This document shows, one piece after another, positions 1 to 64,000 of a stretch of 64,000 bases of DNA (position 1 is its first letter; the number at the start of each line of letters is the position of its first letter). The notes under the pieces were generated by a model. It saw only the letters and a list, made by a program, of their open reading frames with translations. It did no database searches and was not told the origin of the DNA. Position numbers and translations under genes: made by a program. Source of the stretch: Thioclava marina (GTDB lineage: Bacteria > Pseudomonadota > Alphaproteobacteria > Rhodobacterales > Rhodobacteraceae); NCBI RefSeq assembly GCF_002020135.1, contig NZ_MPZS01000002.1, positions 434,001-498,000 on the forward strand. Direction: 5' to 3'.

Positions 1-201
1 AAGGAAAAGGCGCGTCTGGAAAAGGCTCTGGGCAAGATGGAGAAGGATATCAGCGGCATGAAGGGCCGTCTGAACAACCCCAAATTCATCGCCAATGCCG
101 ATCCCGAGGTGGTCGAGGAAACCCGCGACAACCTCGCCCGCGCCGAGGAAGAGGCCGAGAAGGTCCGCCAGGCCGTGGCGCGTCTGGCAGAGCTGGGATA
201 A
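1..201 (+). CDS. valS: Valyl-tRNA synthetase, C-terminal fragment
   Basis: The frame is open from base 1 to a TAA at 199-201, giving 66 residues of the C-terminus; the start lies outside the window. The sequence is a charged heptad-like helix (many K/E/R/A) followed by a segment with NPKFIANADPEVVEE and a second helix ending LAELG. This is the C-terminal tRNA-binding coiled-coil arm of bacterial ValRS, where the phrase N.KF..nAp.evV..e is characteristic. ValRS charges tRNA-Val in the cytoplasm. A DUF1992 gene follows 11 bp later in the same direction and is probably co-transcribed. Confidence 0.85.
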   Translation, partial: KEKARLEKALGKMEKDISGMKGRLNNPKFIANADPEVVEETRDNLARAEEEAEKVRQAVARLAELG

Positions 202-212
202 CGGAGGCTCCA

Positions 213-548
213 ATGGCAAGCTGGCTTGAGCGGATCGCGGAACGTCGAATGCTCAAGGCGCGGGCCGAAGGGAAGATGGCCGGGCTCGAGGGCGAGGGCA
301 AACCCCTGCCCGACCGCTCGGGTGAAGCGCATCTCGATGCGGGAGAGCAGGTCGCCTTCCGCATGATGGCCGCCGCGGGTGTCCTGCCCGAAGAGATCGA
401 GTTGAAGAAGAAAGTCGCGGCGGCGAAGGAAATCCTCGCCGCGGCCACCACCGAGGCGGAGCGCAAATCCGCGATGGCCGCGCTCTCTGAACTGATGATG
501 AAGCAGTCGATCGCGGAAGAGGCCCGGCGCAAATTCCTCAAAGGTTAG
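213..548 (+). CDS. DUF1992 (DnaJ-homologue subfamily C member 28-like) protein
   Basis: A 111-residue protein preceded by an AACGGAGG ribosome-binding site about 6 bp from the ATG. It begins with SWLERIAERRMLKARAEGK and continues with GLEGEGKPLPDR, the typical opening of the DUF1992 domain: an aromatic helix, then the G-x-G-K-P-L motif. This domain is found in bacterial YhdN-type proteins and at the end of human DNAJC28. The rest is helical with many Lys, Ala and Glu. Function is not established. No signal peptide or membrane segment is visible. It overlaps the end of the convergent MFS gene by 4 bp. Confidence 0.8.
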   Translation: MASWLERIAERRMLKARAEGKMAGLEGEGKPLPDRSGEAHLDAGEQVAFRMMAAAGVLPEEIELKKKVAAAKEILAAATTEAERKSAMAALSELMMKQSIAEEARRKFLKG

Positions 549-1840
549 TCGTCGGCTTCCTTCATCGTGAAAGCGACACCGGACGCCGCGACGCAGATCG
601 CGGCATAGATGGCGAGCACGGTTGTGGGTCCCGCCAGCGCAAGCGCCGAACTGGCCGCACCGAAGGCGAGCAACATCACCCCGACCGTCGTGTTCGACAC
701 CGCCGTATAGGCTGCACGATTGTCTGCGGGCGCCATGTCCACAAGATAGGTCGAGCGCCCCAGCCGCACGCCCTGATAGCCGATCATCAGCCCGAACAGC
801 GCCAGCGGCGAGGCCCAGATCGTGCCCATCAACCCCGACCAGCTCAGGATCACCGCCAACACCAGAAACACCGCCGCGACCAGCCCGGTGAAGATCAGCA
901 CCTTGCGAGACGACCGGTCCGCGAGCCGCCCCCAGATATAGGAGCTCACCAGCGAGGCCAGCGCCGAGGCCAGCACCATCGCACCCAGCGCCCCGAACCG
1001 GTTATCTCCCGCCTGCGCCGCGAGCAGCACGATATAGGGCGGGGCAAGTGCTGTCGGCAGCAGCAAGGTGCGCGCGATCACGAACTTGCCGAGATCGCGA
1101 TCTTCCCAAAGAAGGCGCAATTCACGCAGGCCGACCTTGTCCTCCGCCTCCCCGGGCTGGTCTTCCTCACGCAGGGTCGAGAAGGTCACAGCCGACGCGA
1201 TCCAGAGCACCGCCGCGAGCGAGATCGCCCCGATCACGAGCGCCATCCGCTCGATCGTTCCGCTCATCATGACAAGCGCGAACAGGATCACTCCCGCCGC
1301 CGACACGGTCGTCGCGATTCCCGTGGAGGTTCCGCGCCGGGTGCGGTCCACCGTCTTGCCCAGCACATCCTTGTAGCTCACCGAAGAGATCGAGCGCGCC
1401 ACCGCCAACACCGCGAGCGCGCCGAGGATCGCAAGCCCCGCCATTACCCCCTGCATGGTCAGGGCGACGAAGACGATCATGGCCGCTGCGACCCCCTGAA
1501 ACAGACTGCCCGCCGCCCAGGCCCATTTGCGCTCGGGCATCTTGCGGATATGCGGCGCGGTGAACAACTGCGGTAGGAGCGAACCCGCCTCACGCACCGG
1601 CACCAGCCAGCTGACCAGCGCCGCCGGCGCGCCCACTGCCTGCATCAACCAGCTCAACACCAGCTTCGGGTCGATCAGCCCATCGGCGAGCTTGGTCATA
1701 GATAGCGACGCGACATGGCGCAGGAAATTGGCGGGTTCGTGGCACGCCGCATCCGCACTCAGTTCCCTCGGCTTGCCCCCGTCCGCCCCGGTCAGGGTCT
1801 GGAAGAGGCTGTTCGCAAGGGAGGTGTCGCTGGCGCTCAT
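545..1840 (-). CDS. Major facilitator superfamily transporter
   Basis: A 431-residue integral membrane protein when started at the ATG at 1840 (MSASDTSLANS...). A longer reading to 1960 adds a basic, non-conserved stretch and would run into the divergent aminotransferase start, so it is not used. Around ten to twelve hydrophobic helices are visible, with the cytoplasmic loop motif WGRLADRSSRKVL before a helix, matching the MFS motif A (G-x-L-a-D-r-x-g-r-r). The charged central loop (REEDQPGEAEDKVGL) separates the two six-helix bundles. Substrate cannot be told. The N-terminal half includes an unusual soluble lead of about 40 residues. Confidence 0.75.
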   Translation of the reverse strand: MSASDTSLANSLFQTLTGADGGKPRELSADAACHEPANFLRHVASLSMTKLADGLIDPKLVLSWLMQAVGAPAALVSWLVPVREAGSLLPQLFTAPHIRKMPERKWAWAAGSLFQGVAAAMIVFVALTMQGVMAGLAILGALAVLAVARSISSVSYKDVLGKTVDRTRRGTSTGIATTVSAAGVILFALVMMSGTIERMALVIGAISLAAVLWIASAVTFSTLREEDQPGEAEDKVGLRELRLLWEDRDLGKFVIARTLLLPTALAPPYIVLLAAQAGDNRFGALGAMVLASALASLVSSYIWGRLADRSSRKVLIFTGLVAAVFLVLAVILSWSGLMGTIWASPLALFGLMIGYQGVRLGRSTYLVDMAPADNRAAYTAVSNTTVGVMLLAFGAASSALALAGPTTVLAIYAAICVAASGVAFTMKEADD

Positions 1841-1958
1841 CGGCTGGCTCTCCGGGTCGGTGCTCGATCGCAGGTTACGTAAAATTAAGTGTCTCGCCCA
1901 GCCCGGGGTTCCACGCGGCCCCTTGCCGCATCCCGGCTTTGCGCTTACGCCTGTTGCC

Positions 1959-3077
1959 ATGACCGGACCGCGTTACACCAAACTGATCGAGAGCCTTCCC
2001 GCCACCGTGCCTTTCGTCGGGCCCGAGGAACAGGAGCGCCGCGCTGGCCGCCCCTTCGCAGCGCGGCTCGGTGCCAATGAAAACGGCTTCGGACCCTCGC
2101 CGCGCGCGATTGCCGCAATGGCAGCTGCGGCAGGAGATGTGTGGAAATACGGCGACTCGACGAGTTTCGAGCTGCGCGCCGAGATCGCCGCCCATCACGG
2201 CGTCGCGGTCGAGAACGTTCTGGTGGGCGAAGGGATCGACGGGCTTCTGGGCTATCTGTGCCGTCTGGTGATCGAGTCGGGCGATGCGGTGGTGACGTCC
2301 GATGGTGCCTATCCGACCTTCAATTACCATGTCGCGGGTTTTGGCGGCGTGCTGCACAAGGTACCTTACGCAACGGATCGCGAAGACCCGCAAGCGCTGA
2401 TCGCCAAAGCCGCCGAGACGCAGGCGAAACTCGTCTATATCGCGAACCCCGACAATCCGATGGGTACCTGGCACGCGCGCGAGACGATCGAGGAGATGAT
2501 CGAAGCGCTGCCCGAAGGGACACTGATGGCGCTCGACGAAGCCTATGTGGAGTTCGCCCCGGAAGGCACCGAAGCGCGCATCGCCGCCGCTGATCCGCGC
2601 GTGATCCGGATGCGCACTTTCTCAAAGGCGCATGGGATGGCGGGTGCGCGGGTGGGCTATGCCTTGGCGGCGCCAGGGCTGATCGCGGCCTTCGACAAGA
2701 TCCGCAATCATTTCGGCATGTGTCGGATCTCGCAGGAGGGCGCACTGGCCGCGCTTCAGGACAAGACGTGGCAGGCCTACATGCGACTGCTCGTCGCGGG
2801 CGCGCGCGACCGGATCACGGCGATTGCGGAAGAGAACGGGCTTAGCGCCCTACCCTCGGCTACGAATTTCGTCGCGATCGACTGCGGGCAGGATGGCGAT
2901 TTTGCCCGTGCGGTGCTGGCGGAACTGGGCGCGCGGGGCATCTTCGTGCGCATGCCCTTCGTCGCGCCACAGGATCGCTGCATCCGTGTTTCGGTCGGCC
3001 CCGATGCCGAGCTTGACGCTTTCGCCGCGGCACTCCCCGACGCCCTCGCAGCCGCCCGCGCCAAGCTGTCGCGTTGA
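1959..3077 (+). CDS. Histidinol-phosphate aminotransferase-like PLP enzyme
   Basis: A 372-residue fold-type I aminotransferase. The ATG at 1959 gives an N-terminus (MTGPRYTKLIESLPATVPFV) typical of the HisC-like subfamily; the longer frame upstream is not conserved. The GANENGFGPSP motif near residue 40, the NPDNPMGT segment, LDEAYVEF and RTFSKAHGMAGARVGYA are all present, with the PLP-binding lysine at about residue 223. HisC-like enzymes transfer the amino group between histidinol phosphate or aromatic amino acids and 2-oxoglutarate. With no other his genes here, a broad aromatic aminotransferase is as likely as a true HisC. It is divergent from the MFS gene, with 118 bp between the starts. 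Confidence 0.8.
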   Translation: MTGPRYTKLIESLPATVPFVGPEEQERRAGRPFAARLGANENGFGPSPRAIAAMAAAAGDVWKYGDSTSFELRAEIAAHHGVAVENVLVGEGIDGLLGYLCRLVIESGDAVVTSDGAYPTFNYHVAGFGGVLHKVPYATDREDPQALIAKAAETQAKLVYIANPDNPMGTWHARETIEEMIEALPEGTLMALDEAYVEFAPEGTEARIAAADPRVIRMRTFSKAHGMAGARVGYALAAPGLIAAFDKIRNHFGMCRISQEGALAALQDKTWQAYMRLLVAGARDRITAIAEENGLSALPSATNFVAIDCGQDGDFARAVLAELGARGIFVRMPFVAPQDRCIRVSVGPDAELDAFAAALPDALAAARAKLSR

Positions 3078-3140
3078 TCCACGCGCAGTTTGCGGGCATC
3101 CGGGAAGGCGAAACATGCCTCCCAGATGAAGGATTGCGAG

Positions 3141-3533
3141 ATGAGACAGTCGCTGCTGATGGAAAAATACCCGGTTTTCGACATGACCCTGCCGAAGGCC
3201 GAAACCTCCTGCGCGAGCGTTGATGAGATCATCGCCAAGCTGCGCGAGAAGATCGACGCCCATCCGAAGGTCGCCTATATCGCCACCTTCGATCACTACA
3301 CCCACACAAAGTCGATCGAAGGCACCGTGGCCGAGAACATCTCGGACGCGAAGAACATCGTGTTCTGTTTCGGCGTGGCTCTCCCCAACCCGCATGTGCT
3401 GGCCGTGCGTCCGCGCGCAATCGGCGTGGCGGATATGGGCGACAGCTTCCACCTGACCTTCCTCGAACCGCCGATGGAAGTGGCCACGAAGGAAATGGAA
3501 GCCTGGTGCAAGGCGCTGGCCGACAAGGCCTGA
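3141..3533 (+). CDS. Conserved hypothetical protein (DUF6858-like)
   Basis: A 130-residue soluble protein when started at the ATG at 3141, which has AAGGA eight bases upstream; an earlier ATG at 3126 lacks this spacing. It reads MRQSLLMEKYPVF near the start, then a helical segment, then IATFDHYTHT and NIVFCFGVALPNPHV, followed by LAVRPRAIGVAD. From memory this pattern matches a small conserved family labelled DUF6858 in proteobacteria; the number should be checked. No catalytic motif, signal peptide or membrane segment is obvious. A modest inverted repeat (TGGGCCG...CGGCCCA, 3557-3580) follows the stop and may end the transcript. Confidence 0.65.
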   Translation: MRQSLLMEKYPVFDMTLPKAETSCASVDEIIAKLREKIDAHPKVAYIATFDHYTHTKSIEGTVAENISDAKNIVFCFGVALPNPHVLAVRPRAIGVADMGDSFHLTFLEPPMEVATKEMEAWCKALADKA

Positions 3534-3720
3534 GGCTCCTGCCGTTGGGTTTCGGATGGGCCGATTTCAAGACCGGCCCAACCCGCCCCATACGACGAGC
3601 GCACAAATCCGCCCATGAGATCAGCGGGAAAGGGCCGGTGCGGTCCTTTCTCGCTTCAAGGTGAGTTGCCCCGACTCACTGGCGCGCCCATCTTCTGCCC
3701 AACCAACAGGAGCAGAAACC

Positions 3721-3927
3721 ATGAGCCGCAAGACCCGTAACCGCCATATCGCGATGCTGAGCCCGCTGGCCTTTGCTCTGGCCTTCGGTGCCTATGCCGG
3801 CAGCACCCAGATCGGACGCGAGACACGCCTTTCGATCCCCGACGAGGAGATCGCGCAGGTCGGAACCGACGAGGCCGAGGAGTTGGGCTGGCTGACCGAC
3901 TGGCTGGAGCGCCACGGTCAGGCCTGA
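3721..3927 (+). CDS. Small hypothetical membrane-associated or secreted protein
   Basis: A 68-residue protein started at the ATG at 3721, which has AGGAG about 9 bp upstream; an in-frame ATG at 3661 has no good site. The first 30 residues are basic then hydrophobic (MSRKTRNRHIAMLSPLAFAL), fitting a signal anchor or uncleaved signal. The remainder is acidic and ends with a WLTDWLERHGQA helix. I do not recognise the family. Its last 10 bases overlap the end of the convergent class V aminotransferase. Confidence 0.55.
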   Translation: MSRKTRNRHIAMLSPLAFALAFGAYAGSTQIGRETRLSIPDEEIAQVGTDEAEELGWLTDWLERHGQA

Positions 3928-5129
3928 GCCACACCTTTCGCGATCTCGCCCGCCGCCGCGGCAATCCCACCGCGCCCGTGCGGGATATCGAGCGCCTGCA
4001 TCCCCGCCTCCATCGTGGCGAGCGCGCCGAGCGTCATATGGGCGTTCACATGGCCCATATGCGCGACGCGCAGGAAGTCGTCGGCCTCGGGCGTGCCCGG
4101 CTCGGCCATGCCAAGACCGATCCCGAGCGTCACGCCCGCCTCGGCCTCGAGCCATTTGCGCAGCCGCTCCGCGCCTCCATTTCCGATCCGCGCCGCGGTC
4201 ACCGAATGGGCGCGGTGGGCGGGCTCGGCGATATTGAGCGCCAGGTCACCGCCCTGCCCCCAGGTCTCGAAAGCCGCCCAGACCGCGCGGGCCAGCGCCG
4301 CATGACGTTTCCAGATATGCGGCAGTCCTTCCTCATCGAGGATCATCTTGAGCGATTCATCGAGCCCGAAGAGGTGATGCGTCGGCGAGGTGCCCCCGAA
4401 ATACTGATAGACCATCTCGGGGAAGGCCCGAGGGTGCCAGTTCCAATAGGGCGTGACCATGTTCGAGCTGCGGCTGGCCTCGAGCGCCTTGTCGGAGAAC
4501 CACACGAAGCCCAGCCCCGGCGGCACCATCAGCCCCTTCTGGCTGGCTGCGACCATCACGTCGACACCCCAGTCATCCATACGGAATTCGTCGCAGCCGA
4601 GCGAGGCGATGCAATCCACCATCAAAAGTGCGGGATGGTTCGCCGCGTCGATCGCGGCGCGGATCGCAGCCACGTCGTTGCGCACCGAGGTCGCGGTATC
4701 GACATGGGTCATCAGCACGGCCTTGAGCTCGTGGCCGGTATCGGCGCGCAGCGCCTCTTCGACACGCGCGGGATCGGCGGGGGATTTCAGACCGAATTCC
4801 AGCCGTTCGACCTCGACGCCCATTGTGGTCGCGCTCTTTGCCCAGATATCGCCGAAGCGGCCCGTCACGAGGCTCAGCGCCTTGTCGCCCCTCGAGAAGA
4901 CATTGGCGATCGAAGCCTCCCAGGCGCCATGCCCGTTGGCGATGTAGATCGCGACATGCGACGACGACATCGCCACCCGGCGCAGGTTCGCGGCCACGCG
5001 CGCGGCGATTTCCTCGATTTCGCCCTCATAGATGTTCGGCGCAGGCTTGTGCATCGCCGCAAGAACGCGGTCGGGCATGGTCGAGGGGCCGGGAATGGCG
5101 AGGTAGGGGCGACCCTGGGCGAGGCTCAT
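3918..5129 (-). CDS. Class V aminotransferase (alanine/serine-glyoxylate aminotransferase type)
   Basis: A 403-residue PLP enzyme. The start MSLAQGRPYLAIPGPSTMPD contains the PGPS phosphate-site opening seen in serine-glyoxylate and alanine-glyoxylate aminotransferases. MVDCIASLGCDEFRMDDW precedes the PLP lysine in ASQKGLMVPPGLGF (about residue 198), and YQYFGGTSPTHHLFGL matches the family's substrate loop. Such enzymes convert glyoxylate to glycine using serine or alanine as donor, in photorespiratory-type or serine-cycle metabolism; some homologues act on other amino acids. The gene stands alone on the minus strand and diverges from the ABC exporter at 5273. Confidence 0.8.
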   Translation of the reverse strand: MSLAQGRPYLAIPGPSTMPDRVLAAMHKPAPNIYEGEIEEIAARVAANLRRVAMSSSHVAIYIANGHGAWEASIANVFSRGDKALSLVTGRFGDIWAKSATTMGVEVERLEFGLKSPADPARVEEALRADTGHELKAVLMTHVDTATSVRNDVAAIRAAIDAANHPALLMVDCIASLGCDEFRMDDWGVDVMVAASQKGLMVPPGLGFVWFSDKALEASRSSNMVTPYWNWHPRAFPEMVYQYFGGTSPTHHLFGLDESLKMILDEEGLPHIWKRHAALARAVWAAFETWGQGGDLALNIAEPAHRAHSVTAARIGNGGAERLRKWLEAEAGVTLGIGLGMAEPGTPEADDFLRVAHMGHVNAHMTLGALATMEAGMQALDIPHGRGGIAAAAGEIAKGVAQA

Positions 5130-5272
5130 CTGTCTTCTCCATCACGCAGAACGGACCATCGGTAATGCCGCTGCGGCGCGGCGTCAATCGCGCCCGAGCT
5201 TGCGCGCTGCCCCCCTCTCGCGGTAATCCACGGGGCAATCCGCGCGAAATGCGCTCAATGTGACGGTTCCAA

Positions 5273-7021
5273 GTGGCCAAAACCTCCGATCCCTACAGCT
5301 CGAAGCGCCTTTTCGGCCGGATGTGGCGCGACTACCTGCGCAAGCACTGGGTCTGGGTCATCGTGGCAGCGGTGCTGCTGCTCATTGAGGGCTCGACGCT
5401 GGGCGCGCTGAGTTGGATGCTCAAGCCGCTCTTCGACAAGGTCTTCGTGCAGGGCGAGAGCGATCTGATCTGGTGGGTCGGGCTCGGGATCTTCCTGCTC
5501 TTCGTGATCCGCGCGGTGACCTCGGTCGGCTCGCGCGCGGTGATGACCAATGTCGCGCTGCGCACCTCGAGCGACATGCAGGTGGACCTTTTCCGGCACA
5601 TGCTGCGGCTCGACCAGCATTTCTACCAGAACAACCCGCCCGGCGCGCTGATAGAACGGGTCCAGGGCGACACCGCAGCCGTGCAGAATGTCTGGAAGAT
5701 CTTCATCACCGGGACCGGCCGCGACCTGATGGCGCTCGTTTCGCTTTTTGCCGTGGCGGTTTCGATCGACCCGGTCTGGACGCTTGGTGCGCTGATCGGT
5801 GCACCGCTGCTGATCCTGCCCGTCGGGATGGCGCAGCGCTACATCCGGCGCAAGACCCGGAAGATGCGTGAGCATTCCTCCGACCGCGCGACCCGGCTTG
5901 ACGAGGTTTTCCACGGGATCGCGGCGGTCAAACTCAACGGGATCGAAGATTATCAGGCTGGCCGGTTCGAGCGCCTCGTGGACGAAGTCCGCAACGCGCA
6001 GATCAAGACCACGGTGATCTCGGGTCTCGTGCCCGCGATGATCGACATCATCACCGGTCTGGGCTTCTTCGTCGTGCTGGTGCTGGGCGGACAGCAGATC
6101 ATGGCGGGCGAACGCTCGGTGGGCGATTTCATGTCCTTCTTCACCGCGATGGCGCTGACCTTCCAGCCGGTGCGCCGCCTCGCCAACACGGCAGGTTCAT
6201 GGCAGACGGCGGCGGCGAGCCTCGAGCGGCTTTATCGGCTCTTCGACACGCAGCCCACGATCGCCTCGCCCGCACAGCCCGCGCTCCTGCCCGCCTCGAC
6301 CCGGATCGCACTTGAGGACGTGCATCTGCGCTATGGCGACAAGGAGGTTCTGCGCGGGCTCAGCTTCACTGCCGAGCCGGGCCAAACGACCGCACTCGTT
6401 GGGCCTTCAGGCGCGGGCAAGACCACCGTTTTCAACCTGCTGACCCGGATGGTCGATCCCGATAGCGGGCGTGTGACGCTGGGGGGCACATCGCTCGCCG
6501 ATCTCGACCTGACGCAACTGCGCCGCCAATTCTCGACCGTCTCGCAAGATGCCGCCCTTTTCGACGAGACGATCCGCGAAAACGTCCTGCTCGGGCGGGC
6601 GGATGTCGCCGCCGAGGCGTTGCGCGAAGCGCTCGAAGCGGCACATGTGACCGAATTCACCGATCTGATGAGCGACGGGATCGAAACCGCCTCGGGACCG
6701 CGCGGCTCGGCCCTCTCTGGCGGCCAGCGCCAGCGCGTCGCCATCGCCCGTGCGGTGCTGCGCAACGCGCCGATCCTGCTGCTCGACGAAGCCACCTCCG
6801 CCCTCGACACCGTTTCCGAGGCGAAGGTGGCCGAGGCCCTGGCCGAACTCAGCCAGGGCCGCACGACGCTGGTGATCGCACATCGCCTCTCGACCGTGCG
6901 CAATGCGGACAAAATCGTCGTCGTGGTGGAAGGTCAGGTCGTCGAGCAAGGCACGCATGACGATCTGGTCGCAAAGGGCGGCGTCTATGCGGGGCTCTGC
7001 CGGATGCAACTACTCGACTGA
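5273..7021 (+). CDS. MsbA-like ABC exporter, fused permease and ATPase
   Basis: A 582-residue half-transporter starting with GTG at 5273. The N-terminal half (about residues 25-310) has six hydrophobic helices of an ABC type IV exporter. The C-terminal half carries Walker A GPSGAGKTT (about residue 377), the Q-loop, the signature [14 protein letters not shown], Walker [13 protein letters not shown] and a switch His in VIAHRLSTVR. Homodimers of this architecture flip lipids such as lipid A core or export drugs across the inner membrane. Placement next to ygfZ does not fix the substrate. No kdtA/lpxK neighbour is present, so calling it msbA itself is not justified. Confidence 0.85.
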   Translation: MAKTSDPYSSKRLFGRMWRDYLRKHWVWVIVAAVLLLIEGSTLGALSWMLKPLFDKVFVQGESDLIWWVGLGIFLLFVIRAVTSVGSRAVMTNVALRTSSDMQVDLFRHMLRLDQHFYQNNPPGALIERVQGDTAAVQNVWKIFITGTGRDLMALVSLFAVAVSIDPVWTLGALIGAPLLILPVGMAQRYIRRKTRKMREHSSDRATRLDEVFHGIAAVKLNGIEDYQAGRFERLVDEVRNAQIKTTVISGLVPAMIDIITGLGFFVVLVLGGQQIMAGERSVGDFMSFFTAMALTFQPVRRLANTAGSWQTAAASLERLYRLFDTQPTIASPAQPALLPASTRIALEDVHLRYGDKEVLRGLSFTAEPGQTTALVGPSGAGKTTVFNLLTRMVDPDSGRVTLGGTSLADLDLTQLRRQFSTVSQDAALFDETIRENVLLGRADVAAEALREALEAAHVTEFTDLMSDGIETASGPRGSALSGGQRQRVAIARAVLRNAPILLLDEATSALDTVSEAKVAEALAELSQGRTTLVIAHRLSTVRNADKIVVVVEGQVVEQGTHDDLVAKGGVYAGLCRMQLLD

Positions 7022-7072
7022 GGCTGACATCGGCGCCCGCGCGCCCTACATGCCCCTTGAAAGGAGTTACTC

Positions 7073-7804
7073 ATGAGCGAGCGTATCCTCTACGAGATCA
7101 CCGGCAGCGACCGGGAGCATTTCCTGCAAGGGCTGATCAGCAATGATGTCCGCAAACTGAAAGACGGTCTCGTCTATGCCGCGCTGCTCACGCCGCAGGG
7201 CAAGTATCTGGCCGATTTCTTCCTGCTGGACCGGAGCGAGGCGATCGTGATCGACCTCGACGAGAGCATCGCCGAGCCGACGATCAAACGCCTGTCGATG
7301 TATAAGCTGCGCGCCGATGTGCAGATCGCACCCTCGGCCCTCAAGGTGTATCGCGGCACTGGCCCCGCGCCCGAAGGCGCCCTGCCCGATCCGCGTCATC
7401 CCGATCTGGGCTGGCGGCTTTACGGCAAGCGCTCGGGGGATGATGGGAGCGACTGGGATGACATCCGCGTCGCCCACTGCATCCCCGAGACCGGGATCGA
7501 GTTGACCCCGGACACCTATATCCTCGAAGCCGGGTTTGAGCGGCTGAACGGGGTCGATTTCCGCAAGGGCTGCTATGTCGGACAGGAGGTCACCGCGCGG
7601 ATGAAACACAAGACCGAGCTGCGCAAGGGCTTCGTCAGCGTGGGCATTTCGGGCTCTGCGGAGCCCGGTGCGGAGATCACCGCGGAGGGGCGTCGCGTTG
7701 GCCAGCTCTTTACCCGGGCGGGCAACCGCGCGATCGCCTATCTGCGCCTCGACCGGGCCGAGGGAACGCTACGGGCGGACGAGGCCGAGATCACTTATTT
7801 ATGA
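7073..7804 (+). CDS. ygfZ: YgfZ/GcvT-type folate-binding protein
   Basis: A 243-residue protein with AAGGAG about 7 bp before the ATG. It carries the strict signature KGCYVGQE at about residues 165-172, which holds the conserved cysteine of the YgfZ family, and the N-terminal opening ITGSDREHFLQGLISND. YgfZ (mitochondrial IBA57) is a folate-dependent factor for assembly or repair of Fe-S clusters in a subset of enzymes such as MiaB. It sits 51 bp after the ABC exporter and may be co-transcribed. A 7-bp stem (7820-7838) follows the stop. Confidence 0.9.
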   Translation: MSERILYEITGSDREHFLQGLISNDVRKLKDGLVYAALLTPQGKYLADFFLLDRSEAIVIDLDESIAEPTIKRLSMYKLRADVQIAPSALKVYRGTGPAPEGALPDPRHPDLGWRLYGKRSGDDGSDWDDIRVAHCIPETGIELTPDTYILEAGFERLNGVDFRKGCYVGQEVTARMKHKTELRKGFVSVGISGSAEPGAEITAEGRRVGQLFTRAGNRAIAYLRLDRAEGTLRADEAEITYL

Positions 7805-8219
7805 CCCCGCCCGCGAAGGTCCGAAAAAGAATTTCGGAAAGTTCAAGTGGCGGGAAAACGGATGTTTTCGAAGCGTGTTTGCGGGGAAACGGTTTTGCCG
7901 CGCTCTCGCGGCGCCTCATGACGAAAAATTCGCCCCACGCGCTGACTTGAGAAACTATCTATAATTTTCAAATACTTGTTAACCAACCACCACGCCACGC
8001 CCTGATGGAAGGGCGATCTCGGCCCCTTGAAAACCAGCGTATCCTGCCTATCTGCCCAAGACTTCATCGGGGGCTGCTCAGAGATATGCAGTTAATCGCA
8101 GGGGTGATATGCGTCATGCGCATGCCTGCCATGTGCTGAGAGCCATATCGAATCGGAGCTTATCCGCTCTAGATGGCCCCCACGCCAGGAAACGCAAGAG
8201 CAATAAAAAGGACGGAAGA
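7805..8219 (+). other. Intergenic region, 415 bp, no gene seen
   Basis: Between ygfZ and the DUF6280 gene. It starts with a short hairpin (TCCGAAA-aagaa-TTTCGGA, 7820-7838) and holds a markedly AT-rich patch around 7925-7990, where a TATAAT occurs at 7960-7965 but with no properly spaced -35. The short frames across it have no family resemblance. It probably carries the promoter and leader of the DUF6280 gene; a small RNA cannot be excluded. Confidence 0.4.
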
Positions 8220-8549
8220 ATGCGCGATTTCGTTGACGGCTCGGCCTTCAATTACGAACAGGGTCAACGCGCCCGCAAACTCTTCGCCGCGGTGGTGCTC
8301 GCTGCGCTGGACGACGCCATTGCCGACGACAAGAAATACGGCAACGGCCCCGAACAGATCGCGCGTTGGGCGCGGTCGCGTGACGGACGCGAAGTGCTGT
8401 CCTGCGCCGGGATTGACCCGAACGAGCGCGTGGTGAAAGGCCTGATGGAATTCGTCGCCAAGGGCGTGCGGACCTCTGTCGCGCTGTCGCGCGAAGAGAG
8501 CGAACGTCGTCTGGCTGCGGCGGACGAACACGAGGCCGAAGCAGCCTGA
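8220..8549 (+). CDS. DUF6280 family protein
   Basis: A 109-residue soluble protein. The ATG at 8220 is chosen because AAAAGGACGGAAGA lies just upstream and the protein then begins MRDFVDGSAFNYEQGQRARK, which I recognise as the near-invariant start of this Rhodobacterales family. The middle (AALDDAIADDKKYGNGPEQI, then ARWARSRDGREVLSCAGIDP) is also very conserved in the group. Function is unknown. It is helical with no signal peptide. A strong terminator follows, shared with the convergent PopZ-like gene. Confidence 0.8.
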   Translation: MRDFVDGSAFNYEQGQRARKLFAAVVLAALDDAIADDKKYGNGPEQIARWARSRDGREVLSCAGIDPNERVVKGLMEFVAKGVRTSVALSREESERRLAAADEHEAEAA

Positions 8550-8585
8550 GCCGGTGGCTCCGGATCACTCCGGAGCCCGGTATGA

Positions 8586-8619
8586 AAAACGGCGCGTCCC
8601 GAAAGGGCCGCGCCGTTTT
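8586..8619. terminator. Bidirectional rho-independent terminator
   Basis: An 11-bp perfect stem AAAACGGCGCG / CGCGCCGTTTT (8586-8596 and 8609-8619) with a 12-nt loop. It gives a T-run on the + strand after the DUF6280 gene and on the - strand after the PopZ-like gene. A second perfect 9-bp stem without T-run, GGCTCCGGA-TCAC-TCCGGAGCC, lies just upstream at 8556-8577. Confidence 0.8.
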
Positions 8620-8672
8620 CAATGTCTGGCAGACGCTGCGCGGGCGTGCAACGTGCGCTCCCGTTGTGACGA

Positions 8673-9827
8673 TCAGTCGAGATCGCGGCTCATGAGGGCA
8701 CGCTGCACCTCGCGTCGGATGAGCTTGCGCAGGTTGCGTGTGATCCGGGTGCCGAGTGCCCCCTGCAATTCCTCGCGCAGCATCGCCGAAACGATCTGGC
8801 GCAACTGACCTTCATCAAGCGACAGCGCCGCGGGATGCAGCGGTGCCTGAGGCTCATCCGCTATCCCCGCCAGTTCGGCCTCGAGCGCTTCGAGATCGGG
8901 CCCGACCTCTTCCTTCGCCAGCGCGTCGCGCAGATCCTCGTAGCTCGAAGCACGCGGCTCCGGCTCAGGCGCGCGCGCCTCGGCATCGCTCAGATGCAGG
9001 CGGCGCGGCTGCGCAGGCTCGACCGGCCAGTGCCCCTCCCACTCCGGGCCCGGGGCGTTTTCCTCTTCGGGAACGGGTTCGGACTGCGCCTCTTCCTCCA
9101 TCTCCTCGGGCATCCGCGCCCAGTCGGCATCCATCAGGTCCGGGTCGATCTCAGTCCCAAGATCGACCGGAACAACCTCTTCCACGTCACGCATGCTCGC
9201 GCTTTGCGCGTCCTCCGAGGCCAGAATGAGCGGCGGCAGGTCCACGGCCACCGAGTTGGGGAACTCCTCTCCCCCAACATCGGGGTTGGAAGCCCCTCCG
9301 ACCAACGTGGCCGAAACGGCGCCTTCGATCAGAGCATCCTCCAGCCCGCCAAGCGCCTCGACATCAAAATCTTCGGGCAGATCGGTCAGCGGCGGCACGC
9401 CCACCAGCTCGAAACGGTCGCCCTGCTCGGGCTCATAGTCGATACCGTCGCGCGCGACCTCTGCCTCGAGGTGGGCCAGCGTATCCTCCAGACGCGCCAG
9501 CTCCTCCCCGAGTGACTGATGCGGCAAATCTTCTTCGGCGGGCCAGGCTTCGACCGCGCTGTCATCGAAATCAGGTTCGAAATTCTGAGGTGCGCGCCGG
9601 GCTGCCGAAATCTCCGCGGGCTCGGGGAGGTCGGGGGCAATCTCGACCTCTTCCACCTCGGTATCTTCAGAGACGAGCTGCGCTGGGGTCAGCACCAGCG
9701 GTTCGGGCGGTGCGGGACGGCGCGGGGCGGGATAGTTCTCCGCCTGACGCGGGCTGTCCTGCGACACAAGTCGCCGGATCGATGCCAGCACATCTTCAAT
9801 CTCAGGTCGGGTTCCGGTTTCAGCCAT
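8673..9827 (-). CDS. PopZ-like (DUF2497-type) polar organising protein
   Basis: A 384-residue, extremely acidic and proline-rich protein. It has three parts: a short N-terminal amphipathic helix (EIEDVLASIRRLVSQD, residues 9-24), about 300 low-complexity residues rich in E, D and P, and a C-terminal helical block (LRQIVSAMLREELQGALG, then RITRNLRKLIRREVQRAL). This is the PopZ layout: N-terminal client-binding helix, disordered acidic linker, C-terminal oligomerisation helices. PopZ forms a polar condensate that anchors chromosome centromeres and cell-cycle proteins. The neighbours tolC and pcm, with valS close by, match as I recall the popZ neighbourhood in other alphaproteobacteria. The linker is much longer than in Caulobacter PopZ (about 177 residues in total). 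Confidence 0.6.
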   Translation of the reverse strand: MAETGTRPEIEDVLASIRRLVSQDSPRQAENYPAPRRPAPPEPLVLTPAQLVSEDTEVEEVEIAPDLPEPAEISAARRAPQNFEPDFDDSAVEAWPAEEDLPHQSLGEELARLEDTLAHLEAEVARDGIDYEPEQGDRFELVGVPPLTDLPEDFDVEALGGLEDALIEGAVSATLVGGASNPDVGGEEFPNSVAVDLPPLILASEDAQSASMRDVEEVVPVDLGTEIDPDLMDADWARMPEEMEEEAQSEPVPEEENAPGPEWEGHWPVEPAQPRRLHLSDAEARAPEPEPRASSYEDLRDALAKEEVGPDLEALEAELAGIADEPQAPLHPAALSLDEGQLRQIVSAMLREELQGALGTRITRNLRKLIRREVQRALMSRDLD

Positions 9828-9930
9828 GGTGCCCCCATCCTGATGCGAGCTCGCCCGCCTGTCCAGTCATCTGATCCCTCGGGATCGCGTTGATTTGAGA
9901 GGTAACTTGCGCGCCGAACATGAACGGCGC

Positions 9931-9956
9931 CGGGGCAGGCTCGAACGCCCGCCCCG
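9931..9956 (-). terminator. Hairpin after tolC
   Basis: A GC-rich stem (CGGGGC-a-GGC / GCC-c-GCCCCG) with loop TCGAAC lies 14 bp beyond the tolC stop. There is no clear T-run on either strand, so this may be a weak terminator or an mRNA 3' stabiliser rather than a strong intrinsic terminator. Confidence 0.4.
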
Positions 9957-9970
9957 ATCGCGCGATGCGA

Positions 9971-11350
9971 TCAGTTCTCACCCATCGCCTTGAGCACGCG
10001 GTCGAGCCGCTTGCCCTGCGGGCTGAGCGTAAGGGGCGCGTTCCGCACCGAATTGTAATAGGCAGCCGGATCATAGGTCGGGATCCCGAGCTTCAGGTTG
10101 TCCACCGTCAGAAGACCCATAGCGGAGAGCAGTTGATAATATGCTACCTGAAGCGTGGCCGCAGCATCGATCCGCCCCGCCTGCGCGTCGAGCAGATCCT
10201 GCTCGGCCGAGAGCACGTCAAGCGTGGTGCGGGCCCCCAGAAGCGCCTCTTCCTTCACACCCTGATAGGCGGTGCGCGCGGCTTGGATCTGCTGGTCATA
10301 AGCCGAAATCTGCGCCTTCGCGATATCGATCGCGGCCCAGGCGTTCGCGACGCCTTGCGAGATCGTCACCCCTGCCTGGCTGAGCTGGGCACGCGCCGAC
10401 TGATCATTCGCGATCGCCTGACGTTGTGCGGAAAGCAATGCGCCACCCGAGTAGAGGGTCTGGTTCATTTCGATCGAGGCCGAGCGCGAGGTGGTCCCCA
10501 TCTCGCCCTGGACGAGCCCGACCGAGCCCGAAATCGTCGGCAAACGATTCGCCTTGGCGTAGGACACCGCGATATCATAAACAGCAACCGTGTGCTGAAG
10601 CTGCTTCACGCTCGGATGGTTGCGCAGCGCGATGTCGCGCGCCGCATCGAGCGATTTCGGAAGGGCCGGAGTTTTCGGGAAGGCTGCGAGCGCTCCCGGG
10701 TAATGACCCGTCGCCGCCTTGTAAGCCTCGCGCGCGGTACGCAGGCTGCCTTGGGCCGCCGCGAGCGACGCCCGGGCCGAAGCTAGTTGCGCCTGCGCAA
10801 GCGACACGTCGGTCTTGGTCACTTCACCCACTTCGAAGCGGTCGTTCGAGGCTTTGAGTTCCTCGCCCAGAACGCGCACCGAGTTCTGGTTGATCGCGAC
10901 CTGCTCGGAGGCCGATTTCACGTCCGAATATGCCTGGATCGCGGAAAGCAGCACGCTTTGTTCGACCGAGCGCAGCGCCTCTCGGGTGGCCAGAACGGTC
11001 TCTTTCTTCATCTCGACATTGAGCTTGGTGCGGCCGAAATCGAACAGCGTCATCGAGGCGCCCAGCGTCGCGGTGGCGGCGCGGGTCGTCACCGGGTTGC
11101 CGGTGACGCTCGACTTGTTGGTGTGCTGGACGGTGTAATCGGTGGTCCATTGCAGGACCGGGCGCAGCTTGGCGACCGCCTGGGCGACATCTTCATCGGC
11201 GGCCCGCAGCGTGGCGCGGTTCTGTTCGAGAAGGTTCGAGTTCTTGTAGGCCGAAACCAGTGCATCGGCCAGCGTCTCGGCACTCACCGCATAGGGCGCC
11301 ATCGCCGTCACCGCGGCCAGAACGGTCAGTCTCAAAGTCTTGCGCAACAT
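9971..11350 (-). CDS. tolC: TolC-family outer-membrane channel
   Basis: A 459-residue protein with a signal peptide of about 24 residues (MLRKTLRLTVLAAVTAMAPY...SA). It then has the two internally repeated long coiled-coil/beta segments of outer-membrane efflux proteins: ADALVSAYKNSNLLEQNRAT opens the first and LAQAQLASARASLAAAQGSL lies in its hairpin. Length and features fit the TolC/AggA type I secretion outer-membrane subfamily. TolC forms a trimeric conduit for type I secretion and drug efflux with a membrane-fusion protein. It lies between pcm and the PopZ-like gene on the same strand, 132 bp after pcm. Confidence 0.9.
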   Translation of the reverse strand: MLRKTLRLTVLAAVTAMAPYAVSAETLADALVSAYKNSNLLEQNRATLRAADEDVAQAVAKLRPVLQWTTDYTVQHTNKSSVTGNPVTTRAATATLGASMTLFDFGRTKLNVEMKKETVLATREALRSVEQSVLLSAIQAYSDVKSASEQVAINQNSVRVLGEELKASNDRFEVGEVTKTDVSLAQAQLASARASLAAAQGSLRTAREAYKAATGHYPGALAAFPKTPALPKSLDAARDIALRNHPSVKQLQHTVAVYDIAVSYAKANRLPTISGSVGLVQGEMGTTSRSASIEMNQTLYSGGALLSAQRQAIANDQSARAQLSQAGVTISQGVANAWAAIDIAKAQISAYDQQIQAARTAYQGVKEEALLGARTTLDVLSAEQDLLDAQAGRIDAAATLQVAYYQLLSAMGLLTVDNLKLGIPTYDPAAYYNSVRNAPLTLSPQGKRLDRVLKAMGEN

Positions 11351-11482
11351 GCCTCTGCCCTCATTCCTTTATCGCCACGCACGCCAAAGCAGACCGGCGC
11401 CGGGCCCGGGATTTTTCGATTGTTACAGTCAATGCCTGCAGTTTCAATTGCGGCATTATGTGTAGCCGTTTGGATGTGCCCT

Positions 11483-12133
11483 TCAGAGCACGAATTCGCG
11501 CTGCAAGGCAAAGCCCGGCAGAAGCGGCGCAGCGCCATTGAACATGTCGCGCCAGTTGATCACGCCATCGATCTTGTAGCCGATCCGCGCGGTGCCCAGC
11601 ACGCCCTCCATGAAGATCGCCGCGATCCGGCCACCTTCCTTGAGCTGATCGGCGATCGCCTGCGGCACGGTCTCGACCCCGCCCTCGAGGATGATCGCGT
11701 CGTAAGGTCCGTGCTTGGCAGATCCCTCGGCGAGCTTACCCGCGACGACGGCGACATTGTCGGCGCCGGCCTGTGCCAGCGCGGCCTCTGCCTGCGCGGC
11801 GAGATCTTCCTCCTCGAGCGCCACAACCGCCTCGGCCATCTGCGCGATCACCGCGGCCGAGTAGCCGAGCCCCACGCCGATATCAAGCACGAGGTCATGG
11901 GGCTGGATGTCGAGCCCGTCGAGCATCTTCGCGAAGTTGCGCGGCTCGAGCACGACACGGCCCCGGGCCAGTTCGACATTCTCGCCGATATAGGCAGCTT
12001 CGCGCTTCGTGGCCGGCACGAACTCCTCGCGCGGTACATGCAGCATCGCGGCGATGATGGGGAATTTGGTCACGTCGTTGGGGCGGACCTGCGTGTCGAC
12101 CATCATGGTGCGGCGCGTGGCGAAATCTTGCAT
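11483..12133 (-). CDS. pcm: Protein-L-isoaspartate O-methyltransferase family protein
   Basis: A 216-residue SAM-dependent methyltransferase. The start at 12133 ([20 protein letters not shown]) is the conserved N-terminus of the alphaproteobacterial Pcm-like group; the upstream extension is not conserved. [20 protein letters not shown] and the SAM motif [15 protein letters not shown] are clear. Motif I reads D-I-G-V-G-L-G rather than the usual D-I-G-T/C-G-S-G, as in the proteins of this family found beside tolC. Classical Pcm repairs isoaspartyl residues; whether this subgroup does is not proven. It is the first gene of the pcm-tolC-PopZ-like set. Confidence 0.75.
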
Positions 12134-12340
12134 GTCGTGAACTCTTCGGTGTGAAACCCTTGCGCGAGGTTTTGCCACAACTGCCCCTAGGGGGCAAGAA
12201 CACCCTGCAACTTCCCGGCTTCACACCCCGCTCAGCCCCCTCTTCGCGAACGCACAGACGGAAATCTCATGCCGATCGGCGCACAACTCCCCTCTTGCGC
12301 GCCCGCCCCCGATACCGTATCTGACGCCAACACCACGGAT

Positions 12341-12414
12341 GGCGAGTTGGCGGAGTGGTGACGCAGCGGATTGCAAATCCGTGTACACCGGTTCGATTCC
12401 GGTACTCGCCTCCA
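12341..12414 (+). tRNA. tRNA-Cys (anticodon GCA)
   Basis: A full cloverleaf. The acceptor stem GGCGAGT pairs with ACTCGCC, the D-arm contains GCGGAGTGGTGACGC, and the anticodon stem GCGGA/TCCGT encloses the loop TTGCAAA (anticodon GCA at 12373-12375). The T-arm has CCGG-TTCGATT-CCGG. The discriminator is U, as expected for tRNA-Cys, and CCA is encoded at 12412-12414. Confidence 0.95.
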
Positions 12415-12522
12415 CCTACTTAGCCGAAAATCGGGACTCCGGGTGACCGGTCGCTTTACGGAACCGACCCGACAGTCTGCTTTTCTACTGACATATCAGA
12501 TACCCAATCGTAGCCTGGCGCC

Positions 12523-13353
12523 ATGGCAGGCGAGGATTGGAGTGAGGCGGAAAACGCCGCGATCGTAGCGGAATACTTCGCCATGCTCGCAGACGATCTC
12601 TCGGGAAAGCGCTACAACAAGGCAGCACACAATCGCGACCTCCAGTCACAGATCGATAGATCGCGCGGGTCGATCGCGTTCAAGCACCAGAACATCTCGG
12701 CAGTTCTGAAGAGCTTGGGGGAGACCTGGATTTCCGGCTACAAACCCGCGTTCAACTTCCAGGCGTCGCTCGAAGACGTCGTGAGCCGCCAGCTTCAGAA
12801 GCAAGGTGGTTGGATCGTGCCGCCAACTCATCCGGGGTCACGCGACTTCCAGGATGCGACACCGCTTTGGCCCGAGCCGCCGCCGACGCAGCGAAACACG
12901 CCGCCTCCAGGCGAACTTGAACAGATGCTTTCGGTGGCGAGAAAGTTCGACGTGGCGGGCCGGGATGAACGCAACCGTGCGCTCGGCAAGATGGGCGAAG
13001 AACGTGTGCTCCATCATGAGCAAAGCGTGCTCCGCGCCGCCGGTCGCGACGACCTCGCCCGCGAGATCGTATGGGTGAGCCAGCAAGAGGGCGACGGGGC
13101 TGGATACGACATCCGAAGCTTCACGCCGGAAGGTCAGCCCCGCCTGATCGAGGTGAAGACCACCAACGGCTGGGAGCGCACGCCCTTCCATATCTCGCGC
13201 AACGAACTGGCCGTGGCGGATGATCGCCGCGAGGACTGGGTGTTGTTTCGCCTCTATCAGTTCTCGCGCGGCCCCCGCGCCTTCGAACTCCGTCCGCCGC
13301 TCGACGCGCATGTGTCGTTGACGGCGACCTCGTTCAGGGCAAGCTTCGACTGA
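12523..13353 (+). CDS. DUF3883 domain protein, putative PD-(D/E)XK nuclease
   Basis: A 276-residue protein 108 bp downstream of tRNA-Cys. The N-terminal half (1-130) is a helical region (WSEAENAAIVAEYFAMLADD, then NRDLQSQIDRSRGSIAFKHQ) that resembles the DNA-reading part of several restriction-type proteins. The C-terminal part matches DUF3883: a GEERVLHHEQ helix, GAGYDIRSF, then PRLIEVKTTNGW. D196, E210 and K212 would form a PD-(D/E)XK nuclease site. DUF3883 domains occur in restriction-modification and other defence proteins. No methyltransferase or other defence gene accompanies it, so a solitary endonuclease, a defence remnant or a repair role are all possible. Confidence 0.65.
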   Translation: MAGEDWSEAENAAIVAEYFAMLADDLSGKRYNKAAHNRDLQSQIDRSRGSIAFKHQNISAVLKSLGETWISGYKPAFNFQASLEDVVSRQLQKQGGWIVPPTHPGSRDFQDATPLWPEPPPTQRNTPPPGELEQMLSVARKFDVAGRDERNRALGKMGEERVLHHEQSVLRAAGRDDLAREIVWVSQQEGDGAGYDIRSFTPEGQPRLIEVKTTNGWERTPFHISRNELAVADDRREDWVLFRLYQFSRGPRAFELRPPLDAHVSLTATSFRASFD

Positions 13354-13575
13354 GCGCCTGCTGCGAAGACTTGGATCACGTCCAGACAGCCCTCCCCGGT
13401 CCCTTCTGACCGCGATCCCGATGAGCGAAGAACAAGCCCAACCCCAGCGCTGTGATGCGCAAGATCAATTTCGAGGGCTCTGTTTGGTGTTAGGCTGAAT
13501 TTTAGATCACCAGAACAGGCTGACTTCGACCGCAGCGTAACTAGGTCGGGTCGGGCCCGGAGGGGAGGCGTCGCG

Positions 13576-16239
13576 ATGGCTGACAGGGAATTGCGTTTCG
13601 CAAATCGCGCAGAGGCCGGCCGGATGCTCGGCGGCCGCTTGACGGATCTGAAACCGGATCGGCCCGTCGTTTTCGGATTACCGCGCGGTGGTGTTCCGGT
13701 CGCGCTGGAAGTGGCACGCGCTCTCAAGGCGCCGCTCGATCTGGTGTTCGTGCGCAAGATCAGCGCGCCGGGCTCGCCCGAGGTTGCACTCGGGGCCATC
13801 GTGGACGGCGCCAATCCGCAAATGGTGATCAACGAGGCGGTACGACGCCATTCTCACGCCGATGCGGACTATCTCGAAGGCGAGCGCGCCCGCGAGCTGG
13901 TGGAACTCGAACGGCGCCGGAAACGCTATCTGGGCGACCACAAGCAAATCTCGCCCGAGGGCCGTACCGCGATCCTCGTCGATGACGGGCTGGCAACGGG
14001 CGCCACGATGAAAGCGGCGCTTCTGGGCTTGCGCCAGCAAGGGGCGGCGCAGATCTGGATAGCCGTTCCCGTCGCGCCTGCCTCCGCCATACCCGAATTC
14101 GAAGAACTTGCCGATCTCGTTGTCTGCCTGAATCCGACGGAGCGGTTTTATGGCGTCGGTGCCTTTTATGACGATTTCCACCAGCTCACGGATGAAGAGA
14201 CGGTCGGGCTTTTGCAGCAAGGCTGGGCGGCGGATGAGGATCCGGCCGCGACCGAGACGGCCAGCACGATGCGCCGCGTCGTGAAGATTTCTCCGCACCA
14301 TCTGGACGGCGATCTGACGGTGCCCGCCGATCCCAAAGGGCTCGTGATCTTCGCTCACGGGAGCGGGTCGAGCCGGCTCAGCCCCCGCAACAAGGCGGTA
14401 GCCGACACGCTCAACGCGCGCGGTTTCGCCACGCTGCTCTTCGATCTGCTCACCCCGGAGGAAGCGGAGGACAGGCACAATGTCTTCGATATCCCGCTTC
14501 TCGCCGCGCGGATCGTCGAAACCGTGCTCTATGTCAGTGGCGAGCCCGACATTGCAGATCTTCCCGTGGGACTTTTCGGCGCGAGCACGGGGGCCGGGGC
14601 CGCCCTCGTCGCAGCGGCCGAACTGGGGGACCGGGTCGCGGCGGTGGTTTCACGGGGCGGTCGCCCCGATCTCGCCGGGTCGCATCTCGGGTCGGTCACC
14701 GCGCCCAGCCTTCTCATTGTGGGCGGCGATGACGATCAGGTGATAGCGCTTAACCGTGCCGCTCTGGCGGAATTGAGCTGCCAAAAGGCGCTCAGGATCG
14801 TACCGGGAGCGACGCATCTCTTCGAAGAGCCCGGCACTCTCGAGATGGTCTGCGCAATGGCGGGCGAGTGGTTCGAAAAGAATCTCCGCCTGCCCGCCTC
14901 GGCGGTTCACCCACAGCTCGAGACGCACCCCAAAACACCCGAGGAGATCGCGACCGCGCTGCGCAAGGCCATCCAGCCCTTGCCCGAGATCGACGACCCG
15001 ACCTTCGCCGAGGCCTTCGACCGCTATGCGGATGCACGCATCGTGCTGCTGGGCGAGGCCTCGCATGGCAGCTCGGAATTCTACCGTGCCCGCGCTGCGA
15101 TCACGCAACGGCTGATCGAGAAACACGGCTTCACCCATATCTGCGTCGAAGCCGACTGGCCCGATGCCAGCGCGATCGACCGACATATCCGAAACTTGCC
15201 TGCGCATAAGGATCGCGAACGACCCTTCACGCGCTTTCCGACCTGGATGTGGCGCAACCGCGAAGTCGATGAATTCGTCAAAGCGCTGCAGGCACTCAAT
15301 GCGCAGCGCGCGCCGGATCAGCAGGTGCGTTTCTCGGGGCTCGATCTCTACAGCTTGTCCGCCTCGATCTCGGCGGTGCTGGATTATCTCGACAACGTGG
15401 ATCCCGTGGCCGCCAAAGAAGCGCGGCAACGCTATGCCTGTTTCGATCCCTGGTCGCATCAGCTTGCCGCCTACGGACGCGCCTCGCTCAGCCACGGCTA
15501 TGCGCTCTGCGAAGACTCGGTGACGCGCACCTTGCTCGACCTTCTCGAAGGTGAACTCGACTATTCCGCGCGCGACGGTGACGACTTCTTCGACGCGGTG
15601 CAGAACGCCCGGCTCGTCGCGAATGCAGAACGCTATTACCGCGTGATGTATTACGCCTCGAACGAGACATGGAACCTGCGCGACCGGCACATGTTCGAAA
15701 CCCTCCAGCGCATTCTTGAACGCGGCGGTCCCGAGGCCAAGGCGGTCGTCTGGGCCCATAACTCTCACATCGGAGACGCACGCTTCACCGATATGGGCCG
15801 CACGCGCAACGAGTGGAATATCGGCCAGCTCTGCCGCGAGGCCTATGGCGCAAAGGCCGCGCTGATCGGGTTCGGCACGCATGGCGGCACGGTCGCTGCA
15901 GCCTCAGAATGGGGCGCGCCGATGGAAGTGAAAGAGGTCCGCCCCTCGCGGCCCGACAGCTACGAGGCCTTGTGCCATGCGACGGGCGAGCCCCGTTTCC
16001 TGCTCGATCTCGGGGAGAGGTTGCCCCCGGGCCTGCGTCATGCGCTCTCCGAGCCACGTCTGGAGCGTTACATCGGCGTGATCTACCGTCCCGAAACCGA
16101 GCGCTGGAGCCACTATTCGCACGCCACGCTGCCCGATCAGTATGACGGTTTCGTCTGGTTCGACGAGACGAAAGCGGTAACGGCCGCTCCAGCCGCCTTC
16201 GGCAAAGGTGAGGGCGAGACCTTTCCCTTCGGCCTCTGA
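13576..16239 (+). CDS. Three-domain fusion: phosphoribosyltransferase - alpha/beta hydrolase - erythromycin esterase-like
   Basis: An 887-residue protein with a strong GGAGGGGAGG site before the ATG. Residues 1-215 are a type I phosphoribosyltransferase (PRPP loop AILVDDGLATGATMKAA, about 132-148). Residues 245-440 are an alpha/beta hydrolase of dienelactone-hydrolase type (VIFAHGSGSS; nucleophile elbow GLFGASTGAG, about 332-341). Residues 450-880 are an erythromycin esterase-like domain (VLLGEASHGSSEFYRA, about 488-503; VVWAHNSHIGDARF, about 724) with the catalytic Glu/His set of the Ere/SiaF-like family. In other bacteria these domains occur as separate neighbours or two-domain fusions. Substrate is unknown and macrolide resistance should not be assumed. 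No signal peptide. Confidence 0.85.
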   Translation: MADRELRFANRAEAGRMLGGRLTDLKPDRPVVFGLPRGGVPVALEVARALKAPLDLVFVRKISAPGSPEVALGAIVDGANPQMVINEAVRRHSHADADYLEGERARELVELERRRKRYLGDHKQISPEGRTAILVDDGLATGATMKAALLGLRQQGAAQIWIAVPVAPASAIPEFEELADLVVCLNPTERFYGVGAFYDDFHQLTDEETVGLLQQGWAADEDPAATETASTMRRVVKISPHHLDGDLTVPADPKGLVIFAHGSGSSRLSPRNKAVADTLNARGFATLLFDLLTPEEAEDRHNVFDIPLLAARIVETVLYVSGEPDIADLPVGLFGASTGAGAALVAAAELGDRVAAVVSRGGRPDLAGSHLGSVTAPSLLIVGGDDDQVIALNRAALAELSCQKALRIVPGATHLFEEPGTLEMVCAMAGEWFEKNLRLPASAVHPQLETHPKTPEEIATALRKAIQPLPEIDDPTFAEAFDRYADARIVLLGEASHGSSEFYRARAAITQRLIEKHGFTHICVEADWPDASAIDRHIRNLPAHKDRERPFTRFPTWMWRNREVDEFVKALQALNAQRAPDQQVRFSGLDLYSLSASISAVLDYLDNVDPVAAKEARQRYACFDPWSHQLAAYGRASLSHGYALCEDSVTRTLLDLLEGELDYSARDGDDFFDAVQNARLVANAERYYRVMYYASNETWNLRDRHMFETLQRILERGGPEAKAVVWAHNSHIGDARFTDMGRTRNEWNIGQLCREAYGAKAALIGFGTHGGTVAAASEWGAPMEVKEVRPSRPDSYEALCHATGEPRFLLDLGERLPPGLRHALSEPRLERYIGVIYRPETERWSHYSHATLPDQYDGFVWFDETKAVTAAPAAFGKGEGETFPFGL

Positions 16240-16360
16240 GCCCCGCCGATGCCTGTCCGCGTGTCAGGCCCTGAGGCGGGCAGCTTCGGGAAAGCCGCGA
16301 AATTGCCCGCAAAGCGTATCAGCTACGTTCGGCGGGAGTGCCTCGCCTCATCCAAAACGA

Positions 16361-16395
16361 ACCGGGCCACCCGCAGGCGGCCCGGTCCCTTTTTC
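16361..16395. terminator. Intrinsic terminator between convergent genes
   Basis: An 8-bp stem ACCGGGCC / GGCCCGGT (16361-16368 and 16379-16386), followed on the + strand by a run of five T (16390-16394). On the - strand the hairpin is followed by TCGTTTT. It lies between the fusion gene and the GMC operon and can end both transcripts. Confidence 0.75.
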
Positions 16396-16415
16396 ACTGA
16401 TGACCGCAACGGGTC

Positions 16416-17987
16416 TCAGATATTGCCCTTGGACATTTCCGCAGCGATGAAATCCGCCTGACGGATCGCGAGCGCCACAATGGTCAGCGTCGGGTTTTCT
16501 GCCGCACCGGTGGTGAACTGCGAGCCATCCGAGATGAACAGGTTGGGCACGTCATGCGCCTGCCCGTGCTTGTTCACCACCCCGTCGCGCGGCTTCTCCG
16601 ACATCCGGTTGGTGCCGAGATTATGCGTCGACGGATAAGGCGGCGTCGGGAAGGTCCGGGTCGCACCCACCGCATCATAGATCGCGGCGCCTCGGGCATA
16701 GGCATGATCGCGCATCGCCCGGTCATTGGGGTGATCGGTGTAGTTCACATTCGCGACCGGCAGCCCATAGGCATCGGTGACCCCGTGATTGAGGGTGATG
16801 CGGTTGGTCTCCTGCGGCATGTCCTCGCCGACGATCCACATTCCGGCCATGTTCTCGTAGCTGTCGAGCGCCGAGGTGAACTCGCGCCCCCAGCCGCCCG
16901 GATCGAGAAAGGCCGCCATGAACGGCAGGCCGAGGCTGAGCGTTTCCAGCTCATAGCCACCGACGAATCCGCGCGAGGGATCGTGACGCGCCTCGTCGCG
17001 GACGATGCCCGCCATCGTCGTGCCGCGCCACATCTTCACCGGCTTGTCGAACACGCCATAGACCGAGCCCGTGGTGTGACGCATGTAGTTGCGCCCGACC
17101 TGACCCGAGGAGTTCGCAAGCCCGTCCGGGAACATCGCCGAATGCGAGTTCAGCAGCACGCGCGGGCTCTCGATCGAGTTGCCCGCGAGGCAGACGATCT
17201 TCGCCTTCTGCATCTGCAGATTGCCGTCCTTGTCGAAATACTCGACCCCCGAGGCCATGCCCTTGTCGTCATGCAGGATGCGCGCGACGTGGCAGTGATC
17301 GCGCACCTCGAGATTGCCGGTCGCCTCGCCGCGCGGGATGTCGGTATAGGCCGAAGACCATTTCGCTCCCCATTTGCAGCCCTGGAAACAGAAGCCCGTC
17401 TGCTGGCACGACATCCGGTCGTCATATTCGATCGAGTTGATCGCCATATGGCCGGTATTCACTTCCTGATAGCCAAGCGCCTTCGCGCCTTTCTCCAGCA
17501 CCTTGAAGTTGTTGTTGCCCGGCAGGCCCGGGCGGTCGCCGGTGCGCGTGACACCCAGCTTGGCCTCGGCCTTGTCGTAATAGGGTGCCAGCTCGGCCGG
17601 ATCGATCGGCCAGTCGAGCAGGTTCGCCCCGTCGACATTACCGTAATGGGTCTTCGTCTTGAACTCGTGGTCCTGAAAGCGAAGGCTCGCGCCGGCCCAG
17701 TGGATCGAGGTGCCGCCGACCGCTTTCACGATCCATGCGGGCAGCCCCGAGAAATCCTTGGCCACGCGCCAGTCGCCGCTCGTGGTGCGCGGCTCGGTCC
17801 AGGCGAGCTGGCCGAAGCTTTCCCACTCGTCGTTGATGTAATCGTCGGGCAGATAGCGACCGCCTGCCTCGAGCGCGACCACCTTGACGCCCTTTTGCGC
17901 CAGTTCGTTCGCAAGCACCCCGCCGCCGGCGCCGGTACCGATGATGACGACGACGCTGTCGTCGCTCAGATCAAATTTAGCAACCAT
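16416..17987 (-). CDS. GMC-family FAD oxidoreductase (gluconate/fructose dehydrogenase large-subunit type)
   Basis: A 523-residue flavoprotein. The Rossmann motif VVIIGTGAGGGVLANELAQK is near residues 13-32 and the FAD-binding region AVGGTSIHWAGASLRF near 90-105. A cysteine-containing stretch (MSCQQTGFCFQGCKWGAKWS) follows, and the C-terminal signature is HNLGTNRMSEKPRDGVVN...GAAENPTLTIVALAIR. These are features of the gluconate 2-dehydrogenase / fructose dehydrogenase branch of GMC enzymes. The protein has no signal of its own and is probably exported folded together with the Tat-signal small subunit encoded 11 bp upstream. The usual cytochrome c subunit is not encoded nearby. Substrate (a sugar or sugar acid) is inferred only from family. 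Confidence 0.8.
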   Translation of the reverse strand: MVAKFDLSDDSVVVIIGTGAGGGVLANELAQKGVKVVALEAGGRYLPDDYINDEWESFGQLAWTEPRTTSGDWRVAKDFSGLPAWIVKAVGGTSIHWAGASLRFQDHEFKTKTHYGNVDGANLLDWPIDPAELAPYYDKAEAKLGVTRTGDRPGLPGNNNFKVLEKGAKALGYQEVNTGHMAINSIEYDDRMSCQQTGFCFQGCKWGAKWSSAYTDIPRGEATGNLEVRDHCHVARILHDDKGMASGVEYFDKDGNLQMQKAKIVCLAGNSIESPRVLLNSHSAMFPDGLANSSGQVGRNYMRHTTGSVYGVFDKPVKMWRGTTMAGIVRDEARHDPSRGFVGGYELETLSLGLPFMAAFLDPGGWGREFTSALDSYENMAGMWIVGEDMPQETNRITLNHGVTDAYGLPVANVNYTDHPNDRAMRDHAYARGAAIYDAVGATRTFPTPPYPSTHNLGTNRMSEKPRDGVVNKHGQAHDVPNLFISDGSQFTTGAAENPTLTIVALAIRQADFIAAEMSKGNI

Positions 17988-17998
17988 GTCCGCCTCCC

Positions 17999-18523
17999 TT
18001 ACAGCCAGTCGATGTCATCAAAACCGCGGTTGATGTAGCCGCCCTTGGAATAGGACTCGCCCTCGTAGCCGAAGATCGGCCAGACCGCTTTCTGGTTGTA
18101 GAGACCGGTCACGAGACCGCCCCGGATCTTCTGGAAGAAGGGGCTCTCCTCCATGCCCCGCAAGATCGCGACGCGATCCTTTTCCCAGCCCGTTTCGAGG
18201 TAATTCGCGAACCCCTTGCCGCGCGCCGCCGCATCGAGAGCCGCGATCCCCGCCTCGATCTCGGGCGCCGCGTCTGCGGTGTCGTAGCCCTTGACCGCGA
18301 GCACGTAATACTGGTCGTCGATCCTGTCGTGCGGATAGATGTCGCGCGCCATCTGCACCAGCGTCGCGAATGTCGTCGGCTGGAGCGCCGAGAGCTCGGT
18401 CGCCCAGGCCGCGTTGCGCGCCGCCATGAACCCCGAGCCCACGACGAAACTCGCCCCCGCCGCGGTCGCCCGCGCCAAAAGCTGCCGTCGGGTGAGCCCT
18501 TTCGAGCCTACCTTGGTTGCCAT
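17999..18523 (-). CDS. Tat-exported small subunit (gluconate 2-dehydrogenase subunit 3-like)
   Basis: A 174-residue protein with a twin-arginine signal: LTRRQLLARA followed by a hydrophobic stretch AGASFVVGSGFM and a likely cleavage after AWA. The mature part contains LVQMARDIYPHDRIDDQYYV and an IFGYEGESYSKGGYINRGF end, resembling small subunits that accompany GMC dehydrogenases. In this system the small subunit carries the Tat signal for the complex. The gene is directly upstream of the GMC gene (11 bp) and has GGGAGGAGACGACA before its ATG. Confidence 0.75.
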   Translation of the reverse strand: MATKVGSKGLTRRQLLARATAAGASFVVGSGFMAARNAAWATELSALQPTTFATLVQMARDIYPHDRIDDQYYVLAVKGYDTADAAPEIEAGIAALDAAARGKGFANYLETGWEKDRVAILRGMEESPFFQKIRGGLVTGLYNQKAVWPIFGYEGESYSKGGYINRGFDDIDWL

Positions 18524-18559
18524 TGTCGTCTCCTCCCTGATGTCTCCCTTAGGAAAATC

Positions 18560-18982
18560 TCACTTGAAGCGGCCGCCTCGCTGGATCACCTCGATCTGGT
18601 ATCCGTCCGGATCGGCCACGAAAAAGAACTTCGCGACGACCTCCCCTGCCGGCGCGAATTCCACGAGTTTGCGGGGCGCGAGCCCCTCCGCCTCAAAGCG
18701 TTTGTGTTCAGCGTCGAGATCATCGACCGAAACCGCGAAATGGCCGTAGCCATCGCCAAGGTCGTAGGGCTCGCTGCGGCCCTTGTTGATGGTGAGTTCC
18801 AGCTCGAACTCGGTCTCGGGATTGCTCAGATAGACAAGCGTGAAATCCGGAAAGTCGAGACGGTCCGCGACCTTCAGCCCGAAGGCCTTGTCGTAGAACG
18901 CCACCGAACGATCCTCGTCGAGGACCCGGATCATGGAATGAATGGATTTTGCCACCGGTTGCTCCCGCTGCTTTGCTGTCAT
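18560..18982 (-). CDS. VOC-family protein, lactoylglutathione lyase-like
   Basis: A 140-residue protein with two beta-alpha-beta-beta-beta modules. Likely metal ligands sit at the expected places: His in SIHSMIRV, Glu in FELELT, His in GYGHFAVSV and Glu in YQIEVIQ. This is the glyoxalase I pattern, and RSVAFYDKAFGLKV is the typical first helix. GloA converts the hemithioacetal of methylglyoxal and glutathione to S-lactoylglutathione. Its place directly before the Tat subunit and GMC gene suggests a role tied to the aldehyde or keto product of that dehydrogenase, or detoxification in the same condition. Confidence 0.75.
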   Translation of the reverse strand: MTAKQREQPVAKSIHSMIRVLDEDRSVAFYDKAFGLKVADRLDFPDFTLVYLSNPETEFELELTINKGRSEPYDLGDGYGHFAVSVDDLDAEHKRFEAEGLAPRKLVEFAPAGEVVAKFFFVADPDGYQIEVIQRGGRFK

Positions 18983-19018
18983 TGGTTCTGAGAGCGTAGC
19001 AGCGGACCGATGCGGTCC

Positions 19019-19040
19019 GGGTAGTAGGTCTATACTACCC
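19019..19040. promoter_or_regulatory. Inverted repeat GGGTAGTA-N6-TACTACCC, putative operator
   Basis: A perfect 8-bp inverted repeat with a 6-bp spacer, 37 to 58 bp upstream of the VOC gene start on the minus strand. That is the usual -35 region position for an activator or repressor site. It lies between the RHH gene and the VOC-Tat-GMC genes, implying that these may have a separate regulated promoter. No T-run follows, so a terminator is less likely. Confidence 0.5.
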
Positions 19041-19069
19041 TTGAAGAAACTTTGGCGTCAGGCTTTCGA

Positions 19070-19363
19070 TCACTCGGCGGCGACGGCGAGCGGCGCACGA
19101 TCGGTCGAGATTTCCATGAATTTCAGACAGGCGCAGCGCAGCAGAGACGTGAAGTTCGACGGCTCGCCGCGCAGCTCCAGCACCTCGGCATGCAATGTCG
19201 AGATGAAGGTCGGCGTGGACACCCCGTCGCGGGCGGCGATTTCATCGAGAATATCCCAGAACGCATTCTCGAGCCTGATGCTCGTGCTGTGGCCATTGAG
19301 CCGCAGCCGGCGCGTTTCGCTGGAATAGCGTTCCGGGTCCTGACCGGCGAAAACATGGCACAT
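19070..19363 (-). CDS. Ribbon-helix-helix (RHH_4-like) protein
   Basis: A 97-residue protein with a strong AAGGGAGGAG site before the ATG. The core reads LRLNGHSTSIRLENAFWDIL, then DEIAARDGVSTPTFIS, then NFTSLLRCACLKFMEI. This is the RHH_4 family (Arc-like fold; S-T-S-I-R-L beta strand followed by two helices), common in alphaproteobacteria and often beside dehydrogenase genes. RHH proteins dimerise and bind DNA with the beta ribbon; many RHH_4 members have not been tested. It is the first gene of the GMC cluster and could bind the inverted repeat at 19019-19040. Confidence 0.8.
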   Translation of the reverse strand: MCHVFAGQDPERYSSETRRLRLNGHSTSIRLENAFWDILDEIAARDGVSTPTFISTLHAEVLELRGEPSNFTSLLRCACLKFMEISTDRAPLAVAAE

Positions 19364-19628
19364 ATCGTATCTCCTCCCTTAGATCCGATTGCCGGGATGA
19401 ACCGCAGCTCATCCGGGCCAAAAGGATATTGCCAATTGGGAGCAGGTCAATCTTGTTGTGTGGCGAGCGGCCGGTTGCGGCTGCGCTTCGCGCCGAGGAC
19501 GAAGACAGTCGCCGCCGGCGCGGATATGGCGCCGGTTCCCCGCGTCGCGCTTGTCATTTGGCCGGGCATCGCGCAGCGTCGCCGCGAAACATGAGAGATG
19601 GACACCCCACCGGTTGCTGGAGAGCGGT

Positions 19629-20552
19629 ATGCGCGAGCTGATCACGATCACCCATGAGGATTGCCTTGGCCATGACACCGGGCCCTGTCACCGCGAGCGC
19701 CCCGCGCGTCTCGAAACCGTCCGAGCGGTGATCGACCGGATGGGCCTGCCGATCGTCGAGGCGCGCGAAGCCGACGAGGCGGATCTGCTTCTGGGCCACG
19801 ATCCGCGCTATCTCGTGGCCCTCGATGAGGTCTTCGCGCGCGAGGCGCATGTCGATCTTGACGAGGACACCCATGTTTCGCCCGGCTCGCGCCGCGCAAG
19901 TCTGCTCGGTGCCGGGGGAGCGTTGCAGGGTGTCGATCTGGTGCTCTCGGGCGAGAGCCGTCACGCCTTTGTCGCGACCCGCCCGCCCGGACATCACGCG
20001 ACGCGCACACGCGCTATGGGCTTTTGCATCTATGGCAACGCGGCCCTCGCCGCGCTCCATGCGCTTGAGCGTCACGGATTGTCGCGCGTCGGGGTGCTCG
20101 ATTTCGACGTTCATCACGGCAATGGCACGCAGGACATCTTGTGGCATGAGGCGCGCAGCTTCTTCGTCTCGTCCCATCAGGAGCCCGAGACCCTCTGGCC
20201 GGGGACGGGCGAGGCCTCGGAGACCGGCGCGCATGACAATGTGCTGAACCTGCCGCTTGCGAGCGGAACGGGGACGCAGGAAATGCGTGCGGCCTGGGAG
20301 ATCGCGCTTGCGCGTCTGGACGCATTCGCGCCCGATCTGATTATCCTATCGGCCGGTTTCGATGCGCATCGCGATGACGATATCTCGGGCCTGCTCTGGA
20401 CCGGCGCGGATTACACCTGGTTGACCGAGGCGATCTGCGCCGTGGCCGCCCAGCATTGCAACGGGCGCATCGTTTCCTGTCTCGAGGGCGGTTATCACCT
20501 GCCCGCGCTCGCCGAAGGCGTCGAGGCGCATCTCCGGGCTCTGGCGGGCTGA
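19629..20552 (+). CDS. Histone deacetylase-like amidohydrolase (class II / acetylpolyamine amidohydrolase type)
   Basis: A 307-residue protein started at the ATG at 19629 (MRELITITHEDCLGHDTGPC), which gives the conserved N-terminus; the longer reading adds non-conserved sequence. RPPGHHATRTRAMGFCIYGN holds the active-site pair H122-H123. FDVHHGNGTQD gives zinc ligands D160 and H162, and SAGFDAHRDD gives D245. The family removes acetyl groups from acetylated polyamines or other small amides in the cytoplasm; bacterial substrates vary. Its end lies 4 bp from the end of the convergent AraC-type gene. Confidence 0.88.
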   Translation: MRELITITHEDCLGHDTGPCHRERPARLETVRAVIDRMGLPIVEAREADEADLLLGHDPRYLVALDEVFAREAHVDLDEDTHVSPGSRRASLLGAGGALQGVDLVLSGESRHAFVATRPPGHHATRTRAMGFCIYGNAALAALHALERHGLSRVGVLDFDVHHGNGTQDILWHEARSFFVSSHQEPETLWPGTGEASETGAHDNVLNLPLASGTGTQEMRAAWEIALARLDAFAPDLIILSAGFDAHRDDDISGLLWTGADYTWLTEAICAVAAQHCNGRIVSCLEGGYHLPALAEGVEAHLRALAG

Positions 20553-20556
20553 GGCG

Positions 20557-21462
20557 TCAGCGGCTGGGGACCATCGCCACCTCGCGGCGCATCTGGGCGA
20601 GGTCACGCCCGGGAGGCGTGCCGAACATCCGGCGGTATTCGCGGCTGAATTGCGAGGGGCTGTCATAGCCGATCGCAAAGCCGATCCGGGCCACGTCGCG
20701 CCCTTCCGACAGCAGAAGCCGTCGCGCCTCCTGCAAGCGCAGGCTCTTTTGGTACTGCACCGGGGTCATCCCCGTGGCCGCCTTGAAATGGCGATGGAAG
20801 GTCGCGGCGCTCATTCCCGCGAGAGCGGCGAGATGCGCCACGCTGAGCGTTTGCGTGAAGTTCTGACGGATCCAGCCGATCGCCTGACCGATCTGCGAGA
20901 GGCGATTTCCGGCAAGCCCCACCTGACGCAGCGCCGCACCTTGCGGCCCGTTGAGCAGACGCCAGACGATCTCGCGATGCAGCATCGGCGCAAGAACGGG
21001 GATGTCGCCCGGCGTCTCGGCCAGCGCTAGGAGACGCGTGAGCGGGTCGATCAGCGCCTCGTCCATCTCATGCACCGCAAGCGCGGGTAGCGTCGGCCCC
21101 TCTCCCGCATCGCCGCCGCGCGCACCGATCAGCATCTCGGCCACGAGCGTCGTGTCGAGATTGAGCGCGAAAGCAAGATAGGGGGCGGTGGGGCTGGCCT
21201 CGACCACCTCGGCGCGGATCGGGACATCGAGTGAGGCGATCAGGCATTTCCCGGCATCGTAGCGAAAAGCCTGGGAGCCCAGCCTGCTGATCTTCGCCCC
21301 CCGCAGCACGACGCAAAGGGAGGGTTTGTAGACACCGTGAAAGGGTCCGCTCGGTGTCGTTCGCCGCGCCAGCGTCAAACCTTCGATCGGCAATTGCGCG
21401 CCGTGAACGCGCCACAGCCGTTCCGCGCAATCCGTAAGCCTGTCCAAACCTGCATTGTCCAT
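20557..21462 (-). CDS. AraC-family transcriptional regulator
   Basis: A 301-residue protein started at the ATG at 21462. The N-terminal part (about 1-180) is a cupin-like effector domain of the AraC_N type (PFHGVYKPSLCVVLRGAKIS). The C-terminal 100 residues contain two helix-turn-helix units: VAHLAALAGMSAATFHRHFK and VARIGFAIGYDSPSQFSREY, followed by RRMFGTPPGRD. It diverges from an aldo-keto reductase, with 171 bp between the starts, the same arrangement as YqhC/YqhD-type pairs that answer reactive aldehydes. Control of the reductase is therefore likely but inferred. Confidence 0.85.
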   Translation of the reverse strand: MDNAGLDRLTDCAERLWRVHGAQLPIEGLTLARRTTPSGPFHGVYKPSLCVVLRGAKISRLGSQAFRYDAGKCLIASLDVPIRAEVVEASPTAPYLAFALNLDTTLVAEMLIGARGGDAGEGPTLPALAVHEMDEALIDPLTRLLALAETPGDIPVLAPMLHREIVWRLLNGPQGAALRQVGLAGNRLSQIGQAIGWIRQNFTQTLSVAHLAALAGMSAATFHRHFKAATGMTPVQYQKSLRLQEARRLLLSEGRDVARIGFAIGYDSPSQFSREYRRMFGTPPGRDLAQMRREVAMVPSR

Positions 21463-21633
21463 GGCTTCCACACTAGACCCCTGCCCCGGCAATCCAAAGC
21501 GCCAAGAGCGCCAGATGACAGGATCGTGCAATCATTCGAGAGGATCGCTCTCGCCCGCTCCGCACCCCTGCCCCATCTTGGGATGCATCGGGCCCGGCCA
21601 TGCCGCGCCCTTTCAACCGGAAAGGACAGACCC

Positions 21634-22653
21634 ATGCGTTACAAACCTCTCGGCCCGAGCGGCCTTCTGGTCTCTGAACTTTGCCTTGGCACGATGACTT
21701 TCGGCGGCTCCGAGGGCATGTGGGGCCAGATCGGCCAGCTGCGCCAGGACGAAGCCGACGCGCTGGTACGCACCGCGCTCGACGCCGGCATCAACTTCAT
21801 CGACACCGCCAACATCTATGCCGGGGGCGAGAGCGAGCGGATCCTCGGGCAAAGCCTGCGCAATCTCGGCGTGGCACGCGACGAGGTAGTGATCGCGACC
21901 AAGGTGCTCGGCCCCATGGGCGAAGGCATCAACCAACGCGGCGCTTCGCGCTATCACATCATGGAGCAATGCAAGGCGAGCCTCTCGCGGCTGCAACTCG
22001 ACCACGTCGACCTTTACCAGATTCACGGCTTCGACCCGATGACGCCGATCACCGAGACGCTCGAGGCGCTCGATACGCTCGTACGGCACGGCCACATCCG
22101 ATATGTCGGGCTGTCGAACTGGGCGGCCTGGCAGGTAATGAAGGCGGTAGGCATCACCGAGGCGCGCAAGCTCGCCCCGATCCTCTCGCTACAATCCTAT
22201 TACACCATTGCCGGACGCGATCTGGAGCGCGACATCGTGCCGATGCTGCGCGACACCGGGATCGGCCTGATGGTCTGGAGCCCCCTCGCGGGCGGATTGC
22301 TCTCGGGCAAATATGATCGCGACGGCAAGGGGGCGGACGGTCGCCGCGCAACCTTCGATTTCCCGCCGGTCGAGAAGGATCGCGCCTTCGACGTGATCGA
22401 CGCGATGCGCCCGATTGCCGAGGCGAAGGGGGTGAGCGTGTCACAGGTGGCGCTTGCCTGGCTGCTGCATCAAGACGTCGTCACCAGCGTGATCGTCGGT
22501 GCGAAACGGATCGATCAGCTGAGCGACAATATCGGCGCGACGCAGATCACGCTTGATCCCGAAGAGCTGGCGACCCTCGACAAGGTCAGCGCGCTGCCCG
22601 CCGAATATCCCGGCTGGATGCTGGAGCGTCAGGGCAGCTACCGCGCGCGCTGA
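21634..22653 (+). CDS. Aldo/keto reductase
   Basis: A 339-residue NADPH-dependent (beta/alpha)8-barrel enzyme. The ATG at 21634 has AAAGGA upstream and gives the conserved start MRYKPLGPSGLLVSELCLGT. The catalytic tetrad is visible: Asp and Tyr in FIDTANIYAGGESE, Lys in VVIATKVLG, His in LYQIHGFD. The nicotinamide phosphate site is SVIVGAKRIDQLSDNI. Such enzymes reduce aldehydes and ketones to alcohols. It is divergent from an AraC regulator that probably controls it. Confidence 0.88.
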   Translation: MRYKPLGPSGLLVSELCLGTMTFGGSEGMWGQIGQLRQDEADALVRTALDAGINFIDTANIYAGGESERILGQSLRNLGVARDEVVIATKVLGPMGEGINQRGASRYHIMEQCKASLSRLQLDHVDLYQIHGFDPMTPITETLEALDTLVRHGHIRYVGLSNWAAWQVMKAVGITEARKLAPILSLQSYYTIAGRDLERDIVPMLRDTGIGLMVWSPLAGGLLSGKYDRDGKGADGRRATFDFPPVEKDRAFDVIDAMRPIAEAKGVSVSQVALAWLLHQDVVTSVIVGAKRIDQLSDNIGATQITLDPEELATLDKVSALPAEYPGWMLERQGSYRAR

Positions 22654-22728
22654 GATGGGAGCGCATTTGCCCAAAACCCGGGCCGGGGCAGATCAGCCCC
22701 CGGCCCGGGTTCCGACACCGACCCCGCA

Positions 22729-23685
22729 TTATTCGTAAGTTCGCTCCGCAAGATCGGTCCCGGTGATCGCCGCCTGACAAAGAGCAAGGAAGGCGATCTC
22801 GGCATCCGATTGCTTTCGCAGCGGATTGGTCAGCAGGTAGATATTGACCATCGGCAGTTCCGTGTAGGGCGGGAGCTGACGCAACCGCCCGCTTTCCACG
22901 TCGCGCTTGGCGACATGCAGCGGCAGCGCGCCGATCCCGACCCCGGCCACGATCATCCGGCGCAGTTCGTGCAGGTTCGACGATACGCCCCTCCAGCCCG
23001 GGGCAAGCTTCGCCCGTGCGCGCAGTTGCGCCACCGGAAAGAGCGGCCCCTCCTCGGTTTCGGTCTGGAACGAGACCGAGGTTTCCCCCTCGATCTCGGA
23101 AAGCTCGATTCGCTCCTGTCCGAACAGCGGATGGCGCGCGCCGCAGAACAAGCCGAAATATTCGCGATAGAGGATCGACGCCTTCAAGTTTGCGGGAATT
23201 TTGTGCAGCAGACATATTCCGAGGCTCGCGCGGTTCTGCTGCACGCGGCTGACGACCTCTTCGCTTTCGGCCACCGCGATCGAGAAAGTCACCTTGGGAT
23301 GGGCGACCGCGAAGTCGTGCAGCACCGCGTCGTAATGGTCCGAGATCACGTGAGAGGTCGTGGCGATCGAGATGTGACCGCGCAATTCCTCGGCCCCGCT
23401 TTGCAGCAACGAGGGGAGCTGAGACACCGATCCGAAGATCTGCGCGCATTCCTGATAAAGCAGGCTTCCAGCGCGCGTAACCTTGAATTCATTTGGTTTT
23501 CTGATGATAAGCTCATGCCCGGTGGTGTCCTCAAGGCGCTTGAGCGCCGCGGAGATCGTCGGTTGCTTGAGCCCGAGGAAATAGGCTGCCCGCGAGATGC
23601 CCTGCTGCTCCACCACCACCATGAAAGTGCGCAGAAGGTTCCAGTCGAGGTGCCAGGGGAAGCGCTGTTCGTAGGGCTTGACCAT
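22729..23685 (-). CDS. LysR-type transcriptional regulator
   Basis: A 318-residue protein. The N-terminal winged helix-turn-helix covers about residues 10-70 (LLRTFMVVVEQQGISRAAYF, then LKQPTISAALKRLEDTTGHE) and the C-terminal substrate-binding domain covers about 95-300. The ATG at 23685 is preferred over an in-frame TTG one codon earlier. It diverges from the amino-acid importer operon, and a palindrome of LysR type (23687-23708) sits directly at its start. It is most likely the local activator of the importer and catabolic operon, responding to the substrate or an intermediate, with autorepression. Confidence 0.85.
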   Translation of the reverse strand: MVKPYEQRFPWHLDWNLLRTFMVVVEQQGISRAAYFLGLKQPTISAALKRLEDTTGHELIIRKPNEFKVTRAGSLLYQECAQIFGSVSQLPSLLQSGAEELRGHISIATTSHVISDHYDAVLHDFAVAHPKVTFSIAVAESEEVVSRVQQNRASLGICLLHKIPANLKASILYREYFGLFCGARHPLFGQERIELSEIEGETSVSFQTETEEGPLFPVAQLRARAKLAPGWRGVSSNLHELRRMIVAGVGIGALPLHVAKRDVESGRLRQLPPYTELPMVNIYLLTNPLRKQSDAEIAFLALCQAAITGTDLAERTYE

Positions 23686-23686
23686 C

Positions 23687-23708
23687 AATCTTATCTATAT
23701 TGAAGATT
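23687..23708. promoter_or_regulatory. LysR-type binding site, AATCTT-N10-AAGATT
   Basis: A perfect 6-bp inverted repeat with a 10-bp AT-rich centre, containing the T-N11-A core of LysR recognition sites. It abuts the LysR start codon (23685) and lies about 127-148 bp upstream of the importer gene start, suiting autorepression plus divergent activation. Confidence 0.55.
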
Positions 23709-23834
23709 TTGATTATTTATTTGCGCGATATCTTGCCGCATGCAAGCGTTTCCTTCGAGGGGGCCAGCAGGCCTTTCCAGAGCGGGACGCACCGGGAACA
23801 GGGCGCCCGTTATGCAATCCATCAGGAGAGACAC

Positions 23835-24623
23835 ATGACTAACCGCAGAACGCTTCTCAAAACCCTGCTCGGCGCTGGCGCGCTCGCCGCGACCGGGATT
23901 TCGCTGCCCTCGCTCGCGATGGCGGACGAGCTGGAGAGCCTCAAGGAAAAGGGCGTGATCCGCATCGCCATGTCGGGCGCCTACCCGCCCTTCAACTTCA
24001 TCAACGAACAGAACGAAGTCGTCGGCTTCGACCCGGCCATCGGCGAGGAAATCGCCAAGCGCATGGGCCTCAAGGTCGAGATCATCACGACCGCCTGGGA
24101 CGGCATCATCGGCGGTCTTCTGGCCAACAAGTATGACGCCATCGTCGGCTCGATGTCGATCACGCCCGAGCGCGAGAAGGTCGTCGATTTCGTCGGCCCC
24201 TACTATCGCATGAGCCGCGGGATCTTCGTCACCAAGGACAGCAAGATCCAGACCCTCGACGACCTGAAATCCGCGACGCTGGGCGTGACGCTGGGCGAGA
24301 CGCACGAGCAATGGGCCCGCGATCAGGGCTACAACGTGCGCACCTACAAGGGCCTCCCCGAGCTGATGCTGGAACTCGAGAACGGCCGCGTCGATGCGAT
24401 CGTGAACGACGATATCCCGGTCCTGCTCGCGATTTCGAAGAACGACGCGCCGATCAAGGAGCTTGATGTCGATCTGGGCGGCGTGGCCGATCAGGCGGGC
24501 ATCGCGATCCGCAAGGACAATCCCGAACTAAAGAAAGCCATGCAGGACGCGCTCAACGCGATGCAGGAAGACGGCACCTATCTCGAGATCGCCAACAAGT
24601 GGGTCGGCGGCGACATTCGCTGA
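23835..24623 (+). CDS. Amino-acid ABC transporter, periplasmic binding protein (family 3)
   Basis: A 262-residue protein started at the ATG at 23835 (AGGAGA 6 bp upstream). The signal peptide MTNRRTLLKTLLGAGALAAT has a twin-arginine look and ends with a cleavage site after AMA. The mature part shows the SBP_bac_3 fold: GVIRIAMSGAYPPFNFINEQ, VVGFDPAIGEEIAKRMG, then YDAIVGSMSITPEREKVVDF. These proteins capture polar amino acids in the periplasm. It is the first gene of a nine-gene operon. A 13-bp hairpin follows it, which may raise its transcript level over the permease genes. Confidence 0.9.
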   Translation: MTNRRTLLKTLLGAGALAATGISLPSLAMADELESLKEKGVIRIAMSGAYPPFNFINEQNEVVGFDPAIGEEIAKRMGLKVEIITTAWDGIIGGLLANKYDAIVGSMSITPEREKVVDFVGPYYRMSRGIFVTKDSKIQTLDDLKSATLGVTLGETHEQWARDQGYNVRTYKGLPELMLELENGRVDAIVNDDIPVLLAISKNDAPIKELDVDLGGVADQAGIAIRKDNPELKKAMQDALNAMQEDGTYLEIANKWVGGDIR

Positions 24624-24647
24624 CGCTCGGCTTATGGCTGATACGAA

Positions 24648-24681
24648 CCGCGCCCGCCGCTGATTGCGGCGGCGGGCGCGG
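24648..24681 (+). other. Intercistronic hairpin between binding protein and permease
   Basis: A perfect 13-bp stem CCGCGCCCGCCGC / GCGGCGGGCGCGG with an 8-nt loop, 25 bp after the binding-protein stop, followed by AAAACTTTTCT. Such elements in ABC importer operons act as partial terminators or 3' stabilisers that keep the binding protein in excess over the membrane subunits. Confidence 0.6.
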
Positions 24682-24716
24682 AAAACTTTTCTCAAGACGC
24701 CGGGACCCGCGAACGC

Positions 24717-25367
24717 ATGGATACGGAACTGATCCTCAAGGTCTATCCATATTTCCTCGAAGCCGCCCTGATCACGATCGAGCTCTCGGTCCTGACCATC
24801 GCGCTCGGGCTGATCTGCGGCGCGCTCGGCGCGACCGCCCGGCTCTCGCGCTTCAAGTCACTGCGCTTCTTGGGTGCGGCCTATGTCAGCTTCTTTCGCG
24901 GCACGCCCGCGCTGATCCAGCTGTTCCTGCTCTATTTCGGCGGCCCGCAGATCGGCATCCAACTTGATGCGTTCGAGGCCGGCGTGATCGGCTTGGGCGT
25001 CAATATCGGCGCCTACATGACCGAGACGATGCGCGGCGCCATCATCGCGATCGACAAGGGACAGGGCGAAGCCGCCCGCACCCTGGGCCTGTCGCGCTCG
25101 CAAGCCTTCCGGAAGGTCGTGCTGCCGCAGGCGCTGCGTCTGATGATCCGTCCGCTGGGCGTCAATATCAACGCGCAGATCAAGGGCACGGCGCTGGTCT
25201 CTGCGATCTCGGTGGTCGAACTGACCTATACCGCGCAGCGCTATATCGGCTCGACCTACAAACCCTTCGAGATGTTCTTCCTTGCCGGTGTCCTCTACCT
25301 CGTGATCATCACGATCACGGGCAAGGGCGTGGCCTATCTCGACCGCAAGGTGAGGCTGCCCGCATGA
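24717..25367 (+). CDS. Amino-acid ABC transporter permease 1
   Basis: A 216-residue membrane protein with four to five hydrophobic helices. The cytoplasmic EAA loop [20 protein letters not shown] is typical of His/Glu/Gln/Arg/opine (HisM/GlnP) permeases, and FFRGTPALIQLFLLYFG is the family signature near the N-terminus. It pairs with the second permease 41 bp downstream as a heterodimer in the inner membrane. Confidence 0.9.
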   Translation: MDTELILKVYPYFLEAALITIELSVLTIALGLICGALGATARLSRFKSLRFLGAAYVSFFRGTPALIQLFLLYFGGPQIGIQLDAFEAGVIGLGVNIGAYMTETMRGAIIAIDKGQGEAARTLGLSRSQAFRKVVLPQALRLMIRPLGVNINAQIKGTALVSAISVVELTYTAQRYIGSTYKPFEMFFLAGVLYLVIITITGKGVAYLDRKVRLPA

Positions 25368-25408
25368 GCCTGACCTTCCCCCACACCCAAGCGGCACAGG
25401 AGTAAGAC

Positions 25409-26065
25409 ATGGGACTCGATTTCTCCGTCCTCCCGCCTTTCTACGGCACGCTTGCTCTCGGCGTACTCTGGACCGTTGCGATCACTGCGGCCTCGGCTGT
25501 TCTGAGCTTCTTCGGCGGCATCCTTCTGGCGGTGATCGCGCTCTATGCTCCGATGGCGATCCGGTTGCCGTTCCGCTTCCTCGCGTGGCTCTTCATGGGC
25601 ACGCCGTTGCTGCTGCAACTCTTCCTGATCTATTTCGGGCTCGTGCAGATCGGGATCGACCTTCCGGCCTTCGTGGCGGGCGTGATCGGTCTGGGCTTTC
25701 ACTTCGCGGTCTATAACTCCGAGCTGATCCAGACCGCGATGATCGCGGTGGACAAGGGCCAGATGGAGGCCGCGCGCACGCTTGGCCTGTCGCGTCGCCA
25801 GGCGCTGATCAAGGTGGTGGTACCGCAAGCGGTGCGCGACGTGATCCCGCCGATCGGGAACAACATGATCGCGCTGCTGAAAGACTCCGCGCTCGTCTCG
25901 GTGATCGGGGTGTCGGAACTGACCCTCTCGGCGCAGCGTGCCATCGGCCAGACCTACCGCGCCTTCGAATTCTATGCGGCCGCCGCCGTCCTTTACTACA
26001 TCATCAATCTCGGCATGGAAGCGGTGCTTCGCTGGTTCGAGAACCGCAACCGCCTCTATCGCTGA
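25409..26065 (+). CDS. Amino-acid ABC transporter permease 2
   Basis: A 218-residue membrane protein of the HisQ/HisM type, with AGGAG before its [20 protein letters not shown] corresponds to the (R)GTP signature with the Arg replaced by Met. The EAA loop is [20 protein letters not shown]. Together with the first permease it forms the transmembrane path. The ATPase gene begins 16 bp later. Confidence 0.9.
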
Positions 26066-26081
26066 ACCGGGAGATATCGAC

Positions 26082-26852
26082 ATGACCGCGCCCCATTCCT
26101 TCGTCGAGATCCGTCACGCGCAGAAATCCTATGGCACGCTCGAAGTGCTCAAGGATATCTCGCTCAATGTCGAGCGCGGCCAGATCGTCGCGATCATCGG
26201 CCCCTCGGGCTCGGGCAAATCCACGCTGCTGCGCGCGATCAACGATCTCGATCCGCTCACGGGTGGTGAAATCTGGCTCGACGGTGTTCAGGTGAACAAG
26301 GCCCTGCCGCATCGCCAGTATGAAAAGCACATCAACCAGATGCGCCAGGAAATCGGGATGGTGTTCCAGCACTTCAACCTCTTCCCGCATCTCACCGTGC
26401 GCGAGAATGTCACCATGGCGCCGAAGCTTCTCAAGAAGATCTCGGACAAGGAGGCGGACAAGCTCGCCGAGGAACAGCTCGATCACGTCGGGATGCTCGA
26501 GCGGATCGACTATTACCCCGCGCAGCTTTCGGGCGGTCAGAAGCAGCGCGTGGCGATTGCGCGTGCGCTCGCGATGAAACCCAAGCTGATGCTCTTCGAC
26601 GAGGCGACCTCGGCGCTCGATCCCGAGCTGGTCGAGGAGGTGAACCTCGTGATGAAGAAGCTCGCGCAAGAGCACATGACGATGATCATCGTGACCCACG
26701 AGATGGATTTCGCGGCCTCGGTCTGCGACCGCGTGCTGTTCATGGATCAGGGCGTCGTGGTCGAGGAAGGCCCGCCCGAGCAAGTCTTCCGCAACCCGAC
26801 GCAAGAGCGAACCCGGAATTTCCTGCGCAAACATCTCGAAGGTGCGAAATGA
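26082..26852 (+). CDS. Amino-acid ABC transporter ATP-binding protein
   Basis: A 256-residue ATPase started at the ATG at 26082. Walker A is [15 protein letters not shown], the Q-loop is [20 protein letters not shown], the signature is [17 protein letters not shown], and Walker B is [17 protein letters not shown], followed by the switch [13 protein letters not shown]. The [12 protein letters not shown] block is typical of GlnQ/HisP. It powers the two permeases. Its stop overlaps the aminotransferase start in an ATGA junction, so transporter and enzymes are translationally coupled. Confidence 0.92.
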
Positions 26853-28207
26853 GCGACGAACAGTCCCACCTGTTCTATCAGTCCCGTCAGCCCCGTCCGT
26901 TCCTGGACCATGGCGAGGGGATCTATCTCTACGACGAATCCGGCAAGCGCTATATCGACGGATCGTCGGGCGCGATGGTGTCCAATATCGGCCATTCCAA
27001 TCCGCGCGTGCTCGCCAAGATGAAGGCGCAGATGGACAAGGCGACCTTCGGCTACCGCCTGCATTTCCGCACGCGTCCCTCCGAGGATCTGGCCGCCAAG
27101 GTGGCCTCGCTGGTGCCCGAAGGGCTCAATCGGGTGTTCTTCGTTTCGGGCGGCTCCGAGGCGGTCGAAACCGCGATGAAACTCGCGCGGCAATATGCGG
27201 TGACGCAGGGCCAGACGAGCCGCTGGAAGGTGATCTCGCGCCTGCCCTCCTATCACGGGGCGACGATGGGCTCACTCGGCGTGACCGGAAGCCCGCTGTT
27301 CACCGGCCCGTTCGCGCCGATGTTCGAAGAGATGCCGAAGATCGCGGCGCCAACCTGCTATCTCGACCGCGACAACCTCACCGAAGAAGAGCGCGGCCTC
27401 AAATATGCCGAGAAACTGCGCGAGCAGATCGAGGCGGAAGGCCCCGACACCGTCCTAGCCTTCCTGATGGAGCCGGTGGGCGGCGCCTCGACCGGGGCGC
27501 TGGTCGCGCCCGACAGCTATTACACCCGCATCGCCGAGATCTGCCGCGAATACGGCATCCTGCTGATCTTCGACGAGGTGATGACCGGGGCGGGCCGCAC
27601 CGGCAAGTTCCTCGCAGCCGAGCATTGGGGGATCACGCCGGACATCATCGCCATGTCCAAGGGGTTCGGCGCGGGCTATGCGCCACTGGGCGCGGTGGTT
27701 GCGCGGGGCGATATGGTCGAGGCGCTGCTCGATGCGGGCGGTTTCCTGCATGGCTTCACCTATGCGGGCAACCCGCTGGCCTGTGCCGCCGGTCTCGCCG
27801 TGCTGGAAGAGATGGAAGAGCACGACATCGTCGGCAATGCCGCGCGAATGGGCGAGGTTCTGAAGACCCGCCTGACCGGGCTGATGGATCGCTATCCGTT
27901 CATCGGCGATGTGCGTGGCAAGGGGCTTTTGCTGGCGTTCGAGCTGGTCTCGGATCGCGAGACGATGAAGGTCCTGCCCAAGGAGTGGAACGCCCATTCC
28001 GAGCTGGTCGAACTGGCTTACGAGCGCGGGCTGATCATCTATGCGCGCCGCACGCGTGGCGGTTACGAGGGCGATCACTTCCTCGTCTGTCCTCCGCTGA
28101 TCATCACCGAGCCGCAGATCGGTGAGATCATGGAGATCCTGACCGACGCGCTCGACGCCTTCGCCGCCAGGCACGACCTGCCGGTGATCGAGGAGGTCAG
28201 CGCATGA
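26849..28207 (+). CDS. Class III aminotransferase
   Basis: A 452-residue PLP enzyme. [53 protein letters not shown] and the PLP lysine in [16 protein letters not shown] (K271) are characteristic of class III (omega- or beta-amino acid) aminotransferases. These enzymes act on amines and on beta-, gamma- or omega-amino acids more often than on alpha-amino acids. In this operon a beta-amino acid substrate would give the 3-oxoacid needed by the CoA-transferase downstream. It overlaps its neighbours on both sides by 4 bp (ATGA). Confidence 0.88.
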
Positions 28208-28896
28208 AGCTGCCCAACAAATCCACCACGCTCGAAGAGGCCGTGGCCGCGATCCCGCAAGGGGCGACGGTGCTCGTCGGCGGGTTCGGCGTGCCCGGCA
28301 CGCCCTTCACGCTGCTGCGCGAACTCGCCCGTCAGGACCAGCGCGAACTCGTGCTGGTGAAGAACGACGCGAACGAGGCGGGCATGGGGATCGACCACCT
28401 GATCGCCGCGGGTCAGGTGCGCAAGCTGATCGTCACCCATCTCGGCCTCAACGCCAACGCCATCGCCGCGATGAACGAGGGCAAGATCGAGGTCGAGTTT
28501 TGCGCCCAGGGCATCCTCGCCGAGCGCATCCGTGCAGGCGGCGCGGGGCTGGGCGCGATCCTCACCGATATCGGCATCGACACCGAACTGGCTAAGGGCA
28601 AGCAGGTCGTCGAGATGGAGGGCCGCCCGATGCTGGTCGAGCCCGCTTTGCGGGCCGATGTGGCACTGGTCCACGCAACCACCGCCGATCCGTTCGGCAA
28701 CCTCGCCTATGCCGCCACCGCGCGCAATTTCAACCCGCTCATGGCGATGGCCGCGAAACAGGTGATCGCCGAGACCGAGACCCTTGTTCCGCTTGGAGGC
28801 CTCGCCGCCGACGCGGTCGAGACCCCCGGCGCTTTCGTCGATCAGGTCGTGGAGCTGTCCGAACTTTCTCAGGAGTATGGCATTGTCCGACGCTAG
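28204..28896 (+). CDS. 3-oxoacid CoA-transferase, subunit A
   Basis: A 230-residue family I CoA-transferase alpha subunit. VLVGGFGVPGTPFTLLREL is the glycine-rich CoA-binding segment. KLIVTHLGLNANAIAAMNEG and ATTADPFGNLAYAATARNFN also match AtoD/ScoA. With subunit B it moves CoA from succinyl-CoA or acetyl-CoA to a 3-oxoacid. Homologous dimers include acetoacetate and dehydrocarnitine CoA-transferases. Its end overlaps subunit B by about 20 bp. Confidence 0.9.
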   Translation: MKLPNKSTTLEEAVAAIPQGATVLVGGFGVPGTPFTLLRELARQDQRELVLVKNDANEAGMGIDHLIAAGQVRKLIVTHLGLNANAIAAMNEGKIEVEFCAQGILAERIRAGGAGLGAILTDIGIDTELAKGKQVVEMEGRPMLVEPALRADVALVHATTADPFGNLAYAATARNFNPLMAMAAKQVIAETETLVPLGGLAADAVETPGAFVDQVVELSELSQEYGIVRR

Positions 28897-29536
28897 ATCC
28901 CGCATGGTGGCCCGTGCCGCGCGCGAGATCGCGCCCGGTATGGTCGTGAACCTTGGTATCGGCCTGCCGACCAAGGTGGTGAACTACCTGCCCGCCGATT
29001 TTCCTGTCTGCCTCCATTCGGAAAATGGGTTGACCGGGATCGGTCCGACCCTGCCTCACGACAAGGCGGACCGGAACCTGATCGATGCGGGCGGGGCCTA
29101 TGTCTCGACGATCCCCGGCTCGGCGTTTTTCGACAGTGCGGTGAGCTTCGCGTTGGTGCGCTCGGGGCGGCTCGACCTGACCCTGCTCGGCGCCTTCGAG
29201 ATCGCGCAGAACGGCGATCTGGCGAACTGGAAGATCCCGGGCAAGTTCTCTCCCGGCGCGGGCGGCGCGATTGAACTCGCGCAAAAGGCGCGGCGCGTGG
29301 TGGTGATGACCACCCATTGCGACCGCAAGGGCAATCCGAAACTGCTGGAGGCCTGCACCCTGCCGCTGACCGCCAAGGGCCGCGTCGCGCGGATCTATTC
29401 CGACATGGCGGTGGTCGATGTGACGCCCGAGGGCTTCGCGCTGGTTGAGCTGGCCGAAGGTGTCTCGCTGCCCGAGCTGCGCGAGGCCACCGGCGCGCCG
29501 ATCGCGATCCCCGCTGGCGACATTCCGACATTCTGA
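28877..29536 (+). CDS. 3-oxoacid CoA-transferase, subunit B
   Basis: About 219 residues. VNLGIGLPTKVVNYLP and LHSENGLTG identify the beta subunit; the Glu of SENG (E49 from this start) forms the glutamyl-CoA intermediate. FFDSAVSFALVRSGRLDLTL and GAFEIAQNGDLANWKIPGK are also family hallmarks. Start choice is unclear. The ATG at 28877 lies only one base after AGGAG, whereas a TTG at 28883 has ideal 7-bp spacing, so translation may begin at the TTG. The overlap with subunit A suggests coupled synthesis. Confidence 0.9.
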   Translation: MALSDARSRMVARAAREIAPGMVVNLGIGLPTKVVNYLPADFPVCLHSENGLTGIGPTLPHDKADRNLIDAGGAYVSTIPGSAFFDSAVSFALVRSGRLDLTLLGAFEIAQNGDLANWKIPGKFSPGAGGAIELAQKARRVVVMTTHCDRKGNPKLLEACTLPLTAKGRVARIYSDMAVVDVTPEGFALVELAEGVSLPELREATGAPIAIPAGDIPTF

Positions 29537-29544
29537 GGTGAGAC

Positions 29545-30837
29545 ATGGATCAAGAGCTTCAAACCCGCATCCTCTCGGCGGTCGATGACGCGTTCGACGA
29601 CGAGATCGCCTTTCTGTCCGAACTGACCGCGTACCCGTCCACCCGTGGGCAGGAGCAAGGCGCACAGGATTGCATGGCCGGGGCGCTCAATGAGCGCGGT
29701 TACGAGGTCGACCGCTGGCAGATCGAGGTGGACAAGATCCGGAACCTGCCGGGCTTCTCGCCGGTGATCGGCGATTACGAGGATGCGGTGAACGTGGTGG
29801 GCAGCCATCGCAGCACGACTCAGAAGGGGCGCTCGCTGATCCTCAACGGTCATATCGACGTGGTGCCTGCGGGGCCCTTGGACATGTGGGACCGTCCGCC
29901 GTTCGAGCCGCATGTCGATGACGGCTGGCTTTACGGTCGTGGCGCGGGTGACATGAAGGCCGGGCTGGTGTCAAACCTGTTCGCGCTTGATGCACTGCGG
30001 TCGCTTGGCTTGGCGCCAGCAGCGGATGTGTTTTTCCAATCGGTCGTCGAGGAGGAATGCACCGGCAACGGCGCGCTGGCCTGCCTTGAACGCGGCTACA
30101 AGGCTGACGCCGCGCTGATCCCCGAGCCGTTCGAGGAAAAACTGGTCACTGCGCAGCTTGGCGTGATCTGGGCGCAGGTGCATCTCAAGGGGCTGCCGAC
30201 GCACGTTGCCTATGCGGGCTCCGGCGCGAATGCGATCGAGGCGGCGATCCCGCTGATTTCCGCGCTGCACGGGCTGGAAGAGCGTTGGAACGCGCCCGGC
30301 TGTCGGCATTCCGAATACGGTCACACCCATCACCCGATCAATCTCAACATCGGCAAGATCAAGGGCGGCGACTGGGCGAGTTCCGTGCCCGCCTGGTGCG
30401 TGTTCGACATGCGGATCGCGATCTATCCCGGTCAGGATATCGAGGCCGCAAAAGCCGAGATCGTGGACACGATCATGGAAGCCGCGCGCTCCAACGCCTT
30501 CCTCAAGAACTCGCTGCCCGAGATCGTCTGGCATGGTTTCATGGCCGAGGGCTATGCGCTGGCGGACGACCGTTCGGAAACTGCCACGGCCGCCATCGGC
30601 TCGTTGGACGCGGCGCACGCGGCGGTCAACGGCTCGATGCTCGATCGCATGGCGATCACCGCGACCACCGATGCGCGGTTCTTCGGGCTTTATGCCGACA
30701 CCCCCGCTCTGGTCTACGGCCCGCGCGCCGAGGCGATCCACGGCTTCAACGAGCGCGTCGAGCTGGAAAGCATCCGGCGCATCACCCAATCCACCGCCCT
30801 GTTCATCGCGGACTGGTGCGGTCTCGAAACCATCTGA
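29545..30837 (+). CDS. M20-family deacylase (ArgE/DapE type)
   Basis: A 430-residue metallopeptidase-fold amidohydrolase. Metal ligands are seen in [13 protein letters not shown] (His and Asp), [13 protein letters not shown] (bridging Asp), [11 protein letters not shown] (general base and metal Glu) and the late [11 protein letters not shown] (His). ArgE/DapE enzymes remove acetyl or succinyl groups from an amine; others in the M20 family cleave N-carbamoyl or dipeptide bonds. In this operon it would free an N-acylated amine, either at the substrate or after chain cleavage. It starts 8 bp after the CoA-transferase. Confidence 0.85.
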
Positions 30838-30845
30838 GGTTCCCC

Positions 30846-32021
30846 ATGCGCGACGCCGTCATCGTCTCCACCGCCCGCACACCGATCGGCAAAGCCTATC
30901 GCGGCGCGTTCAACAATCTCGAAGGTCCGGCGCTGGCTGCCCATGCGGTGAAGGCTGCTGTGGCGCGAGCAGGGCTCGAGGGCGGCGAGATCGAAGAGGC
31001 TATCTTCGGTTCGGCGCTCACCCAGGGCCCCACCGGGGTCAATGTCGCGCGCCATATCGCGCTGGCCGCCGGTCTGCCGGATACGGTGGCGGGGGTTACG
31101 GTGGATCGGCAATGCGCCTCGGGGCTCAACGCGATCGCCTCGGCCGCGCATATGGTGATGGCCGAGGGTGTCGAGGTGGCACTGGCGGGCGGGCTCGACT
31201 CGATCTCGCTGGTACAGAACAGCCATTGGAACGGCTATCGCTACCGCAGCCCCGGCGTGCCGGACGCCTATTACATGTCGATGATCGAGACGGCCGAGGT
31301 CGTGGCCGAACGTTACGGCGTCACGCGCGCGATGCAGGATGCCTATGCGCTGCAAAGCCAGAACCGCACGGCTGCGGCGCAGGAGGCGGGGAGGTTCGAT
31401 GCGGAGATTGTGCCGGTCGAGGCGGTGAAGCTCGTGAAAGACAAGGCCACGGGCGAGACGCATGAAGAGGTGGTGCGGCTGGAGCTCGACGAGTGCAATC
31501 GCGCCGGCACGACACTGGACGGGTTGGAGAGCCTCAAACCCGTTCTGGGCCCCGAGAAATGCGTGACCGCCGGGAATGCCTCGCAGCTCTCCGATGGCGC
31601 TTCGGCCTGCGTGGTGATGTCGGGTGAGGAAGCGACAAGGCGCGGGCTCTCGCCGCTGGGCGCCTTCCGGGGTTTCGCGGTGGCGGGTTGTGCGCCGGAC
31701 GAGATGGGGATCGGCCCGGTCTTCGCGATCCCGCGCCTGCTGGAGCGCACAGGACTGACCATCGAAGACATCGACCTGTGGGAGATCAACGAGGCCTTTG
31801 CGGCGCAGCTTCTCTATTGCCGCGACAAGCTCGGCATTCCCGATGAGAAGCTCAACGTCAATGGTGGCGCGATCTCTATCGGGCATCCCTATGGCATGTC
31901 GGGCGCGCGGATGGCGGGGCATATCCTGCTGGAAGGCAAACGGCGCTGCGCGCGCTACGGCGTGGTGTCGATGTGCATCGGCGGCGGTCAGGGCGCGGCG
32001 GGGCTGTTCGAGATCTTCTGA
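30846..32021 (+). CDS. Acetyl-CoA acyltransferase (thiolase)
   Basis: A 391-residue thiolase started at the ATG at 30846. The nucleophile C90 is in [20 protein letters not shown]347 is in [17 protein letters not shown], and the second cysteine C377 is in [13 protein letters not shown]. It cleaves a 3-oxoacyl-CoA to acetyl-CoA and a shortened acyl-CoA. As the last gene of the operon it supplies the final step after CoA transfer. It could equally be a general acetyl-CoA acetyltransferase, but the arrangement favours degradation. Confidence 0.92.
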
Positions 32022-32032
32022 GCGCAGATTGA

Positions 32033-32062
32033 GGGCAATGGGGCAGATGCGCCCCATCGCCC
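32033..32062 (+). terminator. Hairpin at the end of the catabolic operon
   Basis: GGGC-a-ATGGGGC / GCCCCAT-c-GCCC around a 6-nt loop, 11 bp after the thiolase stop. There is no T-run, so it may be a rho-assisted terminator or a 3' stabiliser. Confidence 0.45.
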
Positions 32063-32301
32063 GCTCCGCCGACCTTGTCGCCATCGAAGGATGAGCCCCC
32101 TTGGCGCGAGCTCCCGTCACATTGCACCGAAGGGATTGAGCACACGCGAGAAACCCCTAGTTTGCTCTCGTCGCAATCCTCTCACCCCTTCGCACGAAAC
32201 CTTCACGTTGCCGCGCGCACCTTCGGCTTTGCTTGCAATTTCAGCCTCGGTGGCGTTTCAAGAAGATACTGCAGTGCAGAAACTTCTTGCGAGTGTCGAT
32301 C

Positions 32302-33447
32302 ATGAGTGATGCAGAAAAGACGTATGAGCATAGCGTTCCCTTCTTCTGGCCGATGGCCGCCGCGATGGAGTGGCAGAAGATCGGGCTCGATGCGGTCGAG
32401 AAAGGGCTGACCTATCTCGACGAGGCCGCGAAGATCACGACCCCGCCCGAGCCGCAATGGGCCACGAAGAACCACGTGCTCCTCGACCTCGACACGATGC
32501 GGCTGCGCGATTTCGGCGGCACCGGCGGCGGCATCCCGGTGCTGGTCGATGCGCCTTATGCCGGTCACTCCTCGACCATCGCGGATTATGCGAAAGGCCA
32601 AAGCCTGATCGAGACGCTGCTGGCCGCCGGGCTGGGGCACGTGCTCTGCACCGACTGGAAAAGCGCGACGCCTGAGATGCGTGATTTCGACATCGACAAG
32701 TATCTCGCCGAGATCAATGTCGCGGTCGACGATCTCGGAGGGCGCGTGATGTTGGTGGGCCTATGTCAGGGGGGGTGGATGTCGGCGATGTATGCCGCGC
32801 GTTTCCCCGAAAAGGTCGCAGGCCTCGTTCTGGCCGGCGCGCCCATCGACACCGATGCCGGGCACGGGCCGATCCGTAAGCTCGCCCATCAGATGCCGCT
32901 TTCGGCCTATCAGGAGATGGTCGAGGCGGGAGAGGGCCGGATGCCGGGGCGCTTCATGCTCACGGGTTGGAAGAACATGCATGCCGATCAGCAATATTTC
33001 GGCAAGTTCGTCGACCTTTATCAGCATATTGACGATCGGAATTTCATGAAGCGCACCGAGCACTTCGAGAGTTGGTACGAGAACCCGATCGATCTGCCCG
33101 GGCGCTATTACCTGCAAGCCATCGACCTCTTGTTCAAACAGAACCTCTTCGCCAAGGGCAAGTTCGTCGGCCTGGGGCAAAAGCTCGATCTCGGCGTGAT
33201 CACCAGCCCGACCTTCCTGCTCGCGGGAAAGAGCGACGACATCACCACGCGCGAGCAGGTTTTCGCAGCCGAGACGCTCCTCGGCACCAAGCGCGACGAG
33301 ATCGTCTCCCGGCTGGTCGAGGGCGGGCATATCGGACTTTTCATGGGCAGCCATACCCTTGCGAATGTCTGGCCGGAAATCGGCCAGTGGCTCGGATCTC
33401 TCGGGGCCAAAGCTGGAGACACGCAAAATGGACCAGACCGTCACTGA
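32302..33447 (+). CDS. PHA synthase-like alpha/beta hydrolase with cysteine nucleophile
   Basis: A 381-residue protein. The nucleophile elbow reads VGLCQGGWMSAMY with Cys at residue 155, not the Ser of ordinary lipases. The acid is D312 or D313 (LLAGKSDDITT) and the histidine is H343 (VEGGHIGLFMG). A Cys-Asp-His triad in a G-x-C-x-G box is typical of polyhydroxyalkanoate synthases (PhaC). The length fits a class III PhaC, but no PhaE partner or phasin is seen. It could be a polymerase, a depolymerase or another acyltransferase. It overlaps the following P-ATPase gene by 20 bp, which is an unexpected partner. Confidence 0.7.
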   Translation: MSDAEKTYEHSVPFFWPMAAAMEWQKIGLDAVEKGLTYLDEAAKITTPPEPQWATKNHVLLDLDTMRLRDFGGTGGGIPVLVDAPYAGHSSTIADYAKGQSLIETLLAAGLGHVLCTDWKSATPEMRDFDIDKYLAEINVAVDDLGGRVMLVGLCQGGWMSAMYAARFPEKVAGLVLAGAPIDTDAGHGPIRKLAHQMPLSAYQEMVEAGEGRMPGRFMLTGWKNMHADQQYFGKFVDLYQHIDDRNFMKRTEHFESWYENPIDLPGRYYLQAIDLLFKQNLFAKGKFVGLGQKLDLGVITSPTFLLAGKSDDITTREQVFAAETLLGTKRDEIVSRLVEGGHIGLFMGSHTLANVWPEIGQWLGSLGAKAGDTQNGPDRH

Positions 33448-35833
33448 GCCGCAGACCCGGAAGGACCTGCCGAAAACGGACCGCAAGACCGGTCTGAGCA
33501 CGGCGGAGGCAACGAAGCGGTTCGAGCGATACGGTCCCAATGCGCTCAAGAGTGAAGAAAAGACCCTGCTACAACGCATCGCGGGGTATTTCTGGGGCCC
33601 CATCCCCTGGTTGATCGAGCTTGCCGCAGGCCTGTCGCTCGTGCTGCGCGACTGGTCCGATTTCGGCGTGATCTTCGTGATGCTGCTGATCAACGCCGCC
33701 GTGGGGTTCAAAGAAGAGAGCAAGGCAAGTTCGGCCATCGCGGCGCTCAAGGCGCAGCTCGCGCCGAATGCCCGCGTGAAACGGGACCGGCAATGGCAGG
33801 AAATCGCCGCGCGCGAACTCGTGCCCGGCGATATCGTGCGCCTGTCGATCGGCCAGATCGTTCCGGCGGACCTGGACCTTTTCGAGGGCCAGTATCTCTC
33901 GGTCGACGAAGCGGCGCTGACCGGCGAGTCCCTGCCCGTCGACAAGTCGGTCGGCGACAAAGCCTTCTCGGGTTCGGTGATCAAGCTGGGCGAGATGACG
34001 GGCGAAGTGACCGCGACCGGAATGGAGACCTATTTCGGGCATACCGCGTCGCTTGTGCAGACCACGACCGGCAAGTCGCATTTCCAGAAGGCCGTGATGC
34101 AGATCGGCAATTTCCTGATCGCGGCTGCGCTGGTTCTTGTGGCGATGATCGTCATCGTCTCCTTCCAGCGGCACAATCCGCCGCTCGAGGTGATCCAGTT
34201 CGCCCTGATCCTGACGGTCGCTGCAATCCCTGTGGCCTTGCCGACCGTCTTGTCGGTGACGATGGCGGTGGGCGCGGAACGTCTGGCGCGGATGAAGGCA
34301 ATCGTTTCGCGGCTCGTGTCGATCGAAGAACTGGCCGGGGTGGATGTGCTGTGTTCGGACAAGACAGGCACGCTGACGCTCAATGAATTGACCGTCGAGA
34401 ACCCGCGTCCGGCAGAGGGTGTCGCGGTCGAGGATTTGCTGAGTGCGGCCGCGCTCGCCTGTGACCGCGATGCCCCCGATGCGATCGACACGGCGGTGCT
34501 TGCCGCGGCCGACAAGATTGCCCTGACAGCGATCGAAACCCTCGATTTCACACCCTTCGATCCCGTCAGCAAGCGCAGCGAGGCCGAGGTGGCACTCGAT
34601 GGAAAGCGATGGCGGGTCGCCAAAGGCGCGCCTCAGGTCATCGTCGAGCTCGCCGCGATGGACGCCCACTTGCGCGAAGCGGTGGAAGGCGACGTCGAGG
34701 CGCTGGCACAGCAGGGTTACCGAGCGCTCGGGGCCGCAAGAAAGCTTGCGGACGCGGACTGGGAGTTTCTTGGCCTGCTGCCGATCATCGACCCGCCGCG
34801 CCCAGATGCGGCAAGCACCATCGCAGAGGCGCGCGAGATGGGGATCGACGTCAAGATCATCACTGGCGATCATGAGGCGATCGCGCGCCAGATCGCGGGC
34901 AAGCTCGACCTCGGGCAAAAGATCTATCCCGCCGGCGAGTTGCTTGACGGAGACCCCGCGACGGTCGAGGCCAATGTCCGCGCCGCGGACGGGTTCGCCC
35001 GCGTTCTGCCCGAGCACAAATTCCGCATCGTCGAAGCGCTACAGGCCGGACACTCGATCGTCGCGATGACGGGGGACGGGGTGAATGACGCCCCTGCCCT
35101 GCGCAAGGCCGATGCAGGCATCGCCGTGAGCGGGGCGACCGATGCCGCCCGTGCTGCCGCCGATCTCGTGCTGACCGACAAGGGCCTGTCGATCATCACC
35201 ACCGCGATCGAGGAATCGCGCAGGATCTTCGCCCGGATGACAAGCTACGCCACCTTCCGCGTGGCCGAGACGATCCGGGTCCTGCTGTTCATGACGCTCA
35301 CCATTCTCGTCTTCGATTTCTACCCGGTCACCGCGATCATGATCGTCCTTCTGGCGGTGCTCAACGACTTCCCGATCATGATGATCGCCTATGATAATGT
35401 CTCGGTCTCGCCGCGCCCGGTGCGATGGGACATGCGGCGCGTGCTCACCGTCGCGGCCACCCTCGGCGTGACAGGGGTAATCGAGACCTTCTTGCTGTTC
35501 TGGTTCGTCGATGCCCATCTCGGCCTGCCCCGCGACCAGATCCAGACGATCATCTTCCTGAAGCTTCTCGTCTCGGGGCACATGACGCTGTTCGTCACGC
35601 GCCACCAAAGCTGGTTCTGGCGCAGGCCCTTCCCGGCGCTGCGGCTTTTTGCGACGACCGAGGCAACGCAACTTCTGGGCACGCTGATCGCGGTCTACGG
35701 GCTGTTCGTGACCCCGATCGGCTGGAGCGCCGCCTTGCTGGTCTGGCTCTATTGCCTTGCGTGGCTTCCGCTTGAAGGCGCGATGGCGCTCCTCGTGCGG
35801 GGGGTCTACGATCGCAAATTCGCCACCAGATGA
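33428..35833 (+). CDS. P-type ATPase, plasma-membrane proton-efflux (type IIIA) like
   Basis: An 801-residue ion pump started at the ATG at 33428. DEAALTGESLPVDK is the actuator loop, and VLCSDKTGTLTLNEL holds the phosphorylated D311. The KGAPQVI nucleotide-site motif, MTGDGVNDAPALRKADAG hinge and VSGATDAARAAADLVLTDKG segment follow. The short N-terminus, the VALPTVLSVTMAVGAERLA helix 4 and the overall length fit plant/fungal-type H+-ATPases, which also occur in bacteria. It would export protons at the cost of ATP under acid or low-energy stress. Cation specificity is an inference. Confidence 0.85.
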   Translation: MDQTVTEPQTRKDLPKTDRKTGLSTAEATKRFERYGPNALKSEEKTLLQRIAGYFWGPIPWLIELAAGLSLVLRDWSDFGVIFVMLLINAAVGFKEESKASSAIAALKAQLAPNARVKRDRQWQEIAARELVPGDIVRLSIGQIVPADLDLFEGQYLSVDEAALTGESLPVDKSVGDKAFSGSVIKLGEMTGEVTATGMETYFGHTASLVQTTTGKSHFQKAVMQIGNFLIAAALVLVAMIVIVSFQRHNPPLEVIQFALILTVAAIPVALPTVLSVTMAVGAERLARMKAIVSRLVSIEELAGVDVLCSDKTGTLTLNELTVENPRPAEGVAVEDLLSAAALACDRDAPDAIDTAVLAAADKIALTAIETLDFTPFDPVSKRSEAEVALDGKRWRVAKGAPQVIVELAAMDAHLREAVEGDVEALAQQGYRALGAARKLADADWEFLGLLPIIDPPRPDAASTIAEAREMGIDVKIITGDHEAIARQIAGKLDLGQKIYPAGELLDGDPATVEANVRAADGFARVLPEHKFRIVEALQAGHSIVAMTGDGVNDAPALRKADAGIAVSGATDAARAAADLVLTDKGLSIITTAIEESRRIFARMTSYATFRVAETIRVLLFMTLTILVFDFYPVTAIMIVLLAVLNDFPIMMIAYDNVSVSPRPVRWDMRRVLTVAATLGVTGVIETFLLFWFVDAHLGLPRDQIQTIIFLKLLVSGHMTLFVTRHQSWFWRRPFPALRLFATTEATQLLGTLIAVYGLFVTPIGWSAALLVWLYCLAWLPLEGAMALLVRGVYDRKFATR

Positions 35834-35969
35834 AACAGGCCCGGATCATCGGCCGGCTCGGGGGATGATCCAGGTTGCATCGAAACCTGAGCACATTCCG
35901 CGACTGTCTGCCCAGAACGCAACGCCTCAAGAGCGATCTGCGCTCTGAAACGGGCCGCGGGCGGGGCTG

Positions 35970-36389
35970 TCAGTGACGGGGCGCCTCGGGTACGAGCATC
36001 GGCTCCGTGAACCAGCCCTGCGCGCGCTCAGACGAGAGCTTCGGCTGCGTCTTGGTGATGTAGCTTTCGAGAAACGAGACGAGGGCTCTGCGCCAGCGTC
36101 TTTCGACCTCGACCTCCAAATCCATTGAAGCGCCGGAACGAACCTTGACGTCGACCGAGAAGTTCGAGGCGTCGAAGACGGCACGCTGGCCGAACAATTC
36201 CTGACGCAGGGCAGAGGTGAAAACATTTTCCGGCTGGCTCGGATCTGTGGAGCCGCTCAGGACCATCGGCGCCAGTTTCGCCTGCGCCGGAAGGCTGTCG
36301 GAAAAGCAAAGCTTGTATTTGGTTTTCACCGCGGTTCGGAAATCATCAATCACGACAAACAAATCAAGGCTAACGCGGCAAACATTCAT
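35970..36389 (-). CDS. Hypothetical protein, 139 residues
   Basis: Started at the ATG at 36389 because AAGGAG lies 9 bp upstream on that strand; the reading further upstream has no conserved look. The protein is soluble and mixed alpha/beta: MNVCRVSLDLFVVIDDF, a central FTSALRQELFGQRAVFDASN and a basic ERRWRRALVSFLESYITKT helix. I do not recognise the family. It has no signal peptide or membrane segment. It is convergent to the P-type ATPase and isolated from other genes. Confidence 0.5.
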   Translation of the reverse strand: MNVCRVSLDLFVVIDDFRTAVKTKYKLCFSDSLPAQAKLAPMVLSGSTDPSQPENVFTSALRQELFGQRAVFDASNFSVDVKVRSGASMDLEVEVERRWRRALVSFLESYITKTQPKLSSERAQGWFTEPMLVPEAPRH

Positions 36390-37041
36390 GATCGAGAGCT
36401 CCTTCAAGTTCGCGCCGCCCGGCATCCGGGCGTGATCGCTCGTGGAATAGGGTGGATCACACGGGCTGATGGCAATGTTGTGTCTTCTTTTGGACAAGAA
36501 TAGCACCGCTGTTGGATAGATCGTGAGCACGCTTTCGCAGCGAGACATCCGGCACGACTTTTCCATCCAACTCAATCGGGCCTAACTCCACTCTTGCACA
36601 ATTGACAATCTTGACTGCGGCCCGCCAGCAACCGAGCCGCAGTTTCCGGATAGTACACGAAACGAAGCCATTCGTGCGTTGAAATATCCAGAACGCGTCC
36701 AATGACGGGGACCGGGTGGACACCAGCGCTAGCGCTGCGTCGAGATCAAGCCGCGTCGCGTGACGCCGCAAGGCTAATGGCCGCTGGCAGGCCGCTTCGA
36801 CAGCGACCTTGGCGAAACCCGAGATTGCAGAGCAATCGTGACCCGCTTTACCGCATTCAGGGGGGTCGCTTACGAATACCCCGGGAGGACGCCCCCGCAG
36901 TGAAAGAGGGACTGCCTCACCATGCGCGAAAGGCGAAGCTCCCGCCGAGTTGACGGGAGCGCCTGCCCCGCCCTTGCACCCTGACTTACCATCGGGCGCA
37001 AGAGTACGAGGCCAAATTCTGATTTCGGGACGCGGAGGCCC
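36390..37041. other. Region without a convincing gene, possibly decayed
   Basis: About 650 bp between two minus-strand genes. The longest frame (36457-36771, minus) contains an orderly stretch VELGPIELDGKVVPDVSLRK, but its start and flanks look random, and a frame on the other strand (36702-36953) has no family resemblance either. Base composition is less GC-rich at 36430-36700 than in the neighbours. It could be the remnant of a gene or insertion, or a regulatory region. Confidence 0.3.
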
Positions 37042-37197
37042 TTACATCGGGTTTTCGATATGGGCAGTCATGTTGGGCACGTTGTCCGCACCAGCAACCG
37101 CCGCAGCTTCTTGCGTCTGGTCGCATGCCGCCAGCGCGCCCAGCGCGAAGGATACGAACAGCGCCAGCATTGCCTTGTTCGTGATCGTTTTTTTCAT
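37042..37197 (-). CDS. Small lipoprotein, 51 residues
   Basis: This short gene reads from an ATG at 37197 (AAGGAGATGACAC directly upstream) to a TAA at 37042. The product begins MKKTITNKAMLALFVSFALG and has a lipobox LAAC, so the mature lipoprotein starts at Cys25 and has only 27 residues (DQTQEAAAVAGADNVPNM and a short tail). Basic n-region, hydrophobic core and lipobox are textbook. The residue after Cys is Asp, which in enterobacteria signals retention in the inner membrane. Its role is unknown; small lipoproteins of the entericidin type are of similar size. An inverted repeat lies 44 bp upstream. Confidence 0.75.
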   Translation of the reverse strand: MKKTITNKAMLALFVSFALGALAACDQTQEAAAVAGADNVPNMTAHIENPM

Positions 37198-37240
37198 GTG
37201 TCATCTCCTTATGCGGGGGCAATCTCTTCCGTGCCCCAAA

Positions 37241-37258
37241 GTGAACCATATCGTTCAC
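37241..37258. promoter_or_regulatory. Inverted repeat GTGAAC-N6-GTTCAC, putative operator
   Basis: A perfect 6-bp repeat with a 6-bp spacer, the shape of many TetR-family operators. It lies 44-61 bp upstream of the small lipoprotein start on the minus strand and about 370 bp before the efflux operon. No TetR gene is adjacent. Confidence 0.45.
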
Positions 37259-37493
37259 AAGCTTGCTTCGCACTTTGACTTCGATCAACAGGTTTTTGTG
37301 ATGTGTGAGGGATTTATCGTATTTTCTGCGAAGTGCCGACTATAGGCAAAAGGTCGAAAACCGGGAACTGCAAAGGCGGAAATCTGCATTTACCCTCTTT
37401 GCACTGTAAAGATATGGTGGCGCATCAGAAACGCTCCGGCAAACATGGACGATCGTGATGCCTGCGCATGGCCGTTATGCCGTCTCGCTCTCG

Positions 37494-37523
37494 TTGACTT
37501 CAATAATTCGCTACTGCTATGCC
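37494..37523 (+). promoter_or_regulatory. Possible sigma-70 promoter of the efflux operon
   Basis: TTGACT (37494-37499) and TATGCC (37518-37523) are separated by 18 bp, about 105 bp before the HlyD-type gene. The -35 is good and the -10 is weak. The surrounding 37198-37627 region has no other gene. Confidence 0.3.
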
Positions 37524-37627
37524 AAAGGCATATGCTTCGCCGCAGCGCAGAAAAGCGCTGCCCTGCAGGATGACCGCCCGGCGACCCTTCGCCCGGTTGC
37601 GCCCCGCGAGAACTGGAGACAGAGCCC

Positions 37628-38611
37628 ATGCGATGGAAACCTGTATATCTCATCCTCGCGGCCATACTGGTGATCGCAGGGGGCGGATATTACTACTGGC
37701 TGGAAACGAAGACCCCTGCCCTGCCCGCAGGCTTTGCGATGAGCAATGGGCGCATCGAGGCCGAGCGTATCGATGTTTCCGCCAAGATGGCGGGCCGGAT
37801 TTCCGAAGTTCTCGTCTCTGAAGGGGATTGGGTGAAGGCGGGAGAGACAGTCGCCCGGATGGATTCCGCGGAGATCGATGCCCAGCTCCGCGCCGCCGAG
37901 GCCGCCGTGCTTCAGGCCCAACAACAGAAGATCCAGGCAGAGGCCCTGTCGAGGCAGCGCCTCTCCGAAGAGCAGTATGTCCAGAGCGAATTCGACCGCA
38001 CGGCGAAGCTGGCCGCGAACGGCCACGCGACACAGGAGCAGCTCGATACCGTGCGCAACTCCCTGACCACCGCGCAGGCTGCGGTCGCCTCGGCTGCTGC
38101 GGGAATCGATCTCGCCAGCGCAACGATCGCAGCTGCGAATGCCTCGGTCGAGCAACTCAAGAGCGTCCAGTCCGACATGGAGCTCAAGGCACCCCATGAC
38201 GGGCGCGTGCAATATATCCTGATCAAGAGCGGCGAGATCGTCGCCGCGGGTGGCACTGTCGTGACGCTCACCGATCTGACCGATATCTACATGACGATCT
38301 TTTTGCCCGCGGCCGATGCCGGGCGGCTGTCGATCGGGGCGCAAGCACGGCTGATCCTCGATCCGATCCCCGAATACGTCATCCCCGCAACGGTGACTTT
38401 CGTCGCCAGCACAGCGCAATTCACACCGAAATCGGTCGAGACTTCGGATGAACGCGAACAGCTGATGTTCCGCGTAAAACTGTCGATCTCCCCCGAGCTG
38501 CTGGCAAAATATCAGCAACAGGCGAAGGCGGGCGTGGCCGGGATCGGCTATGTGCGTGTGAATGACAGCGCGCAGTGGCCCGAGACGCTTCAGGTGAAGC
38601 TGCCACAATGA
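37628..38611 (+). CDS. HlyD-type membrane fusion protein (YhiI-like)
   Basis: A 327-residue periplasmic adaptor. A single N-terminal membrane anchor (PVYLILAAILVIAGGGYYYW) is followed by the lipoyl half-motif RIEAERIDVSAKMAGRISEV, then a coiled-coil hairpin of about 120 residues rich in A, Q and E, and the second lipoyl half LKAPHDGRVQYILIKSGEIV. Such proteins bridge an inner-membrane pump and an outer-membrane channel. The stop overlaps the next ATG (ATGA), so it is coupled to the RbbA-like ABC protein. The arrangement matches E. coli yhiI-rbbA-yhhJ. Confidence 0.88.
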   Translation: MRWKPVYLILAAILVIAGGGYYYWLETKTPALPAGFAMSNGRIEAERIDVSAKMAGRISEVLVSEGDWVKAGETVARMDSAEIDAQLRAAEAAVLQAQQQKIQAEALSRQRLSEEQYVQSEFDRTAKLAANGHATQEQLDTVRNSLTTAQAAVASAAAGIDLASATIAAANASVEQLKSVQSDMELKAPHDGRVQYILIKSGEIVAAGGTVVTLTDLTDIYMTIFLPAADAGRLSIGAQARLILDPIPEYVIPATVTFVASTAQFTPKSVETSDEREQLMFRVKLSISPELLAKYQQQAKAGVAGIGYVRVNDSAQWPETLQVKLPQ

Positions 38612-41334
38612 CGCGCGCTCTGGTCGCAAGCCTGTCGGGCATCACCCACCGCTACGGCACCACTTGCGCGCTGGACAATGTAAGCCTTGATATTCCGGCG
38701 GGTTGCATGGCTGGGCTGATCGGGCCGGACGGGGTGGGTAAATCCTCGCTGCTGGCACTGGTCGCCGGGGTCCGCAAGCTGCAGACAGGCGAGGCAACGG
38801 TGCTGGGCGGCGATATTCGCGACCACGCCCATTTGCGGAGCTGCAATCACCGCATCGCCTACATGCCACAAGGTCTGGGGCGCAATCTCTACCCGACGCT
38901 GAGCGTGCGCGAGAACCTCGATTTCTTTGGCCGCCTCTTCGGGCAACCCGAAGACGAACGGCGCGCACGCATCGACGATCTGTTGCGGTCGACGGGCCTC
39001 GACCCGTTTCCCGACCGGGCCGCGGGTAAGCTCTCGGGCGGGATGAAGCAAAAGCTTTCGCTTTGCTCTGCACTGATCCACGATCCCGACCTGATGATCC
39101 TCGACGAGCCGACCACTGGCGTCGATCCTCTCTCACGCCAGCAATTCTGGGAACTCATCGAACGCATCCGCAGCGTGCGCCCCACGATGAGCGTGATCGT
39201 CGCCACAGCCTACATGGACGAGGCAGAGCGTTTCGACTGGCTCGCGGCGATGTCGAACGGTCAGGTTATCGCCACCGGAGCACCCGCAGAGATCCGCGCA
39301 CAGGCTGGCGAAGCTACGCTGGAGCAGGCTTTCATCAAGCTTCTGCCCGAAGCCGAACGCGCAGGCCATCACGAGGTGATCGTGCCCCCACGCACGCTCA
39401 CCGACGGCCCGCCCGCAATCGAGGCGCAGGGCCTCACATGCCGCTTCGGAGACTTCACCGCCGTCGATCATGTGGATTTCAAGATCGAGCGCGGCGAGAT
39501 CTTCGGCTTCCTTGGTTCGAATGGATGCGGCAAGACCACGACCATGAAGATGCTCACCGGCCTTCAGCCGAGCAGCGAAGGCAAGGCGCTGCTCTTTGGC
39601 GAAGAGCTGAATACCGGCGACATGGCGACACGGCGACGTGTTGGTTACATGTCGCAATCCTTCTCGCTCTACACAGAGCTCAGTGTCCGCAGGAACCTCG
39701 AACTTCACGCCGAGCTTTACCAGCTGCCCGTGGAAACCCGCGCCCAGCGGGTTCGCGACATGCTCGAGACTTTCGACCTCTCGGAAGAGGCCGAGAAGAG
39801 CCCCGATGGTCTGCCGCTGGGCATGCGCCAACGCCTTCAACTCGCCGTGGCGCTGATCCATTCGCCAGAGGTGCTCATCCTCGACGAGCCGACATCGGGC
39901 GTCGATCCGGTGGCACGCGACAGTTTCTGGCAATACCTGATCGACCTGTCGCGCAATCACGGCGTCACGATCTTTGTCTCGACGCATTTCATGAATGAGG
40001 CGGAACGCTGTGACCGGATCTCGCTGATGCATGCGGGGCGGGTTCTGGCGGTGGGCTCCCCGAAGGATCTGGCGCGGAGCAAGGGCACGGACAATCTGGA
40101 AGACGCCTTCGTCAGCTATCTGCGCGAGGCCGATACGAGCTCAGATCACGCGCCCCAGCCCCCCGCCTTCCATGCCGACACCCAAAGCGCCGCGCCGCGC
40201 AATCGCATCTTCGACCCTGCCCGGCTATGGGCCTTTACGCGGCGCGAAAGCCTCGAACTGCTGCGCGACAAGATCCGCTTGAGCTTCGCGTTTTTCGGCC
40301 CGCTTATCCTGATGCTGACCTTCGGATATGGCATTTCCTTCGATGTTCAGGACCTGCCCTACGCAGTGTTCGATCAGGACCAGAGCGCCGAGAGCCGCGA
40401 GCTGATGGAAAGTTTCTCCGGCTCGCGCTGGTTTTCCGAACAGCCCCCTGCGACCAGCGCCAGCAATCTGAACGCCCGCCTGAAGAACGCGGAGGTCGTC
40501 ATCGGCATCGAGATCCCGCCCGATTTCGGCAAAGACCTTTTGCAGGGCGAAGATCCCGAGGTGCGCGTCCTGATCGATGGCGCGATGCCCTTCCGTGCCG
40601 AAACCGCGCGCGGCTATCTCTCGGGCCTTGCGGCCTCTTACATGTCAGATCAAATCGAGCGCACTTATGGACGCGTGATTGACACATCGGCCGCCAGCAT
40701 CGAGACCCGGTTTCGCTACAACCAGTCCTTCGAAAGCGTCTATGCGATGATCCCCTCGGTGATCATGCTGATGCTGATCCTGATCCCCTCGATGATGTCG
40801 GCGATGGGGGTGGTGCGCGAAAAAGAGACCGGCTCGATCGCCAATTTCCGCTCCACCCCGGTGACACGGACCGAATTCATTCTGGGCAAGCAACTCCCCT
40901 ATGTCGTGATCGCGCTGCTCAGTTTCGTCACGCTGATGATGATGGCTTATGGCGTATTCGGCGTGACGCCCAAGGGCTCTGTCGGCACCCTCCTGCTCGG
41001 GACGTTGCTCTACGTCATGGCGGCGACGGGCTTTGGCGTGCTGATCTCCGCTTTCACGCGCACGCAGGTGGCCGCGACCTTCGCCGCAGCCGTGATCTCA
41101 ATCATTCCTGCGGTCAACTTCTCGGGGTTGTTGGTGCCCGTCTCGTCGCTTTCGGGCAGCGGGAGACTCATCGGTCTCGCCTTCCCGTCTGCCTGGTATC
41201 AACAGATCAGCGTCGGCACGTTCACCAAGGCCCTGGGCTTCGCTGAGCTATGGCAGAACCTCCTCATGCTGGCGGGGTTCGCGCTGTTCTTCGTCGCCGT
41301 GGCGATCCTGGCCCTTCGAAAGCAGGAGCGCTGA
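38608..41334 (+). CDS. RbbA-like ABC protein: two ATPase domains fused to a permease
   Basis: A 908-residue protein started at the ATG at 38608. Nucleotide-binding domain 1 (about 5-235) has GPDGVGKSSLLALVAG and LSGGMKQKLSLCSALIHDPD. Domain 2 (about 275-510) has GSNGCGKTTTMKMLTG, a degenerate signature LPLGMRQRLQLAVALI and Walker B VLILDEPTSGVDP. Residues from about 545 form an ABC-2 membrane domain with six helices and a large external loop. E. coli RbbA has this same layout and has been linked to ribosomes, but the genetic context suggests drug or metabolite efflux. It works with the following permease and preceding adaptor. Confidence 0.88.
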   Translation: MTRALVASLSGITHRYGTTCALDNVSLDIPAGCMAGLIGPDGVGKSSLLALVAGVRKLQTGEATVLGGDIRDHAHLRSCNHRIAYMPQGLGRNLYPTLSVRENLDFFGRLFGQPEDERRARIDDLLRSTGLDPFPDRAAGKLSGGMKQKLSLCSALIHDPDLMILDEPTTGVDPLSRQQFWELIERIRSVRPTMSVIVATAYMDEAERFDWLAAMSNGQVIATGAPAEIRAQAGEATLEQAFIKLLPEAERAGHHEVIVPPRTLTDGPPAIEAQGLTCRFGDFTAVDHVDFKIERGEIFGFLGSNGCGKTTTMKMLTGLQPSSEGKALLFGEELNTGDMATRRRVGYMSQSFSLYTELSVRRNLELHAELYQLPVETRAQRVRDMLETFDLSEEAEKSPDGLPLGMRQRLQLAVALIHSPEVLILDEPTSGVDPVARDSFWQYLIDLSRNHGVTIFVSTHFMNEAERCDRISLMHAGRVLAVGSPKDLARSKGTDNLEDAFVSYLREADTSSDHAPQPPAFHADTQSAAPRNRIFDPARLWAFTRRESLELLRDKIRLSFAFFGPLILMLTFGYGISFDVQDLPYAVFDQDQSAESRELMESFSGSRWFSEQPPATSASNLNARLKNAEVVIGIEIPPDFGKDLLQGEDPEVRVLIDGAMPFRAETARGYLSGLAASYMSDQIERTYGRVIDTSAASIETRFRYNQSFESVYAMIPSVIMLMLILIPSMMSAMGVVREKETGSIANFRSTPVTRTEFILGKQLPYVVIALLSFVTLMMMAYGVFGVTPKGSVGTLLLGTLLYVMAATGFGVLISAFTRTQVAATFAAAVISIIPAVNFSGLLVPVSSLSGSGRLIGLAFPSAWYQQISVGTFTKALGFAELWQNLLMLAGFALFFVAVAILALRKQER

Positions 41335-41335
41335 G

Positions 41336-42463
41336 ATGAAAACTTGGCTCAGCAATGTCTTCCGGCTCGGTCTGAAAGAGCTCAGCAGCCTGCGCGCTGA
41401 CCCCGTGCTGATCGTGCTGATCGTCTATATCTTCAGCTTCGCGGTCTACTCGGTGGCGACGGGCGCCAAACTCGAAGTGCTCAATGCCTCGGTCGCCTAT
41501 GTCGATCAGGACCGCTCCGCCCTTAGCGGACGTATCCTGAGCGCGATCCTTCCCCCGGAATTCAATCCGCCAGAAGAGATATCGGCCAATCAGGTCCAAG
41601 AGGTGATGGATCGCGGAAAATATGTCTTCGTCCTGACAATTCCGCCCCATTTCGAAGCCGATGTTCTGGCCGGATACCAGCCGGAAATCCTGCTCGATGT
41701 CGATGCCACGGCAATGGTGCAGGCGGGCAATGGCTCGGTCTTCCTGCAAGAGATCATCCTCGCAGAGGTCACGAAATTCGTCTCCGGCGATGACAGCACC
41801 AGCGCGCTTACCATCAATCTTGTGGTGCGCACCTTGTTCAATCCCAACCGCAACACGGTCTGGTTTTCCTCGGTGATGCAGGTCATCAACAATATCACCA
41901 TCCTGTCGGTTCTCCTGACCGGCGCCGCGCTGATCCGCGAGCGCGAGCATGGCACGATCGAGCATCTTCTGGTCATGCCCGTCACGCCCTCAGAGATCAT
42001 GGTCGCCAAGATCTGGGCCAACGGCCTTGCGATCATTGTCGCGGCGATCCTGTCGATCTTTCTGGTGGTGCAGCTGCTTTTGGGCGTGCCGGTTGCGGGC
42101 TCGATCCCGCTCTTCATTCTGGGGGCGGCGCTCTATCTCGTGTCGGTCACGGGGCTGGGCATCCTACTGGCGACCTTTACCACGTCGATGCCCCAGTTCG
42201 GACTTCTGGCCTTGCCCGTTCTGGTCGTAATGAACCTCCTGTCCGGCAGCACGACGCCGATGGAATCGATGCCGGTCTGGTTGCAGAACGTGATGCAGAT
42301 ATCCCCCTCGACCCATTTCGTCGCGTTCTCGCAGGCAATCCTCTATCGCGGCGCAGGGCTTTCGATCGTCTGGCCCAACATGGTGATCATGTCAGTACTG
42401 AGCGCGGCGTTCTTCGTGGTGGCGATCAAGAGGTTTCGTCGGACCATGGCCGCCGCGCATTGA
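41336..42463 (+). CDS. ABC-2 type permease (YhhJ-like)
   Basis: A 375-residue membrane protein starting 1 bp after the RbbA-like stop. One N-terminal helix (PVLIVLIVYIFSFAVYSVAT) precedes a large periplasmic domain, and five helices follow near the C-terminus. LIREREHGTIEHLLVMPVTP is the family signature of ABC-2 exporters, and LLSGSTTPMESMPVWLQNVM follows. It completes the three-gene efflux operon as the second transmembrane half. Confidence 0.88.
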   Translation: MKTWLSNVFRLGLKELSSLRADPVLIVLIVYIFSFAVYSVATGAKLEVLNASVAYVDQDRSALSGRILSAILPPEFNPPEEISANQVQEVMDRGKYVFVLTIPPHFEADVLAGYQPEILLDVDATAMVQAGNGSVFLQEIILAEVTKFVSGDDSTSALTINLVVRTLFNPNRNTVWFSSVMQVINNITILSVLLTGAALIREREHGTIEHLLVMPVTPSEIMVAKIWANGLAIIVAAILSIFLVVQLLLGVPVAGSIPLFILGAALYLVSVTGLGILLATFTTSMPQFGLLALPVLVVMNLLSGSTTPMESMPVWLQNVMQISPSTHFVAFSQAILYRGAGLSIVWPNMVIMSVLSAAFFVVAIKRFRRTMAAAH

Positions 42464-42768
42464 ACCGGATCGAATTGGAGCAAGGGCGGCCCGTCGCGCT
42501 GTCCGGTCGCAAGCCGCCTGTCTTTCGTTTCGAATACTGAACCACCGGGAGGATGACCAAGGTCTGTGTCATCGTGGCGCTCTCGTGAGAGCGTTCCCCG
42601 CGGCGCCCTGTGCCATGCCCGCAAGTCGGTTCGAGCCGGGGCGATACCGCGTGTGAGAAAGGCGTGAGGGACACGCGCGATCCAGCAAGGCAGCAGCGAG
42701 TTCCAATACAGCGGCCACATATCGTGACGCTGCTCATTCCAACCACGCATGCACCCCGAGCGGAGTCG
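42464..42768. other. Intergenic region, 305 bp, no gene seen
   Basis: It holds a palindrome CGCTCTCGTGAGAGCG-like (42578-42593) about 115 bp after the permease stop, without a T-run. Frames crossing it have no recognisable product. Confidence 0.35.
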
Positions 42769-42966
42769 TCAGTGCGTCTCGAACTCCCGACAATCTTCCA
42801 AAGATATCTTCAGGTAGCCCGACACATAGGTCCGGTAGGCGATCTCGGGTACACCTCGATAGAGAACGGTCTCCCCGTCACGAAAGTGAATCGACATCGC
42901 CCCGTTCTTCCACTCCACACATTTTATGGTGCGATCGTGAGGCGTAAAAAAAGTACTTGGCGTCAT
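42769..42966 (-). CDS. KTSC-like small protein
   Basis: A 65-residue protein. The core CVEWKNGAMSIHFRDGETVL followed by YRGVPEIAYRTYVSGYLKIS resembles the KTSC domain (strand, short strand, Y-x-y-x-gVP, helix). KTSC proteins are tiny, of unknown function, and sometimes linked to lysyl-tRNA synthetase or RNA-binding proteins. The usual K-T-S-C motif itself is not intact at the C-terminus (LKISLEDCREF), so this is a divergent member or a similar fold. It stands alone between the efflux operon and the EPS region. Confidence 0.55.
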   Translation of the reverse strand: MTPSTFFTPHDRTIKCVEWKNGAMSIHFRDGETVLYRGVPEIAYRTYVSGYLKISLEDCREFETH

Positions 42967-43336
42967 CTCTTTTTAACCCTCGGGTTCATGAGCCACGATC
43001 ATCCAGCATTCAACCTATGATTGCAAATCACTTCTTGATTCAACCGATCTGCAAGGCTAGAAACGACTGATGAGGGGCCACCCTACCGCTTAGACCTACC
43101 CGCAATCGGCGGCAATTGCGCCGGTGAGCGCGAAGGGCAAAAAACGTAAACATCAGAGAACGCAGTATTTTCTGCCGATCAAACCGAGAATGACATCCGT
43201 GACGAAAGAGGCTTGGCACAATTTCGCCTCAAAGTTGTGATTTCTCTAAGACTCTCCCTTAAATTGTTTTGTACGCTGGTTTTGAAGCACATTTTCCAAC
43301 CCCGCAATTTCGGGCCGATTTTTCAAGGATATTGAG
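42967..43336. other. Intergenic region, 370 bp, no gene seen
   Basis: Divergent upstream region of the KTSC-like gene and the receiver gene. It is AT-richer near 43140-43330, as expected for promoters. No clear -35/-10 pair, riboswitch or repeat was found by eye. Confidence 0.35.
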
Positions 43337-43891
43337 ATGACTCGAGTGTTCCTCAGAAGCGTCGCGGGAAAAGCGAATACCACAGACGAACCCTCCCAAG
43401 ATCGAAGATCCAGGACATCGACGGGAGGAGGCTCTGGCTTCGCGGCATCCGGGCTCCTGCCGAAACGGTGCATCATCTTCTGTGGCGACTCGCCCATGCT
43501 CAGCAGTGAGATCGGCCAAATCTGCAAACGGGAAGATGCAGAGCTTCTTGTTTGTTCCGAGGGACTTCTCGCGACGAGCTGGCTCGCGCTTCACTCAGAA
43601 GAGATCGACGTCTTGATGGTTGACGGCGACTATCTCGGAGAGATCGAAGACACGATCGACTTCTGTTTGCGTGTACGGCGCGCATCTCCCGCTTTGCCCG
43701 TGATCCTGGTCTCCAGCGAGATGCGCGCAGATGACTTCACCTGTGAACGCATGCAAGCCTGCGACGTCACGCTGAAATCACCTATCTCCGAGGTTCGGCT
43801 CAAGAACGCGATCAGAGCCGCGCGCCAGAACAATGCGTTTTTCCTGTCCCGCCAGCAAAACCAGATCTCGCGCCAAAATTTCGCATCGTAA
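43337..43891 (+). CDS. Stand-alone receiver-domain protein
   Basis: A 184-residue protein. After a 40-residue Ser/Gly-rich N-terminus it has a CheY-like fold: RCIIFCGDSPMLSSEIGQIC (one acidic residue where two are usual), IDVLMVDGDYLGEIEDTIDF (phosphoacceptor Asp), LPVILVSSEMRADDF (Ser switch) and VTLKSPISEVRLKNAIRAA (conserved Lys). No DNA-binding output is attached. The reduced acidic pocket suggests weak or altered phosphorylation. It precedes the BgsBA-like genes by 300 bp. Single-domain receivers also regulate Sinorhizobium beta-glucan production, so a control role here is reasonable but inferred. Confidence 0.65.
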   Translation: MTRVFLRSVAGKANTTDEPSQDRRSRTSTGGGSGFAASGLLPKRCIIFCGDSPMLSSEIGQICKREDAELLVCSEGLLATSWLALHSEEIDVLMVDGDYLGEIEDTIDFCLRVRRASPALPVILVSSEMRADDFTCERMQACDVTLKSPISEVRLKNAIRAARQNNAFFLSRQQNQISRQNFAS

Positions 43892-44194
43892 GTATCGAGA
43901 TTCACCAGGGCTTCGCGGGCGCAGCAGCGTGCGCCTGAAGATGATCGAACCTGGACTGCGCCAATGCGTGTCGTTGGTGCGTCAAAATTGGCGAGCGACA
44001 GAAAGCGGGCCATCGACGACGCGACAGCGCGGGCGCGGCCTGTGCGCAGCGATCAACGGCAATCTCCAGGCTGTCTGCAAATCCACAACACTCACCGCAG
44101 CTTGAGGTTGCGCGCTGGCAGATTTGCACGATTATAGATTGTTGAGAGTTGCCGCCTCACCGCGAGCAACCGAACAATCCCGAGGAGCGTCTCA
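43892..44194. other. Intergenic region, 303 bp, no gene seen
   Basis: Between the receiver gene and the membrane-fusion gene. No open frame of interest. An AT-rich patch near 44125-44150 (ACGATTATAGATTGTTGAGAG) may hold the promoter of the glycosyltransferase operon. Confidence 0.35.
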
Positions 44195-45325
44195 TTGAAA
44201 ACCTTCCGCCCCGTAATCGGTGTCGTTCTGGTCGCAGGTGCGCTCTGGGTGATCATCGGAGAACAAATGTCGGGGGTCAGCGCGGATGCCGTCGTCAATG
44301 CGCCCGTGGTGACGGTGCGCTCCAGCACCGCCGGAAACCTCCAGCTCCCGAGACGCCCGCTGGGTGCCCACGTTAATAAGGGTGAACTGCTGGCGAGCGT
44401 CGACGACACCCTCGCGGACACAACCCGACTGAACGACCTCAAGATGGAGAAGACGATCGCGCAGGCGAATGTCGATCAGATCCGGGGCGATCTGAATGCC
44501 AGGCGCGCGCAACGTCAGACCTATGTCGAGCGCACGGCGATTTTCCGGCAACAACGCATTGCCGAGATCGAGACGAAGCTGGAATTCGCCCAGGCACGGC
44601 TCGATCGCGCGGAAACAGGGGACACGAAACCCGATGCGGGCACTTCGAAGGCCACGAAAGCCTCCGCCGCGAGCACCGAGCCGCTCGCCCAGCTGCGCGA
44701 GGACGTGGCGCTGCTAAAGATCTCTCTCGAAGCCGCCAAGAAGGGGGTCTTCCTTGGCGATGGGTATAACGACGCGCCGAATTCCGAGCAGCGCGGACTC
44801 GAACTTGACGGCGAAATCACCTCCCTTGAGGTGGCTCTCGCTCATGCGCAGAGCCGTCTCCGGGCCCTCACCGATCGCAGCGCGCGGGAGCTGACACGGG
44901 TAAATACGCTTTCGACCAATTCGATAATGTCGCCGGTGAACGGGCTTTACTGGGAAAACCTTCAGGCAGACGGCGTGGCAATCCAGCGCGGCGACTCGAT
45001 CCTGAAGCTCGTGGACTGCGACGTTTCGATCGTGACCGCCTCGGTCAGCGAGGGGATCTACAACCGCCTGCATGTGGGCGACGCAGCCACCTTCAAGCTG
45101 GCATCGAACGGCAGCACTTACGCTGCGACGATCGCCCGTCTTGCCGGCAGCGGCGCGGCCTCGATCTACCAGAACCTCGCGATCGCACCGAGCCAGAAAC
45201 ATCTTGAACGTTACGATGTGACCTTGCTGGTTCCGGGCCTGAAATCCGACCCCGAGGTGGACTGCGCGGTGGGGCGGACCGGGAGGGTCTTTTTCGAAAA
45301 GCGCCCGCTCGATTTCAGTCGCTGA
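44195..45325 (+). CDS. Membrane fusion protein of a polysaccharide synthase (BgsB-like)
   Basis: A 376-residue protein starting with TTG at 44195, with GAGGAG 8 bp upstream; this start is needed for the N-terminal anchor (VIGVVLVAGALWVIIGEQMS). The lipoyl halves (APVVTVRSSTAGNLQLPRRP and LSTNSIMSPVNGLYWENLQA) flank a coiled coil with a low-complexity T/A/K insert (about 145-165). HlyD-like partners of this kind accompany membrane glycosyltransferases, as in BgsB of Sinorhizobium and Alg44. It would carry the nascent glucan through the periplasm. The synthase gene begins 12 bp later. Confidence 0.75.
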   Translation: MKTFRPVIGVVLVAGALWVIIGEQMSGVSADAVVNAPVVTVRSSTAGNLQLPRRPLGAHVNKGELLASVDDTLADTTRLNDLKMEKTIAQANVDQIRGDLNARRAQRQTYVERTAIFRQQRIAEIETKLEFAQARLDRAETGDTKPDAGTSKATKASAASTEPLAQLREDVALLKISLEAAKKGVFLGDGYNDAPNSEQRGLELDGEITSLEVALAHAQSRLRALTDRSARELTRVNTLSTNSIMSPVNGLYWENLQADGVAIQRGDSILKLVDCDVSIVTASVSEGIYNRLHVGDAATFKLASNGSTYAATIARLAGSGAASIYQNLAIAPSQKHLERYDVTLLVPGLKSDPEVDCAVGRTGRVFFEKRPLDFSR

Positions 45326-45337
45326 CGGCGGCTTGGC

Positions 45338-47326
45338 ATGATCCCGTATCCCCAACTCGGAGAGATAGGCTCGGCGGCAGTCCAGCTGATACTTGTGGTC
45401 GGCTTCATGGTCGTGGCGCGGGGTTTCATGGATCCCAAGCGCAACTTGCACCGCTCTGTGCTGCTCGGGATCAGTGCCCTGCTTGCCCTGCGCTATATCT
45501 GGTGGCGCGCGACACAGACCCTGGCCCCGCCGGGGCTGACCCTCGACGTTGCTGCAAGCTGGTCGCTCTTCGCCCTCGAAGCGCTCACGATGATCGGCTC
45601 TCTGAGCGCTTTCCTGATCCTGTCGCGAACCAAGGCGCGCAGCGAGGAAGCCGACGAACACGCGAACCTGTCGGCCGAAGAAGCGCCGCTCGTCGCGATC
45701 CTGATCGCGACCTACAACGAGGATCGCGACATCCTCGAACGGACGATCGTCGGAGCGAAATTCCTGCGCCATCACAACAAGATGGTAATCGTCTGCGATG
45801 ACAACCGACGCGACTGGCTGCGCGATCTTTGCGAAGCGCATGACGTGCGCTACATGCGCCGCCCCGATAACGAAGGGCAAAAGGCCGGCAATATCAATCA
45901 CGCGCTCGATCGTCTGGCCGAAGAGGAAAGACAACCCGAATACGTCGCAATCCTCGATGCCGATTTCGTGCCCCATCGCGGCTTCATCTCGCGCACGCTA
46001 GCCCTGTTTCACGACCCGGCGGTGGGTCTCGTGCAGACGCCCCAGCACTATTTCAACCCCGATCCGATCCAGCAGAACTTCGGCCTCAAAAGCTCCTATC
46101 CCGACGAGCAGCGCTTCTTCTTCGACCAGATGCAGCCCTCGCGCGACGGCTGGGGGATCGCCTTTTGCTGCGGCACTTCCTCGATCTGCCGGTGGAGCGC
46201 CCTACGCGAGATCGGCGGCTTCAACACCGAAAGCGTGACCGAGGATTTCATGCTGACGCTGGCACTGCAGAACGCGGGCTGGAAAACCGTTTACCTCACC
46301 GAGCCACTCACCGAAGGTCTGGCGCCCGAAGGGCTCAAGGAATACGTGACCCAGCGCGCCCGCTGGTGCCTCGGCCTGATGCAGATCGCGCGTTCTTCGC
46401 TCGGCCCGTTTGCCAAGAGCAACCTGCGCCTGCGCGATCGCTGGAGCGTCATCGATTCGATCTTCTACTGGACCACGACTTTCACCTTCCGGATCGCTGC
46501 GATCTGCTATCCTCTGCTCTATTGGTACTTCAACATTACTGTCGTGAATGCAGGGTTGTCGGATGTTCTGAGCTACTTCGGGGTCTATTACCTCTGGAGC
46601 TTGATGGCGCTGAACATGCTCAGTCGCGGCATGGTCGTCCCGCTGCTCAACGATGTGAGTCAGCTCATCGCCGCGATCCCGATCACGCGCGCGGCCTTTA
46701 CCGGGTTGCTTCAGCCCTATGGCCATCCTTTTTCGGTGACGGCAAAGGGCGGCGACCGCTCACGGGTGGTCATCCAATGGCGCATCATGGCCCCCTTCCT
46801 CGTCATGTTCTTCCTGACGCTGGGCGGGCTTCTGATCGGGATTATCTGGGATCGTTTCGCCTATTTTGATGCAGGCGACGGCAAATGGGTGATCCTGTTC
46901 TGGACGATCTACAACCTTTTCGTGCTCGCCATGACCTGCCGCGCCTGTGTCGAGCTGCCGCGTCGCGAGATCCATGTGGCCGATGAGCCCGAGCATACCA
47001 CCTTCGAGTCCGACGGCGTGGAATACTGGCTCTGGATCACCTCCTTGACGATGGACACGGTGCGCGTGCGCGGCGTGACCTTTCCGGAGCGGACCTACGG
47101 CATGCTCACGATCGACCAGATCTCCGGGCCGATCGCATGCTATGTCATCGCCAAGACCCGCGACGGTGCGCGTTTGCAGCTTCTGCCCAACGAGGCGCAA
47201 CGCGAAGAGCTCCTGGTGCGCCTCCATGCCGAAGGCGACGAGCCAGGCGTCAGCCATGTCCATGCAGGCGCGCTCCTGCGTGACCTCTACGGCCGCTTCC
47301 TTCCGAAATATTCTTCCGAGGACTAG
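45338..47326 (+). CDS. Processive family 2 glycosyltransferase, BcsA/BgsA-like
   Basis: A 662-residue membrane enzyme. Two N-terminal helices precede the catalytic GT2 domain: VAILIATYNEDRDILERTIV, D154-D155 in VCDDN, D207 and D209 in LDADFVP, D303 in VTEDFM, and QRARW at 339-343. All catalytic positions of BcsA are kept. Four to five further helices follow. The C-terminal 110 residues resemble a PilZ barrel, but the c-di-GMP motifs (RxxxR and D/NxSxxG) are not intact. BgsA of Sinorhizobium has similar size, partner and lack of canonical PilZ, and makes mixed-linkage beta-glucan; cellulose is the alternative product. Confidence 0.82.
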   Translation: MIPYPQLGEIGSAAVQLILVVGFMVVARGFMDPKRNLHRSVLLGISALLALRYIWWRATQTLAPPGLTLDVAASWSLFALEALTMIGSLSAFLILSRTKARSEEADEHANLSAEEAPLVAILIATYNEDRDILERTIVGAKFLRHHNKMVIVCDDNRRDWLRDLCEAHDVRYMRRPDNEGQKAGNINHALDRLAEEERQPEYVAILDADFVPHRGFISRTLALFHDPAVGLVQTPQHYFNPDPIQQNFGLKSSYPDEQRFFFDQMQPSRDGWGIAFCCGTSSICRWSALREIGGFNTESVTEDFMLTLALQNAGWKTVYLTEPLTEGLAPEGLKEYVTQRARWCLGLMQIARSSLGPFAKSNLRLRDRWSVIDSIFYWTTTFTFRIAAICYPLLYWYFNITVVNAGLSDVLSYFGVYYLWSLMALNMLSRGMVVPLLNDVSQLIAAIPITRAAFTGLLQPYGHPFSVTAKGGDRSRVVIQWRIMAPFLVMFFLTLGGLLIGIIWDRFAYFDAGDGKWVILFWTIYNLFVLAMTCRACVELPRREIHVADEPEHTTFESDGVEYWLWITSLTMDTVRVRGVTFPERTYGMLTIDQISGPIACYVIAKTRDGARLQLLPNEAQREELLVRLHAEGDEPGVSHVHAGALLRDLYGRFLPKYSSED

Positions 47327-47340
47327 CCGGGCCGCACCGC

Positions 47341-47919
47341 TCAAAAGGTATTGATGGTGAAGCCCAGGAAGGCCTCTTCAGCGAACACGTGATAGCCCGC
47401 CCGGATCGCAACCGGCCCATCGCCGATCTTCTTGGAGAACGCGACGGTGCGCTCGGAATAGGTGTCGCTTCCGCCTGCCGAAAGCTCGAGTCCGAAGCCG
47501 GACTTGTTGCCTGCCTGGAAGAGAGCGAACCAGTCCTGGCCGATGGTGTTGTACTGGGCCAGAACGAAGACATGACCGAAGGCAGTCGGCGTGTAACGCT
47601 CCACAGCGACTTTCGCCCCCAATCGCCAATTGCCTTCCGAAAGGGTCTTGCCGACGCTCGGTCCGATCTTCAGCGTGCCGATTCCGTCGACGACGAAATC
47701 ACGCGAGAGCGACGCACCGGTCGACCAGCCGCCCTCGTAATCCGAGAAGTTCGCTCCGAAGCTCACCTTGCCTCGGGTCATCGAAAAGACGGTGTCAGAG
47801 GTATTCTGCGCGGCATCGACCTGAAAAAACACCCCGTCGGCGCGCGCTTCGTGGGCATGCCCCAATGACAGTGCGACACCCGTCGCGACAGCGATGCCTA
47901 AACCGTAAACTCTGCGCAT
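47341..47919 (-). CDS. Outer-membrane beta-barrel protein
   Basis: A 192-residue protein with a signal peptide (MRRVYGLGIAVATGVALSLG, cleavage near ARA-DG). The mature sequence alternates polar and hydrophobic residues with many Gly and aromatic residues (GKVSFGANFSDYEGGWSTGA, LSAGGSDTYSERTVAFSKKI) and ends in F (TINTF), typical of barrels inserted by BamA. About eight strands are plausible. It is convergent to the synthase gene with 14 bp between, and could be an exit or accessory component of the same polysaccharide system (BcsS-like proteins have similar size), but this is uncertain. Confidence 0.65.
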   Translation of the reverse strand: MRRVYGLGIAVATGVALSLGHAHEARADGVFFQVDAAQNTSDTVFSMTRGKVSFGANFSDYEGGWSTGASLSRDFVVDGIGTLKIGPSVGKTLSEGNWRLGAKVAVERYTPTAFGHVFVLAQYNTIGQDWFALFQAGNKSGFGLELSAGGSDTYSERTVAFSKKIGDGPVAIRAGYHVFAEEAFLGFTINTF

Positions 47920-48152
47920 TGCTTGATTTCCTGTAAACCGCTGCCCTTTGGGCGCATCCCTCGAATGCCACCCGCGCTCCGTGAACCGGAGGCTTCATTC
48001 TGCCGGAGTGTTTTGCATAGCACCTCGCTTTGCAACCCGCAGAGCACAATCTTAAGAAGAAATAATTGAGCCTCACCTTTTTGCCACATTTACTATATAA
48101 TCGATTCAAAACGATTTTTGTTTTTTCCGAGCAACTCAGGATAGTAACGAAT

Positions 48153-49268
48153 ATGCGCGCTCCTCGAAATCTGGATCTGTCGGGCATCTTTCTGCGCACC
48201 GCGATCGCAATGGTTCTTATCGTTGTGGCGACGGCCGCATTCGTCACTGAGGTTGTCTCCAAGCAAGCTCTGGAATTCCAGAAATCGATCGAGCACAAAC
48301 TGGTGCTCAGGGGCGCTGATGCGGTCGCACTCAGCTTCAATACGGCGCTGACGCGCGAATGGGACAGTCTTCACGCTGTCGCCAAAAGCATCGGTTCCGC
48401 CTCTCAGGAAGACATGAACAAATTCATGGACGCGGTCGCCCAGACCGGGGGACAGGTTGCTTGGGCAGGGTTTGCGTCGTTGGATGGAACGATCAAATCC
48501 GGCTCGAACCGTCTGCAGGAAGGGACGAATATCAGCGCAAAGCAGTGGTTCCGCGATGGTCTCCGCAGACCGTCGATCGAAACCATTACCGAAGCCGGAA
48601 CGGTCGAGAACGAACGCACCGGCGAGCTGGAACGCTATCTGAACCTGTCGACCCCCGTGATCGGCCCCCATGGACAGACGATGGGTGTGCTCGTCTACCG
48701 ACTGCGGATCGAGTGGGTGCGGAGCTTCCTCCTCAAGGCCAGCAGTGACCTCGGTGTCGATGTGGTCATTCAGGACGTAAACGGCGATTTCGTGATCGAC
48801 ACGCGCCACACGGTCAAGCCGATCCCCGAGAACCTGACCGCGAGCGCAAGCCTGCGAAGCAACTCATCTGGCGCCTTCCATCTCGTCGGAGACACGAACG
48901 GGGACACCTATGCCTACGCACCCAATTTCGTCTGGAAGAGCCTTCCCGCGTTCGGCTGGCGCGTGTTTGCGGTGCTGCGGCAGGACAATATGTCGAATGA
49001 CCTGCCGGTCCTGACCGAAGTCACGCTCTCGACGGTGGCGGTGGCGGCACTGGGCATGCTCATCGTGACGCTGGTGTTTCTCAAGTTGCTCCTGCGCCCG
49101 GTCGAAAGACTCGCAAAGACGGCCGAGAGCATTGCGAATGGCAACCGGGTCTTCCCCGAGGAAACGACGAGTTCACGCGAGGCTGCCTCGCTCTCGAGCG
49201 CGCTTGCGATCATCCAGAGCAGGCTGATGCCGCTCCCTAGCGACACGCATTCGAAGGAAGCCCACTAG
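48153..49268 (+). CDS. Cache-HAMP sensor protein without output domain
   Basis: A 371-residue protein started at the ATG at 48153. TM1 is at about 12-32 (FLRTAIAMVLIVVATAAFVT) and a dCache-type periplasmic sensor at about 40-280 (GQVAWAGFASLDGTIKSGSN, STPVIGPHGQTMGVLVYRLR). TM2 is at about 290-312, and a HAMP-like linker (LRPVERLAKTAESIANGNRV) leads to a short tail. The protein stops there, with no kinase, GGDEF/EAL or chemoreceptor module. Such truncated sensors may signal through a partner protein. Its place beside the glucan synthase suggests environmental control of polysaccharide production. Confidence 0.75.
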   Translation: MRAPRNLDLSGIFLRTAIAMVLIVVATAAFVTEVVSKQALEFQKSIEHKLVLRGADAVALSFNTALTREWDSLHAVAKSIGSASQEDMNKFMDAVAQTGGQVAWAGFASLDGTIKSGSNRLQEGTNISAKQWFRDGLRRPSIETITEAGTVENERTGELERYLNLSTPVIGPHGQTMGVLVYRLRIEWVRSFLLKASSDLGVDVVIQDVNGDFVIDTRHTVKPIPENLTASASLRSNSSGAFHLVGDTNGDTYAYAPNFVWKSLPAFGWRVFAVLRQDNMSNDLPVLTEVTLSTVAVAALGMLIVTLVFLKLLLRPVERLAKTAESIANGNRVFPEETTSSREAASLSSALAIIQSRLMPLPSDTHSKEAH

Positions 49269-49593
49269 CGCTCCACGGACGCCTTGAGAAGAGCGCCGGG
49301 CAGGTTCGGCTGCGGATGCAGGCGAACCGCTTCCCCACGCAATGGTCTTTGGTTTCGATTGGTTGCGAGCGACTGCGCTCTCCCATCCTGACGGCGGGAT
49401 CGCGCCCCAAGATTAGCTGACCTGATCCCGGGAACCCTGACACGCAAAAGCCGGGGCTTCACCCAGACTTCCTTGTCTGACAGAACCGTCGCAAGGCAGC
49501 TCATCTCGGGCTTCGCAGAGCCGTTCGAAAGCCCTCGCCAGATAAACCTTCGAAGACCTGCTCATGCCCTCGTCGCGCCTGGGCCGAACGATC
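49269..49593. other. Intergenic region, 325 bp, no gene seen
   Basis: Between the convergent sensor and RfaH-like genes. Short frames on the minus strand have Arg/Ser-rich composition typical of non-coding GC-rich DNA. No strong hairpin with T-run was seen. Confidence 0.3.
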
Positions 49594-50097
49594 TCAGACC
49601 GAACGCAGCGCCTTGGGATCGACCGCGATTCGTCTCTCGCCGCCCATGAAATCGAGCAGCACCCAGATACGGGCGTCAGGGTCGATCTCTGCGATCCGCC
49701 CCACCAGATCGGTGAAAGGGCCACTGGCCACACGCACCGTGTCCCCAGCGCTGAAGCTGGCTTCGGACTGGAGGCAGGCCTCTGTGTCGCACTGCGCCAC
49801 GAGTTCCGAAATGAGCCCAGAAGGCACTTGGCGAGGCTCTGCGCCGAAGCTCACAAGCCGACTGACGCCGCGCGTCGCGTTGATTTTTCGCCAGAGCCCG
49901 CGTGCGGGGTCGAAGGAGACGAAAAGGTATCCGGGAAAGAGCGGGCGACGCGCTCTTTCAAAACGACCGGCGCGACGAATCGTGCGCACCTCTCGCGGCA
50001 AGAAAGTAGTGAAGCCCTGCCTCTCCAGATGTGTCTGTGCGATCGCCGCGCTGTTGGGCTTGAGCTGAGCCAGGAACCAGGGAGTTTCGGTGATCAT
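49594..50097 (-). CDS. NusG/RfaH-like transcription antiterminator
   Basis: About 167 residues from the ATG at 50097 (a TTG at 50121 is possible). The N-terminal NGN domain is clear: TPWFLAQLKPNSAAIAQTHL, RQGFTTFLPRE, then RPLFPGYLFVSFDPARGLWR. The C-terminal part has the KOW-like stretch FSAGDTVRVASGPFTDLVGR. Specialised NusG paralogues (RfaH, UpxY) load on RNA polymerase at polysaccharide operons and suppress termination and pausing. Its position just before the Wzc-Wza genes fits this role. Confidence 0.85.
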   Translation of the reverse strand: MITETPWFLAQLKPNSAAIAQTHLERQGFTTFLPREVRTIRRAGRFERARRPLFPGYLFVSFDPARGLWRKINATRGVSRLVSFGAEPRQVPSGLISELVAQCDTEACLQSEASFSAGDTVRVASGPFTDLVGRIAEIDPDARIWVLLDFMGGERRIAVDPKALRSV

Positions 50098-50611
50098 GAG
50101 GGCCACGATTATTTCGTTCAATAATGAGCGAATTCATCCTCATTGGCGAAGGGAATGCAACCCGAAGATGTTTCCCTTCCAAGGCGGAGATCGGAACCGG
50201 CAACCTTAGCTCCCCGCGATCAAACCCGTATAATCCATTAAAAACCAATACTTTACCAGAATTCATTTTTGCAATGAGCGCTTTCTAGCGCATCCCTATG
50301 TGCAGCACCCCCTACGGGATCCGGGCGCTTGGAACTCCCGGAAAAGAATCGTCACGAAAAAGGTTCATCAGCTGACATTGCCACTCAAAAGATCCTCTCG
50401 CCGGGTCCGGGGTTCAGATGGCCGATTTTCAGACGGACTGGGAAACCTCACTCGCCCCTCTGTGCCGGGCGCGCGCCTGCTCGACGAGGCATCCGAGCAC
50501 AATTCCATCCGCAGTTTCGCGGGCTTTTGCGAAATAGCTGTGCACCCGGTGGCTCGTGATGTCCCGCGCCACTCGACTGTCGAAGACGCGAAAATCCAGG
50601 ACGGTTCATGC
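50098..50611. other. Intergenic region, 514 bp, no gene seen
   Basis: Upstream of the RfaH-like gene and downstream of the Wzc-like gene. It has an AT-rich block at 50222-50280, containing TATAAT at 50229-50234, which probably holds the RfaH-like promoter on the minus strand. The frames running through 50300-50600 are continuations of antisense frames and not genes. Confidence 0.35.
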
Positions 50612-52822
50612 TCAATCGTCGGATTTATAGCTGTAGCGGTAGTTGTAATGGTATTGGTAATGACCGCCGTAGCGCTCGGCCTCACTGGCCTTGAAACCGT
50701 TGAGCACCGCCCCCGTGACGGAGCTGCCCGCCGCCTCGAAGCTCGCCTGCACGGCCCGCAGCGCCCCCTGCATCGTCTCAAGATGGCGAGCGATGGCGAT
50801 CGTCGCGCCGACCGAACGCCCAATCACAACCGGGTCGGTGACCGCCAGTGCGGGCGGGGCATCGACGATGATCAGGTCGTAGCGATTGTCGAGCTCGGCC
50901 AGCATCTTCGCAAATTCCGCGCGCATCAGCAGCTCGGACGGGTTGGGCGGGTAGCGCCCCGCGACGATGACCGACATACCCTCGACCGGCCCCGTCACGA
51001 TGACCTCGTCGAGCGGCTTTTCGTGCCCGAGATAATCCGAAAGTCCCGGCGCATCCTTCGGCAGATGCAGGAAACGGCGCAGATAGCCCCGCCGCATATC
51101 GGCATCGATTACGCAAACTTTCTGGCCCGCCTGAGCGGCGACCACTGCGAGGTTGATCGCGGTGAAACTCTTGCCGACGCCAGGCGAGGCGGAGGTCAGT
51201 TGAATCGAATGCGTTTTCGCATCGAGCAGTCCGAAATGCAGCGAGGTGCGCAACGAGCGCAGTGCCTCGGTTGCGACTGCGTCGGGATGATCCAGCGCAA
51301 AGATCGGCAGAACTCCCTTGCGATTGCGCAGATCCGCCGCCTCTGCGGCAAAAGGCACTGTCGCGAAAACCGGCAAGCCAAGCGCCTCGATTTCCTCGGC
51401 CCCCTTGATCCCCTTGCGCAGGGCACGGCGCAGCAGCACGATGCCAGCGCCCACGATCAGACCCAGAAGAGCCGCAAGCGCGATGATCCTGCCCTTGCGC
51501 GGCGCAACGGGGATCGGGTTGGTATAGGCGGTATCGATGATCCGCACCGAGCCCACGGTCGAGGCCCGCACCACCTGCAATTCCTGGCTGCGATTCAGAA
51601 GCTGGGTATAGACCTGCTGGGCCACCTCGAGATTGCGCTGCAGGTTGAAAATGTCCTTCTGCGTCTCGGGCAGGCTTTGCGTGGCCTGTTTGGCTTGTTC
51701 GAGCTGAGCCTGCAATTCCGTGCGGTTTTGCAATAGCGCCTGATAGGCGGGGTGGTTGACGGTATACTGATTCTGCAGCTCCGCTTCCTTGAGATCGAGC
51801 GCCGAAAGCTCGCCCTCGATCTTCGTCACCCTTTCGAGCAACGCCTGCGTCTCGTAATTCACATCGACCGATTGCTGTTTCTGGCGATATTCGTTGAGCG
51901 CCTGCTCGGCATCGGCGACGTTATTGCGCGCCTGCGGCAGTTGGCCTTGAATGAAGTCGAGGCTGTTTTCGGCCGAGGCGGCGTTGCGTTCGACATTCTG
52001 CTCCAGAAAGGCATTGGCGATTGCGTCGAGAATGGTCGCGGCCCGCGCGCGCTCGGTATCCTGATAGCTCGTGCGAAGGATCGAGCTGCCCCGCGGGGAC
52101 TCGGTCACCGAAAACCGTGAAGACACCATCCCGATGGCAGCATCGAGCGAGCGACGACCAACGATGAACTGGCGTTTCTCGGGTGCATTGAGCTCCGAAA
52201 CAGCGATCGCGAAGCTGCGATCAGCATTGGTGACTTCCTTACCCACCTCGCCGTTCAGCATCGTCCCGTCGGGCAGCTCGATACTGTAGCTCGACGGCCC
52301 TGTGACGGTCAGAGGCATTTGCTCGCCGATCCAGAAATCGGGAACCTTGAGCCGACCGACCGAAATGCTTTCCGGCCCCCATTGGTAGCTCGGAAGAAGG
52401 CCGAAGCTCGGCAGACCGACATGCATCGGGAAAAGGCCAAACACCGGCAGGCGCTTGGGATAGGCGAAGGTTTCGAGATCGAGCTTTTTTACCGCCTGGC
52501 CCAGAACGAGACGCGACTCCATGATCGCCATCTGTGTCTCGGCCTCGGATTTCCCGCCGCTCGAGGCGAAAAGATCCTTCATTCCCTCCGGCAGCGCGAG
52601 CGCGTCCTGAGACTGCTCGAGTTGCAGCAGACCCATGGCTTGATAGGTCGGCGCACTGCGCAGCGCCGCGAAGCCCCCGATCGACACCGCCACCACGAAG
52701 GCGGCCAGAATCCATTTCCATCCCGAGACCAGCGCACCGGCGAGGGCCATCAGGTCGATCTCGTCGTCGTCGTTTTCCTGTGTCTGCATCGGAGCCTGCG
52801 AAATGCCGGGGATCTGCTTCAT
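50612..52822 (-). CDS. Polysaccharide co-polymerase and tyrosine autokinase (Wzc/ExoP-like)
   Basis: A 736-residue inner-membrane protein. A Wzz-type N-terminal domain with TM1 (WKWILAAFVVAVSIGGFAAL) precedes a long periplasmic coiled coil (about 270-420) and TM2 (GRIIALAALLGLIVGAGIVL). The cytoplasmic BY-kinase has Walker A ASPGVGKSFTAINLAV (about 540), Walker A' VCVIDADMRRG and Walker B LIIVDAPPALAV. The tail is a tyrosine cluster (HYQYHYNYRYSYK), the usual autophosphorylation site. Wzc cycles between phosphorylated and unphosphorylated forms to drive chain polymerisation and export with Wza. The matching phosphatase gene lies 80 bp upstream. Confidence 0.92.
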   Translation of the reverse strand: MKQIPGISQAPMQTQENDDDEIDLMALAGALVSGWKWILAAFVVAVSIGGFAALRSAPTYQAMGLLQLEQSQDALALPEGMKDLFASSGGKSEAETQMAIMESRLVLGQAVKKLDLETFAYPKRLPVFGLFPMHVGLPSFGLLPSYQWGPESISVGRLKVPDFWIGEQMPLTVTGPSSYSIELPDGTMLNGEVGKEVTNADRSFAIAVSELNAPEKRQFIVGRRSLDAAIGMVSSRFSVTESPRGSSILRTSYQDTERARAATILDAIANAFLEQNVERNAASAENSLDFIQGQLPQARNNVADAEQALNEYRQKQQSVDVNYETQALLERVTKIEGELSALDLKEAELQNQYTVNHPAYQALLQNRTELQAQLEQAKQATQSLPETQKDIFNLQRNLEVAQQVYTQLLNRSQELQVVRASTVGSVRIIDTAYTNPIPVAPRKGRIIALAALLGLIVGAGIVLLRRALRKGIKGAEEIEALGLPVFATVPFAAEAADLRNRKGVLPIFALDHPDAVATEALRSLRTSLHFGLLDAKTHSIQLTSASPGVGKSFTAINLAVVAAQAGQKVCVIDADMRRGYLRRFLHLPKDAPGLSDYLGHEKPLDEVIVTGPVEGMSVIVAGRYPPNPSELLMRAEFAKMLAELDNRYDLIIVDAPPALAVTDPVVIGRSVGATIAIARHLETMQGALRAVQASFEAAGSSVTGAVLNGFKASEAERYGGHYQYHYNYRYSYKSDD

Positions 52823-52902
52823 TATCTCAACTCAACTCAATCTCGAAAACCAACAATAGAACGACCGGACACGCGAACCACACCCCCGCGCGTCTCCCGT
52901 CA

Positions 52903-53358
52903 TCATCCCTGCCCTCTCTTGTGCCCAAGGCGGGCCACCCACCCATCGGCCGCAGTCCGGATCTGGGCGAAGGCCGCGCGATGGACCTCGATCGGCTTGC
53001 GATAGGGATCGGCAATGCCCTGCCCGCCCAGCCATTGATCGAAGAGCATCGTGCGCCCTGACAGATGCGGAGCGATCCGCGCAATCTCGGAACGGTGTCC
53101 CGCTTCCATCACGAGTATCAACTCATGCGCGGCGCCGATTTCGGCCGTGAACTGGCGCGCGACGTGTCCTTCGAGGCTTACCCCTTCAGCCCCGGCCACT
53201 TCGCGCATCACCTTGTCGGCGGGCGCCCCCACCACGGCGCCGATCCCGGCCGAACTGACCGTGACTTCGGGAAGCTCACGCGCAAGGAGGCGCTCCCCCA
53301 CCGGTGAGCGGCAGATATTGCCGACACAGACGACCAGAATAGAGCCGACCTGCGCCAT
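52903..53358 (-). CDS. Low-molecular-weight protein-tyrosine phosphatase (Wzb-like)
   Basis: A 151-residue enzyme started at the ATG at 53358. The P-loop CVGNICRSP contains nucleophile C11 and R17, and the general acid is in the DPYRKP motif near the C-terminus. It dephosphorylates the tyrosine tail of the Wzc-like kinase in the cytoplasm. Its start overlaps the stop of the wza-like gene by one base, so the order wza - wzb - wzc is conserved as in colanic-acid and succinoglycan-type loci. Confidence 0.92.
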   Translation of the reverse strand: MAQVGSILVVCVGNICRSPVGERLLARELPEVTVSSAGIGAVVGAPADKVMREVAGAEGVSLEGHVARQFTAEIGAAHELILVMEAGHRSEIARIAPHLSGRTMLFDQWLGGQGIADPYRKPIEVHRAAFAQIRTAADGWVARLGHKRGQG

Positions 53359-54443
53359 CAGTTCGCCAGCGCGTCCGCCGCGCGGGCCGTGTTCAGCGTC
53401 GGCAGCAGGTTCGAGATGAGACGGTTCCACTTCGCGACTGGCGCGGTGGTCACATAGACCACGTCCTGCGGGTGCAGATAGAAGCGCGTCCCCACGACAT
53501 AGGCGGCCGCGCTCGACGTATCGAGCTGGTAGACGGTGACGCCCGCGGGCGTGTCGCGGAAGACGAAGATCCCGCGCGCATCGGCGGCCTCGGTCTTGAG
53601 CCCGCCCACCGAAGTCACGGCCTCGGTCAGAGTCACATCGTCCTTGGTCAGGTCGATCGGTCCGGGCTTGACGAGCTGGCCAAGCAGATAGGCCTCGGCC
53701 GCCTTGGCACGCGGCACCGCAATCACGTCGCCATTGTGCAGCACAGGGTTGTTCGACGAGATCCCCTGATTGAGGAAGGCCTGCATGTCGACGCTGTAGC
53801 TGCGTCCGCCCCGGCGCACGATCACACGCCGCGCATCGGCTTTTTCGGTAAGACCACCCGCCTCGTTGACAGCATCGAGCAGCGTCAGCGCCGAGGAGGT
53901 GAGCGGGATCCGGGCGGGCTGACCAACTTCGCCAGTGACCGAAACGGTCTGCGAATTGTAACCCACCACACGCACCGAGACCTGCGGCGAGGGGATGAAT
54001 TCTTTGAGCTTCTCGGCCAGATCGGCGCGAATCTCATCGGGCGTGCGTCCACGGGCACGCACCTGACCGACATACGGGTAGAAGAAGGTGCCATCGGATT
54101 GTACACGCAGCCCCGATTCGGCGGGCGTGCGGTTTGCGCCAGCCGGCATCGTCAGCTCGGGGTGATCCCAGACCACGATGTCGAGCAGGTCGCCGGTGCC
54201 GACGCGGTAATTCCAATACCCGTTGGAGGGAAGGGTCGTACGACCGCCGCTCAGATCCGCCGGAGAGCCAAAGGTCGAGACATTCGCCGCACTAAGACGC
54301 ACCACGGCGATATTGCCGGCAACCGGGTCTTCGGTCGTGGTGACGGGACGCGAGGAGAGCGGAAAATTCGTCGTCGAATTATCGCAGGAGGCCAAAAGCA
54401 GCAGCGCAAGACATGCTCCAAGAACCTTCGTCATCGCCCCCAT
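53358..54443 (-). CDS. Polysaccharide export lipoprotein (Wza-like)
   Basis: A 361-residue protein with a lipoprotein signal (MTKVLGACLALLLLASC, lipobox LASC). The Poly_export domain starts around YRVGTGDLLDIVVWDHPELT, followed by SDGTFFYPYVGQVRARGRTP and two SLBB repeats (VSVTGEVGQPARIPLTSSAL and AYLLGQLVKPGPIDLTKDDV). The C-terminal FYLHPQDVVYVTTAPVAKW leads to a helix that forms the outer-membrane pore in Wza. It assembles an octameric export channel. An ATG three codons upstream of MTKV is the annotated start. Confidence 0.9.
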   Translation of the reverse strand: MGAMTKVLGACLALLLLASCDNSTTNFPLSSRPVTTTEDPVAGNIAVVRLSAANVSTFGSPADLSGGRTTLPSNGYWNYRVGTGDLLDIVVWDHPELTMPAGANRTPAESGLRVQSDGTFFYPYVGQVRARGRTPDEIRADLAEKLKEFIPSPQVSVRVVGYNSQTVSVTGEVGQPARIPLTSSALTLLDAVNEAGGLTEKADARRVIVRRGGRSYSVDMQAFLNQGISSNNPVLHNGDVIAVPRAKAAEAYLLGQLVKPGPIDLTKDDVTLTEAVTSVGGLKTEAADARGIFVFRDTPAGVTVYQLDTSSAAAYVVGTRFYLHPQDVVYVTTAPVAKWNRLISNLLPTLNTARAADALAN

Positions 54444-54842
54444 GAACGCCCTCCTGAGCTTTTCGCCTCAACGGCGCAATCTTTACCTGTTTCGCCCTCG
54501 GAAGCATCGAGAGCCAGTCTCTGACTGGATAGCCGAGCCGTGCGCTTCTGCCAACCGCACATAGCGCACGAATCGATTCGGCCAGTTACCACGTTGCATA
54601 TTGGCTTGGCGACCGGCCGGCAATCTGCTCAACCTACGGTTGTGCCTAATTTGCAGGCGCTGGTCGCAGTCGCGCTGCGGTTTCAGGCGGAGTCTCGCTC
54701 ACCAAACCTTTACTGCGGCCGCTTCGTCTGGTTAAGAAGTATTGCGTCGGGTCCCCTTCGAATAAAACACGAATTGTTAGTCTCCCGCGCGAGCAACGCT
54801 TCAGTTTCAACGGCTCTCGTAGCTTCTGCACAAGGCGGTATC
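54444..54842. other. Divergent intergenic region, 399 bp
   Basis: The upstream region shared by the minus-strand wza-wzb-wzc genes and the plus-strand WecA-like gene. It contains a 12-bp perfect palindrome CGAATCGATTCG at 54569-54580 and, at its right edge, GGCGGTA (54834-54840), which resembles the start of an ops element but also overlaps the ribosome-binding site. No gene is seen inside. Confidence 0.4.
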
Positions 54843-55940
54843 ATGGCTGGGCTTATCTATATCGGCGTCGCATTCCTTGCCTCCTTTCTCTTCGCCGTGT
54901 TGATTGTCATCACTCAGGAATTCCACGGGGGGTTGAGTTATGACGGCTCTACCGGGGTGCAGAAGATCCACGCCGCACCGGTGCCCAGAATCGGCGGCTT
55001 TGCGCTTCTCGCGGGGGCGTTCGCGGCGGGTTGGACGCTCGATCCGGCCACGCAGGCGCTCTGGTGGACGATCTGCCTTTGCGGGATCCCGGCTTTCGGC
55101 TCGGGCGCGCTTGAGGACGTAACGAAGAAGGTCTCGGCAAAATGGCGGCTGCTGGCGACGGTCTTCGCCGGGCTGATCTTCTGCGTCGTCTCTGGCTATC
55201 GCATCGAACGCGCCGACATTCCCGGTCTCGACTACCTCCTGCAATACCCGGCATTCGGTATCGCGCTGAGCGCCATTGCCATCGGCGGCATCGCCAATTC
55301 GCTCAATATCATCGACGGGGTGAACGGGCTTGCCTCGGGCACAGCGATCATCGTCCTCTCGGCCTTCGCGGTGCTTGCGGCGAAAGCGGGCGACAGCTCG
55401 GTTCTCGCAATCTGCCTGCTGATGATCGGCGCGATTGCGGGTTTCTTCGTTCTGAATTTCCCCTCGGGGCGGCTCTTTTACGGAGATGCGGGCGCCTATT
55501 CGACGGGCTTCATGCTCGCGGTGATCGGCATCGTGCTGCCCGCGCGCAATCCTCAATATTCGCCGCTGATCGCGGTTCTCGCCCTGGCATACCCTTGGAT
55601 CGAAACGCTGGTCTCGATCCGTCGCCGCGTGAAGCGCGAGGGCACCCATCCGGGCGAGGCCGATCGCCTGCATTTACACAGTCTCGTCTATCGCAGCCGC
55701 GCCAAGCGCATCGCGGAGACGATCAATCGACCGAAAATGCGCAATCCGATCACCTCGGTCCTGCTTTGGTCGCTGACGCTCGTGGCCTGCTCGATCACCG
55801 TGATCTGGCCGGACGAACCGTGGATACTCGGAGCGGGTGTCGGGGTCGTTTACGTGTTGTATCTGCTTATCTATCGGCGCGTAGCCCTTCTGAGCCGCAT
55901 TCGCCGGGCGTTCAACGCACGGATTCGGCACCGCGCCTGA
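54843..55940 (+). CDS. Undecaprenyl-phosphate sugar-1-phosphate transferase (WecA/MraY-like)
   Basis: A 365-residue membrane protein with about ten helices, started at the ATG at 54843 (AAGGCGG upstream). Family motifs are present: KIHAAPVPRIGG (substrate loop), NSLNIIDGVNGLASG (Mg2+ and nucleotide binding), FYGDAGAYSTGFML and DRLHLHSLVYRSRAKR. WecA-type enzymes begin polysaccharide assembly by placing a sugar-1-phosphate on undecaprenyl phosphate. It would start the repeat unit exported by the adjacent Wza/Wzc set. No further glycosyltransferase is encoded in the window. Confidence 0.9.
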   Translation: MAGLIYIGVAFLASFLFAVLIVITQEFHGGLSYDGSTGVQKIHAAPVPRIGGFALLAGAFAAGWTLDPATQALWWTICLCGIPAFGSGALEDVTKKVSAKWRLLATVFAGLIFCVVSGYRIERADIPGLDYLLQYPAFGIALSAIAIGGIANSLNIIDGVNGLASGTAIIVLSAFAVLAAKAGDSSVLAICLLMIGAIAGFFVLNFPSGRLFYGDAGAYSTGFMLAVIGIVLPARNPQYSPLIAVLALAYPWIETLVSIRRRVKREGTHPGEADRLHLHSLVYRSRAKRIAETINRPKMRNPITSVLLWSLTLVACSITVIWPDEPWILGAGVGVVYVLYLLIYRRVALLSRIRRAFNARIRHRA

Positions 55941-55949
55941 GAGATGCGC

Positions 55950-56054
55950 TCAGCCTTCCCGATGGGGCGGCTGATCTTCCATCGGCGCAAAATGCTCGCT
56001 CAGCATGAGCCAAAGCAGCGCCGACAGCGGAAATATGATGAGAGCTGAGAGCAT
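55950..56054 (-). CDS. Putative 34-residue single-span membrane protein
   Basis: An ATG at 56054 with GAAGAGG 5 bp upstream leads to a TGA at 55950. The product is MLSALIIFPLSALLWLMLSE followed by a polar tail with two Pro (HFAPMEDQPPHREG). One hydrophobic helix with a short cytoplasmic or periplasmic tail is predicted. The clean start site and composition support a real small gene, but there is no homology evidence. It lies between the WecA-like gene (convergent) and the yjb operon terminator. Confidence 0.4.
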   Translation of the reverse strand: MLSALIIFPLSALLWLMLSEHFAPMEDQPPHREG

Positions 56055-56174
56055 CTCGCGCCTCTTCCCTAGGACAACGTAACAATTTTGTTAAAGCTAT
56101 GCGGCAAAAATGTGGTCGCCGCTATTAACCATTTGATAGGGTAAATGGCCAAAATCGGGCATATCGGGCATAAA

Positions 56175-56210
56175 AGAAAAGCCCCGCCGGCATGCCGACG
56201 GGGCTTTTCT
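56175..56210 (-). terminator. Rho-independent terminator of the yjb-like operon
   Basis: A long stem AGAAAAGCCCCG...CGGGGCTTTTCT (one mismatch) with inner GGCATGCC. On the minus strand it is followed by TTTTA. It lies 39 bp after the YjbE-like stop. Confidence 0.8.
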
Positions 56211-56248
56211 CGATCTCGTTCGCGAAAGGCGGGCGCTTACGCGCTCGT

Positions 56249-56578
56249 TCAGTTCGTGCCGTTCGTGGAACTCGTCCCACCGCTGCCGCCGCCCATGGCC
56301 GCTGCGGCGACACCCACGCCAATCATCACCATCACAACCGGCGTCGCGCCGCCGAGATTGCCGCCCATGCCCTTCGCACAGGTCACCTGAGCCATGCCGC
56401 CAGCGGTATACTGGGCCCCAAGCACTTGCTTGCCGCCGCAGACATTCGCCTGCTCGGCCCAAGCCATGAGAGCCTCATCGCTCAGGTTCGGCGGAGCCTG
56501 CACGCCTTGTGCAAGGCCGGGAAGGGTGGCGGCGAAGGTCGCGGCAATGGCCAGCGAAGCCGTAATCAGTTTGGTCAT
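56249..56578 (-). CDS. Small secreted protein (YjbE-like)
   Basis: A 109-residue protein started at the ATG at 56578 (GGAGG 7 bp upstream). It has a signal peptide (MTKLITASLAIAATFAATLP, cut near LAQ), a mature stretch with two cysteines (EQANVCGGKQVLG...VTCAKGMGG), a hydrophobic helix (PVVMVMIGVGVAAAAMGG) and a Ser/Thr/Gly tail. The E. coli yjbE gene also encodes a small secreted Ser/Thr/Gly-rich protein ahead of yjbFGH; here the order is yjbH - yjbF - this gene. Function in exopolysaccharide production is inferred from position. Confidence 0.6.
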   Translation of the reverse strand: MTKLITASLAIAATFAATLPGLAQGVQAPPNLSDEALMAWAEQANVCGGKQVLGAQYTAGGMAQVTCAKGMGGNLGGATPVVMVMIGVGVAAAAMGGGSGGTSSTNGTN

Positions 56579-56667
56579 CAAAGCCTCCGGGATCGGATGA
56601 ACAGTTAACATTCTTCAATCATATAACATTCGGTTTGCACGCCCCAGTAGAATCTTCCCCGGGCCGG

Positions 56668-57282
56668 TCAGTTTTTGCCGGTCGTGATTATTGCCGTCGC
56701 AATTGCCCCGACCTTGGGCGAAATCCACTGCCGCGCCGCCTCGATCCGCCCTGCCCCGTCGGTCCAATAAAGGTTCTGCGTGCGCAGCCCCGCAGTGGCG
56801 CAACTTTCCTCGTTGCGGATCAGACGTCGACCGGCCAGCATCTCGGGCCCCTTGCTGTCCATCTCGCATCCCATCAGCACGTAGCGCGCGTGGTTCTCGG
56901 CATCGAGCAACCGGTAGGTCCGCCGATAAGGCCCCGCAGTCTCGCCGCGCAGCGCCGCAAGCGTCGGCTCGGCATCGGCTCCCATGAGATCATCGCCCAG
57001 ACCACGCGTCGCCACCACAACGCCCCGATCGACGCTCACGGCGATATTGTCATCGGAAACCCAGGTGCCGACCGTCCCGTTTCGTCCGATCGGGCGCAAC
57101 ACGGCTGTCGCGTTACGCGAGGGGATAACCACCTCCAGCCCTGTGCCGGCGTCGCCACCTTGCGCGATCACGACCTGCACTCCCTTCCCTTGCGGAGCGT
57201 CGGCCGATCCGGCCGAAAACGACATCGGGATCTTGCCGCAACCGGCAAGCGCCAGAAGGGACGCCGCGAGCCACAACCTCAT
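56668..57282 (-). CDS. yjbF: YjbF/GfcB-family lipoprotein
   Basis: A 204-residue lipoprotein started at the ATG at 57282, overlapping the YjbH stop (ATGA). The lipobox is LAGC (MRLWLAASLLALAGC). The mature domain has the YjbF pattern: VVIAQGGDAGTGLEVVIPSR, GTWVSDDNIAVSVDRGVVVA, TRGLGDDLMGADAEP and YVLMGCEM near the end. YjbF/GfcB proteins belong to exopolysaccharide and group 4 capsule loci and are thought to act in the outer-membrane part of secretion. Coupled translation with YjbH supports a joint role. Confidence 0.85.
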   Translation of the reverse strand: MRLWLAASLLALAGCGKIPMSFSAGSADAPQGKGVQVVIAQGGDAGTGLEVVIPSRNATAVLRPIGRNGTVGTWVSDDNIAVSVDRGVVVATRGLGDDLMGADAEPTLAALRGETAGPYRRTYRLLDAENHARYVLMGCEMDSKGPEMLAGRRLIRNEESCATAGLRTQNLYWTDGAGRIEAARQWISPKVGAIATAIITTGKN

Positions 57283-59402
57283 CGCCAGAACCTTTCCCAA
57301 TTGCCATCAAGCGTGGCCGCCTGATCGTCACGCACCAGGCCATAGAGCCGATCCGAGACATGCAGCCGCGCCCCGCCGTCACGCAGGATCGGCTGGATCA
57401 CGGTCGAATACTTCGTGCGTGTCGCCTGCCCCGTCACCCAACCCAGCGGGATGGTCAGCGTGAACCCCTTGTCAAAGGAGCCTTCGCCGAAATCAGCCGA
57501 GGAGACGTCGGTCTTCGTGGCGTAGACGCCCACGCGCCAGCCATTGTCGAAGACGCGCGCGAAGCTCAGCGTGGCCCCGGTATCGCCCGCGAGATAACGC
57601 CCGACATCGAGCTGCGTGTAGAAATCGTCGCTCAGACGGTAATAGGCCGAAAGATGCCCGGTCGTGACCTCGTAGTCACGCAGATCGAAACGCTGGTCAT
57701 AGCCGCGCTGACGCACCCGGTTGATCTCGGCCCCGAGCGCAAGGCGGCTGTTTTGCGGCGCCCAGAGCACCTCCGCCGAGACGCCCGCGAACATCGCCTC
57801 GAGATAGCCAGCCGTGACCCGGCCATAGAGATCGCGACCGGGGCGGAAGAAATAAGCCGCAGTCAGTTCGGGGATCTGCGGACCGGAGGTCTTGTAATAG
57901 AGCCAGGCATCCGAACGCACATGCGGCAGAACCGAATCCGAAGGCCGGTTGGCCTGATCCAGATTGCCGATCAGTTTCTGATTCACCTGCCCCGAGAGCA
58001 AAAGTCCCGGCAGCGGCTCGAACCTGGCCCCGAGACTGAAGCCGATATCGGCGCGCAGCGGATCGTCAGGATCGAAGAGTGCAGGCTTGAGATAAGGGCC
58101 GATGCGCCAGGAGAAGCGCGGATAAACACCGTCCGCCGGTGGCAGGCGGCCCGTTGCGTCGCCGATCTGCGCGTTCGCGCGGATCAGCTCTCCCCCGATC
58201 GGGTGGAATTCATAAGCTTCGAGATCGGCGCGCTTGAGTTCGGTCGTGCTCACCGGCATCGCGTTTTCCGACAGGGTGATGGCGAAGCGATCGACGCTTG
58301 CGGGGGCTTGGGCGCTCAGCACCCGCGCCGCGCGCCCGATCGCCTCGGGCGCGGCATTGTAACGATCGTTGCGGATCTGGATCTCGAGCCGGTCACCGCT
58401 AAGCGCGATGCCCTCGAGAGCAAGTCCCTGCGCGGCAAGCGCCGGGCGCAAGGACGCCTCGAGCAGCGCCGGATCGCCCGCCCAACTTTTCGCCGCATCC
58501 GCGCCTCCGCGCGGCACCACCGGCGGCGGCGCGCTCTCGAGCCCGCTGGGATGCGGATTAGACTTGGGGTTGAGCGCATAATTGAGCTGGAGGCTCAACG
58601 TCGAGCCATACATGTAACCCGCGCTCACCGAGGCATTCGGGTTGATCTGGTAGCGCGCGGCGAAATTGAAGGGCGATTTGCGATCGAAGGTCGGCCCGTC
58701 CTCGCGCGTGTAGGCATCCGACGAATATTCCGCGACCAGGGTCAGCCGGTCACTCGCCTGCCATTCGACACCACCGAAAAGCGCCGCTGGACCGCGAAAC
58801 CATTGAGAAGGCTGAAATGTGCCGCCCTTACCGACATCCGCCTTGGGCCGGGTGTCGAACCGATCCGAGATCACACCCAGAGGGTTGTCGAAACTCCCGA
58901 ACGAGCCCAGCCGCCCCCAGCCGATGCCCGCCGTCGCTCGCAGCTTCTGCGTCAGCGCCTTCGACGCCACGACATATTCACCCGCATAGACGCCGGTGCC
59001 AGCCATGTCGTTGATGCCGACCGCCATGGCAGGCCGGAACCGCCCTTCGTCGAGGAAACGATACTGGACCGAGAAGCTGCGGTCATAGAGCGTGCTGCCG
59101 CCGTTGTAATTGCCGACAGAGGAATAGCGGAATCCTGCCGAGAGTCGCGGCGTGATCTGGAATGCCGCCGAAACCCGCGTCTGGTTCTGCATGTGGAAGA
59201 TCGTGAAACCAAGCTCCGCATCTTCGCGACTGCCCGCCGAAGGCATGTCAATCAAGCCGGGGACACCGAAGCTGTTATACCCCAGCGCGACATCCGCCCC
59301 CTCTGCGCGCAACGGCGAAGGGTGGCAGAAAACCGTTGCGCCAAAAGCGCTTAAAGCCAGAAAAATTGGCCATCTGCGGTGACCGAGTGGACGCAGGAAC
59401 AT
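57279..59402 (-). CDS. yjbH: YjbH/GfcD-family outer-membrane protein
   Basis: A 707-residue protein with a signal peptide (PIFLALSAFGATVFCHPSPL..RA). The first segment GYNSFGVPGLIDMPSAGSRE is the family hallmark (G-x-x-G-L-I-x-x-P-s-A). The rest is a long alternation of beta strands (FQITPRLSAGFRYSSVGNYN, LNYALNPKSNPHPSGLESAP) with a central helical domain (about 295-400). YjbH/GfcD proteins are predicted paired barrels that secrete polysaccharide across the outer membrane. It is the first gene of a three-gene operon (yjbH-yjbF-yjbE-like); no yjbG homologue is present. Confidence 0.88.
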   Translation of the reverse strand: MFLRPLGHRRWPIFLALSAFGATVFCHPSPLRAEGADVALGYNSFGVPGLIDMPSAGSREDAELGFTIFHMQNQTRVSAAFQITPRLSAGFRYSSVGNYNGGSTLYDRSFSVQYRFLDEGRFRPAMAVGINDMAGTGVYAGEYVVASKALTQKLRATAGIGWGRLGSFGSFDNPLGVISDRFDTRPKADVGKGGTFQPSQWFRGPAALFGGVEWQASDRLTLVAEYSSDAYTREDGPTFDRKSPFNFAARYQINPNASVSAGYMYGSTLSLQLNYALNPKSNPHPSGLESAPPPVVPRGGADAAKSWAGDPALLEASLRPALAAQGLALEGIALSGDRLEIQIRNDRYNAAPEAIGRAARVLSAQAPASVDRFAITLSENAMPVSTTELKRADLEAYEFHPIGGELIRANAQIGDATGRLPPADGVYPRFSWRIGPYLKPALFDPDDPLRADIGFSLGARFEPLPGLLLSGQVNQKLIGNLDQANRPSDSVLPHVRSDAWLYYKTSGPQIPELTAAYFFRPGRDLYGRVTAGYLEAMFAGVSAEVLWAPQNSRLALGAEINRVRQRGYDQRFDLRDYEVTTGHLSAYYRLSDDFYTQLDVGRYLAGDTGATLSFARVFDNGWRVGVYATKTDVSSADFGEGSFDKGFTLTIPLGWVTGQATRTKYSTVIQPILRDGGARLHVSDRLYGLVRDDQAATLDGNWERFWR

Positions 59403-60205
59403 AATGGAATCCGCTCAGGTAATGATCTGTTGCTGTGTCCTAACAGAGTAGACCCTAAGCATGTAGCCCGGAAGGACGCTAAAACTCGGTTTGTCGCAGA
59501 TTTGCACTCGTTGCGCGCCTACCAGCTTTGCACCACTTCAGGGGCGGCCGAGCCAATGGATGCCCCCCGTGAGACGAGTTCGTCATCGCTGCGCCATGGC
59601 CGCGCGCGCCACTCTCACGGCAATACGAGCGGTCGCCAGCTTTGACCGCTGCCGCGAGCTGCGGGCCCGGGATCAAATCGCAGGGGATCGCAACGAGATG
59701 GCGAATATCGTGTCTTTGCGATGGCAGCAGCTCGACGCCCCCCCCCTTTCCGCTGGTTCCGACCACAGCTTCCCCGAACGTGTTTCCGTTCCCTTCAAGC
59801 GCACAATCTACGCGGCATCTGCGAGCATCCGCGACAGGCAGTTCAGAACCACCGTCCGCCTCGCTCTTTGTCGATGACCACTCAGACTATCGTCAGGCTA
59901 TAACTCGCTGGCCGACACCGCCGAAGGAATCGAGCGGCAGCGTCGCGCGAAGGCGCATTGTGCCGGGCAACTCGTGCTGCACCGACTATCGCACGCAGAC
60001 CGAGCCGGCAAATGACGCGCGGTCCTGTTTCTTGAACTCGCGATCACCTTCGTGCGGTTCGGATAACGCGAAAAATATTACCCGGATCAGTGGCTCGACA
60101 TGGGGTTCAAAGAGGCGGCGGGCTTCGAGATGGGCCCTGACCGGCAGTGCCCCATGTGCTGAGGATAGCGGCCGGGCACTTTGGGATCGCGGCGCGCGGC
60201 GGCAC
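59403..60205. other. Region of 803 bp without an intact gene; possible gene remnant
   Basis: The long plus-strand frame here is Ser/Arg/Pro-rich and not gene-like. Around 59902-60163 a protein-like reading appears in pieces: SLADTAEGIERQRRAKAHC up to a TGA near 60013, then after frame changes YYPDQWLDMGFKEAAGFEMG and a CPMC end before a TGA at 60161. This pattern suggests a frameshifted remnant of a coding sequence of unknown type. The upstream 59403-59640 should contain the yjbH promoter on the minus strand. Confidence 0.35.
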
Positions 60206-60496
60206 TTAGAAGACCCTTGCCGCCAATCCCTCCTCTTTGGTCATGCGATGCAGATCCGCGACAACCCCGTCGCGTGCGAGCATTCTCGCTTCGGCCAAAT
60301 CAAGCCGCGCGATGGCTGCCTCTTCGCTGCCCGTCTCGCGCAAGGCACGCGCCCAGATTCGAGATACCGATGCCGCCGACCAAGGCAACGCAGCCTGTGT
60401 GACCCAGACCCGCGCCCGGGGTGGCAGTCTGTCATGCGCCGCCATGGGGTTCGCCCGGCCACGCCTGCGCAGCCGGGTGACGAGGTTTTGTCTCAT
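60206..60496 (-). CDS. DUF6525 family protein
   Basis: A 96-residue protein started at the ATG at 60496, which overlaps the stop of the G3E GTPase in an ATGA junction. Basic N-terminus ([20 protein letters not shown]) followed by [20 protein letters not shown], then [15 protein letters not shown]. This is the pattern of a small Rhodobacterales family (DUF6525 as I recall). Function is unknown. Being coupled to a gene behind Zur-like boxes makes a role in zinc limitation possible. Confidence 0.7.
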
Positions 60497-61689
60497 GCCG
60501 CACGGCCCCATTGCGGAAAAGGATCCACCAGATCGGTCCAGGCCTCGGGCGCAAAGCGGGTCTCGGGAACGAGGCATCGCGCCAGCATCGTCTCGATCCG
60601 GGCCCGGTTCATCTCGCCCAGCATTCCGATGAAGACCATCTCCTGCCGCCGGTCGCCGAATTCCTGCGCCACCCGCGCGGCCATGTGTTCGCGGGCCGCT
60701 TCGGGCCAATGCTGCTCGGGGACGGCGGACCACCACAGGCCAAGTCCGCGTACCTCCATCATCGGCCCGGCCATCGAGAACTCGCCCGCCCAGTCGGGGC
60801 GCGTGGCGAGCCAGAAATGCCCCTTGGCGCGGATCACGCCCGGCAGCGGCGTCTCGAAAAATTCGGCCAGCTTCGCGGGGTCGAAGGGACGCTCGGCGCG
60901 GAACACGAACGAGGTGATCCCGTATTCGGCATCCTCTGGCGTGTGATCGGCATAACCGTAAAGCTCCTGCGCCCAGGTCGGGTGACGATGCGCCTGCTCG
61001 AAGGAGAACCGCCCCGTGCCGAGGATCTCTCGCGGTTCGACCTTGCCGTAATCGGTCTCGACGATCTTCGCATCGGCATTGAGCGCGCGGATGATCGCGC
61101 GGGCAGTCTCGCGCTCGACCTCGCTGGCCGAGCCGATCTTGTTGAGCACGATCACATCCGCGAATTCGATCTGCTCGGTGAGCAACTGCACGAGACTGCG
61201 CTCATCCTCCGGACCCAGCTCGACCCCGCGATCAGCGAGGAAATCCTGTGCCGAGAAGTCGCGCGTGAGGTTCGCGGCATCGACTACGGTGACCATCGTG
61301 TCAAGCTTGGCGATATCGTCGAGCGCCTCGCCCTGATCGTCACGGAACTCGAAGCTGGCGGCGACGGGCAGCGGCTCCGACACCCCGGTCGATTCGATCA
61401 ACAGGTAGTCGAAACGGCCCTCTTGCGCGAGGCGGCGCACCTCGATCAACAGGTCTTCGCGCAATGTGCAGCAGATACAGCCATTGGTCATTTCGACGAG
61501 CTTCTCTTCGCCGCGCGTGAGGCTGCCGCCCGCGCGGATCAGGTCGGCGTCGATATTCACCTCGGACATGTCATTGACGATCACCGCGACGCGCAAACCG
61601 TCGCGATTGGCAAGGATGTGGTTGAGAAGCGTGGTCTTTCCGGCGCCGAGAAAGCCAGAGAACACGGTGACGGGAAGGCGGCTGTCCAT
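60493..61689 (-). CDS. COG0523 G3E-family GTPase (CobW/YeiR/ZigA type), putative zinc metallochaperone
   Basis: A 398-residue GTPase. The ATG at 61689 is chosen over one two codons earlier because AGGAG is then 6 bp away. Walker A is [16 protein letters not shown] (about 9-24), the metal motif is [12 protein letters not shown] with CxCC at 71-74, the acid loop is [13 protein letters not shown], and the specificity loop VLNKIG lies further on. The C-terminal CobW domain includes [18 protein letters not shown] and [15 protein letters not shown]0523 proteins deliver metals such as zinc or cobalt. The zinc assignment follows from two Zur-like boxes directly upstream. Confidence 0.85.
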
Positions 61690-61700
61690 TTGCATCTCCT

Positions 61701-61730
61701 GTTATAATATAACTTTTGTTACAAAATAAC
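61701..61730 (-). promoter_or_regulatory. Two Zur-box-like palindromes
   Basis: GTTATAATATAAC (61701-61713, perfect palindrome around one base) and GTTACAAAATAAC (61718-61730, near-palindrome) occur 12-41 bp upstream of the G3E GTPase start. The first equals the core of the proteobacterial Zur box (GTTATANTATAAC). Zinc-loaded Zur would cover the promoter or ribosome-binding region and repress the operon. Confidence 0.75.
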
Positions 61731-62526
61731 ATTTCCCCACGCAAGCGGGGTTTCTTGTTTTTTGCGCTCGGGTCGTCGCTGTAAAAACTTCGAGAGAGTT
61801 CGTTTCGTGAATCCGGGGTCGCAGCACGGGCGCAAGAGCAGACCGGCACCGCACCTCCCGAGCGATAGCACCGGGATCAATCGCCAGCGGGAAGACGAAC
61901 AGCACGCCCGCACGCAGGGCGGCCCCTAGCAACGCTTCTGGCCCCAGAGCCTCCCCGGTATTGACGGAGAAACGCCGGAAATCCGGCAGGTCGAAATCAC
62001 AGGATGCCGTATCGGCGAGACGCGATCCTGTCCGGACTGCTCGCCCGAAAGCGGGAGGTTCAGGAGATCGGCAGCGTGACCGCCTGTGGCGCCCATGACA
62101 CCCCAAAATGCCATGATGCGAACGGTAGCCGGGCGATCATGTCGTCTGATCACCACGAAAGGCGCGAGACCTCGAACCGCTATGAAGCGCTCGGAATGCA
62201 CGTCGCCGAGGTAGCGCGACAGGTTGGTCCGGGGAACGGGAAAGTGCGTCCCTCACCCGATTTGCGCACCTGCCCCCCGAGGGGCGCGATCGCCATACAC
62301 TCGCAATTGTCGGGCTCGTTTACGGTCTGGCTTCTCGACCCCAGCGCGAACCGCAAAAGCAAAGTGGCGAGAAAATTTCGCATGGGCCGGGCAATTTCGA
62401 TCATTTTTTGAGCAGGGTCGACCTCGAGCATTTGCCAGCGCATGAGTGGCCGGATTGCCGCTTTGGCGACAAGACATTTTCAGTAGGGTCATTCCATCAA
62501 TGAAACTATCGAACCCGAGGCCCGAC
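61731..62526. other. Region of about 800 bp without a convincing gene
   Basis: Frames on both strands are interrupted and of mixed composition. On the minus strand readings such as MAFWGVMGATGGHAADLLNL (frame ending at 61926) and VNTGEALGPEALLGAALRAG (frame ending at 61702) look partly protein-like but lie in different frames, so a frameshifted remnant is possible. The right end should contain the hupE promoter. Confidence 0.3.
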
Positions 62527-63102
62527 ATGAAAAGACTCGCTTCCGCATTGATCGCCCTGACATTCGCGTCGCCATCCTACGCGCATCTGAACCCCGACGA
62601 GCACGGCTCGTTCATGGCGGGAGCATCGCATCCATGGTTCGGGAGCGATCACATCCTGGCCATGGTCGCTGTGGGCCTCTGGGCTGCTATGTTTGGCGGA
62701 AGAGCCGTCTGGAAGCTACCCACCGCGTTCGTGGGAGCAATGGTGGTCGGGTTCTTCCTGGCGCTCGGAGGTGTTCCGTTGCCGTTTGTCGAACCAATGA
62801 TCCTCGCCTCGGTGGTCGTACTCGGACTGGTGGTGGCAACGGCGGCGAAAATGCCGGTGAATGCCAGCATTGCGCTTTGTGCGCTGTTCGGGTTGTTCCA
62901 CGGCCACGCGCATGGCGGCGAACTTGGCAGCGCCGGTGCCACGGCATTCGGTTTCGGCTTCGCGCTTTCGACGGCAGTTCTTCATGCGATCGGCGTCGGG
63001 ATCGCAGTGACCCTTTCGCGCCAGCTCAAGTCCGCGCATGCCACGCAGATGCTCGGCGCGCTCACGGCCATGGCAGGCGCGTGGCTGGCTTTTTCCGGCT
63101 GA
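62527..63102 (+). CDS. hupE: HupE/UreJ-family metal permease
   Basis: A 191-residue membrane protein started at the ATG at 62527. It has a signal peptide (MKRLASALIALTFASPSYA) followed by HLNPDEHGSFMAGASHPWFG and SDHILAMVAVGLWAAMFGG, the HupE signature with the conserved H-P-x-x-G-x-D-H. A second His motif is LFGLFHGHAHGGELG. Six helices are expected. HupE/UreJ import nickel (hydrogenase, urease), and some act on cobalt or other metals. No hydrogenase or urease gene is present here, so the metal is open. Confidence 0.9.
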   Translation: MKRLASALIALTFASPSYAHLNPDEHGSFMAGASHPWFGSDHILAMVAVGLWAAMFGGRAVWKLPTAFVGAMVVGFFLALGGVPLPFVEPMILASVVVLGLVVATAAKMPVNASIALCALFGLFHGHAHGGELGSAGATAFGFGFALSTAVLHAIGVGIAVTLSRQLKSAHATQMLGALTAMAGAWLAFSG

Positions 63103-63467
63103 TATCTGAAAGGCGCGACCGGAGCGACGCTCATCACTGTCTGTTTCGGTCGTGCTTTCGCCCAAGCGTCACGCCGATCTCATAGCACTCCGCCTGCGCT
63201 CACGCCCCGAAGCAACCGGGGTTTGTCGTCGGTTAGGCTTGAGCGACTCACCGCGAGAGGCACAAGAGGCTGCCGGTCGCGCATCCCTCTCCGACTGCGG
63301 CAAAGCCCCAAATCGCTGAACGGATCGCACGAACAGCTTGCCAACGCGGTCCTTTTGCATGGGCCTTCTATCGCGCCGGCGGGGATGGACTCATTTCAGG
63401 CCGTTCAGAAATCATCTCCTGAATTGTCCACTTGCGTCGGACGACTTCCCTCCATACCGTCGCTCAC
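63103..63467. other. Intergenic region, 365 bp, no gene seen
   Basis: Short overlapping frames on both strands without recognisable products. It probably holds the 3' end of the hupE transcript and the promoter of the DUF2946-like gene. Confidence 0.3.
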
Positions 63468-63866
63468 ATGAACGTGATCGGCGTCAAAACTATCGGCGGG
63501 CGGCTTGCTCGCCTTCTCCTCCTGCTGGCGGTTTTGCTGGCCGGGTTGGTGCCCGATGGCATGATGCGTCAGGCCAGCGCTGACGGGATGCGCCTGGTGC
63601 TTTGCACCGCAGACGGCGTCCAAGAGGTCTGGCTGACGGACGATGGCAAGACAACACCGGTCGATCCGGGCCACGAACAAACAGAAACCCACGAACAGCA
63701 TTGCGTTCAGGTCAACCTGATCGCCCATGCCTTTTCGCTTCCCGACATCGAACCGCGGAACATAGCCATCACCCCGGTCGTTCTGGCCGGGATTTCCCAT
63801 CAGGTCCTGTCCCGCCAGGTTGTTGATGACGCCCGGCGCAGCAGAGCTCCACCTGCTTTCATGTGA
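63468..63866 (+). CDS. DUF2946-like secreted protein
   Basis: A 132-residue protein started at the ATG at 63468. An N-terminal hydrophobic segment (LARLLLLLAVLLAGLVPDGM) is followed by MRLVLCTADGVQEVWLTDDG, the C-T-x-x-G motif of DUF2946, and a second cysteine in HEQHCVQVNL. DUF2946 proteins are exported, carry a pair of cysteines and often lie near copper or other metal genes, where metal binding has been suggested. The C-terminal part has an AHAFSLPDIEPRNIAITPVV stretch. The 134 bp after it hold no gene. Confidence 0.65.
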   Translation: MNVIGVKTIGGRLARLLLLLAVLLAGLVPDGMMRQASADGMRLVLCTADGVQEVWLTDDGKTTPVDPGHEQTETHEQHCVQVNLIAHAFSLPDIEPRNIAITPVVLAGISHQVLSRQVVDDARRSRAPPAFM

Positions 63867-64000
63867 GCCTGCCCAGGCTCGGACCGAGGTAGCGATCCGC
63901 GAAACAGGCGATGATCGCCCTTTCTCCTCGCGCGCATGTGGGCAAAGCCCCGGTTCGCTTGGCGAGACCAAAAAGCTCCCGGCCCCTTTGCCCGCATGCC

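Follow-up and report, generated by a model that had tools for sequence, protein, structure and literature searches.

An importer-linked operon of Thioclava marina predicted to degrade a beta-amino acid acetylated on its distal amine

Bacteria can break down beta-lysine through acetylated intermediates, a reaction route that belongs to known biochemistry. In Pseudomonas B4, L-beta-lysine catabolism was reportedly described by Bozler, Stadtman and co-workers in about 1981 (EC 2.6.1.65 and 3.5.1.63), and is said to proceed by acetylation, transamination to 3-oxo-6-acetamidohexanoate, thiolysis, and deacetylation to GABA. We know of no genes assigned to that pathway, and none of the literature matches listed, which cover the field in part, dealt with the genetics of acetyl-beta-lysine degradation. 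A related gene group is found in Bacillus, in the order yodTSRQP-kamA. Clostridial lysine fermentation (KamA, KamDE, Kdd, Kce, Kal) shares beta-lysine and a beta-keto-acid cleavage step with the route considered here but, in the available part of PMC3149608, includes neither acetylation nor an aminotransferase step to a 3-oxoacid. The available part of PMC6522883 (2019) calls the physiological function of KamA still to be determined and YodT uncharacterised, and speculates on a role of B. subtilis YodT in biotin metabolism. Methanogens of many kinds also use Nepsilon-acetyl-beta-lysine, which AblA and AblB synthesise, as an osmolyte, according to the accessible portion of PMC1224877; that of PMC3543383 deals with osmolyte synthesis only.

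The window, the whole 64,000-nucleotide stretch of Thioclava marina DNA that was analysed, holds an operon in which nine tightly coupled plus-strand genes (23835-32021) diverge from a LysR gene, just as the first-pass annotation had described; all ten genes are open and present (Table 1). From the binding-protein gene to the thiolase gene, the successive intergenic gaps are 93, 41, 16, -4 (ATGA), -4 (ATGA), -20, 8, and 8 bp. Pfam and NCBIfam profiles, by which the families were assigned, confirmed the amino-acid ABC importer, class III aminotransferase, CoA-transferase A and B, M20 deacylase, and thiolase that had been named earlier, and the motifs that we take to be catalytic in the operon enzymes are all in place. 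The nearest solved relative of the M20 protein is 3pfo (364.6 bits). The aminotransferase comes closest to the NCBIfam families PRK07483 (451 bits) and PRK06917 (444 bits, cut-off 535), falling under the cut-off of both. The earlier description of the operon as self-contained needs qualifying in one respect, the operon being without an acetyltransferase, an aminomutase, or a GABA-catabolic gene.

Table 1. Positions in the window of the genes and regulatory gap of the operon
Feature	Position	Strand	Profile matches and remarks
LysR-type regulator	22729..23685	-	PF03466 and PF00126 over cut-off; ATG at 23685, stop at 22729
Divergent regulatory gap, 149 bp	23686..23834		Between LysR and binding-protein genes
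Periplasmic amino-acid-type solute-binding protein	23835..24623	+	SBP_bac_3 (Pfam); over no NCBIfam cut-off
ABC importer permease 1	24717..25367	+	PF00528 (BPD_transp_1); TIGR01726 over cut-off
ABC importer permease 2	25409..26065	+	PF00528 (BPD_transp_1); TIGR01726 over cut-off
ABC importer ATPase	26082..26852	+	PF00005 (ABC_tran)
Class III aminotransferase, proposed N6-acetyl-beta-lysine (beta-amino acid) aminotransferase	26849..28207	+	PF00202 (Aminotran_3)
3-Oxoacid CoA-transferase subunit A	28204..28896	+	TIGR02429 over cut-off
3-Oxoacid CoA-transferase subunit B	28877..29536	+	TIGR02428 over cut-off; SENG at residue 48
M20 (ArgE/DapE) deacylase, proposed 4-acetamidobutyrate deacetylase	29545..30837	+	NF005306/PRK06837 634.6 bits, cut-off 376
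Thiolase, proposed 3-oxo-6-acetamidohexanoyl-CoA thiolase	30846..32021	+	TIGR01930 over cut-off; motifs QCASG and CIGGGQG

In the divergent gap, the pattern ATC-N9-GAT at 23693-23707 resembles a LysR box, and its letters recur upstream in L152 and, only partly, in L153 when compared by eye. The pattern is too common in the window (36 occurrences, a number reached by 1 of 100 shuffles, versus 24.4 expected) and was rejected as evidence of such a box. Promoter and terminator scans gave no signal above shuffles.

We consider it probable that the operon takes up and breaks down a beta-amino acid whose distal amine carries an N-acetyl group. The likeliest such compound is N6-acetyl-beta-lysine, or beta-lysine that is acetylated by an enzyme from outside the operon. 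Under LysR control, the ABC importer would bring in the substrate, and the aminotransferase would convert N6-acetyl-beta-lysine to 3-oxo-6-acetamidohexanoate, the acetyl group on the distal amine preventing cyclisation onto the ketone. The CoA-transferase would then activate the 3-oxoacid for cleavage by the thiolase into acetyl-CoA and 4-acetamidobutyryl-CoA, and might pass the CoA of the latter to the next 3-oxoacid, releasing 4-acetamidobutyrate. From this, the M20 enzyme would remove acetate to give GABA, which a GABA transaminase and a succinate-semialdehyde dehydrogenase, both outside the operon in Thioclava marina, would take to succinate. The order of steps is that reported for Pseudomonas B4; what sets the window operon apart is a dedicated importer and the lack of an acetyltransferase gene. 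The reaction route itself being known, what appears to be new is the variant: an importer-linked, aminomutase-free, module-swapping cluster.

Genes that an acetyl-beta-lysine pathway calls for were found: the aminotransferase, the 3-oxoacid activation and cleavage enzymes, and the deacylase are encoded together, and the genome has a GABA transaminase (G000:C2:848243-849514). The latter is not adjacent to the operon in this genome, nor in G001 and G008, but a GABA transaminase gene lies at most about 6 kb from the aminotransferase gene in six of the nine genus genomes searched. In L153, whose operon-flanking copy is 93% identical to that of T. marina, both the GABA transaminase and the succinate-semialdehyde dehydrogenase genes score over cut-off. 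Such flanking genes in some members of the genus are to be expected if GABA is the product.

The gene set recurs beyond the window. It is complete, LysR included, in L152 and L153 of the same genus, in L166 (aminotransferase 77% identical), and in L214 (82%); L215 (76%) has the whole set plus one extra gene, a GNAT acetyltransferase gene after that of the aminotransferase, and L151 (76%) has the same arrangement without a thiolase match. The divergent LysR is also present in L151-L153, L017, and L166. Seen again in full, LysR included, in L152, L153, L166, L214, and L215, the arrangement is more than chance. A short-peptide-pattern scan of genome contigs kept 80 loci, with L017 as the only true relative; the other 79 (27-37% identity) were not counted as evidence.

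Elsewhere among alphaproteobacterial relatives, enzymes of the proposed pathway are exchanged around a conserved aminotransferase. In L017 (Cribrihabitans marinus) and L168 (Parasedimentitalea marina), whose aminotransferases are 77% and 62% identical to that of the window and whose importer type is shared, a beta-keto-acid cleavage enzyme (BKACE) replaces the CoA-transferase and thiolase, and a histone-deacetylase-family amidohydrolase replaces M20. A beta-keto-acid cleavage module is present once, and once only, in 24 of 25 related loci (BKACE, a family assigned from the Pfam match of one member, in 17, CoA-transferase A/B in 7, both in none) and in 17 of 19 loci of a second set (15, 2, and none, respectively). 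A candidate amidohydrolase is encoded in 24/25 and 18/19 of these loci and a GNAT in 10/25 and 13/19. On the aminotransferase tree, the cleavage-module label changes four times, with at least three changes forced by well-supported branches. An acetylpolyamine-amidohydrolase (APAH)-type enzyme stands in for M20 in many relatives, and for the one in L017 the closest solved structures are acetylpolyamine amidohydrolases. DMFA2-type genes occur together with APAH in several loci and may therefore do something else.

The aminotransferase also has ten relatives at a greater distance (L141-L147, L154, L155, and L169). These lie in other contexts, and a CoA-transferase pair occurs in L145 alone, 6.4 kb off. 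Paralogues of the PRK07483 type (40-46% identity; the T. marina copy is G000:C1:925437-926741) form a clade of their own and were left out of account. Members of this clade in L159, L160, and L162 adjoin a BKACE-family gene 25-27% identical to the BKACE bait, a family assignment checked by Pfam only in L150; BKACE linkage is thus not unique to a beta-lysine-type pathway.

The window shares with the Bacillus yod/kamA-type cluster a class III aminotransferase, CoA-transferase A/B, and M20 close together. Across 22 Bacilli loci with PRK06917 aminotransferases (L182-L203), we found a relative of AblB, the beta-lysine acetyltransferase, in 21, CoA-transferase A/B in 19, M20 (33-37% identical to that of the window) in 20, and the lysine 2,3-aminomutase KamA in 10, KamA not being found in the other 12 stretches examined. 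One cluster, L203, unites AblB (305 bits, cut-off 205), KamA (642, cut-off 525), and GABA transaminase (572, cut-off 507). Where these loci carry AblB and, in part, KamA, the window operon instead has an importer and a thiolase, and the absence of a thiolase match from all 22 stretches, like that of KamA from 12, speaks against the acetyl-beta-lysine reading. The window aminotransferase is 39-44% identical to the Bacilli enzymes and falls in a different clade on the tree, so specificity does not carry over to it through strict orthology.

That the operon encodes neither an aminomutase nor an acetyltransferase, as noted at the outset, was borne out. Lysine 2,3-aminomutase (TIGR03820) scored over cut-off in none of 24 genomes, including that of T. 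marina, versus 4 of 14 controls; an AblA_like_2 protein encoded elsewhere in the T. marina genome belongs to another subfamily (TIGR03822, 443 bits, cut-off 396). AblB had no match in the T. marina genome and was over cut-off in 0/24 genomes and 3/14 controls. Against a profile of the linked GNATs, the best T. marina match was partial (35.7 bits). Three genomes that had contributed their own GNATs to the profile scored 223-227 bits, so the contrast exists partly by construction. Another GNAT encoded elsewhere could acetylate the distal amine.

Alignment of the binding protein with E. coli ArgT/HisJ, comparing 11 operon proteins, showed Ser or Thr in all of them, and Asp in none, where LAO has Asp11, whereas the Arg and Asp that bind the head group of the amino acid are conserved. 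This replacement weakly hints at a ligand with a non-cationic distal end. The L017 binding protein has the same change although its locus has a GNAT; the change therefore does not settle whether the acetylated form is imported. It is possible, if on balance doubtful, that the operon scavenges N6-acetyl-beta-lysine, the osmolyte of methanogens, taking it up in acetylated form and then burning it, a counterpart of ectoine scavenging, and that its enzymes, together with the BKACE and APAH enzymes that replace them, fill the gene gaps in the beta-lysine pathway. The importer genes themselves scored under the cut-offs for Ehu ectoine uptake (EhuA 315.9/345.4, EhuB 96.7/190.9, EhuC 160.4/196.95, EhuD 143.3/205.2 bits).

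The same chemistry could serve another molecule, a beta-amino acid with a protected second amine that differs in chain length, in either direction, or in its acyl group (formyl or succinyl, for example). The module logic of GNAT, aminotransferase, cleavage, and amidohydrolase leaves chain length unfixed, and varied substrates are suggested by importers that are HisJ-type or polyamine-type depending on the locus and by the addition in some loci of an amidohydrolase and alanine racemase, or of DMFA2. Since AblB and KamA linkage in Bacilli and GABA transaminase linkage in the genus and some Bacilli point to conversion of C6 beta-lysine to C4 GABA, we regard another molecule as rather improbable. 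M20 enzymes commonly free amino acids from N-acyl forms, and the operon might accordingly import a beta-amino acid that is N-acylated or peptide-like and has no second amine, with M20 acting before transamination, CoA transfer, and thiolysis. The lack of a GNAT in the operon and of close matches to the linked GNATs or AblB in the genome would fit such an order. It is nevertheless unlikely: the GNATs in 10/25 and 13/19 relatives, including the otherwise identical L215 set, suggest intracellular amine acylation, and the APAH-type replacement that was checked is nearest to acetylpolyamine enzymes.

A route like lysine fermentation, via 3,5-diaminohexanoate and 3-oxo-5-aminohexanoate, is brought to mind by the annotation of the BKACE of L167 and L168 as '3-keto-5-aminohexanoate cleavage protein'. 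We find it very improbable, the operon having an aminotransferase and a deacylase where the route in the available part of PMC3149608 has a dehydrogenase and no acetylation. KamD (lysine 5,6-aminomutase; PF09043) was found in 0/24 genomes, but also in 0/14 controls. Hardly any weight attaches to a generic ketoacid operon (ketone bodies or beta-ketoadipate) with a passenger aminotransferase: broad as the CoA-transferase and thiolase families are, it is the cleavage half that varies among relatives and the aminotransferase and amidohydrolase that stay, and the thiolase is far under the cut-off for PcaF of the PcaIJF beta-ketoadipate pathway (TIGR02430, 315.5 bits, cut-off 597). The sequence of events proposed in the first-pass annotation, from import through transamination to a 3-oxoacid and cleavage to deacylation, in parallel with the acetyl-beta-lysine route, is the favoured prediction, drawing on the BKACE and APAH swaps, the GNATs, the AblB and KamA linkage in Bacilli, and the flanking GABA genes.

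The repeated exchange of CoA-transferase with BKACE and of M20 with APAH-type enzymes, with a single aminotransferase conserved throughout, is an instance of non-homologous replacement from which function can be predicted. If the N6-acetyl-beta-lysine reading is true, it would offer an interpretation of the Bacillus yod/kamA cluster, whose aminomutase function was undetermined as of 2019 according to the available part of PMC6522883. It would also supply candidate genes for a pathway that, as far as we are aware, is known only from old enzymology, and Alphaproteobacteria would have a catabolic sink for beta-lysine or N-acetyl-beta-lysine.

All ten genes of the region, the LysR regulator and nine plus-strand genes, are present as the first-pass annotation described them. 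The operon encodes an ABC importer of the amino-acid type and a class III aminotransferase (Pfam, NCBIfam), together with CoA-transferase A and B, an M20 deacylase (PRK06837) and a thiolase (TIGR01930), each over its NCBIfam cut-off. Since neither the binding protein nor the aminotransferase passes any NCBIfam cut-off, family names do not reveal the substrate. Within the genus the aminotransferase is accessory, being found in 11 of 16 genomes searched at E <= 1e-120 (own genome counted). Two genes 3' of the operon, an alpha/beta hydrolase matching PHB_depo_C and DUF3141 and then a P-type ATPase, are probably unrelated to it.

Coordinates of the operon and of other features (window positions unless a contig or locus is named; G000, the window's own genome)
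Feature	Positions	Strand	Remark
LysR gene	23685 to 22729	minus	divergent from operon
Nine-gene operon	23835-32021	plus	gaps 93, 41, 16, -4, -4, -20, 8, 8 bp in order
Alpha/beta hydrolase	32299-33447		
P-type ATPase	33431-35833		
AblA_like_2 radical-SAM protein	G000:C1 ~1129502-1130560 (L158 9002-10060)		TIGR03822 over cut-off
PRK07483-type region (L150)	G000:C1:916001-936000		
DMFA2_C gene	L125 8101-9738		immediately 5' of aminotransferase
Amidohydrolase, alanine racemase	L166 14174-16449		after operon; Peptidase_M20
Amidohydrolase, alanine racemase	L168 12355-14641		after operon
Importer-linked Bacilli copy	L204 6992-15939		genome G421

Relatives were drawn from an aminotransferase search of 385 genomes of the class, which gave, own genome excluded, 19 matches with an identity of at least 60%, nine in the 47-57% range and many in the 40-46% range. 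Neighbourhoods were taken for 18 of the 19 (G284 was left out), for G014, G015 and G020 from the 12 non-own genomes matching in the search behind the genus count (a fourth, G039, was already among the 18), for the Cribrihabitans marinus locus L017, and for three plasmid records (L166, L167 and L168) out of 12 at 60-80% identity, making a first set of 25 loci. A further search, across 398 phylum genomes, yielded 21 matches at E <= 1e-140; own genome and G066 were already covered, and the remaining 19 formed a second set. The aminotransferase tree, built on the first set, the window and three outside rows, places the 25 loci and the window in a single supported group (98/98). All nine relatives at 47-57% in the class search, and plasmid locus L169, have different neighbours, L145 alone among these having a CoA-transferase pair, 6.4 kb off, which a 6.5-kb rule would just count. 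Second-set loci of 55-57% identity carry parts of the module set, so identity alone draws no line between relatives and non-relatives.

Neighbours were counted if on the same strand as the aminotransferase, within 6.5 kb and at least 33% identical to the bait, the bait for the beta-keto-acid cleavage family (BKACE) being identified by Pfam PF05853 (357 bits). Exactly one cleavage module was found in 24 of the 25 first-set loci (17 BKACE, 7 CoA-transferase A/B, none both), L135 having neither under the 6.5-kb rule, and in 17 of the 19 second-set loci (15, 2 and none, respectively). On the tree the exchange amounts to 4 changes, of which well-supported branches require at least 3 (25 rows carrying a label, L135 none); L017, a BKACE locus, clusters with the CoA-transferase loci L151 and L166, all three sharing an importer type. 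That one conserved aminotransferase is accompanied by two unrelated cleavage systems would be explained if its product is a beta-keto acid, that is, if it acts on a beta-amino group. BKACE genes also adjoin aminotransferases of the paralogous PRK07483 clade (checked with Pfam for L150 alone), and BKACE linkage by itself is therefore not specific. L150, in the window's genome, is a candidate second beta-amino-acid pathway: its PRK07483-type aminotransferase (42% identical) precedes a further member of the BKACE family (PF05853, 161.6 bits), and genes for an NMT1_3 binding protein and a DctM/DUF3394 transporter are close by.

A candidate amidohydrolase accompanies the aminotransferase in 24 of the 25 first-set loci (M20 only in 9, histone-deacetylase-family, or APAH, only in 11, DMFA2_C only in 3, M20 and APAH in L140) and in 18/19 of the second set; L133 has none, though 4.5 kb of contig extend past its CoA-transferase. 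The nearest relatives of the L017 APAH protein are solved acetylpolyamine amidohydrolases. GNAT genes occur in 10/25 and 13/19 loci, and importers in 19/25 (HisJ or polyamine type) and 12/19. L215 (aminotransferase 76% identical to that of the window) carries the full window gene set with a GNAT inserted between aminotransferase and CoA-transferase. GNAT and amidohydrolase in one cluster would be accounted for if acylation of a second amine precedes transamination and is undone after it. Comparison of gene content with relatives thus supports the route originally proposed, namely import, transamination to a 3-oxoacid, CoA activation, thiolysis and acyl removal. The same reactions were reportedly established in a Pseudomonas in about 1981; we found no gene set assigned to them in the literature searched, of which coverage was partial.

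Several loci carry further genes. DMFA2_C (N,N-dimethylformamidase beta-like) genes similar to that of L125 directly precede the aminotransferase in L127, L128, L221-L223, L225 and L228-L232; as they occur together with APAH-type genes in several loci, their product may serve another function. A FAD-dependent DAO-type oxidoreductase lies 3' of the amidohydrolase in polyamine-importer loci L126, L129-L131, L137, L139, L140 and L157. The amidohydrolase and alanine racemase pair is common to a CoA-transferase-type (L166) and a BKACE-type (L168) locus, a hint of stereo-inversion or of a conjugated substrate.

GABA is the expected product of beta-lysine after loss of an acetyl unit. In two loci of the same genus, L152 and L153, genes for GABA transaminase and succinate-semialdehyde dehydrogenase are placed on the far side of LysR, the L153 enzymes passing the PRK07495 and TIGR00700 cut-offs and the TIGR01780 cut-off, respectively. 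Of the 9 genus genomes searched for it, 6 (G005, G006, G009, G012, G014 and G015) have the GABA transaminase gene no more than ~6 kb from the aminotransferase gene, and G000, G001 and G008 have it elsewhere; G002 and G004, which also encode the aminotransferase, stand outside this count.

In Bacilli, the PRK06917 aminotransferase family passes its cut-off in 22 of 121 genomes. All 22 neighbourhoods were examined by tblastn: 21 hold a relative of the beta-lysine N-acetyltransferase AblB, 19 CoA-transferase A/B, 20 M20, 10 the lysine 2,3-aminomutase KamA, 4 a GABA-transaminase-like gene, 7 an aldehyde dehydrogenase and none a thiolase. L203 reads aminotransferase, CoA-transferase A/B, M20, GABA transaminase, aldehyde dehydrogenase, AblB, regulator (which we take to be of the PAS/sigma-54 type) and KamA; PRK06917, PRK06915, TIGR00700, TIGR03827 and TIGR03820 are over cut-off, and the aldehyde dehydrogenase passes none among the NCBIfam families listed. 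Judged by sequence, it is a predicted lysine-to-succinate route within one cluster, the thiolase step excepted. L204, a second copy under the PRK06917 cut-off, resembles the window layout in combining a CoA-transferase and a thiolase with two class III aminotransferases, genes for an amino-acid ABC importer and an aldehyde dehydrogenase; this last and the second aminotransferase pass no cut-off among the families listed. The L182-L203 enzymes share 33-51% identity with those of the window and their aminotransferases fall in another clade, so that the parallel is one of composition, not of strict orthology. According to PMC6522883, what KamA of B. subtilis does physiologically is yet to be established; for YodT the paper offers a role in biotin metabolism as a speculation.

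As to the origin of the substrate, in the own genome the linked-GNAT profile has a partial best match (35.7 bits), strong matches elsewhere being members of the profile itself. Two options are left: import of the compound in acetylated form, or its acetylation by some other enzyme. In the alignment, the operon binding protein has no equivalent of LAO Asp11 and keeps the head-group residues; with the roles we presume for these positions, this would weakly suggest an uncharged side chain. The window's genome encodes an AblA_like_2 protein, flanked by genes that we take to be uvrC-like and pgsA-like; TIGR03820 matches comparable in strength to that of this protein occur in 6/24 alphaproteobacterial genomes with the aminotransferase, and any match in 10/24. 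In these 24 genomes (neighbourhood seen in 22), neither lysine 2,3-aminomutase (TIGR03820) nor AblB (TIGR03827) is over its cut-off in any. Given the lack of an aminomutase over cut-off, the operon substrate is probably taken up from outside, and a source exists: Nepsilon-acetyl-beta-lysine is found across a wide range of methanogens, according to PMC1224877.
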